Source: Gammaproteobacteria bacterium (GTDB lineage Bacteria > Pseudomonadota > Gammaproteobacteria > JAJDYQ01). Taken from it: DNA of 36,777 bases. Below, one piece after another: positions 1 through 36,777 of this stretch; the stretch's first letter is position 1; each line of letters opens with the position of its first letter. The position numbers were made by a program, and so were the translations under genes. Location: the NCBI GenBank assembly GCA_028289815.1, contig JAPYNQ010000070.1:1-36777 (forward strand), read 5' to 3'. Under the pieces are notes generated by a model that was not told where the DNA came from, made no database searches, and saw nothing but the letters and a program-made list of their open reading frames with translations.

Positions 1-54
1 CGAGACCAGGCGCTTGACAACGGCGTGGGTGTCAAATGCAATGACTTCGTTCAT
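1..54 (-). CDS. DUF1640-like protein, N-terminal fragment
   Basis: Partial gene cut by the left edge. Reading the minus strand from an ATG at 54 gives 18 codons, MNEVIAFDTHAVVKRLVS, open to the edge. The pattern I-x-F-D-T-H-x-x-V-K-R-L resembles the start of DUF1640 proteins, small coiled-coil, often membrane-anchored proteins of unclear role in proteobacteria. Only the N-terminus is visible, so the coiled coil and C-terminal membrane anchor cannot be checked. No strong ribosome binding site is seen upstream. The family call is from memory of a short motif and is moderate at best. Confidence 0.5.
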   Translation of the reverse strand, partial: MNEVIAFDTHAVVKRLVS

Positions 55-225
55 ACAGGCCAGCCTAGCGGACGATTTACGGCGTGTCAACCCATAAGAC
101 AGCCTGGACCTTTGTACCTTTTCATCCGGTTTGCGGGTGTCAGCCGCAAGCCGGCCATTGTTATCAGCGGTGCGAATTTGCTGCGGGTCATGGGGTATGG
201 TGGCCTCATCGGCCTTTCCTCAGTT

Positions 226-296
226 CCCTCACCCCTGGCCCCTCTCACAGAGGGAGAGGGGAAGGGATTGTTTGCCCCCCCACAGAGGGAGAGGGG
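226..296. repeat. GC-rich REP-like intergenic repeat, one full and one partial unit
   Basis: The 312-base stretch between the DUF1640 start and the end of cysM holds this repeat and no gene I can support. A hairpin pairs CCCCTCTC (239-246) with GAGAGGGG (254-261), preceded by CCCTCACCCCTGG. The 16-base segment CACAGAGGGAGAGGGG occurs exactly twice (246-261 and 281-296), so the element is a full unit plus a partial copy. This C-rich/G-rich palindrome type is a common dispersed intergenic repeat in proteobacteria and often yields false short reading frames. It may also act as a transcription barrier after cysM; that is inference. Confidence 0.7.
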
Positions 297-366
297 GTCG
301 TGTCAGGCTGGTTCTTTTGATTTTGAGAGGTGCCTTTATGGGTGTAACCCGCTCTTTTTCACAGAG

Positions 367-1266
367 TCATCCGGCAGAGAAAATTCCGCCGGACAGGTAT
401 CTGTCTCCACGGTCACATATGATGGCAACGATGGTCGCGTTGTTTGTCTGTTGCGTTATCTGTATTGCCGCCGCTACCGCACCTCCCGATGATACGCCGG
501 CAAATATGCCTTCTCTGGCAGCCAGTTCGCGCGTTGTCTGCTCTGCAAGGGACTGGGTCATGTCTATGGTGCGGTCTATACGACTGGCATCGTATATTGA
601 CGGCAGGTATTTTTCAGGCCAGCGCCGAATGCCCGGTATTCTGTCTGCCTGGTTTGCCGGTTGTACTCCTATTATTTCTATTTGCGGGTTTTGTTCTTTC
701 AGGTAGCGCGAGGTCCCCATGATTGTCCCGGTCGTGCCCATTGCGCTGACGAAGTGTGTGATCTGTTGTTTGCTGTCACGCCAGATTTCCGGACCTGTGG
801 TCTGGTAGTGGCTTGCCGGATTGTCGGGATTGGAAAACTGGTTCAATATTTTTCCCTCACCCCGGGTCTGCATCTCCAGGGCCAGATCGCGTGCGCCTTC
901 CATCCCCTGTTTGTGGGTGACCCGTATCAGCCGTGCCCCGTATGCTTGCATGCAGGCACGTCTTTCTGCCGTCATATTGTCTGGCATAATCAGTATTACT
1001 TTATAGCCTTTGATGGCTGCTGCCATTGCCAGCGCTATCCCTGTGTTGCCGCTGGTCGCTTCTATGAGGGTGTCTCCGGGTTTAATCTCGCCGCGACGTT
1101 CGGCCTGGTTGATCATATTCAGCGCCGGACGGTCCTTGACTGAACCGGCAGGGTTGTTGCCTTCCAGTTTGACCAGTATCTGATTGGCCGGATTGGGGTT
1201 CATCCGTTGCAGTCTGACCAGCGGGGTGTTGCCTATAACGGTTTCGACTGTTGGCATCAGTTCCAT
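367..1266 (-). CDS. cysM: Cysteine synthase B (O-acetylserine sulfhydrylase, CysM type)
   Basis: Makes L-cysteine from O-acetylserine and sulfide, or S-sulfocysteine from thiosulfate, in the cytoplasm with pyridoxal phosphate (PLP). The 299-residue protein has the PLP lysine K44 in GSVKDRP, the substrate loop TSGNTG and the phosphate-binding loop GTTGT. The segment IPGIRRWPEKYLP is typical of CysM rather than CysK. The ATG at 1266 abuts the pdxJ stop codon with no spacer, so it is the last gene of the long minus-strand run. A second in-frame ATG (codon 4) could also serve as start. Its neighbour pdxJ makes the PLP precursor, a fitting but possibly coincidental pairing. Confidence 0.95.
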   Translation of the reverse strand: MELMPTVETVIGNTPLVRLQRMNPNPANQILVKLEGNNPAGSVKDRPALNMINQAERRGEIKPGDTLIEATSGNTGIALAMAAAIKGYKVILIMPDNMTAERRACMQAYGARLIRVTHKQGMEGARDLALEMQTRGEGKILNQFSNPDNPASHYQTTGPEIWRDSKQQITHFVSAMGTTGTIMGTSRYLKEQNPQIEIIGVQPANQADRIPGIRRWPEKYLPSIYDASRIDRTIDMTQSLAEQTTRELAAREGIFAGVSSGGAVAAAIQITQQTNNATIVAIICDRGDRYLSGGIFSAG

Positions 1267-2010
1267 CTATTTTCTGGCTTCCTTCATCAGTTTGAGCATT
1301 TCACGAACCGCGTTATCAAGCCCGGTAAACATCGCCCTTGCTATAATGGAGTGTCCGATATTGAGTTCTTTTATCTGCGGTATGGCGGCCAGGGCAGCTA
1401 CGTTGGGATAGTCAAGCCCGTGGCCTGCATTGACAATCAGGCCCCGGCTGTCGGCATAGTCGGCGGCTTTTGCAAGGCGTCGCAGTTCTTCCTGGCGCGA
1501 GGAACCTGTCAGCTGTGCATATGTGCCTGTGTGTAGTTCAATTACCGGTGCACCGCATTTTACGGCGGCATCAATTTGCTCAAATTCCGGGTCAATGAAC
1601 AGGGAAACTCTTATTTTTCGTTCCAGCAGGCGTGTTGTGGCCGCTCTGATTTTATCCGGCTGCGCCTGTACATCAAGGCCGCCTTCGGTTGTCAGTTCTT
1701 GTCTTTTTTCGGGCACCAGACAGCAGTCATCAGGCTTTATCCGGGTTGCCATGTGCAGCATTTCTTCTGTCACTGCCATTTCCAGATTGGTCCGACAGCC
1801 AACGGCCTGCTTCAGCAGCTCTGCGTCCCGGTCCTGGATGTGGCGGCGATCTTCGCGCAGGTGAAACGTGATAACTTCTGCTCCTGCCATTTCGGCAACA
1901 CAGGCGGCATGGATGGGACTGGGGTAGTGCGTCAGCCTGGATTGTCGCAGGGCGGCAACGTGATCAACGTTGACACCTAAGATGATATCGGTCGGGTTGT
2001 GGTCAGGCAT
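1267..2010 (-). CDS. pdxJ: Pyridoxine 5'-phosphate synthase
   Basis: Condenses 1-deoxy-D-xylulose 5-phosphate with 3-amino-2-oxopropyl phosphate to form pyridoxine 5'-phosphate, the last ring-closing step of the DXP-dependent vitamin B6 route. The 247-residue length fits the family. Visible signatures are [13 protein letters not shown] at the N-terminus, FIDPE and ELHTGTYA in the middle, and [11 protein letters not shown] and [12 protein letters not shown] near the C-terminus, all part of the TIM-barrel active site. It follows recO by six bases. In E. coli acpS follows pdxJ; here cysM takes that place. Confidence 0.97.
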
Positions 2011-2016
2011 GTCCGG

Positions 2017-2718
2017 TCAGCCAAATAGTTTGCGTGATTGTATCGAACAATTCGGCAGATAATAATTGATTAGTGATCGGGTGAATCGCTTTGCTTCTCG
2101 TAACTGACGCTCGTTGCTGAATCTGCCTGATGTCAGGGCGACCAGCGTATCACCATGTATCGCTGTGTTTTGTTCGATATCGCAACGGTAAAAGCCCTGT
2201 TCGACCGTAAAGGCATATGCTGTATCGTCTTCTACAGGTGTTTTTCCATCCCTTTCTACAGTCAGCTCTACGCCATATCCCATCAGCCGGATCAGGTTTA
2301 TTTCAAATAGCCTTAACAGGGGTGCAATATGTTCTTTGTCGCAATGTGTCAGTTCGGCAAGCGCTGTATCGTATAAGGCAAACAGGCGAGGCTCTGCCTC
2401 GTTTACGCGAATAATGGAGAGCAGTAGTTCATTGAGATATAAGCCACAGTACAGGCGCTGCTGTTCGGATGATAGCGGGTATATTGCCATTTCATCATAT
2501 TGTCGGAGGGTTTTCAGGCCGGAACGACCGGACCAGCGCAGGTTGTAGCAGCGAAATGGTTCAAGTATGCGGTTTTTTCTGCCGGAACTGCGGCAGCCTT
2601 TGCACAGTATATCAACACGTCCGTATGCTTGTGTCAGCACTGAAATTATTTTGCTCGTCTCGCCATAGTTTCGCCGGTGCAAAATAAATCCGTCTGACTC
2701 TGACTGGTACCGGTTCAC
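2017..2718 (-). CDS. recO: DNA repair protein RecO
   Basis: Recombination mediator that with RecR loads RecA on SSB-coated single-stranded DNA. The reading frame extends back to an ATG at 2787 inside era, but a GTG at 2718 overlaps the era stop as GTGA. It gives 233 residues with about ten residues before the conserved FILHRRNYGETSK, as in E. coli RecO, so I chose it. The N-terminal OB-fold is followed by a helical domain. The era-recO-pdxJ order is classic for gammaproteobacteria and supports the call. Translational coupling to era is likely from the overlap. Confidence 0.92.
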   Translation of the reverse strand: MNRYQSESDGFILHRRNYGETSKIISVLTQAYGRVDILCKGCRSSGRKNRILEPFRCYNLRWSGRSGLKTLRQYDEMAIYPLSSEQQRLYCGLYLNELLLSIIRVNEAEPRLFALYDTALAELTHCDKEHIAPLLRLFEINLIRLMGYGVELTVERDGKTPVEDDTAYAFTVEQGFYRCDIEQNTAIHGDTLVALTSGRFSNERQLREAKRFTRSLINYYLPNCSIQSRKLFG

Positions 2719-3614
2719 CAAGCGTGATATCCGAATGTCCGCAGCAGCTTCGGATTGGTTGACCAGGATTGGCTCACTTTGACCCATAGCCGAATATCAA
2801 TGTGTGTTCCGGTTTCTTTTCGCAGTATTGCCCGTACTTGTTTGCCAATCTCTTTTATTCCCTGACCCCGTGAACCGATAATAATGCGTTTGTGCGTTTC
2901 CTGTTCAACATGTATGGTCGCTTTAATGCGTGTTTCTCCCTGTAGCTCTTCATAATTCTCTATGACTACCGCTGCAGAGTACGGGAGCTCCTGGTTGAAT
3001 CTTCTGAATATCTGCTCTCTGATCAGTTCAGAGGTGTAGAAGCGCATACACTGATCTGTGATCTGCTCTTCGGAAAACATGAATTCTTTGCTGACCGCAT
3101 ATTTACGCAGTATTTTCTCCAGGTAGTTGATATCTGCCGGCCTGCGGCCTGACAGGGGTATGATTTCCTTAAAGTCATATCTTCGCCCGGTATCCCGCAT
3201 AAACTCCAGAGTACGGTTTTTTTGTCGTCTGTAGCGATCAATTTTGTTAATTATGGCAAGGCAGGGGATGGTGTTTCCCGGTATGTATTTCAGGATGGTA
3301 TCTTCGATGGCATCCCAGGTCAGGCCATCAAACATGAATAAAATCAGGTCGGAGTCTGACAGCGCTGAACGTGCGGTTTTGTTCAGCTGCCGCAACAGGG
3401 CGGTGCGTCCGCTATGATTGATGCCGGGGGTATCAATAAAAACGAACTGGTAGTTATCTTTGGTATGGATCGCTTGTATGCGGTGGCGGGTGGTTTGCGG
3501 CCGGCGCGATGTGGTAACAATTTTTTGACCAAGCAGTGTATTGATCAGCGTTGATTTGCCTGCATTGGGACGCCCGACGACTGCAATGATCGTAGTGAAG
3601 TTGTGGTCAGCCAT
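2715..3614 (-). CDS. era: GTPase Era
   Basis: Essential GTPase that binds the 3' end of 16S rRNA during 30S subunit maturation. The 299-residue protein has G1 at 14-22 (GRPNAGKST), G3 DTPG and G4 NKID. A C-terminal KH domain carries IIGSRGQGIKEIG. The G5 region reads PLSGRR, where SA is more usual than SG. The ATG at 3614 overlaps the end of rnc by eight bases, and the stop overlaps the recO GTG, so rnc, era and recO are probably translationally coupled. RNase III and Era act in the same rRNA pathway. Confidence 0.97.
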   Translation of the reverse strand: MADHNFTTIIAVVGRPNAGKSTLINTLLGQKIVTTSRRPQTTRHRIQAIHTKDNYQFVFIDTPGINHSGRTALLRQLNKTARSALSDSDLILFMFDGLTWDAIEDTILKYIPGNTIPCLAIINKIDRYRRQKNRTLEFMRDTGRRYDFKEIIPLSGRRPADINYLEKILRKYAVSKEFMFSEEQITDQCMRFYTSELIREQIFRRFNQELPYSAAVVIENYEELQGETRIKATIHVEQETHKRIIIGSRGQGIKEIGKQVRAILRKETGTHIDIRLWVKVSQSWSTNPKLLRTFGYHAW

Positions 3615-4281
3615 CTGTCAGGCTTTTGAACATCCTGCTGGCAGCAAGCTGTTCGGCTCTGCGACGACTGCTGCCGATTGCCGAGACGGGAGCAGCTCCT
3701 TCCACCAGGCAGTTCACTTCAAATTGCTTTTGGTGATCCATGCCGGTTTGCGCAACTATCGTATACTGCGGTAATTCTCTACCCTGGCACTGTAAAAGTT
3801 CCTGTAATCTGGTCTTTGGATCTTTAAGCTCTTCCGCATCCGGCAGATTCGCGAGAAGTGGCTGGTACAGCTCCAGAATCAGCTTTTTACAGGCTTCAAA
3901 GCCACCATCCAGGAAAACGGCACCCAGTACAGCCTCCATCGCACCGGAGAGAATGGATTTACGCTGTTTACCTCCGTTTTGCTGCTCTCCCTGGCCGAGT
4001 TCAATGTAGTTACCCAGCTGTAGCCGATCCGCGAGAACGGTCAGTGATTCATTATTTACCAGGCTGGCGCGCATACGGCTCAACTCTCCTGCAGACGCAT
4101 TCGGCTTCATTTCATATAATTTTTCTGCAATGCAGAAATTAAGAATGGAGTCACCCAAAAATTCCAGCCTTTCATTGTTTTTACTGCCGACACTGGGATG
4201 GCGGAGGGCTCGCCATAAATACCGACGATCACGGAACTCGTATCGCAGCACTGCCTGGAGCTTTGTTGGTTTTACCGGCAA
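3607..4281 (-). CDS. rnc: Ribonuclease III, with an atypical active site
   Basis: Cleaves double-stranded RNA, including the 30S rRNA precursor. The 224-residue protein has the signature NNERLEFLGDSIL with E40 and D44, and a C-terminal double-stranded RNA binding domain starting near DPKTRLQELLQ. The usual fourth-helix motif ILAD-x-x-EA reads ILSGAMEAVLGA (110-121). E116, the key catalytic Glu, is kept, but the Asp that helps hold magnesium (D114 in E. coli) is Gly at 113. The start is TTG at 4281; no good Shine-Dalgarno is seen. The length matches E. coli RNase III (226). The identity is secure; full catalytic activity is not. Confidence 0.93.
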   Translation of the reverse strand: MPVKPTKLQAVLRYEFRDRRYLWRALRHPSVGSKNNERLEFLGDSILNFCIAEKLYEMKPNASAGELSRMRASLVNNESLTVLADRLQLGNYIELGQGEQQNGGKQRKSILSGAMEAVLGAVFLDGGFEACKKLILELYQPLLANLPDAEELKDPKTRLQELLQCQGRELPQYTIVAQTGMDHQKQFEVNCLVEGAAPVSAIGSSRRRAEQLAASRMFKSLTDG

Positions 4282-4289
4282 TGTTTTAA

Positions 4290-4667
4290 TCAGCGCGGGA
4301 CTTCCACTGTCTTTTGAAAATCAACGAAAACGCCAACATTCTTGAACAATATGGTCCGTGCCTCGTAGTTCGCCGATACATTCCAGACTTTTTTCTCTTT
4401 TGATTTCTCGAATTCAATATCTTTGCTGTTTATGACTTTCACATCATTGATAAGAAAGTAATTTGCAATCTTGTTTTGCATTGCTCTTTTACCCATTTTA
4501 CCAATTTTGGTATCCGCCGCGAGGCTGTCCAAGGCAGAATTTACCGTTGAATTTTGCAGATACAGCGGTGTTACCTTAAGAATTATCAGTGCGAAAAATC
4601 CAATAAGGCTCAGTACAATCAACAGGCTTAAAAATGTTATACCTCTTTGATTACTTTTCACCAGCAT
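4290..4667 (-). CDS. DUF4845 single-pass membrane protein
   Basis: Unknown function; a 125-residue protein of the DUF4845 family that usually sits between lepB and rnc in gammaproteobacteria, as here. Residues 8-31 resemble a type IV pilin-like N-terminus (RGITFLSLLIVLSLIGFFAL) forming one membrane segment. The rest is predicted periplasmic, with no cysteines or evident catalytic residues. The ATG at 4667 has a Shine-Dalgarno GGGAG about seven bases upstream. Position next to signal peptidase suggests an envelope role, which is only inference. Confidence 0.88.
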   Translation of the reverse strand: MLVKSNQRGITFLSLLIVLSLIGFFALIILKVTPLYLQNSTVNSALDSLAADTKIGKMGKRAMQNKIANYFLINDVKVINSKDIEFEKSKEKKVWNVSANYEARTILFKNVGVFVDFQKTVEVPR

Positions 4668-4685
4668 TGCTATTCTCCCGATTGT

Positions 4686-5492
4686 TTAATCTATCCTGCT
4701 TCCTATTCTTCCAAATCTGATGCTGTAGTCATCATTGTCCCAGCTCATCCATATATGATCAGCTCGTCCTACCAGATTATCAACCGGGACAAACCCCCAA
4801 TAACGACTGTCATTACTATTATCACGATTATCGCCTATCACAAAATAATGTCCATCGGGAACAAGGATGATACCCTCCAATCCCGGTTTGTGGCTTTGCT
4901 CCAAGGTATTAAATCGGTGCTCGCCGATGACTTCGCTGTAAACGGTGATTGGCGGCTGCATCAGTTCATAACCTTCGCCGCTGTAATTGCCCTTATGAAT
5001 TTTGTCAACTTTTCTGCCGTTAATCGCCAGTGTTTTATTGATGTAGGCAATCTGATCGCCCGGCAGTCCAATCACCCGTTTAATATAATCGAACGATGGG
5101 TCGTTGGGAAAACGAAATACGGCTACGTCTCCTCGTTCAGGATCGTTCCCCGAACCGGGAATTTTCCATTCTGTAACCGGAATGCGAAGGCCGTATGCAA
5201 ACTTGTTTACCAGAATGAAATCGCCTATCAGCAGGGTCGGCATCATGGAACCTGAAGGTATTCTGAACGGTTCGTATATGAATGACCGCAGGATAAGCAC
5301 CAGCAGGATAACAGGGAATAAGGAACGGGCATATTCAGTAGCTACCGGTTCCTTGAGATAATCGGCATCGGTTTCCAGCTTGTCTGTATTGTTCCGTTCT
5401 CTGGCCTTTTTATAAAATATGGTGTCCGCCAACCAGATTATGCCGGCAATGGCGGCGGCAATGACTAAAAATGCAGCGAAATCAAAGTGCAT
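4686..5492 (-). CDS. lepB: Signal peptidase I
   Basis: Cleaves signal peptides of exported preproteins at the periplasmic face of the inner membrane. The 268-residue protein has two N-terminal membrane segments (about 5-27 and 57-72). The catalytic serine is S82 in IPSGSMMPT and the general-base lysine is K138 in YIKRVIGLPGD. The box GDNRDNSNDSRYWG lies near the C-terminus. The ATG at 5492 follows a strong GGGGG Shine-Dalgarno. lepA lies 15 bases upstream, so lepA-lepB form the usual operon pair. Confidence 0.97.
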   Translation of the reverse strand: MHFDFAAFLVIAAAIAGIIWLADTIFYKKARERNNTDKLETDADYLKEPVATEYARSLFPVILLVLILRSFIYEPFRIPSGSMMPTLLIGDFILVNKFAYGLRIPVTEWKIPGSGNDPERGDVAVFRFPNDPSFDYIKRVIGLPGDQIAYINKTLAINGRKVDKIHKGNYSGEGYELMQPPITVYSEVIGEHRFNTLEQSHKPGLEGIILVPDGHYFVIGDNRDNSNDSRYWGFVPVDNLVGRADHIWMSWDNDDYSIRFGRIGSRID

Positions 5493-5507
5493 ATATCCCC
5501 CCGGCGC

Positions 5508-7295
5508 TCAGTTATCTATTTTGAGCATCGCCATGAAGGCGTCTTGAGGTATTTCTACGCTACCTATCTGTTTCATGCGCTTTTTTCCTTCTTTCTGCTT
5601 TTCCAGCAGTTTGCGTTTGCGTGTGACATCGCCACCGTAACACTTGGCTGTGACATTTTTTCGTAGCGCTTTGACGGTGGAACGTGCGATCACCTTTGAG
5701 CCAATTACTGCCTGAATTGCAACTTCAAACATCTGCCGGGGTATCAGCTCTTTCATCTTGTCCGTTAGTTCACGACCGCGACGATCACTCAGGGCACGAT
5801 GCACAATGATGGACAGGGCATCAACTTTATCGCCGTTGATCAGAATATCGACTTTTACCACGGGAGCAACCTGATATTTAGTAAAATAATAATCAAAAGA
5901 CGCGTAACCACGGCTTACTGATTTCAGCCGGTCGTAAAAATCCAATACCACTTCAGACATGGGTAGCTCGTACTCTACTGATACCTGGTTACCCATGTAT
6001 TGCAGGCCTTTTTGTACTCCACGTTTTTCTATGCAGAGGTTGATTATCGGTCCTACATAGTCAGAGGGCACCAGAATACCGGCTTTAATTATCGGTTCTC
6101 GTATTTCACTGATCTTGTTCGGGGCCGGTAAATCAGCAGGGTTATCAATAGTAAAAATCTGGCCATCTGTGCCCAGTACCTCGTAAATCACCGTGGGTGC
6201 GCTGCTGATAAGATCAAGATTGTATTCGCGTTCCAGGCGCTCCTGGACGATTTCCATATGCAGCATGCCCAGAAATCCACACCGGAAACCAGCCCCCAAC
6301 GCCTGCGAGTTTTCAGGTTCAAAGTGCAGCGCCGCATCATTCAGACTCAGTTTATTCAGCGCATCCCGAAATGACTCGAAATCATCGGAACCCAGAGGAA
6401 ACAAGCCTGCAAATACTTTCGGTTGTACGCGCTCAAATCCGGGCAAAACTGCAACATTCTTTCCGGCCAGTGTCAGGGTATCACCCACCGGAGCACCATG
6501 AATATCTTTTACTCCTGCAATCATGTAGCCTACTTCGCCTGTTTCCAGCGCTTTGTGGGATGTTCGCTTCGGTGTGAAAACACCCAGTTCGTCGATACCA
6601 TACTCCCCTCCCGTGGATATAACCTTGATTTTCCGGCCTTTCTCCAGGCAACCGTCAATCATTTTAATCAGCGAGATAACTCCGACATAATTATCGAACC
6701 AGGAATCCATGATAAGCGCCCTCGGGGCAGCTTCAGGGTTTCCGGATGGCGACGGAATCAGTTTTACGATCTGTTCCAGCAGTTCTTCAATTCCTGCGCC
6801 TGTCTTCGCGCTTACAGCCAAGGCATCAGTGGCATCAATGCCAATAATGTCTTCTATTTCCCGGGTGACTCGATCAGGTTCAGCGGCCGGCAGATCAATT
6901 TTGTTCAGTACCGGTACAACTTCCAGTCCGAGGTCTATTGCCGTATAGCAGTTAGCCACACTCTGCGCCTCTACACCTTGTGCAGCATCAACAACCAGCA
7001 GCGCACCTTCACAGGCAGCCAGTGAACGGGATACTTCGTAAGCGAAATCAACGTGTCCCGGAGTATCAATCAGGTTAAGCTGATAGGTTTTTCCGTCTGC
7101 GGCCGTATAGTTGAGTGATACGCTTTGGGCCTTGATGGTAATACCACGCTCACGCTCAATATCCATTGAATCCAGTATTTGGGTTTCCATCTCACGCTCA
7201 CTCAGGCCACCACATTTTTGTATAAAACGATCTGCCAGTGTTGATTTACCATGATCAATATGAGCAATGATGGCAAAATTTCGTATATGGTTCAT
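5508..7295 (-). CDS. lepA: Elongation factor 4 (LepA)
   Basis: Ribosome-associated GTPase acting in translation under stress and in 30S assembly. From the ATG at 7295 the protein begins [19 protein letters not shown], matching the E. coli start. A TTG three codons upstream would add only three residues, so I took the ATG. Length 595 residues (E. coli 599). G1 is at 11-19, G3 reads DTPGHVDF and G4 NKID. The LepA-specific C-terminal domain ends with a basic stretch [15 protein letters not shown] and a final MLKIDN. Confidence 0.97.
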
Positions 7296-7578
7296 GTACG
7301 GCAATGCCGGCCCGGCCTGGACAAACCCGGTATTTTATCGTGAACGGAACGGTTCAGGGTAGGCGGATTACCGTGACCGGGCTGAAGCCAATCTGATTAA
7401 ACCACAGTTCCCTGCCAATGCCGGGATGTACGGCTCAAATACAGTAAACGGCATTTCTTCAGGCTGATGTACACAGTACAGCATTAATAATACTCTTAAA
7501 ATGCTCGTTTACTCGAGGCAAATCGCGCTTTCTTTGCGCGCTGTCCCCGCACTTGCCAAGGCAGGCTTCCACAGTCTG
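7296..7578. other. Gene-free spacer between mucD and lepA
   Basis: 283 bases without a supported gene, both flanking genes on the minus strand. Read on the minus strand just after the mucD stop, CGCGC-AAAGAAA-GCGCG can form a five-base-pair hairpin, but only ATTT follows, so it is at best a weak terminator. Nearer lepA the sequence GATAAAAT offers a possible -10 without a convincing -35. The spacer probably separates the sigma-E operon from the lepA-lepB-rnc-era operon. Confidence 0.5.
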
Positions 7579-9000
7579 TCAGCCCGGGATACGCATGGCC
7601 AGAAATATGGGCCCTGTCTCACGATAGACCAGTATCGCGACGCTTTCTCCCGCCTGCAGAGAGATCGCTATGCGTTTCAGCTCTTTTACACTGGTAACTT
7701 TTTTGTTATCAAGAACCTGTATGATGTCTCCCTCGCGCAGGCCCATATCTTGTGCCGGCCCTTCATATACACCGGTCACTATAACGCCATATTTTGCCCC
7801 GGTTTCAGCCTTTATCTCTTCCGTCAGATCCTCAATATCCAAGCCCAGGCGGCCAGCAGCAACAGGGCTTTTTTGTGGTACAGGCATCGCTGCGCGGGCC
7901 AGTGGCTGGTCGGGCAACTCGCCTATTTTAATGTCGAGTTTTTTTATGTCGCCCTGTCGCATAACCTCCAGAGTTACCGTCTGACCTTCTTGAACACGTC
8001 CTACAAGCGGGGGAAGTTCAGCAGATGTGTTAATCATCGTACCGTCAAGCTGCATTATGATATCACCGACCCGGATTTCTCCGGATTCGGCCGGGCTGTC
8101 TTCAAGGACCCGGGCAACCAGCGCCCCTTGTGGCTTTTTGAGTCCGAAAGACTGTGCCAGCTCCGGTGTTACATCCTGAATCATAACACCTAACCATCCT
8201 CTGGAAACATGCCCTTTGTCCCTCAGTTGCAACATAACATCGCTGGCAACCTCGGCAGGGATCGCAAAGGATAGGCCCGCATAGCTGCGACGGCCCGGTT
8301 CGCTGCTGATACGGGAATTTACTCCGATCACTTCACCACGGACGTTAAATAATGGACCTCCCGAGTTCCCGGGGTTAATGGCCACATCAGTCTGAATAAA
8401 GGGTACATAGTTTTCATCATAGAAGCTGCGGCCTTTGGCGCTGACAATACCCGCCGTAACCGTATGATCGAAACCAAATGGATTGCCAATAGCCATCACC
8501 CATGCTCCGACCTTTAAGTTTTTACTCGAACCCATTCTGACTATCGGCAGGTTGTCAGCCTCAATTTTCAGTAATGCAATATCGGTCTGTTCGTCCGTGC
8601 CTATGATTTGAGCAACCAACTCCCGTCGATCATGCAGCTTGACGGTAATTTTATCTGCCCCCTCTACAACATGTGCATTTGTCAGCACATAGCCATCTTC
8701 GGATACGATAAAACCGGATCCCATGGAACGGGTATCAAAACTGTCAGGGTCCCAGAAATCCGGTTGCTGCTCAAAAAACCTGCGAAACAGTTCACCAAAC
8801 TGGTGATTCTCCGGCAATCCCGGAATTTGAAGCCGCGATTGCATATTTGACTCTGTTTCCTGGCTGGTGCTGATGTTCACCACAGCCGGACTGTACTTTT
8901 CAACCAGTTCGGTGAAGTCCGGTAACCCGGCGATAGCCTGTATCTGATACAGGAGTAGAATAGCGGTAAGCACCATTCTCAAAGAAAGTTTCTCTGTCAT
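7579..9000 (-). CDS. mucD: Periplasmic Do-type serine protease (MucD/DegP family)
   Basis: Quality-control protease and chaperone of the periplasm. The 473-residue protein has a signal peptide (residues 1-24, cleavage near IAG). The trypsin-like domain has the triad H110 (TNAHVVE), D140 (QTDIALLK) and S213 (GNSGGPL). Two PDZ domains follow, at about 265-355 and 375-470. It is the last gene of the sigma-E cluster: its ATG overlaps the rseC stop as ATGA. In Pseudomonas the mucD protease counteracts sigma-E activation; the same role is expected here from gene order. Confidence 0.95.
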   Translation of the reverse strand: MTEKLSLRMVLTAILLLYQIQAIAGLPDFTELVEKYSPAVVNISTSQETESNMQSRLQIPGLPENHQFGELFRRFFEQQPDFWDPDSFDTRSMGSGFIVSEDGYVLTNAHVVEGADKITVKLHDRRELVAQIIGTDEQTDIALLKIEADNLPIVRMGSSKNLKVGAWVMAIGNPFGFDHTVTAGIVSAKGRSFYDENYVPFIQTDVAINPGNSGGPLFNVRGEVIGVNSRISSEPGRRSYAGLSFAIPAEVASDVMLQLRDKGHVSRGWLGVMIQDVTPELAQSFGLKKPQGALVARVLEDSPAESGEIRVGDIIMQLDGTMINTSAELPPLVGRVQEGQTVTLEVMRQGDIKKLDIKIGELPDQPLARAAMPVPQKSPVAAGRLGLDIEDLTEEIKAETGAKYGVIVTGVYEGPAQDMGLREGDIIQVLDNKKVTSVKELKRIAISLQAGESVAILVYRETGPIFLAMRIPG

Positions 9001-9488
9001 GTCTGAATTACCTTAACGGGCTGCATGTTGTCAATCGAAGCGCAGCTGAGGTTGCGAATACATAAATCATTTGCGGAAAATCGCCCTTGAATCCGCTTAA
9101 CCCAATAAGCCGCCAACCGCACACCCAGATATAAACCAATCACAGCAGCCATTATATTCAGCATGGGCCGGCTATACAGCAGATCAAAAGTTGCGACAAA
9201 TAACATCATGTTAATTAACGGCAATAGGTACTGAGTAAGGGTACTGTGCATAAATCTGGCTTCATTCAGTAAAATTTCAACCCGTTCACCCTCCTGATAA
9301 CCACCAGGATTGGTTAATCGCAGAACTTTTTCCTTGTGACCAAAAAGCGTTGAGAGGTGTGCTATCCCGCATCCCCCGCTACAACTATGGCACCCTGATT
9401 CAACAGGTTTTAATTCCAGATAATCAGCCGTGCTGTTTGTAATAATGGCACTTTGAGATAACACCGGATGAATATCAACCTGATTCAA
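8997..9488 (-). CDS. rseC: Sigma-E regulatory membrane protein RseC
   Basis: Inner-membrane protein of the RseC/MucC family, implicated in sigma-E control and in redox and Rnf/SoxR-reducing functions. The 163-residue protein has the family cysteine motif C33-x2-C36-x3-C40 (CHSCSGGCG). Two membrane segments follow, at about 85-103 and 108-128. The start is TTG at 9488, four bases after the rseB stop; a GTG at codon 9 is an alternative. No clear Shine-Dalgarno is present, so translation probably depends on rseB. Confidence 0.9.
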   Translation of the reverse strand: MNQVDIHPVLSQSAIITNSTADYLELKPVESGCHSCSGGCGIAHLSTLFGHKEKVLRLTNPGGYQEGERVEILLNEARFMHSTLTQYLLPLINMMLFVATFDLLYSRPMLNIMAAVIGLYLGVRLAAYWVKRIQGRFSANDLCIRNLSCASIDNMQPVKVIQT

Positions 9489-9492
9489 ATAA

Positions 9493-10455
9493 TTAATAGG
9501 AGTATGCTATGGAGTGAGCAATTTGTTTAACGGTTTCTTCGGGAACCTCGCCCATCACTGTGATCTGGTGATTGTAAACAGACCGTCCATAGGCATTCAC
9601 GCCACCTATACTGGATGGCCCTTTTAAGGCATTTCCCCCGGAAGATTTTTCAATGTAAACCGATATTGTCGCCAAACCATCGGAAAGAACAATATGCTCA
9701 ACGTCAAATTGATTCATCGGCATACGCTTATGTGCCTGACTGGTAACCTTGAAGCCTTTTGGCATTCCGCGGAGAATCCAGGTTGACTTGCCGGAGACAA
9801 TACTTCCGCCGTGCTCTGAGCTCTCTACGGTCACAAAACCCTGATGGGGTACCGTTGGCTGTAACATGGCAGCCAGTACCGGCGGCTCAAAACTGATTTC
9901 AGTAAACATCATCTGCTCCATGACTTGGCCCTCGGCATTCAGAATATCGGAACGTAACAGCATACCATGATCTTCCTCCAGCCAGATACGATAGCCGTAG
10001 CGCATTTTGTCTTTGGGCTGTATGGAAAGTATGACAGACGGATACCCTGCTATGCGGTCTTTGCCGATTAACTGCATATCATAAATTTCGCCAAGCTGAG
10101 AGATGTTATCAGGAACCAGAGCAGGTAAGCCAAAATCAGATTTAAGCTGACCCACCACAACAGAACGATCCGCAGGAAGGATGCAGGTTACACGTTCACC
10201 GTCACGCAGTATTTCTCTGGCTTCACCATTTAATGACAGTAATCTCCCGCGTTCACCGGTCTCATCGACAGCATGAACAATTTGCATTGTTTCGATTTGG
10301 CCTTGGCTTATGTGAATGTATGTCCCGGCATAGTCCATTGAGCGGATGGCGTTATTCATTTTAATCAGCCATGTATCAGCATCGCTTGCGTTAGCCTGCA
10401 GATTCGACACCATCACGAAAAGAATGATGGTTCCGAGCAGTCGCTTTGTAATCAT
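9493..10455 (-). CDS. rseB: Sigma-E factor regulator RseB (MucB)
   Basis: Periplasmic sensor that binds RseA and protects it from cleavage until lipid or lipopolysaccharide signals release it. The frame is open back to 10545 inside rseA. The ATG at 10455 gives a proper signal peptide (MITKRLLGTIILFVMVSNLQ, cleavage near ANA-SD), so I chose it. That leaves a 320-residue protein, close to E. coli RseB (318). A large LolA-like N-terminal domain is followed by a smaller C-terminal domain. It sits 43 bases downstream of rseA. Confidence 0.94.
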   Translation of the reverse strand: MITKRLLGTIILFVMVSNLQANASDADTWLIKMNNAIRSMDYAGTYIHISQGQIETMQIVHAVDETGERGRLLSLNGEAREILRDGERVTCILPADRSVVVGQLKSDFGLPALVPDNISQLGEIYDMQLIGKDRIAGYPSVILSIQPKDKMRYGYRIWLEEDHGMLLRSDILNAEGQVMEQMMFTEISFEPPVLAAMLQPTVPHQGFVTVESSEHGGSIVSGKSTWILRGMPKGFKVTSQAHKRMPMNQFDVEHIVLSDGLATISVYIEKSSGGNALKGPSSIGGVNAYGRSVYNHQITVMGEVPEETVKQIAHSIAYSY

Positions 10456-10498
10456 TCGGCAATAACCAACTGTAACATCAATCGTATTATTATCCGAT

Positions 10499-11098
10499 CT
10501 ACCTTGCATTTTGCTGCAGCTCTTTCTCAGGTGAAAATTTGTCATAGCCAGCTACGCGGCTGTAAGATATGATACCTGGAGCTGAACCAAAACCTGCATA
10601 ATGGCTATGATCCACCAGATATCCATTTAGGTGAGATACAACAGCCGGCTTGGCCGATTGCCAGCCGCTTCTTGGCACAATGACAAAATTTTCCCGAATC
10701 CGCTGCTGTTCGGTCGTTTGAAATGCAGTCGCAATTTGCGGGGATAAAGGATCCGCCAGTTGCTCGTCGTTGTAAACCACACTGATTACGGCAAGCATGG
10801 CAACAGAAGCCGCAATCACCATTCCGATAAAAGGACGGTTAAAGCGCTGTAATACGTCAAATCTTGAGGCTGGATACGGGCTATCCGGCACTTGGTGCCA
10901 GAAATCATCCACCTCTGCGCTCGTGCTGATAAATTTCGGCAGGCCTCCCCGTATGGCATCGCGAATCAGATGATAATTCCGCCATGTCGCCCTCAATTCG
11001 CTATCTTGCGCTAAACGGTGCCGCAGAAGCTCGCATTCTTCGCTCGGCAGCTCTCCATCGACCAGGCTCGATATTTGCTCGTTGATGGTATCAGTCAT
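10499..11098 (-). CDS. rseA: Anti-sigma-E factor RseA (MucA)
   Basis: Single-pass inner-membrane protein that sequesters RpoE until regulated proteolysis. The 199-residue protein has a cytoplasmic anti-sigma domain (about 1-85, starting MTDTINEQISSLVDGELP). One membrane segment lies at about 90-109, followed by a periplasmic tail that would bind RseB. The match to the family is mainly the N-terminal L-x-D-G-E motif and gene order; the tail is poorly conserved as usual. It starts 27 bases after rpoE. Confidence 0.94.
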   Translation of the reverse strand: MTDTINEQISSLVDGELPSEECELLRHRLAQDSELRATWRNYHLIRDAIRGGLPKFISTSAEVDDFWHQVPDSPYPASRFDVLQRFNRPFIGMVIAASVAMLAVISVVYNDEQLADPLSPQIATAFQTTEQQRIRENFVIVPRSGWQSAKPAVVSHLNGYLVDHSHYAGFGSAPGIISYSRVAGYDKFSPEKELQQNAR

Positions 11099-11125
11099 TA
11101 TTCTATTCTCTATGCGCTGTATCCA

Positions 11126-11701
11126 TTAATTCAGCAGAGGCCGAATTTTCTGATCAATCGCGTCACGCGCCCGGAATATCCTGGAGCGAACGGTCCCGAT
11201 CGGACAATCCATAACCAGAGCAATGTCTTCATAGCTCATATTTTCGACTTCACGAAGCGTGATAGCTTCTCTCAGATCATCAGGCAAATTGGATATCACG
11301 CGAAATATCACCTGCTTCAGCTCTTCGGTCATTACCAACCCCTCAGGGGTGGTTTTTTCCTTCAGACGAGTATCCATAGCATATTGCTCCGCCTCTGTTA
11401 CATCTACGCCACCGGGTGGCGGTCGACGACTCTGCGACACCAGATGATTCTTGGCTGCATTCGTGGCAATACGATATAACCATGTATAAAACGCACTGTC
11501 TCCACGAAACGAACCAATCGCACGAAAAGCCTTGATAAACGCTTCCTGTGCGACATCCTGAGCTTCCATCGGATCGTGAACAAATCGTGAAATCAGCTTC
11601 ACAATTCTGCTCTGGTACTTCAGCATCAGCAGATCGAATGATCTTTCGTCACCGGCCTGAACGCGGCTGACTAATTCGCGGTCCGTTGCCACTTCGCTCA
11701 T
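11126..11701 (-). CDS. rpoE: RNA polymerase sigma-E factor (RpoE/AlgU)
   Basis: ECF sigma factor that directs transcription of envelope-stress genes. The 191-residue protein has region 2 (about 25-95, with DVAQEAFIKAFRA and FYTWLYRIATNAAKNHL) and region 4 (about 130-185, with LPDDLREAITLRE and IGTVRSRIFRAR). It heads the rseA-rseB-rseC-mucD operon and is divergent from nadB, the arrangement known in E. coli and Pseudomonas. Autoregulation is likely but no strong sigma-E promoter is visible upstream. Confidence 0.97.
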   Translation of the reverse strand: MSEVATDRELVSRVQAGDERSFDLLMLKYQSRIVKLISRFVHDPMEAQDVAQEAFIKAFRAIGSFRGDSAFYTWLYRIATNAAKNHLVSQSRRPPPGGVDVTEAEQYAMDTRLKEKTTPEGLVMTEELKQVIFRVISNLPDDLREAITLREVENMSYEDIALVMDCPIGTVRSRIFRARDAIDQKIRPLLN

Positions 11702-11829
11702 TCAAGCCACCTTCATCTTAGCCATGAACCAAGCCACTTCAGTCACAGTTAAGGACAGAAAATCGTTATTAAAGTTCGTTTCCACGCCTAAATAAAGTTA
11801 CCATATGTTTTTTACGATTACACCCAACA

Positions 11830-13464
11830 TTGCCCCGGAAACAGGAACAGTTCGATGTCCTCATTCTAGGTAGCGGAGCAGCTGGACTTGGCCTCGCCCT
11901 GCAACTTGATTCTTCATTGAGGGTATGCGTTATATCAAAAAATTCTCTCGAGGAATCGAGCACCTACTATGCACAAGGTGGCATATCTGCCGTTTTGAAT
12001 CAAGAAGATAGCGCGGAATCACATGCGCAGGATACAATACAGACCGGCGGCGGCCTGTGCCATGAGGACACTGTCCGTTATGCCGTTTCAGAAGGCCCGA
12101 CCGCAATTGAGTGGCTGATTGAGCAGGGCGTGGAATTCACCCGTGAGAATGGATATGAACTTCACTTGACGCGCGAAGGGGGGCACAGCCACAGACGTGT
12201 TGTGCATTCGGCAGATACAACCGGTAAAGCCGTTGCAGACACCCTCGTGAATGCCGCCCGGCAAGCCTTCAATATCACGCTAATGCCCCATAATATCGCC
12301 ATTGATCTGATTACCGCATCCAAAATAGGTAGAAAATATCATCGCTGTCTGGGGGCTTATGTCCTCGATATACGCAATCACTCGATCAGTACCCTGGCCG
12401 CAAAAGCCGTTGTACTCGCCACGGGCGGTGCCAATAAAGTGTATGCCTATACCTCCAATCCTGACGGTTCAACCGGAGATGGCATCGCCATGGCATGGCG
12501 CGCCGGATGCCGGATAGCCAATATGGAATTTATACAGTTTCACCCAACCTGCCTGTATCATCCGGAGGCCAAATCCTTTCTGATAACCGAAGCCTTGCGG
12601 GGCGAAGGCGCATTACTCAGGCTGCCGGATGGTAAACGCTTCATGAGTAAGTTTGATGAGCGGGCAGAATTGGCACCACGCGATGTCGTCGCCCGCGCCA
12701 TTGATCATGAAATGAAACGTATCGGTGCCGAATGCTTGTATCTTGATATCAGCCATAAATCAGCCGGCTTCATCGAAACCTGTTTCCCAAATGTGTATGC
12801 ACGCTGTAAGCATTTTGGCTTTGATCTGGCCAGGGAGCCGATACCAATCGTTCCGGCGGCCCACTATACCTGCGGCGGTATCATGACCGACCGGCATGGC
12901 GAAACCGATTTGCGCAGCCTGTATGCTATCGGTGAGGTCGCCTGCACCGGTCTGCATGGTGCCAATCGCATGGCCAGCAACTCGCTGCTGGAATGTCTGG
13001 TATTTGCTCGCGCCGCCAGCAGGCATATCAACGAAAATATTCATGGCGTGGAGCTCGTCACCGAACTATCAGCATGGGACGAAAGCCGGGTAACGGACTC
13101 GGACGAAGAAGTGGTGGTATCCCATAACTGGAGTGAACTGCGGCATTTTATGTGGGACTATGTCGGTATCGTCCGTACCGACAAACGTCTGGAGCGGGCA
13201 CACCGCCGGGCCGAATTACTGTTGCTTGAGATTGATGAGTATTACTCCAACTTCCGCATCACCAGCGACCTGCTGGAGCTCAGAAATCTGTCAACCTGCG
13301 CCAGCCTGATTATACGCTGTGCACAGCAGCGCAAAGAAAGCCGGGGACTGCATTACACGCTTGACTATCCAGAACCTCATGAAGATAAAGAACCCGTGGA
13401 TACTGTCCTGGTTCCCTCGAATTTCGCTCTCGCGAGCATGGGCCTCTCCGGATCAGGCTGCTAG
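11830..13464 (+). CDS. nadB: L-aspartate oxidase
   Basis: FAD enzyme that oxidises aspartate to iminoaspartate, the first step of de novo NAD synthesis. The 544-residue length is normal. Signatures are the dinucleotide fold [16 protein letters not shown], the segments [11 protein letters not shown] and [10 protein letters not shown], and [18 protein letters not shown] and [18 protein letters not shown]. The only usable in-frame start is TTG at 11830 ([10 protein letters not shown]), with no clear Shine-Dalgarno. A 22-codon ATG frame in another phase (11805-11873) overlaps the start. Confidence 0.96.
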
Positions 13465-13579
13465 TGCCTTTCCAAAAAGCCATAGAATCCTTTCGCTTTA
13501 TGTACCAGTATTTCTGAATAATCAGGCATGACTTTGCTACCGTTAAAGAGAAGTTTAATCATCAGGAACGAATAGGGAA

Positions 13580-13927
13580 ATGGATGCCAGTTCCATATGG
13601 TGGCTGTTGCCCATTCTGCTTGTTGTTGCGGGCATTGTCATCTTTAACTGGCCTGAGTCTCCTGAATTTAAGGGAAAAGTCGGTGAATCTCGTGTCAACT
13701 CACTTATACAGAGGTATCTTTCTCCAAACAGGTATTGCTTAATCAAGGGCGTGACGTTACCAACAATCGTGGTATCACGCTATGGTGTATTCGTAATTGA
13801 AACAAAAACTATGAAAGGCTGGATTTTCGGATCAGTAAACCAACGGACCTGGATACAGAAAATTTACAAACGGAATTTCAAATTTCAAAATCTGCTGCAT
13901 CAAAATCAGCAGCTATTCTTGTCGTAA
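13580..13927 (+). pseudogene. NERD-domain protein remnant, internally deleted and truncated
   Basis: 115 codons. An N-terminal membrane segment (about 7-23, WWLLPILLVVAGIVIF) precedes the first NERD blocks: FKGKVGESRV, then VVSRYGVFVIETKTMKGWIFG and YKRNFKFQN. NERD (nuclease-related domain) proteins normally read LPT-x-DGTTQIDH-IVVSRYG; here LPT joins IVVSRYG directly, so the segment with the conserved Asp is gone in frame. After HQN the frame ends early (QQLFLS-stop), without the usual C-terminal half. The 134 bases to dsbC hold no recognisable NERD continuation. Most likely a decaying gene; an unusual short variant is less likely. Confidence 0.75.
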
Positions 13928-14036
13928 CTTCGTACTAGTTCAGCTCACCTTGGTAACAGGCCTAAATCTGGTCGGGAGGGTATATCAATTTAATAAAAAC
14001 AAACTAATGAGGATTCCTAAGTATCCCATCCAAGCA

Positions 14037-14051
14037 GCATGATTATCATGC
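14037..14051. other. Small hairpin between the NERD remnant and dsbC
   Basis: GCATGA-TTA-TCATGC is a perfect six-base-pair inverted repeat in the 134-base convergent spacer. On the plus strand a T-run follows only after eight more bases (AAAGGCTTTTTT), so it is a poor but possible terminator for the plus-strand remnant. Confidence 0.35.
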
Positions 14052-14061
14052 AAAGGCTTTT

Positions 14062-14799
14062 TTATGTTTTATCTCCGACCAACATTTTATATTGGTCCAA
14101 TTGACGTTTCATCTCTTGTGGTGGCAGGTAACCTGGCATCAAATCTCCCTGCTCAGTAATAACAGCAGGTGTGCCATTAATTCCCAGTTCGTTGCCCAAC
14201 ATAAAATGACGAGTAACAGGATTCGCGCAGCTCAGCTCAGGCAAAACTTTACCAGCCTTTGCGCGAGTCATTGCATCCTGCTGGTCTTTATTACACCATA
14301 CAGACACAGCTTTCTTATAAGCGGCAGACCCTATGCCCGTGCGCGGATAGAAGAGGTAGTTAATCGAAATTCCAAGATCATTATAGTCGGTCATTTCTGC
14401 ATGTAATTTCCGACAATATCCACAGTCAATATCAGTGAAAACGGTTATTGTATGCTTGGATTCCTTGGCTTGGAATGAAATCATCTGGTCATCTTTCAAA
14501 TCGGCTACCACTTCCATCCGTATATCTTTAAGACGATTTTGAGTCAGGTTTTTACGATTCTCAAGATCAACAATGTACCCGGATATCAAATATTTTCCAT
14601 CCTTTGACAAGTAATACAACTGTGTGCCCACCTGAAGCTCATACAGGCCCTTAACCGGGGTAGCGCTGACATTGTCCTCTATGAGTCCGAGCTTTTTTGC
14701 AGCTTCACTGACTTCTTCAGGAATTCCCTCGGCCATGACGGTAAATGGCGATACCAGCAATGTAGACAGAAACACAGTATGAACGCGCTTTAACCACAT
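14062..14799 (-). CDS. dsbC: Thiol:disulfide interchange protein DsbC
   Basis: Periplasmic disulfide isomerase that reshuffles wrong disulfides and is kept reduced by DsbD. From the ATG at 14799 the protein has 245 residues with a signal peptide (cleavage near VMA-EG). An N-terminal dimerisation domain is followed by a thioredoxin fold with the active site C126-GY-C129 (DIDCGYCRKLH) and the structural cysteines of VWCNK and LSCAN. A GTG four codons upstream is possible, but AGTGAG upstream of the ATG fits a ribosome binding site better. Its neighbour xerD is a frequent dsbC partner in gammaproteobacteria. Confidence 0.95.
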   Translation of the reverse strand: MWLKRVHTVFLSTLLVSPFTVMAEGIPEEVSEAAKKLGLIEDNVSATPVKGLYELQVGTQLYYLSKDGKYLISGYIVDLENRKNLTQNRLKDIRMEVVADLKDDQMISFQAKESKHTITVFTDIDCGYCRKLHAEMTDYNDLGISINYLFYPRTGIGSAAYKKAVSVWCNKDQQDAMTRAKAGKVLPELSCANPVTRHFMLGNELGINGTPAVITEQGDLMPGYLPPQEMKRQLDQYKMLVGDKT

Positions 14800-14872
14800 T
14801 TTTGTTCTCACTTCGTTATGAATCGCTTGGTTCGACCATCAGCCCGGCATAAAATTCACATGCTATGGTGGA

Positions 14873-15769
14873 CTATCCTCGCATATGATGCTTCGCGTGC
14901 AGCTGCTTTAAACGTTCCTTGGCAACGTGGGTATAAATTTGCGTAGTAGATAAGTCATTATGTCCAAGCAGCATCTGAACTACGCGCAGGTCGGCACCAT
15001 GGTTCAGTAAATGGGTTGCAAATGAGTGTCTCAACATGTGCGGAGAAAGCGGAACAGTAATCCCGTTTTTTTCTGCGTGGCGCTTAATCAAATACCAAAA
15101 TGCCTGTCGCGTCATTGATGTTCCTCTAGAGGTAACAAATATGGCATCTGTGCGCCGGCCTTTTAATAAGTCCTCACGAGCAGTCGCCATATAGCTTTGC
15201 AGCCAATCCAGTGCCTCTTCTCCCATAGGAACCAAACGTTCTCTGTTACCTTTTCCCAGTAAACGCACCAATCCACGCTGTAAACTTATCTGCTCCAGCA
15301 CCAAAGTTACGAGTTCAGAAACCCGTAGGCCTGACGCATACATCAATTCCAGCATGGCTCTATCTCTCAAACCGAGAACTGTATCAGTATCAGGTGACCG
15401 TAAAAGTGACTCAACATCAGACTCACTCAGAGATTTAGGCAGGCCACGCCCCAGCCTGGGTGATTCTATCAGGGCCGAGGGATCATCTTCCCGCAGTCCC
15501 TCCCGGCACATAAAACGAAAAAACTGACGTAAGCTGGAAAGTAGCCTGGCCATTGAGCGAGGACGCGAATTTTCGGCAAGCCGATCAGCCAAATAATCAT
15601 GGATGTCTCTGCGACCGGCCCGTAACAGGCGTACATCAGAGCAGGCAAGCCACTGCGTAAATAAAACCAGATCAGACCGGTATGACGCCAGGGTGTTCGG
15701 GCTCAAACCACGTTCCATCCAGAGACGATCAATAAACCGATCAATGAGATTCTCATCTTCATCTGTCAC
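14873..15769 (-). CDS. xerD: Tyrosine recombinase XerD
   Basis: With XerC resolves chromosome dimers at dif under FtsK control. The GTG at 15769 gives 298 residues, the exact length of E. coli XerD. The frame is open further up, but that part runs through the preceding thioredoxin gene. Catalytic residues are R149 (ASGLRVSEL), K173 (LGKGN), H244 and R247 (SPHMLRHSFATH), H270 (LLGHNDLSTTQIYTH) and the nucleophile Y279. It starts four bases after the thioredoxin stop codon, so the two are probably co-transcribed. Confidence 0.95.
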   Translation of the reverse strand: MTDEDENLIDRFIDRLWMERGLSPNTLASYRSDLVLFTQWLACSDVRLLRAGRRDIHDYLADRLAENSRPRSMARLLSSLRQFFRFMCREGLREDDPSALIESPRLGRGLPKSLSESDVESLLRSPDTDTVLGLRDRAMLELMYASGLRVSELVTLVLEQISLQRGLVRLLGKGNRERLVPMGEEALDWLQSYMATAREDLLKGRRTDAIFVTSRGTSMTRQAFWYLIKRHAEKNGITVPLSPHMLRHSFATHLLNHGADLRVVQMLLGHNDLSTTQIYTHVAKERLKQLHAKHHMRG

Positions 15770-15773
15770 TTTT

Positions 15774-16145
15774 TTAGTTATGGCTCTCCTGTTGCCGGGC
15801 AATTTCAGTGCGCACATGATCCATGTCCAGTTCACGTATTTTACCAACAACTTCTTCCAGATCAGCAGGTGATAAGGCATTCGGCTGTACGAAAACGCTA
15901 ATATGTTCGCGGAAGATCATCAGTGTCGGAGTAGAGTGAATTTTAAACTGTGTTGCCAGTGCTTGTTGCTCTTCAGTATTCACCTTGCCGAAGATAACAT
16001 CCGGATGCTGTTCGGACATCTCCTCAAAAACGGGCGCAAACTGCTTGCAGGGTTCACACCAGGCAACCCAAAAATCAACAACCACAATATCGTTATCGTT
16101 AATAAAAGAATTAAAATTATCAACAGTCAATTCGATAGCAGCCAC
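15774..16145 (-). CDS. Thioredoxin-family protein with a CEPC active site
   Basis: 123 residues from a GTG at 16145; AGGA lies eight bases upstream. A TTG two codons earlier is the alternative. The thioredoxin fold is clear: VVDFWVAWC30-EP-C33, a cis-Pro motif HSTPTLMIF, and a longer C-terminal helix (LDMDHVRTEIARQQE) than in canonical thioredoxin. The active site reads C-E-P-C where C-G-P-C is standard. There is no signal peptide, so it is cytoplasmic. It resembles a side branch of thioredoxins found next to housekeeping genes. Its partner substrate is unknown; upstream of xerD and dsbC it may simply share transcription. Confidence 0.88.
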   Translation of the reverse strand: MAAIELTVDNFNSFINDNDIVVVDFWVAWCEPCKQFAPVFEEMSEQHPDVIFGKVNTEEQQALATQFKIHSTPTLMIFREHISVFVQPNALSPADLEEVVGKIRELDMDHVRTEIARQQESHN

Positions 16146-16229
16146 AATCAATTCCTGTATTTATTATTATCCCGGCATGGGTCCGCGCCAAGGGATAAAT
16201 CACAAAAGCTCATCTCTTTAAAGTGGCCG

Positions 16230-16889
16230 CTAGTTAATAATAACCAGCGTATCTTCATCAACCTGATCATAAAGCTCAATAACATCATGGTTTCGCATAC
16301 GTATGCAACCACGAGAAACCGCCTGACCTATTCGACCTTCTTCATTGGTACCATGTATGTAAATGTAACGCTCATATGTATCGATCTGTGCCCCAAGATT
16401 AATGCCGGGTTCTTGTCCTTTCAGCCACATAATCCGGCCGGTAATCTGATCGAGACCCGTATCAGCATCCATTACTTCAATGCTGGCATACTCACCTGTG
16501 GGTTGCCGACCACGAAATATTGTATTTGGCTTTTCCCCGGTGCCAATTTTTGCGGCAATACGATGTATGCCGACAGGTGTCTTATATGATCCGTTTTCAT
16601 TGCCGAGGCCTTGCGCCGCTGTGGAGATATCGTAGGCCTGCAATAATCTTTCTGCCCGCCATAGCTCCAAAGTCTGGCTGTCTGAATCAACATACAAGAC
16701 AGTCTCCGATAAATCAGAGATTCCCAACTTTGTCAGACGATTCTGAAACAAAATCAACTTGTGATAAAGCTCAATATTACTCATTTTACCGGACCAGTCC
16801 GCCCGAACCACGAGAGATCCTACACCCGTGCTTAGGGCGATAGCTATAATGGCAGCTCTCTTCAGGGAAGCACATTTATTGATCACCAA
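16230..16889 (-). CDS. L,D-transpeptidase (YkuD domain), secreted
   Basis: 219 residues. An N-terminal signal sequence (about 10-30, ending near VRA-DW) is followed by a YkuD catalytic domain with IYIHGTNEEG and the nucleophile motif SRGCIRM near the C-terminus. Such enzymes form 3-3 peptidoglycan cross-links or anchor lipoproteins, using a Cys nucleophile. The protein is short, with no LysM or peptidoglycan-binding repeat visible, so its exact role is open. The start is TTG at 16889 or GTG at 16886; AAGG about nine bases upstream favours the GTG slightly. It is divergent from the glutathione S-transferase-like gene. Confidence 0.9.
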   Translation of the reverse strand: MVINKCASLKRAAIIAIALSTGVGSLVVRADWSGKMSNIELYHKLILFQNRLTKLGISDLSETVLYVDSDSQTLELWRAERLLQAYDISTAAQGLGNENGSYKTPVGIHRIAAKIGTGEKPNTIFRGRQPTGEYASIEVMDADTGLDQITGRIMWLKGQEPGINLGAQIDTYERYIYIHGTNEEGRIGQAVSRGCIRMRNHDVIELYDQVDEDTLVIIN

Positions 16890-17237
16890 AACCTACCTTA
16901 AAGATCTAACACACGACCATCAACACCAGTTTCACAGCAATCCTGACCAAAGAAGATAGAAACAATTACCAATATCTTTCCAGATTGTACAGATACGACG
17001 GACCCGCAGCACTCTTTTTCCCGCCATATCGCCGAGCACTCAGCCGAATTAACATATAATACAGCCCTGCAGCAAACTTTCGTCCTTGTCGAGCAATTCT
17101 GTAAAAAATCAATCCGCTGTCAAAGTTTGATAATCGTTTATCCGTGCATAAATATCCATGCTATGGGTTTAAACATAAACAAAACTCTGCTTAAATAAGC
17201 AGCTTCCCAAAAACCTCGTTACCCGGATTTAAAGACA
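16890..17237. other. Divergent intergenic region upstream of the L,D-transpeptidase and GST-like genes
   Basis: 348 bases, AT-rich, no gene seen. It must hold the promoters of both divergent genes. The most regular feature is the palindrome CTGCTTA-AA-TAAGCAG at 17187-17202, 35 bases before the GST-like ATG. TTGATA followed 16 bases later by TAAATA (near 17130-17155) is a weak promoter candidate on the plus strand. Confidence 0.5.
17187..17202. promoter_or_regulatory. Perfect 7+7 palindrome upstream of the GST-like gene
   Basis: CTGCTTA and TAAGCAG flank a central AA. The two-base centre is too short for an RNA hairpin loop, so a dimeric repressor or activator site is the better reading. The position 35 bases upstream of the start codon fits an operator. 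No regulator is identified. Confidence 0.35.
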
Positions 17238-17897
17238 ATGGATATAGAGTTAATCAGCTTCAAGCTATGCCCGTTCGTACAGTCGTCAATTATCACACTA
17301 CTCAACAAAAAGGTGAATTATAGAATAACCTATATTGATATCAGCGATCCACCTGCTTGGTTTGATGAGATATCACCCACCGGTCAGGTTCCATTAGTAA
17401 GAATTAATAAGGACAATATTATCTTCGAATCTGCTGTTATAAATGAATTCCTGGATGAAGTCAGCGGCGGAGGTATGATACCATCGGATCCACTCATCAG
17501 GGCTCAAAATCGGGCCTGGACCCAATTCTGTGGTTCCATACTGGGAAATACACGAGATATGATCAGGGCCAAAGACGAGGATTCCCTAAACGATCATGAA
17601 TATGACATTCGTGAAAAACTTGGCCGGATTGAGGCGCTAAAATCTGATGGAGTTTTTTTCAACGGCAAGGAAATCAGTCTCATAGATACTATATACGCTT
17701 CATTGTTTATGCGTTTGAATCTGCTAAAAACAGCCATAGATTTGCTCCATGAAGATCACTATCCCAAATTGAATAGCTGGAGTAATCATCTGCTGCAGCT
17801 GGATGCTGTTCAGAATTCTGTCGTCACCGAATTCGAGGATATTTATCATCGTATGATCAAGATGCAGGGCGGCATATTGGCAGGGCGTTTATCATAA
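17238..17897 (+). CDS. Glutathione S-transferase family protein
   Basis: 219 residues. The N-terminal thioredoxin-like domain begins MDIELISFKLCPFVQSS with C11-P-F, a cysteine active site like omega-class transferases. SPTGQVPLVRI carries the cis-proline and ESAVINEFLDE the glutathione gamma-glutamyl contact. A helical C-terminal domain follows from about residue 90. Cys-type enzymes usually act in thiol transfer or dehalogenation-type reactions rather than classic conjugation. The substrate cannot be told from sequence. SspA-like stress proteins share the fold but lack this CPF motif. The end lies 60 bases from convergent hslR. Confidence 0.88.
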   Translation: MDIELISFKLCPFVQSSIITLLNKKVNYRITYIDISDPPAWFDEISPTGQVPLVRINKDNIIFESAVINEFLDEVSGGGMIPSDPLIRAQNRAWTQFCGSILGNTRDMIRAKDEDSLNDHEYDIREKLGRIEALKSDGVFFNGKEISLIDTIYASLFMRLNLLKTAIDLLHEDHYPKLNSWSNHLLQLDAVQNSVVTEFEDIYHRMIKMQGGILAGRLS

Positions 17898-17956
17898 CTC
17901 TAGGAGAGGAGTCAGCGTGAATGGGAAGGTAACGACCTGCTTCTTCCTTCTCTCGC

Positions 17957-18337
17957 TTAAATACCTTTAAAGCGAATAATCCGTCGTCTTTGCCGCTTAT
18001 CCGGGCGTTTGCGTGGCGATAAACCACTATCTGCCATATATTGCCGAGCTTCACGCTGTTTTTCTCTCAGCGCAAGGCTTTCGGCGGTCTCTTCATACAA
18101 AAACCGCGCCGCTTTGACTGGTTGACGCTTATCGGAGATAATCAAAACCTTAATGGTAAACTCTGTTTCTGCTTTATGTATATGTAATATATCATGGGCC
18201 TTTATATGCCTTGCCGGCTTGACACGCTTGCCATTCAGATGAATTTTTCCACCTTTTACAGCGTCTGCGGCAAGCGAACGCATCTTAAAAAAACGCGCCG
18301 CCCATAACCATTTATCAATACGAACCGAGTCAGACAA
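17957..18337 (-). CDS. hslR: Ribosome-associated heat-shock protein Hsp15
   Basis: Binds dissociated 50S subunits carrying nascent chains and helps recycle them. The 126-residue protein begins with an S4 RNA-binding domain (VRIDKWLWAARFFKMRSLA, then KIHLNGKRVKPA). It ends in a lysine/arginine-rich tail (SPRKRPDKRQRRR). The start is TTG at 18337, five bases after the htpG stop, with no Shine-Dalgarno of its own, so coupling to htpG is likely. This htpG-hslR pair places both under the sigma-32 promoter at 20305-20333. Confidence 0.93.
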   Translation of the reverse strand: MSDSVRIDKWLWAARFFKMRSLAADAVKGGKIHLNGKRVKPARHIKAHDILHIHKAETEFTIKVLIISDKRQPVKAARFLYEETAESLALREKQREARQYMADSGLSPRKRPDKRQRRRIIRFKGI

Positions 18338-18342
18338 AACGG

Positions 18343-20259
18343 TTAGTCAAGGATGATGCGGCTGCCTCCGACATTGCTGAACTCCGACAACATCTTGTTC
18401 AGGCGCTCGACAAAGGCATACGGATCGGCAAGCTCTCCACCTTCCGCCAATACCGCCTGCTCAAAAAGCAGGTGCGTCCAGTCAGCAAAACGCTCATCAT
18501 CTTTCTCATCATTTAATTGTCTGACTAAAGCATGATCGACATTGATTTCAAGAGTCGGCTTACCGGAAGGCATATTATGCCCGGCCGTCTTCAGAATTTT
18601 CTGCATGTGCATGCTCATATCATAGGCACCTTGAACAATACAGGATGGCGCATTGGTTAAACGACCGGAAACTTTGACCTCATTAATATTATCACCAAGA
18701 ATCTCTTTCATACGTTCGACCAGTTCCCTGTTTTCTTCTTCGACTTTTTCTCGATCTTGCTTTTCTTCTTCTCCGGCAAGATCACCTAAATCGAGGTCCG
18801 TGCTGACAGCAGACTGGAAGCTCTTCCCGTCAAATTCGCTGACATGTGACATCATCCATTCATCAACACGCTCATGCAGTAGCAGAACTTCAATACCTTT
18901 TTCACGAAACACTCCCAGGGCGGGACTACTCTTCGCAGCATTAAAACTTTCCGCTGCAATGTAATAAATTTTATCCTGCTTTTCCTGCATACGACCGATA
19001 TACTCATCAAGTGTAACGGTCGGTACCACATTATCCTCCTGCGTGGAGCTAAATCGCAAAAGCTTTAGAATTCTATCGCGATTCTTGAAATCTTCAACAG
19101 GTCCTTCTTTTAAGACATGACCAAAATTTTTCCAAAACTCAGCATATTCTTCATGTTTTTTCTTGGCCATTTTCTCCAACATGCTCAATATTCTTGAGAT
19201 CGAGGCATTACGGATTGTATCAATGATCTTGTTACCTTGTAAAATTTCACGTGATATATTTAATGGTAAGTCGTCAGAATCAACAAGCCCTCTGATAAAA
19301 CGTAACCATGTCGGCATCAAATGCTCCGCATCATCCATGATAAATACACGTTTCACATAGAGTTTTATACCATATCGTTTATCGCGCTCCATCAAGTCAA
19401 AAGGTGCCCGTTTGGGTATATAAAACAGGCTGATATAGGATTGCCTGCCTTCAACATGATTATGGATCCAATCCTGAGGATCCTCAAAATCATGTGCAAC
19501 ATGCTTGTAAAATTCTTTATATTCTTCCTTACTTATATCTTTCTTTTGCAGGGTCCAAAGTGCCGAAGCCTTATTAACCGTCTCCCATTCGCCTTTGTTA
19601 TCACCCGAACCAGACTTCATTTCAATTGGAAAGCTTATGTGGTCGGAATAGGTTTTTACGACGTTACGAATTCGAAATTCTTCAAGAAACTCGGTTACGG
19701 CTTCTTTGTTCATATGCAATGTGATTTCCGTACCGCGCATATCTTTCGTGGTTTCCTGCAGTGTATAACCACCTTGGCCTTCGGATTCCCAGATCACAGC
19801 CTGATCAGCAGGTTCGCCCGCAGCGCGACTGATAACTGTGACTTTATCCGCTACGATAAATGAAGAATAAAAACCAACACCAAATTGACCAATCATCTGC
19901 GAATCTTTAGCCTGATCTCCAGTGAGAGATCGGAAAAACTCCTTCGTTCCCGATTTGGCAATAGTCCCCAGATGCTCAACGATTTGCTCGGCATTCATAC
20001 CGATGCCATTATCCGTAATCACCAGCTTCTTCTTTCTCTTATTGAAATCAATTCTGATTTTCAGATTCGGATCGTCGCCCAGCAGGGAATCATTGGAAAG
20101 CGCCTTAAAACGTAGCTTGTCGCAAGCATCTGAGGCATTGGATATTAGCTCTCGCAAAAAAATTTCCTTATTGGAATAAAGCGAGTGAACCATCAGCTTG
20201 AGTAGTTCAGTTACCTCAGCCTGAAATTCATGGGTTTGCTTTTCAACAGTAGCATTCAT
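18343..20259 (-). CDS. htpG: Chaperone protein HtpG (bacterial Hsp90)
   Basis: ATP-dependent chaperone; 638 residues, close to E. coli HtpG (624). The N-terminal ATPase domain shows LISNASDACDKLR, DNGIGM and GQFGVGFYSSF. Middle and C-terminal dimerisation domains follow in the usual order. The ATG at 20259 has GAGG upstream. A near-consensus sigma-32 promoter lies 45 to 75 bases before it. The upstream neighbour ogt ends inside that promoter. Confidence 0.98.
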   Translation of the reverse strand: MNATVEKQTHEFQAEVTELLKLMVHSLYSNKEIFLRELISNASDACDKLRFKALSNDSLLGDDPNLKIRIDFNKRKKKLVITDNGIGMNAEQIVEHLGTIAKSGTKEFFRSLTGDQAKDSQMIGQFGVGFYSSFIVADKVTVISRAAGEPADQAVIWESEGQGGYTLQETTKDMRGTEITLHMNKEAVTEFLEEFRIRNVVKTYSDHISFPIEMKSGSGDNKGEWETVNKASALWTLQKKDISKEEYKEFYKHVAHDFEDPQDWIHNHVEGRQSYISLFYIPKRAPFDLMERDKRYGIKLYVKRVFIMDDAEHLMPTWLRFIRGLVDSDDLPLNISREILQGNKIIDTIRNASISRILSMLEKMAKKKHEEYAEFWKNFGHVLKEGPVEDFKNRDRILKLLRFSSTQEDNVVPTVTLDEYIGRMQEKQDKIYYIAAESFNAAKSSPALGVFREKGIEVLLLHERVDEWMMSHVSEFDGKSFQSAVSTDLDLGDLAGEEEKQDREKVEEENRELVERMKEILGDNINEVKVSGRLTNAPSCIVQGAYDMSMHMQKILKTAGHNMPSGKPTLEINVDHALVRQLNDEKDDERFADWTHLLFEQAVLAEGGELADPYAFVERLNKMLSEFSNVGGSRIILD

Positions 20260-20304
20260 TCATCGTCCTCTTGTTGTAATCCATTCACAGAAATATGGGC
20301 GCGT

Positions 20305-20333
20305 ATATGGGGAATAGCCTTGGAGTTTTCAAG
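20305..20333 (-). promoter_or_regulatory. Sigma-32 (heat-shock) promoter of htpG-hslR
   Basis: On the minus strand CTTGAAA (20333-20327) is followed after 14 bases by CCCCATAT (20312-20305). The E. coli RpoH consensus is CTTGAAA, 13 to 15 bases, CCCCAT-n-T; every defined base matches. The -35 overlaps the last codons of ogt, and the -10 lies about 45 bases from the htpG ATG. Confidence 0.92.
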
Positions 20334-20802
20334 CAATGCGGACACCTTCATGTGCGAGCAGCCAGCGTTTTCGCTCCAGTACCTTACCTTGTGTGTGCCC
20401 GGCGTAACCACCGATGCCTGAGACGGACACAACGCGATGACAGGGAATAATCAGAGGTAACGGGTTCTGGCTGCAGGCATTTCCCACTGCTCTGGCACCC
20501 GTATCCAGCTGAGCCGCCAGCTCACCATAAGCGCGCGTCTCGCCCGCCCGAATCCCCCGCAGTGACCCCCAGACAGTACGCTGAAAAACGGTACCCCGGA
20601 TATTTAACGGCAAATCAAAGCAAAATGCGGGTTCTGAAAAATAGGATTGTAACTGGCAAACAACTTCCCGTGATAAGGCATCCTGCGGCTTCTTAAGTAC
20701 CGTATCCCTGCAGAGGAAATTCACACCGATCAGGCTTCCTTGACGAACGACAATCCCGATTTTCGCAACCGGTGAAGCAAAAACGGTGGAGTATTCAAGC
20801 AT
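20329..20802 (-). CDS. ogt: Methylated-DNA--protein-cysteine methyltransferase
   Basis: Suicidal repair of O6-alkylguanine by transfer to an active-site cysteine. The 157-residue protein has C121 in IIPCHRVVS. The DNA-binding helix region reads RAVGNACSQNP, and GGYAGHTQGKVLERKRWLL follows. The short N-terminal domain without Ada-type zinc cysteines marks an Ogt-type enzyme. The ATG at 20802 is clear. The end of the gene carries the -35 of the htpG promoter. Confidence 0.95.
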   Translation of the reverse strand: MLEYSTVFASPVAKIGIVVRQGSLIGVNFLCRDTVLKKPQDALSREVVCQLQSYFSEPAFCFDLPLNIRGTVFQRTVWGSLRGIRAGETRAYGELAAQLDTGARAVGNACSQNPLPLIIPCHRVVSVSGIGGYAGHTQGKVLERKRWLLAHEGVRIA

Positions 20803-20822
20803 ATACCGGTTTATCTCTGATG

Positions 20823-20846
20823 AAAAAGTAGCGATCTACACTCGCT
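20823..20846 (-). terminator. Possible weak terminator after rplS
   Basis: On the minus strand AGCGA-GTGTAGA-TCGCT (20846-20830) is followed by ACTTTTT (20829-20823), 19 bases past the rplS stop. The stem is only five base pairs, so termination may be partial. Confidence 0.35.
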
Positions 20847-20864
20847 GTTTGCAATCTATGTCGA

Positions 20865-21218
20865 TCATTTTTTTGACAGCTTTTCCTTAATCCGTGCCGC
20901 CTTACCTGTGCGCTGACGCAGATAGTAGAGCTTGGCCCGACGTACATCACCGCGACGCTTGACCCTGATTTCCGCTATTAAAGGGCTGTGAGCCTGAAAC
21001 ACACGTTCCACACCTTCGCCATGTGAAATTTTGCGAACCGTAAACGATGTATTCAGACCACGGTTTTTCTTGGCGATAACCACACCTTCATAGGCCTGAA
21101 GACGCTCGCGGTCACCTTCCTTTACGCGCACATCAACAATTACTGTATCACCCGGACTAAAAGCAGGGATATCAGACTTCATTTGTTCTTCTTCGAGTTC
21201 TCTGATGATATTACTCAT
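20865..21218 (-). CDS. rplS: 50S ribosomal protein L19
   Basis: Large-subunit protein at the interface with the 30S. The 117-residue length is normal. Motifs include [48 protein letters not shown] and a basic C-terminus ([21 protein letters not shown]). It closes the standard rpsP-rimM-trmD-rplS operon, 104 bases after trmD. The ATG at 21218 fits the family start. Confidence 0.98.
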
Positions 21219-21322
21219 TAGTTTTGCACCATATGTATCGAGATTACGGGTTATTAATTCTGGCGATACATTCCTGTACCGCGGGGAAACTCCGAATGAA
21301 TCAGAACTTCCTTGAAGTATTT

Positions 21323-22057
21323 TTAATTCTGCTCACGAATAAATTCATTTAAGAGCATCTGCTCCTCGTCCGTTAAAGTCCTTCTCTCCAACAAATCTGG
21401 CCGGCGTAGCCAAGTTCTTCCCAGTGACTGCTTGAGACGCCAGCACCGAATATGCTTATGGCAGCCACTCATGAGTACTTCAGGTACCACCATATCTCGC
21501 CAGACTTCCGGGCGCGTATAGTGCGGACAGTCCAGCAATCCGTCCATAAAAGAGTCTTGCTCGGCAGACTGTTCATCGCCGAGCACCCCGGGGATCAATC
21601 GGCTTATACCGTCAATGACGGCCATTGCGGCAATTTCACCACCACTCAACACAAAATCGCCCAAAGACCATTCCTCGTCGATATGGCTTTCCAGAAAACG
21701 CTCATCAATACCTTCATACCTGCCGCACAACAGAATTAAATCATCCCGCTGCGCACCCAGTAGTAACTGGGTGATTGGCCGCCCCTGTGGCGACAGGTAA
21801 ACCAGCCTTGAATTTGCCCTGCTTCGCCTGACGCGGTCCAGTGTTCTGGCCAACGGTTCCGCCATCATCACCATGCCGGGACCTCCACCAAAGGGCCGGT
21901 CATCAACGGTACGGTGCACATTGATTGCATCATCGCGCGGCGTCCAGCAGTCAATGCTTACCAAGCCTTTTTTTATCGCTCTGCCGGTAACACCATAAGC
22001 ACAAGCATCCTGAATCATTTCAGGAAACAGTGTAATGACATCAAAACACTGAACCAC
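21323..22057 (-). CDS. trmD: tRNA (guanine-N1-)-methyltransferase TrmD
   Basis: Methylates G37 of tRNAs next to the anticodon using S-adenosylmethionine, preventing frameshifts. The 244-residue protein has the deep-knot motifs [23 protein letters not shown] and [12 protein letters not shown], plus [28 protein letters not shown] and [10 protein letters not shown] provide the catalytic Asp region. The start is GTG at 22057, 15 bases after rimM. Confidence 0.97.
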
Positions 22058-22072
22058 CGTTATAACCAGTAC

Positions 22073-22609
22073 CTAAAACTCGGGGTCCCAATCGACAGTG
22101 ATTGTACCGCCATCCAGGTCCACATTCCACACTGTCTGCTTCCATATGTACGGGATTAGTCTCTGTCGGTCACCTTTGACAACAAGCACATCGTTAGCGC
22201 CGGTCTCAAACAGATAATCAACCACACCAAGTTGGACTCCGGTACCGGTGGACACGGTCAGACCGATCAGGTCGGACCAATAAAATTCATTTTCAGCGGT
22301 TTCAGGCAGCTGTTCTCTCAATATTGCCACCTGCTTACCAGCCAGAGCAAGTGCCTGATCTCGGAATTGGCAACCCTCCAAGCTGACGATCAACCCTCTG
22401 ATGTGCTTTTGACCTCTGATTAGTTTCCTAGCTTCCCAGTGACTGCCTGATCCCAGCCACCAAGGCACATAGCTGAATATATTTTCTATGGGCTCGGTGT
22501 AGGAAAAGACTTTAAGCTGTCCACGAACGCCAAATACCCCATTTATTCTCCCGACTACTATCCGCTCCAGAGTATCGAATTTTGCTTCCCGCAGGATCGA
22601 TTCCACCAT
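22073..22609 (-). CDS. rimM: Ribosome maturation factor RimM
   Basis: Binds ribosomal protein S19 and helps fold the 16S 3' domain. The 178-residue protein has the N-terminal barrel (VVGRINGVFGVRGQLKVFSY) and a C-terminal PRC-barrel (LIGLTVSTGTGVQLGVVDYL, then ANDVLVV and LIPYIW). The ATG at 22609 lies seven bases after the rpsP stop. Order and spacing are those of the standard operon. Confidence 0.96.
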   Translation of the reverse strand: MVESILREAKFDTLERIVVGRINGVFGVRGQLKVFSYTEPIENIFSYVPWWLGSGSHWEARKLIRGQKHIRGLIVSLEGCQFRDQALALAGKQVAILREQLPETAENEFYWSDLIGLTVSTGTGVQLGVVDYLFETGANDVLVVKGDRQRLIPYIWKQTVWNVDLDGGTITVDWDPEF

Positions 22610-22616
22610 GAAGCTA

Positions 22617-22871
22617 TCAGACCGCAGATACCTTCGCCTGCTCCTTTACCAAGGATACAACACGATCAGACAGTTTTGCACCATGGGACTTCCAATGTTC
22701 AACGCGATCCATCTTCAGATCCAGGCGCCTGTCCTGACCACCGGCAATGGGATTGAAAAAACCCAAACGCTCAATATAGCGACCATCACGCTTATTGCGG
22801 CTATCCGTCACTACCACATGATAAAAAGGACGCCTTTTAGCCCCGCTACGGGCCAGTCGTATAACTACCAT
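22617..22871 (-). CDS. rpsP: 30S ribosomal protein S16
   Basis: Early-binding small-subunit protein. The frame is open to 22919, but the ATG at 22871 has AAGGGA just upstream and gives [20 protein letters not shown], the normal S16 start, with 84 residues. It is the first gene of the rpsP-rimM-trmD-rplS operon. The ffh gene that often precedes rpsP in gammaproteobacteria is absent. A TTGATT/CATATT pair with an 18-base spacer upstream is a weak promoter candidate. Confidence 0.97.
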
Positions 22872-23727
22872 TTCATATCCCTTAAGGTCAGTATTGAAAA
22901 AAGCTCTGAATAGTTCCATCCCGGATTTACCAGAGCGCGGAAAACAAAAATATGACTTTGCTTTCTCCTCGGAATCAATGACGGTTTCATTCAGGTTCCA
23001 GCATCATTGCCTTTGGTGATATTCGCGTATCGCAGCAAACTCCGAGCTAAATATCAGAGCTTTTTTAAGCCAAAACCGATATTTGAAGACCTGCTAATCC
23101 GAATAGTAACCGCATTGTACAAATTTTGTCGGGCAAATACAGCCCCTTACAGCGGCCTCAGAAGTAAAAAGTTGTCCACATGCCTTACAAGGCGTTTTGT
23201 TCAGACATTCAGTCCTTGGAGTGCTGCAGACAAATACATTAGGCCTGCTCTCCGACACCTGAGGACTTTGAGGATTTACAAACTACAGTCAGAATATCTG
23301 AGCTGGATAGTACCGTCATGAGATAGAGTGATAACGCGCTATCCGTCTGATCACCGCCCACTGGAGAGACAAAATGACAGGCTCCTGCTATTGATACGAT
23401 ATCTCAGGCCGGGAAACATTATTTAAGCGGCTCATGGAGAAGCCGGAGCATTAAGTAGTTGATGATAGGTACCAACTATATCTAAAGTGCATCCTCGTGG
23501 GCCGGGGACCCCAACACAGCAATCAGGCAATGAGTCCCACAAAGGGGAGAGCAACTCGAAATCGCATTCGGCTATGAATTGGATACCACCGCGCCAACGA
23601 TAACAATTAAGCCCTGACGTATTGTAAGAAGCAGGGCGTTGAACCGGTAGTTCGGCCCAAGTAGAATCGGAAAGGGCGGCGCGATTATGACCGTTACCTG
23701 TAACGATTAAGACATTCTATCTATGAG

Positions 23728-23746
23728 GGATACACTTTATGTATCC
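23728..23746. other. Seven-base-pair hairpin in the rpsP-panC gap
   Basis: GGATACA-CTTTA-TGTATCC is a perfect inverted repeat with a five-base loop. A second small inverted repeat, ACATG-GGCA-CATGT, follows directly. No T-run is adjacent, so it is not a standard terminator. Confidence 0.4.
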
Positions 23747-23799
23747 GAAACATGGGCACATGTATTGCGTACACTAAATAGATATCACGTCTTTTGCGC

Positions 23800-23820
23800 C
23801 AGCATACTCAAAATATGCTG
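23800..23820. other. Hairpin downstream of panC
   Basis: CAGCATA-CTCAAAA-TATGCTG, seven base pairs, 35 bases past the panC stop (panC reads on the minus strand). No U-rich tail follows on the minus strand, so if it ends the pan operon it must work without one. Confidence 0.35.
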
Positions 23821-23854
23821 TTTGTATGGCATGAAATATCGTAACGACACTATA

Positions 23855-24703
23855 CTAGGTCAACTCAAAAGCAATATTATCAATAAGGCGGGTGTTACCA
23901 AGGTGGGCGGCAGCCAGAATAATCAATGAAGTATCGCTTTCTCCGGGTGGGTGCAGATCTCCCTGTCGCCTGACTTCGGCGTACTGGAGCTCGAAACCTT
24001 CCCTCTCAAGATTTGTTTTTATCTGCAAGCCTATCTCATCAAAGCCGGCTTTTCGTTGCTTAATCATATCGACCGCCCGGGATAACTCCTGATATAGCCT
24101 CGGCGCAATGTGACGCTGTTCCTCGCTCAAATAAACATTGCGCGAACTCATGGCTAATCCGTCCTTCTCACGATAAGTATCACAAGCAACGATCTGTGTG
24201 GGTATTGCCAGGTCACCTACCATTTGTCTGACCAGGGTCAGCTGTTGATAGTCTTTGCACCCGAATACCGCAATATCGGGCTGTACGATGTTTAGCAACT
24301 TGGTCACAGCAGTCGCCACTCCGTCAAAGTGCCTTAGTCGTGATTTTCCGCACAGTATTGAAGAAAGATAGGGCACACTTACCGTTGTTGTGCTGCTCAC
24401 GTCACCATACATAGCATCAACTGAAGGCAGAAAAAGAACATCGACGGCATGTGCTTCAAGCCTTTTCGCATCCTCCGCTTCGGTCCGAGGATAATCGTTG
24501 TAGTCTTCGTTCGGAGCAAACTGGGTGGGGTTCACAAAGATGCTGGTGATAACACGGTCTGAACGGACTCTGGCTTCATCGACAAGCGCCAAATGACCCG
24601 CATGCAAATTACCCATGGTAGGCACAAAACCGACGGATTCCCCAGACTTGCGGTATCCCATGATGATCCGGCGCAACCCGGCTATCGAAAATTCAGTCAA
24701 CAT
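23855..24703 (-). CDS. panC: Pantothenate synthetase
   Basis: Joins pantoate and beta-alanine with ATP to give pantothenate, the coenzyme A precursor. From the ATG at 24703 the protein has 282 residues (E. coli 283) and begins MLTEFSIAGLRR. A TTG at 24724 overlapping the panB stop is an alternative and would couple the genes. Motifs are PTMGNLHAGHLALVD (the HIGH-like signature), FVNPTQF, FGCKDYQQL and GLAMSSRNVYLS. panB lies immediately upstream, and both enzymes share the pathway. Confidence 0.96.
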   Translation of the reverse strand: MLTEFSIAGLRRIIMGYRKSGESVGFVPTMGNLHAGHLALVDEARVRSDRVITSIFVNPTQFAPNEDYNDYPRTEAEDAKRLEAHAVDVLFLPSVDAMYGDVSSTTTVSVPYLSSILCGKSRLRHFDGVATAVTKLLNIVQPDIAVFGCKDYQQLTLVRQMVGDLAIPTQIVACDTYREKDGLAMSSRNVYLSEEQRHIAPRLYQELSRAVDMIKQRKAGFDEIGLQIKTNLEREGFELQYAEVRRQGDLHPPGESDTSLIILAAAHLGNTRLIDNIAFELT

Positions 24704-24720
24704 GAACCGGACGGTATAGC

Positions 24721-25530
24721 TCAAGCAAAACAGTGATCATCCGTTGGAAAGCTACCGTCTTTCACCGCTTCGACATAGGCGCGTATTGCCTGGAGCGGAT
24801 GTCGTTGCTTGTCCGAAAAATCTCTTACAAACCTGGGCACACGCCCAACCGTCACACCAATCGCATCGTGTAATACGAGTATCTGACCATCACAACCACC
24901 TCCCGCACCTATCCCGATAACGGGTATTTCAACTGACCCGGAAATCGATTCCGCCAGTTCTGCCGGTACGCATTCCAGCAACAACATGTCGGCCCCATGC
25001 TTCTCAAGCGCATGGGCATCGCGCAGCATACCGGCTGCAGTAGATTCATCACGACCCTGTACCCAATATCCGCCGATCTTATGCACAGCCTGCGGTTGCA
25101 GGCCCAGATGAGCACAGACCGGTATGCCACGTCGGCTCAATTCGGGCACAATTGATAGCTGGGTTTCGCTGCCTTCCAATTTAACCATATGAGCACCTCC
25201 TTCTCGCATAAGGCGAGCGGCATTTTCAATTGCCTGCTCCGGATTTGCATAGCTCATGAATGGCATATCGCCGATAATGAATGCGGACTGACTAACACGG
25301 CTGACATTCTTAAGGTGGTAAACAATATCATCCATTGTCACTGGCAATGTACTGTCATGACCTTGCACCACCATCCCCAGCGAATCTCCGACAAGAATGA
25401 CATCCATCCCCGCCCTCTCCTCCAGCATAGTGAAAGCTGCATCGTAAGCGGTCATACAGGCAATTTTCTGACCTTCATGCTTCATACCGCGGAGATCAGT
25501 CATGGTCAGGTGTTTGGTTGGAATATTCAA
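24721..25530 (-). CDS. panB: 3-methyl-2-oxobutanoate hydroxymethyltransferase
   Basis: Transfers a one-carbon unit from methylenetetrahydrofolate to ketoisovalerate, giving ketopantoate. Motifs are VGDSLGMVVQGHDSTLPV (metal and substrate site), MVKLEG, VCAHLGLQPQ and IPVIGIGAG. The TTG at 25530 gives 269 residues and aligns with the usual start, with GGATG upstream; an ATG nine codons later (25503) is the alternative. The E. coli-type panB-panC pair is kept, but no panD is seen. Confidence 0.96.
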   Translation of the reverse strand: MNIPTKHLTMTDLRGMKHEGQKIACMTAYDAAFTMLEERAGMDVILVGDSLGMVVQGHDSTLPVTMDDIVYHLKNVSRVSQSAFIIGDMPFMSYANPEQAIENAARLMREGGAHMVKLEGSETQLSIVPELSRRGIPVCAHLGLQPQAVHKIGGYWVQGRDESTAAGMLRDAHALEKHGADMLLLECVPAELAESISGSVEIPVIGIGAGGGCDGQILVLHDAIGVTVGRVPRFVRDFSDKQRHPLQAIRAYVEAVKDGSFPTDDHCFA

Positions 25531-25675
25531 ATTCTTTACATCCAGAAGTTAAAAATATCTTCCAGGTTCTACTGCCAGAAAATTGTTGAACGGTATAATT
25601 ATGAGCATGTGACAGTCTCTGTAAATATTCGGTTCCCGCAGCTTGTCTGCAAAGAGCTCATCCGGCCTGACAGAT

Positions 25676-26170
25676 TCAGGCGGTGATCTCAATCTTTTCC
25701 ATTCTTAGCGGTTCGCATCTACACAGGCACATCTGAGCTACACCATAGCCCGGAATTTCGATATCCGGGTCAATGTCCATTAAAGGCTTCAATACAAAAC
25801 GCCTCTCTGCCATTCGTGGATGAGGAATTATCAATGTTTCACTTACCACTCTCTGATCATCGTAAAGAAGTATATCCAGGTCCAGAGTACGAGGTCCCCA
25901 TCGCTCATTATTGCGCTGACGCTTATGATGCCCTTCAATGGACTGCAGCCTGCATAGCAGGGCTTTGGGAGAAAGTTCGGTTCTCAGGGCTATCACCGCA
26001 TTGATAAAGTCAGGCTGATCCTGCGGCCCGACAGGCTGGGTACGGTAAAATTCTGACATATCAATCAAACCGTTTTGCGCATAATGCCTGATATCTTCAA
26101 TCGCTGTAAGCAAGATATCTATTGATGCACCCTGATTACTACCAAGACCGATATGGACTCTGGCTGACAT
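25676..26170 (-). CDS. folK: 6-hydroxymethyl-7,8-dihydropterin pyrophosphokinase
   Basis: Transfers pyrophosphate from ATP to the pterin, a step in folate synthesis. The 164-residue protein begins with IGLGSNQG and carries the diagnostic box RWGPRTLDLDILLYDD (two catalytic Asp) and IPHPRMAERRFVL. The ATG at 26170 lies four bases after the pcnB stop. The pcnB-folK-panB-panC order is the common gammaproteobacterial one; folate supplies the one-carbon donor of PanB. Confidence 0.97.
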   Translation of the reverse strand: MSARVHIGLGSNQGASIDILLTAIEDIRHYAQNGLIDMSEFYRTQPVGPQDQPDFINAVIALRTELSPKALLCRLQSIEGHHKRQRNNERWGPRTLDLDILLYDDQRVVSETLIIPHPRMAERRFVLKPLMDIDPDIEIPGYGVAQMCLCRCEPLRMEKIEITA

Positions 26171-26174
26171 ATGG

Positions 26175-27470
26175 TTACCCGAGCGTCTGTCTTCGCGGCT
26201 TACGGAACCGTGTATGAGACCGGTAATTTATATGGTTAGCTTGTATCTCTCGCATTCTGCTCGCCTCACGTTTCTGGAATTCTGTCCACCACTCACAAAG
26301 CTCATGCAGATTCTCGCCAGCCTGATTTCGTAGCAATAAAAAATCATAGGCTGCTCGAAAACGAGGATGACTTAATAGTCTTAACGGTCGTTTACCTTGA
26401 CGCTGCCCAAACCTCGGCTGCAAAGCCCATATCTCACGCGCTTGCACTGAAAAACGCTTAGGTATCGCGGTCTGCTCAGACTGAATCTGAAATATATCCT
26501 GGGACAGGGTATTCATCACGGCAATATTATCCATATCCCCTTCCACCTCATCATACATTGCCTGCCGCAGGCTCCCCCAAAGCAGAAGAGCATACAAAAA
26601 TGCCGGATTTACAAATTTGCCGCTATTAATACGGTTGTCGGTATTTTCCAGGCCCGCACGTATAAATGATTCGACATAATGATCGGAGTCGACACTCAGG
26701 GTGTCTTCAGTCTGCAAAAACAGATAGCTGAATAGCCCATATTCCCTTAAAACCTCAAAGCTACGCAATGCATGGCCTTTCTGAAATAGCTTTAATGTTT
26801 CATCAAACAAACGAGCAGCGGGAATATCGTCCAGCATGGGGGCCAGATGGCTTATTGGCTGTGCCGCCTCAACGGTCAAGTGGAAACTCAGCTTGGCCGT
26901 AAAGCGCAATGCTCGCAACATTCTGACCGGATCTTCCCGATAACGAGTCTCGGAATCACCAATGACACAAATCCGACGGGCATTTATGTCTGCAACACCA
27001 CCAACATAGTCAACAATACTGAAATTCTTAATATCATAAAACAATGAGTTGCATGTCAGGTCACGCCGCATGACATCACTGTCAATGCTTCCATAGGCAT
27101 TATCACGAAGGATTCGGCCATCACCCAGCTGCTGTGCGTGACCTCTATGCGCTTCCCCGTGGGCAGCCCTGAAAGTAGCTACCTCAATTATCTCCCGTCC
27201 ATAGTAGATATGTGCCAATCGAAAGCGACGACCGATCAGGCGACAATTCCGAAATAATTGTCGGATTTCTTCTGGAGTGGCATTCGTCGCTACATCCCAA
27301 TCCTTGGGATTGCATCCTAATAATAAGTCCCGCACAGCGCCGCCCACCAAGTAAGCGTCATAGCCCGCTTCACTTAGGCGATACAAAACTTTCAGTGCAT
27401 ACTCTGAAATATTGGCTCGGGATATACCGTGTTCAGATCGCGAAATGACCTCTGGTCTCAGGGAAGAAAT
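26175..27470 (-). CDS. pcnB: Poly(A) polymerase I, probable AUU start
   Basis: Adds poly(A) tails to RNA 3' ends, promoting decay. Nucleotidyltransferase motifs are LVGGAVRDLLLG and the metal-binding D57 and D59 in KDWDV. IGRRFRLAHIYYG marks a poly(A) polymerase rather than a CCA enzyme. The basic C-terminal tail (RSHTRFRKPRR) fits. No in-frame ATG precedes the catalytic domain; the frame is open to a TTG at 27581, but that adds a non-homologous hydrophobic stretch. AAGG (27481-27478) lies seven bases before an ATT at 27470, giving 431 residues. E. coli pcnB is known to start at AUU, so I chose this. Confidence 0.9.
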   Translation of the reverse strand: MSSLRPEVISRSEHGISRANISEYALKVLYRLSEAGYDAYLVGGAVRDLLLGCNPKDWDVATNATPEEIRQLFRNCRLIGRRFRLAHIYYGREIIEVATFRAAHGEAHRGHAQQLGDGRILRDNAYGSIDSDVMRRDLTCNSLFYDIKNFSIVDYVGGVADINARRICVIGDSETRYREDPVRMLRALRFTAKLSFHLTVEAAQPISHLAPMLDDIPAARLFDETLKLFQKGHALRSFEVLREYGLFSYLFLQTEDTLSVDSDHYVESFIRAGLENTDNRINSGKFVNPAFLYALLLWGSLRQAMYDEVEGDMDNIAVMNTLSQDIFQIQSEQTAIPKRFSVQAREIWALQPRFGQRQGKRPLRLLSHPRFRAAYDFLLLRNQAGENLHELCEWWTEFQKREASRMREIQANHINYRSHTRFRKPRRQTLG

Positions 27471-27763
27471 AAGAATACCTTGGATATGACAAAAAAACAG
27501 GAAGTGTACCAGAAACCATGCGAGCTCCTTATTAGAAGCTACGAATAGGCAAATCCTGGACCCGGTACAGAGCTTTTTCAAGGCACAGAAAACAATTCAT
27601 ATGGTTTTTTCTTCCAGAATCAACACTTTATAATCATTTCGTTCAGGCCTTGATGATTAATCTCATATTCTTGTTTTTGCTCATCCATGCCGCCGGCCAC
27701 AATTTGTAATCAGGCTTCACACAAAAGCACTATAATCCATTCCTCCGACAGGCATTCTCACCG

Positions 27764-28219
27764 ATGACAAGCACAACACCCAACATCACAGCCGCAACTT
27801 TTCTGCGCAGGTTCGGCGCGATGGTATACGACAGCCTGTTATTATTTGCCTTGCTGATGGTGGCAGCCCTGCCGGTAGTTGTTACTGTCGGGGAAAACAG
27901 TGAATTTGTTAAAAGCCCGGCTTATACGCTTTACTTATATACTGTCAGCTTCCTGTTTTTTGGCTGGTTCTGGACCCACGGCGGACAAACTCTGGGGATG
28001 CGTAGCTGGAGGCTACAAGTCATCCGCAGTGATGGCTTCGCACTTGGCTGGGACAGTGCCCTGATACGCTTTCTGAGTGCAACATTATCCTTATGCCTGT
28101 TCGGTATCGGTTTTTTCTGGATATTATTTAATTCTGAAAAACTGGCATGGCATGACCATCTTTCCAAAACCCATATTCTGTACAATCCTGACTTGGGGAA
28201 AAAGAAAAATACCGGTTAA
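27764..28219 (+). CDS. RDD-family membrane protein
   Basis: 151 residues with three to four membrane segments (about 20-40, 55-72, 105-128). The RDD hallmarks are present: RRFGAMVYDSLL near the N-terminus, GGQTLGMRSWRLQVI in the middle and WHDHLSKT near the end. The family has no single known function; some members are sodium/proton or other transport-related proteins. It is divergent from pcnB, with a roughly 290-base shared upstream region counted from the pcnB AUU, and upstream of the suf genes with its own probable promoter between them. Confidence 0.88.
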   Translation: MTSTTPNITAATFLRRFGAMVYDSLLLFALLMVAALPVVVTVGENSEFVKSPAYTLYLYTVSFLFFGWFWTHGGQTLGMRSWRLQVIRSDGFALGWDSALIRFLSATLSLCLFGIGFFWILFNSEKLAWHDHLSKTHILYNPDLGKKKNTG

Positions 28220-28259
28220 CTGCTCAAGAAGTTGAGATGATCTATCCCATTCAGTACTG

Positions 28260-28288
28260 TTGACTGTCACGCAGATCTTCTTTACATT
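28260..28288 (+). promoter_or_regulatory. Predicted sigma-70 promoter of the suf operon
   Basis: TTGACT (28260-28265) and TACATT (28283-28288) are 17 bases apart. Five of six and four of six bases match consensus. This leaves a leader of about 100 bases before sufB (ATG 28395, GGAG at 28384-28387). No clear IscR or Fur operator is seen in the leader. Confidence 0.45.
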
Positions 28289-28394
28289 TCTTGAAATAGT
28301 GATGTTCTAGCCATAAATCTATTGCTAATAGGCTTTTCAAAGGTATTGAATCCAGCCTGACAGCAACAAAACCACGACACCACGGAGTCATAGC

Positions 28395-29849
28395 ATGTCA
28401 ACAGACGAGCAAAAAATACGCGAACTAGCCCAAAAGGAGTATGAGCATGGCTTTGTGACCGATATCAAGGCCGACACTCTGCCACCTGGCCTCAGTGAGG
28501 ATGTGGTACGCACCATTTCCGCGAAGAAAAACGAACCACAATGGATGCTTGAATGGCGCCTGGATGCCTACCAAAAATGGCTGAAAATGTCACCGCCACA
28601 ATGGCCTCACCTGCATATTCCACCGATTGACTATCAAGCGATTTCTTATTACTCCGCTCCCAAGCAGGATAATGGCCCAAAGAGCTTGGACGAAGTCGAC
28701 CCCAAGCTCTTGGAAACCTACGATAAGCTGGGCATTCCACTGGAAGAGCAGAAGGTATTGGCAGGTATCACCGATATGGCGGTAGATGCGGTATTTGATT
28801 CGATTTCAGTGAAAACCACTTTCACCAAGCAACTTAAAGAGGCCGGCATCATTTTCTGCTCCATGTCAGAAGCTGTACACGACTACCCCGAACTGGTGAA
28901 ACAATATCTGGGGCGGGTCGTCCCCAAGACTGATAATTACTATGCTGCCCTGAACTGTGCAGTATTTACCGATGGTTCCTTTGTATACATTCCCAAAAAT
29001 ACGCGCTGCCCCATGGAGCTATCCACCTATTTCAGAATTAATGCAAAAAATACCGGTCAGTTTGAACGTACACTGATTATCGCCGATGAAGGTTCCTATG
29101 TATCTTACCTGGAAGGCTGCACCGCACCTATACGGGACGAGAATCAGCTTCATGCAGCTGTCGTCGAACTGGTTGCTATGGAAAACGCAGAAATCAAGTA
29201 TTCAACCGTGCAAAATTGGTATCCCGGTGATGAAACCGGCAAAGGTGGTATTTATAACTTCGTCACCAAACGTGCCGAATGTTATGGAAACAACTCCAAG
29301 GTGTCCTGGACCCAGGTTGAAACCGGTTCATCAATTACTTGGAAATATCCTTCCTGTGTGCTTAGAGGCGATAACTCCGTTGGAGAGTTTTATTCTGTTG
29401 CCCTCTCTAGCCTGAGTCAGCAGGCCGATACCGGCACCAAGATGATCCATCTGGGTAAAAATACCTCCAGTACTATCGTTTCCAAGGGTATTTCAGCCAT
29501 GCGAGGACAGAATGCCTATCGTGGCTTGGTTCAGATCAACAAGAGTGCCGAAAAAGCGCGCAACTACACACAGTGTGATTCGCTGTTGCTCGGCGATACT
29601 TGCGGGGCACATACCTTTCCGTACATGGAAGTAAAAAATCCAACTGCCAAGGTGGAGCATGAGGCGACAACCTCTAGAATTGGTGAGGATCAGCTGTTTT
29701 ACTGCCGGCAACGTGGTATCTCCGAAGAAAATGCCGTGTCCATAATTGTCAACGGCTTTTGCAAGGAAGTATTCAAGGAGCTGCCCATGGAATTTGCGGT
29801 AGAAGCACAGAAGCTTCTTAGTATATCGCTTGAGGGTGCGGTAGGATAA
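28395..29849 (+). CDS. sufB: Fe-S cluster assembly scaffold protein SufB
   Basis: Part of the SufBC2D complex on which iron-sulfur clusters are built. The 484-residue length is near E. coli SufB (495). Recognisable segments are [25 protein letters not shown], and the C-terminal [12 protein letters not shown] with the cysteine equivalent to the E. coli sulfur-accepting one. [17 protein letters not shown] follows. GGAG lies seven bases before the ATG. It heads sufB-C-D-T. Confidence 0.97.
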
Positions 29850-29896
29850 TCACACAGGCCATCAAGTCTGTTCCAGTTTTTATCGGATGTTCAACT

Positions 29897-30643
29897 ATGC
29901 TTGAAATCAAAGATTTACACGTCAGCGTTGGCGGAAAAGAAGTTCTGAAAGGCCTTAACCTGTCAATTGGTGCCGGCGAAGTTCATGCCATTATGGGACC
30001 CAACGGTTCCGGCAAAAGCACGCTTTCTTATGCACTGTCCGGGCGCGAAGGCTACACTGTAACCAGTGGCAACATCACATATGAAGGCCAGAATCTGCTG
30101 GAGATGGAGACTGATGAACGTGCCTGCGAGGGAATATTTCTGGCCTTCCAATACCCGGTCGAGATCCCCGGCGTGAATAGCAGCTATTTCCTGAAAGCAG
30201 CTGTAAACGCCAAGCGTAGATACCGTGGCGAACCCGAGATGGATGCGATGGAATTTATAAAGCTTGTGAAAGAAAAAATGCGAACTGTGGGGATGAAACA
30301 GGAACTACTGTCTCGTTGCGTAAACGAAGGTTTCTCAGGCGGTGAGAAAAAACGTAATGAGATTTTTCAGATGGCCGTGCTGGAACCCAGGCTGGCTATC
30401 TTGGATGAGACTGACTCCGGCTTGGATATTGATGCACTACGCGTCATCGCAGGCGGCGTAAACCAGTTACGTAGTAAAGAACGCTCCATGATTGTTGTTA
30501 CTCACTATCAGCGGCTACTGGATTACATACAACCAGACCATGTTCATGTCCTTGCCGATGGCACTATCATAAAATCCGGAAGTAAAAAGCTGGCAGTGGA
30601 GCTGGAGGAAAAGGGCTACGGCTGGCTGGATAAGTCGGCATGA
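29897..30643 (+). CDS. sufC: Fe-S cluster assembly ATPase SufC
   Basis: ABC-type ATPase that drives conformational change in SufBCD. The 248-residue protein has Walker A at 34-42 (GPNGSGKST), the signature [10 protein letters not shown] and Walker [15 protein letters not shown]. There is no membrane domain, as expected. Its stop overlaps the sufD ATG as ATGA, indicating coupled translation. Confidence 0.98.
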
Positions 30644-31986
30644 ATAACACCACCAAGCATTACTGCAGCGAACACGCGACAATGAAAGACCAGCTGCCGG
30701 GTGCCCGGTTGGGCTGGCTGAATATGTCCCGCAAAGCCGCACTAGCTACGTTCGAAAAAGAAGGCTTCCCTGATCCCAGAATCGAAGACTGGAAATACAC
30801 CAGTGTGCGTCCAATTGAAAAACACTTATTCAAGCTGGCACAAAAAACTGATCATCCGATCAATGCCACCACTATAAATACCCTCTTGTGCGGGGATATG
30901 GCCTGCCATCTTATGGTATTTGTGGACGGGCGGTATTCACCGGATTTGTCTGACCCGAGAAATTCATCCGGGCAGGTAACAATTAAAGATCTGCATACCG
31001 CACTGGTTGAAGATACTGATGTACTGGAAGCCAACCTTGGTAAAATCGCTGACGCATCAAAGAATGGCTTTGCGGCTCTCAATATGGCCCTCATGAATGA
31101 TGGTGCTTATATCAAGATTGCTGACAACGCCTCGCTGGAACTGCCAATCCACCTGATGTTCCTCTCATCGGGCAAGGAGGGAGTCACGAACCAAACCCGT
31201 ATTTTGATCGTGGCCGGTGCTGGCAGCCAAGCCAGAATTATTGAAAGCTATCAATCTGTTGTTACTGGCAGCGTTTACTTCAACAACATCACCACTGAAA
31301 TCAAAGCAGAGGCAAACACCGATATAGAACACTATAAGCTGCAGCAGGAGAGCAACAAGGCATTTCATATCGCCACCTCGCAGGTAGCTCAGGCTGAAGA
31401 TAGTACATTTACCTCTTTTTCCATATCCATGGGAGCACAAATCGCACGCAACGATATCAATATCCGGATGGGCAACGAAGGCGCAGCTTGCAACCTATAC
31501 GGTCTATACATCACCGACGGTCGCCAACACTGCGATTTCCACACTAGCATTGACCACGCTGAACCGCATTGTAACAGCAATGAGTCTTACAAAGGCATAC
31601 TGGGCGGTCACTCTCGTGCCGTATTTAATGGTCAGGTTTATATCCACCCTGGTGCACAAAAATCTGCAGCCAGACAAGAAAACAATAACCTGCTGCTGTC
31701 CAAAAGTGCCGAAATCGATACCAAGCCACAATTGGAAATCCATGCAGATGACGTGACTGCATCACACGGCGCAACCGTTGGACAGCTGGATGAAAACATG
31801 ATATTTTATCTACGATCCCGCGGTATTGATTATAGCTCAGCACATGCCCTGCTTGTTTATGGCTTTGCACATGATTTCATTGAAAAAATAACCATTGAAC
31901 CACTTAAAAATCACTTGGAGGATGCCCTAGTAGATTGCATTCCAAATGTTGGTCAGCTCAGTGAGTTCTTACGAAAACATCTATAG
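30640..31986 (+). CDS. sufD: Fe-S cluster assembly protein SufD
   Basis: Partner of SufB in the scaffold; carries iron-binding residues at the SufB-SufD interface. The 448-residue protein shows the shared SufB/D C-terminal beta-helix with [20 protein letters not shown], containing the histidines of the family. The N-terminal helical part reads [15 protein letters not shown]. It overlaps sufC by four bases; sufT follows six bases later. Confidence 0.96.
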
Positions 31987-31992
31987 TTTTTT

Positions 31993-32307
31993 ATGATGGA
32001 CAAAGACAGACTAAAAGATCAGATTATTGAACAACTGAGGACTGTTTATGACCCTGAGATCTCAGTTAATATTTACGATCTCGGCTTGATCTATCGCTTG
32101 GATATCGATGATGAAGCCAATGTCAAGTGTGATATGACACTAACCACGCCCGGATGCCCCGTTGCACACACATTTCCCGGTCAGGTCGAAACCAAAATCA
32201 AGGAAGTCGAAAATGTGAATGATGCCAAAGTGAACTTGGTCTGGGACCCTCCTTGGTCGCAGGATAATATGACGATGGAGGTTAAATTGGAACTGGGGAT
32301 ACTCTAG
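31993..32307 (+). CDS. sufT: SufT-type DUF59 (MIP18-like) Fe-S maturation protein
   Basis: 104 residues, all in the DUF59 fold: TVYDPEISVNIYDLGLIY, then LTTPGCPVAHTFP with the conserved cysteine, and VNLVWDPPWSQDNM. Proteins of this type help mature some Fe-S proteins and often close SUF operons. It begins ATGATG six bases after the sufD stop, without a Shine-Dalgarno. It is the last suf gene here: no sufS, sufE, sufU or sufA follows. Confidence 0.93.
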   Translation: MMDKDRLKDQIIEQLRTVYDPEISVNIYDLGLIYRLDIDDEANVKCDMTLTTPGCPVAHTFPGQVETKIKEVENVNDAKVNLVWDPPWSQDNMTMEVKLELGIL

Positions 32308-32611
32308 CAACACCGAATCGAATCCCCTGCTTCGTACTACAAAAGAGCGACCAAACACTGCTTGATATGGCTACAGGACTATTTTTTACTTTTGGGAAGT
32401 CGTCGTATTTCCCTAATGAATTCATCCACTGCTACGGTGTCACAGTGTTTTATATGCTGTCCGGTTATCAGGAATTCTCTTAAGATTCCTCACAAACGCA
32501 TACCCCTCGGGAAGGCAAAGTATCTATAACTCCTGATTAGCCCGGATCAACTTGTTACACTGTGCCTTGCTCTTTATGCTGCACTTTGCACTAACCGGAT
32601 GTTAGCCGAAT
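32308..32611. other. Spacer between sufT and the flavoprotein gene
   Basis: 304 bases with no gene seen. AGGAAT-TCTCTTAAG-ATTCCT (32470-32490) is a six-base-pair inverted repeat without a T-run, so it is not a clear terminator. TTGTTA then TATGCT with a 17-base spacer, just before 32612, is a weak promoter candidate for the next gene. Confidence 0.5.
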
Positions 32612-33856
32612 ATGAAATGCCTGAAAGATTATCGCATGGCCATAAATGGTACGGAGCTTGTTCCCATAATGATTGGAGGCATGGGCGTTGACATCTCGAA
32701 CACGGATCTGGCACTGGTAGCCGCCCGCCTTGGTGGCGTCGGGCATATTTCCGATGCCATGTCACCCACTGTTACCGACCGTCGTTACAAGACCACTTTT
32801 GTAAAAGACAAAGTCAAACTGTACAAGCACACAGTTGGGCAAACAGATAAATCCGAAGTCCAGTTTAATCTGGCACATATCGCTTCAGCACAAGCCATAC
32901 ACGTTACCAAAACCATGGATCAAAAACAGGGCGATGGCCTGATTTATATCAATGTGATGGAGAAATTGGGCATGAATAATCCCAGGGCGACATTGCAGGT
33001 TCGTATGGAGTCGGCCATGGATGCCGGCATTGATGGTATTACTCTCAGTGCCGGCCTGCATCTGGGCAGCATGAATCTGGTTAAAGACCACCCACGATTT
33101 CGGGATGTGCATTTTGGCATTATCGTATCCTCTGTACGTGCTCTACAGCTGTTTCTGCGCAAAAACAGGGCACTCAACCGCTTACCAGACTACGTTATTG
33201 TGGAAGGACCTCTTGCTGGTGGCCACCTCGGTTTTAGTATTGATGACTGGCAAAACCATGATATTTACAGTTTGACAGCTGAAGTAAGTAACTGGCTCAA
33301 AGAACAAAGGCTGGATATGCCTGTTATTGCTGCTGGCGGAATCTTCACTGGCACCGACGCAGTGAGTGCAATCAAGACTGGCGCCACTGGTGTGCAGGTA
33401 GCCACGCGCTTTACCATCACCAAAGAGTGCGGGCTGCCCGATGATGTCAAGCAAGAATATATCAGAACAGACGAAGATAATATTGAGGTCAACACCATAT
33501 CTCCGACCGGCTATCCGATGCGAATGCTAAAGAACAGCCCAACCATTTGTAAAGGCATACAACCCAACTGTGAATCCTTCGGCTATCTGCTGGATAGCAA
33601 AGGACACTGTGCCTACATAGATGCATATAATATCCAGGTAGCAGCGCACCCCGGCCAGAAAAAAATCCAGGTATGCGATAAAACCTGCCTGTGCACCGCC
33701 ATGCGCAAGTTTGAATGCTGGACTTGCGGTGCTAATGCTTACCGCCTGAAGGACACCACCAACCAGAAAGACGACGGCAGCTATCAACTACCCAGCGCAG
33801 AACATGTCTTCAACGATTACCTGTACAGCACCGACCATAAAATAGCCTTACCTTGA
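32612..33856 (+). CDS. Nitronate monooxygenase-like FMN protein with a cysteine-rich C-terminus
   Basis: 414 residues. The first 290 or so form an FMN TIM barrel of the nitronate monooxygenase/FabK superfamily. The pieces are PIMIGGMGVDISN near the N-terminus, VEGPLAGGHLGFS (about 196-208, with the GGH catalytic-type His) and IAAGGIFTGTDAVSAIKTGA followed by VQVATRF for phosphate binding. The last 100 residues hold eight cysteines: C313, C320, C333, then C355-x3-C359-x-C361-x7-C369-x2-C372. They could bind zinc or an Fe-S cluster; canonical nitronate monooxygenases lack this. Substrate is unknown. It lies downstream of the suf operon, separated by 304 bases. Confidence 0.85.
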   Translation: MKCLKDYRMAINGTELVPIMIGGMGVDISNTDLALVAARLGGVGHISDAMSPTVTDRRYKTTFVKDKVKLYKHTVGQTDKSEVQFNLAHIASAQAIHVTKTMDQKQGDGLIYINVMEKLGMNNPRATLQVRMESAMDAGIDGITLSAGLHLGSMNLVKDHPRFRDVHFGIIVSSVRALQLFLRKNRALNRLPDYVIVEGPLAGGHLGFSIDDWQNHDIYSLTAEVSNWLKEQRLDMPVIAAGGIFTGTDAVSAIKTGATGVQVATRFTITKECGLPDDVKQEYIRTDEDNIEVNTISPTGYPMRMLKNSPTICKGIQPNCESFGYLLDSKGHCAYIDAYNIQVAAHPGQKKIQVCDKTCLCTAMRKFECWTCGANAYRLKDTTNQKDDGSYQLPSAEHVFNDYLYSTDHKIALP

Positions 33857-33933
33857 TGTAGCCAAACAATGCCTGCATCCCGGACTGTTTGCATCATTCA
33901 TTAAATATCTCGGTAAAGCAGCATTCCACACAC

Positions 33934-33960
33934 AAAAAAGGCCCTGCAACATGCAGGGCC
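33934..33960 (-). terminator. Rho-independent terminator of groES-groEL
   Basis: On the minus strand GGCCCTGCA-TGT-TGCAGGGCC (33960-33940) is followed by TTTTTT (33939-33934). It starts 35 bases after the groEL stop. The nine-base-pair GC-rich stem with a U-run makes this the clearest terminator in the window. Confidence 0.92.
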
Positions 33961-33994
33961 TTACTGATACATCACTTATTGTAGCTCGGGGAGC

Positions 33995-35665
<1,671 letters not shown>

Positions 35666-35673
35666 CTAAAAGT

Positions 35674-35961
35674 TTATTCAACAACCGCCATGATGTCGTC
35701 TTCGCGCATAACAACCAGCTCGTCGTCACCCACCTTGACATCATTACCGGAATACTTACCAAACAATACGGTATCGCCAATTTTTACATCCAGCGCACGG
35801 ACTTCACCGTTATCGAGTATTTTGCCATTACCTACTGCCAGAATTTCGCCACGACTCGGCTTTTCTGTAGCAGAATCAGGGATCACGATACCACCCGCTG
35901 AGGTACGCTCTTCCTCCATGCGCTTGATCACAACACGATCATGCAAAGGACGTAAGTTCAT
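35674..35961 (-). CDS. groES: Co-chaperonin GroES (Hsp10)
   Basis: Lid of the GroEL chamber. The ATG at 35961 is preceded by AAAGGAAAG and gives 95 residues, starting [18 protein letters not shown]. An in-frame ATG at 35976 would add five residues containing the ribosome binding site itself, so it is rejected. The mobile loop reads [18 protein letters not shown] operator and a promoter lie upstream. Confidence 0.98.
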
Positions 35962-36010
35962 CTTTCCTTTCTCCATTAATTGTCAAAATAATTTGAAACA
36001 CAAAAACGAG

Positions 36011-36043
36011 TTATCAGCACTCGCCCCTAGTGAGTGCTGATAA
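36011..36043. promoter_or_regulatory. CIRCE element (HrcA operator) upstream of groES
   Basis: TTATCAGCACTC, nine bases (GCCCCTAGT), GAGTGCTGATAA: a perfect 12-base inverted repeat. It contains the CIRCE core AGCACTC-N9-GAGTGCT. It lies 50 bases upstream of the groES ATG and overlaps the -10 of the promoter, a position suited to repression by HrcA. Confidence 0.95.
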
Positions 36044-36067
36044 TAGGAGCAAAAAATACAAAATCAA
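36040..36067 (-). promoter_or_regulatory. Sigma-70-like promoter of groES-groEL
   Basis: On the minus strand TTGATT (36067-36062) and TATTAT (36045-36040) are 16 bases apart. The -10 overlaps the edge of the CIRCE. A sigma-32 reading (CTTGATT then TCCTATTA) matches only partly, so repression by HrcA rather than RpoH activation is the likelier main control. Confidence 0.7.
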
Positions 36068-36091
36068 GGGCTGTAGCTGAATTTTCATTAT

Positions 36092-36544
36092 TCAGTCTTT
36101 TTTCTGATACTCACCTTCAATGATGTTATGCCTGTACGAGCTGGCATAGGCATCAGAGTCGGCAGAGCGCATTGGGCCGGCAGCCCTGATGATACCGCTA
36201 CGGAAAAGTAACCACACCGCGATATCGCGCCGAATCGCAGGTAGCAGAATCAGAAAGCCTACTGTATCAGTAAAGAATCCCGGAGTCAGTAAAAATGCCC
36301 CGGATATCAGTAACATCACACCTTCAATTAACTCAACCGCCGGGATTTCACCGCGGCGCAGGTTTTCCTGCATACGAACCATCGTCACCAGACCCTGCGC
36401 GCGCAGTAGCGCGACTCCGATTACGGCAGTTATAACGATTAGTAATAAAGTCGGAAGCACCCCGATAATACCACCGATTTGTATAAACAGAGCAATTTCA
36501 ATCGCTGGCACAATCAAAAACAACAGGAGCAGCAGGCGAAACAT
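36092..36544 (-). CDS. fxsA: FxsA family inner-membrane protein
   Basis: 150 residues with three to four membrane segments. Signatures are LLLLFLIVPAIEIALFIQIGG at the N-terminus and ITAVIGVALLRAQGL. GAFLLTPGFFTDTVGFLLL-like sequence lies in the middle. In E. coli fxsA lies upstream of groES and its overproduction relieves phage T7 exclusion by F; its normal role is unclear. The same neighbourhood is kept here. The CIRCE-controlled promoter lies between fxsA and groES, so fxsA is transcribed separately upstream. Confidence 0.92.
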   Translation of the reverse strand: MFRLLLLLFLIVPAIEIALFIQIGGIIGVLPTLLLIVITAVIGVALLRAQGLVTMVRMQENLRRGEIPAVELIEGVMLLISGAFLLTPGFFTDTVGFLILLPAIRRDIAVWLLFRSGIIRAAGPMRSADSDAYASSYRHNIIEGEYQKKD

Positions 36545-36701
36545 GGTTAAAATCCGAAACTATAAAGCAGGCATGTTAAGATGAAGTTCATTGATGACGA
36601 TTTCAAGTAAGTCATACCTTCCGCCCAATCGCGCAAGAGAACTACCAAGGTAATAATTGGGAATTATCCGCATAAATTCGCATTAGCATCGGTTATAAAT
36701 C

Positions 36702-36776
36702 TCATGTGGAGTGCGAATAGTCCACCGGTTTTGCGCTGGCACCGATCTTCTTGTTCATTGCCATTGCGGTTTTCCA
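36702..36776 (-). CDS. Possible C-terminal fragment of an unknown gene at the right edge
   Basis: A minus-strand frame enters from the right edge and ends at a TGA at 36704-36702; it reads WKTAMAMNKKIGASAKP and seven more residues. Another frame stays open slightly longer. Nothing is recognisable and the piece is too short to support a family. The rest of the stretch from 36545 to the edge holds the fxsA upstream region and no other gene I can support. Confidence 0.2.
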   Translation of the reverse strand, partial: WKTAMAMNKKIGASAKPVDYSHST

Positions 36777-36777
36777 G

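What the first reader, a model, noticed from the sequence alone, without database searches (positions are those of the whole stretch)
3607..4281. RNase III lacks one of its four usual acidic active-site residues
Seen: the motif normally ILAD-x-x-EA reads ILSGAMEA, so codon 113 is GGT (Gly) where Asp is expected; E40, D44 and E116 are present. Known: in RNase III this Asp (D114 in E. coli, D107 in Aquifex) helps coordinate magnesium. Inference: either a lineage-specific active-site change that alters activity or metal use, or a single-base error (GAT to GGT). Ser for the preceding Ala suggests it is a real local change, not one miscall.
Basis: partly seen in the sequence, partly recalled or inferred. 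Interest (0 to 1): 0.5.

Follow-up and report, generated by a model that had tools for sequence, protein, structure and literature searches.

The report
RNase III with two acidic residues lost
This bacterium's double-strand RNA-cutting enzyme lacks an active-site aspartate that some of its relatives also lack, and in addition a nearly invariant glutamate beside the RNA groove, a change once made on purpose in the E. coli enzyme, so it is probably a working but altered enzyme.

Summary
In detail: rnc lies on the minus strand (3607-4281) and codon 113 (E. coli D114) is GGT, Gly; E41, D45 and E117 are kept. The reading needs correcting. In 251 aligned RNase III rows position 114 is Asp in 199, Asn 29, Gly 19, Cys 3, Ser 1, while E41, D45 and E117 are invariant; a published E. 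coli enzyme-RNA structure has D114 as the only one of the four without direct Mg2+ contact. Gly114 is thus a recurrent substitution at the tolerant member of the quartet. The congener (74% identical) keeps both acids, so both losses fall on this lineage. Together they remove four of twelve negative charges of the dimer's catalytic valley, as many as an engineered E38A/E65A variant. The gene looks constrained, is the only RNase III found in the genome, and the genome's 23S gene carries an insert of the kind RNase III excises. Most likely: an active class I RNase III with altered magnesium need and RNA binding. Nothing was assayed; no reads were available.

The parts
3607..4281 (-). rnc, ribonuclease III, 224 aa, TTG start (stop codon included)
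3943..3945 (-). codon 113 GGT (Gly), equivalent to E. coli D114
   Evidence: alignment
4090..4092 (-). codon 64 GCA (Ala), equivalent to E. coli E65; Glu in 250 of 251 aligned rows
4150..4173 (-). signature ERLEFLGD (codons 37-44) with E40 and D44 (E. coli E41, D45), intact
   Evidence: coordinates computed from the codon numbers
3934..3936 (-). codon 116, Glu (E. coli E117), intact
   Evidence: coordinates computed from the codon number
2715..3614 (-). era, downstream, its start overlapping the end of rnc
2017..2787 (-). recO
4290..4667 (-). DUF4845 protein upstream of rnc
4686..5492 (-). lepB, signal peptidase I
5508..7304 (-). lepA

Best explanation
It is a still working class I RNase III, the only one found in the genome, with a remodelled catalytic valley. 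The three side chains that bind Mg2+ directly in the E. coli complex (E41, D45, E117) are kept. The fourth, D114, has become Gly, a substitution made repeatedly in the family and probably tolerated at some cost at low Mg2+. In the same lineage the RNA-facing Glu65 became Ala, which takes charge repulsion out of the groove. I infer that this second change alters RNA affinity and may offset the first. Shown: the sequence, its distribution, a constrained gene, a confident predicted fold and a likely natural substrate in the genome. Inferred: activity, higher Mg2+ need, altered binding and the compensation.
For: E41, D45 and E117 in 251 of 251 rows, Asp114 in 199 of 251. On a tree of 251 rows (E. 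coli in; Aquifex and L183 out) position 114 needs 27 changes, each of the three none, the median of 226 columns 63. D114 is the only one of the four without direct Mg2+ contact in the E. coli complex (PMC9291653, passages). D114A in E. coli is weakly active in vitro in excess magnesium, not dead (PMC8708148 Table 1, passage). Of 45 columns at least 95% conserved in the same-class rows the window breaks only E65. dN/dS against L002 is 0.15, neighbours 0.094-0.149; dS is 1.1-1.5, so these are rough. AlphaFold2 model, mean pLDDT 96.5, helix 108-144 unbroken through Gly113; best PDB match 7r97. One RNase III in the genome (assembly 96.86% complete). The 23S gene of the same assembly has an insert with 26-nt, 88% complementary ends, the kind RNase III excises (PMC4990558, abstract and passages). 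E38A plus E65A stabilises the RNA complex of the E. coli enzyme (PMC9291653 section 6).
Against: E65A alone is listed as inactive in vivo, weak in vitro and low in RNA binding in E. coli; D114A too shows low binding (PMC8708148 Table 1). The double change occurs in 1 of 251 rows, so no relative shows that it works. In the Entamoeba enzyme the equivalent Asp does touch a Mn2+ ion (PMC5357909, passages). The window branch of rnc carries 22 replacements against 10 on the L002 branch (p 0.050), though not significantly more lopsided than three neighbours together, 48:32 (Fisher p 0.52). No column was shown to compensate for loss of D114 on the tree; that test was underpowered (6 supported pairs).
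Confidence: 0.62

Rival explanations
1. The enzyme is catalytically dead or nearly so and survives as a dsRNA-binding regulator, as E. coli E117K/A/Q proteins bind without cutting.
For: Two conserved acidic residues are lost together; E65A alone is listed as inactive in vivo, and E117K/A/Q as binding but inactive, in E. coli (PMC8708148 Table 1, passage); the double loss is unique in 251 rows.
Against: E41, D45 and E117 are intact. A residue other than Asp at 114 occurs in 51 other rows, all with E41, D45 and E117. The genome shows no other RNase III and carries an RNase III-type substrate in its 23S gene. dN/dS is 0.15.
Confidence: 0.18
2. One or both codons are assembly or sequencing errors in a draft assembly.
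For: The assembly is in 89 contigs; each codon is one base from that of the congener (GAA to GCA, GAT to GGT); no reads could be seen.
Against: No other strongly conserved column is broken, the frame is open and dN/dS is low. Two errors both falling on valley acids would be a coincidence, and Gly is the state at 114 in 18 other rows.
Confidence: 0.1
3. Neutral drift: both changes are tolerated and neither alters function measurably. This overlaps with the best explanation in that the enzyme is active; the odds are therefore not exclusive.
For: Position 114 changes often. Two of six valley acids among 22 window-specific replacements at 214 sites is not improbable if all sites were free (p 0.12).
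Against: E65 is not free: 250 of 251 rows keep Glu, and a pattern search of 369 class genomes found one further non-Glu rnc, with Val.
Confidence: 0.2

Closest known systems
E. coli RNase III (class I bacterial RNase III)
   Same: Domain order, signature ERLEFLGD, E41, D45, E117, dsRBD; 45% identical to 7r97 in the structural match
   Different: Gly for D114 and Ala for E65
Engineered E. coli RNase III E38A/E65A/Q165A ('bacterial Dicer', PDB 7r97)
   Same: Ala at position 65; four of the twelve valley charges per dimer removed (count from PMC9291653 section 6)
   Different: Keeps E38 and Q165; lacks D114, which the engineered enzyme keeps
RNase IIIs without Asp at 114 in the same class (Gly, Asn, Cys) and in another class of the phylum (Asn, Ser)
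   Same: Loss of the D114 carboxylate with E41, D45, E117 kept
   Different: The 51 other such rows all keep E65
First RNase III domain of some class III enzymes, with Asp to Asn at this position
   Same: Natural replacement at the same residue (PMC5357909, passages)
   Different: Eukaryotic two-domain enzymes; Asn, not Gly

Membership tests
Class I bacterial RNase III (TIGR02191) | Score above the curated cut-off over nearly the full length | tested here: met
   229.7 bits against 166.25, residues 9-220 of 224
Class I bacterial RNase III (TIGR02191) | One RNase III domain followed by one dsRNA-binding domain | tested here: met
   PF14622/PF00636 and PF00035
Class I bacterial RNase III (TIGR02191) | Signature motif ERLEFLGD with E41 and D45, and E117 | tested here: met
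   the three acids are invariant in 251 of 251
Class I bacterial RNase III (TIGR02191) | Asp at 114: usually listed as the fourth active-site acid, but shown here not to define the family | tested here: not met
   Gly in the window; not Asp in 52 of 251 rows
Class I bacterial RNase III (TIGR02191) | Glu at 65 on the RNA-contacting surface: highly conserved, outside the catalytic quartet | tested here: not met
   Ala in the window; Glu in 250 of 251; Val in G008, outside the alignment
Class I bacterial RNase III (TIGR02191) | Homodimer cleaving dsRNA with divalent metal | not testable with these tools
   no assay; only a monomer model
Mini-RNase III | RNase III domain without dsRNA-binding domain (definition recalled) | tested here: not met
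   dsRBD present
Catalytically dead RNase III-like proteins | Loss of the directly metal-binding residues E41, D45 or E117 (definition recalled) | tested here: not met
   all three kept

The most novel reading that the evidence does not exclude
A natural counterpart of the engineered bacterial Dicer: losing Glu65 compensates for losing Asp114 by removing charge repulsion in the RNA groove, so that this RNase III binds long dsRNA tightly, cuts cooperatively from inside and releases roughly 22-bp products. More widely, RNase IIIs may keep a budget of valley charge, spent at 38, 65 or 114 but rarely at two of them.
Probability: 0.1. Interest if true: 0.65.

Novelty: new variant of a known kind. 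Interest (0 to 1): 0.3.

Why it matters
It refines a common statement: of the four acids drawn in the RNase III active site, D114 has been replaced repeatedly in the sampled bacteria while the other three never were, which agrees with the E. coli complex and offers natural enzymes to test the two-metal mechanism. The Glu65 loss gives a natural protein in which an engineering idea about RNA-groove charge can be tested.

Tried and rejected
Compensating residues: several columns associate with loss of D114 in a plain Fisher test (best 150 and 180, acid), but on the tree only 6 supported independent pairs exist; in the part of the output that was shown no tested column gave a signal, and with so few pairs it hardly could (output partly cut). 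Taken as relatedness, not as compensation.

A second RNase III standing in for this one: none found in the genome by protein or by Pfam family.

rRNA processing stalks: no 16S match was returned, but part of the genome is withheld from view, so this says nothing about its presence; the 23S gene is cut at a contig end. The stalks could not be examined and the 23S insert was used instead. The two congeners show no 23S match (0 of 2).

Mutual exclusion of E38Q and not-Asp114 in the other class of the phylum (0 of 11 against 15 of 31, Fisher p 0.003) is not corrected for relatedness (E38 needs 5 changes on the tree); kept only as an idea.

One search used a faulty pattern (58 instead of 57 free bases; seen); its result is discarded and replaced.

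In print: in the listings (20 of 24 papers listed; 8 of 14 listed) and in the passages of six papers I saw no statement about natural replacement of D114 or E65 in a bacterial RNase III. Subscription papers are mostly not in this library; the original E. coli mutant study cited as reference 21 of PMC8708148 was not seen.

Full report
What is there. The finding lies on the minus strand. Window 3607-4281 encodes a 224-residue class I RNase III with a TTG start. TIGR02191 scores it 229.7 bits against a cut-off of 166.25, and it has the RNase III and dsRNA-binding domains. It lies in the order lepA-lepB-DUF4845-rnc-era-recO-pdxJ, all on the minus strand, downstream of a sigma factor, RseA, RseB and RseC homologues and a trypsin-like PDZ protease. 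Codon 113 is GGT (3943-3945), equivalent to E. coli D114. E41, D45 and E117 are present.

The sample. I collected RNase III genes from genomes of the same genus, class and phylum and a few named records: 254 loci, of which 4 were dropped (L001 and L184, copies of the window; L176 and L181, identical to L002 and L046), plus the window, giving 251 rows: 203 of the same class (window and 2 congeners included), 42 of another class of the phylum, 6 named. One gene is still in twice (L146 and L213, both Asp). The sample leans to the best-scoring matches: 53 of 56, 347 of 369 and 286 of 299 genomes had a match, and only part of these was fetched; the three left out (G008, G020, G048) were among the weak ones.

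How unusual is Gly at 114? Position 114 is Asp 199, Asn 29, Gly 19 (window included), Cys 3, Ser 1. In the 203 same-class rows it is Asp 168, Gly 19, Asn 14, Cys 2; in the 42 rows of the other class Asp 27, Asn 14, Ser 1; in the 6 named rows Asp 4, Cys 1, Asn 1. E41, D45 and E117 are invariant in all 251. On a FastTree of 251 rows (E. coli in; Aquifex and L183 out) position 114 needs at least 26 changes between Asp and not-Asp, 21 of them within the same-class rows plus E. coli; E41, D45 and E117 need none; the median of 226 columns is 63. Support is modest (in the similar tree, 99 of 250 inner branches were open), so these numbers are approximate.

Why the position may be tolerant. In the structure of an engineered E. 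coli RNase III with RNA, D114 is the only one of the four catalytic side chains that does not coordinate Mg2+ directly (PMC9291653, passages). A review table lists D114A as weakly active in vitro in excess magnesium, with low dsRNA binding, while E117K/A/Q are inactive (PMC8708148, passages with Table 1 and its footnote). Against this, in the Entamoeba enzyme with Mn2+ the equivalent Asp does touch a metal (PMC5357909, passages); the same paper notes Asp to Asn in the first domain of some class III enzymes. D114 is nevertheless described as highly conserved (PMC8708148, PMC3839596, PMC6121014; passages).

The change that was missed. Codon 64, equivalent to E. coli E65, is GCA, Ala (4090-4092). 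Glu stands there in 250 of 251 rows. Of 45 columns at least 95% conserved in the same-class rows the window breaks this one only; the median row breaks none. A DNA pattern for codon 65 with a second base other than A was run on 369 class genomes: 12 matched, once each. Two of the 12 lie in rnc: the window and G008. Seven others lie elsewhere by coordinates; the last three (G171, G214, G262), whose rnc place was not listed or which had no rnc match, I excluded by reading the matched letters. G008, a divergent sequence not in the alignment, has Val65 and keeps Asp114. The Glu form of the pattern recognises 180 of 202 same-class loci, so about a tenth of rnc genes would escape, and replacement codons with A in the middle are not detected.

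When it happened. The nearest relative, L002 (same genus, 74% identical), has Glu and Asp at the two positions, and so has L003, 56% identical. Both changes therefore fall most simply on the window's own branch. The gene looks constrained (dN/dS 0.15 against L002; era 0.105, lepB 0.094, DUF4845 0.149), but dS is 1.1-1.5, near saturation, so the ratios are rough. There are 22 window-specific against 10 L002-specific replacements at 214 sites (p 0.050); the three neighbours together show 48:32, not significantly different (Fisher p 0.52). Two of six valley acids among 22 replacements is not improbable by itself if all sites were free (p 0.12); the oddity rests on the conservation of E65.

What it may do. 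PMC9291653 (section 6 read whole) counts twelve negative side chains in the catalytic valley of the dimer: E38, E65 and the four catalytic acids, twice. The engineered E38A/E65A/Q165A enzyme loses four, binds RNA more stably and gives 22-nt products. The window protein also loses four (E65 and D114, twice) but keeps E38 and Q165. Among 251 rows, 63 lack at least one of the acids at 38, 65 and 114, and the window alone lacks two. I infer altered Mg2+ dependence and altered RNA binding. The published single mutants speak partly against easy compensation: E65A alone is listed as inactive in vivo and low in RNA binding.

Is it still an enzyme? It is the only RNase III found in the genome. The predicted fold is confident (57-row alignment, mean pLDDT 96.5; helix 108-144 runs through Gly113) and matches 7r97 best; this was a monomer model without metal or RNA. 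The 23S rRNA gene in the same assembly (L259) holds an insert with 26-nt, 88% complementary ends, 305 nt apart, whose RNA folds at -129.2 kcal/mol, z -4.35, 0 of 100 shuffles as good, with an 84-codon frame without Pfam match. Such intervening sequences are excised by RNase III in Coxiella and others (PMC4990558, abstract and passages). That is a likely substrate, not proof of cutting, and the contig could in principle be misbinned.

Verdict. The pairing with E65A is a natural variant of class I RNase III seen once in this sample, probably active. Reads and assays were not available.

Noticed in passing
L259:791-1147 (contig of the same assembly, not in the window): 23S rRNA gene with an intervening sequence: 26-nt inverted repeats 88% complementary, 305 nt between them, 84-aa frame 821-1075 on the minus strand without Pfam match.
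   Followed up: partly
   Followed up: yes
42 rows of another class of the same phylum (loci between L194 and L251): E38, the other RNA-facing acid, is Gln in 11 of 42, and these 11 all keep Asp114.
   Followed up: partly
L270 (G008): Divergent RNase III with Val at the E65 position and Asp at 114.
   Followed up: partly
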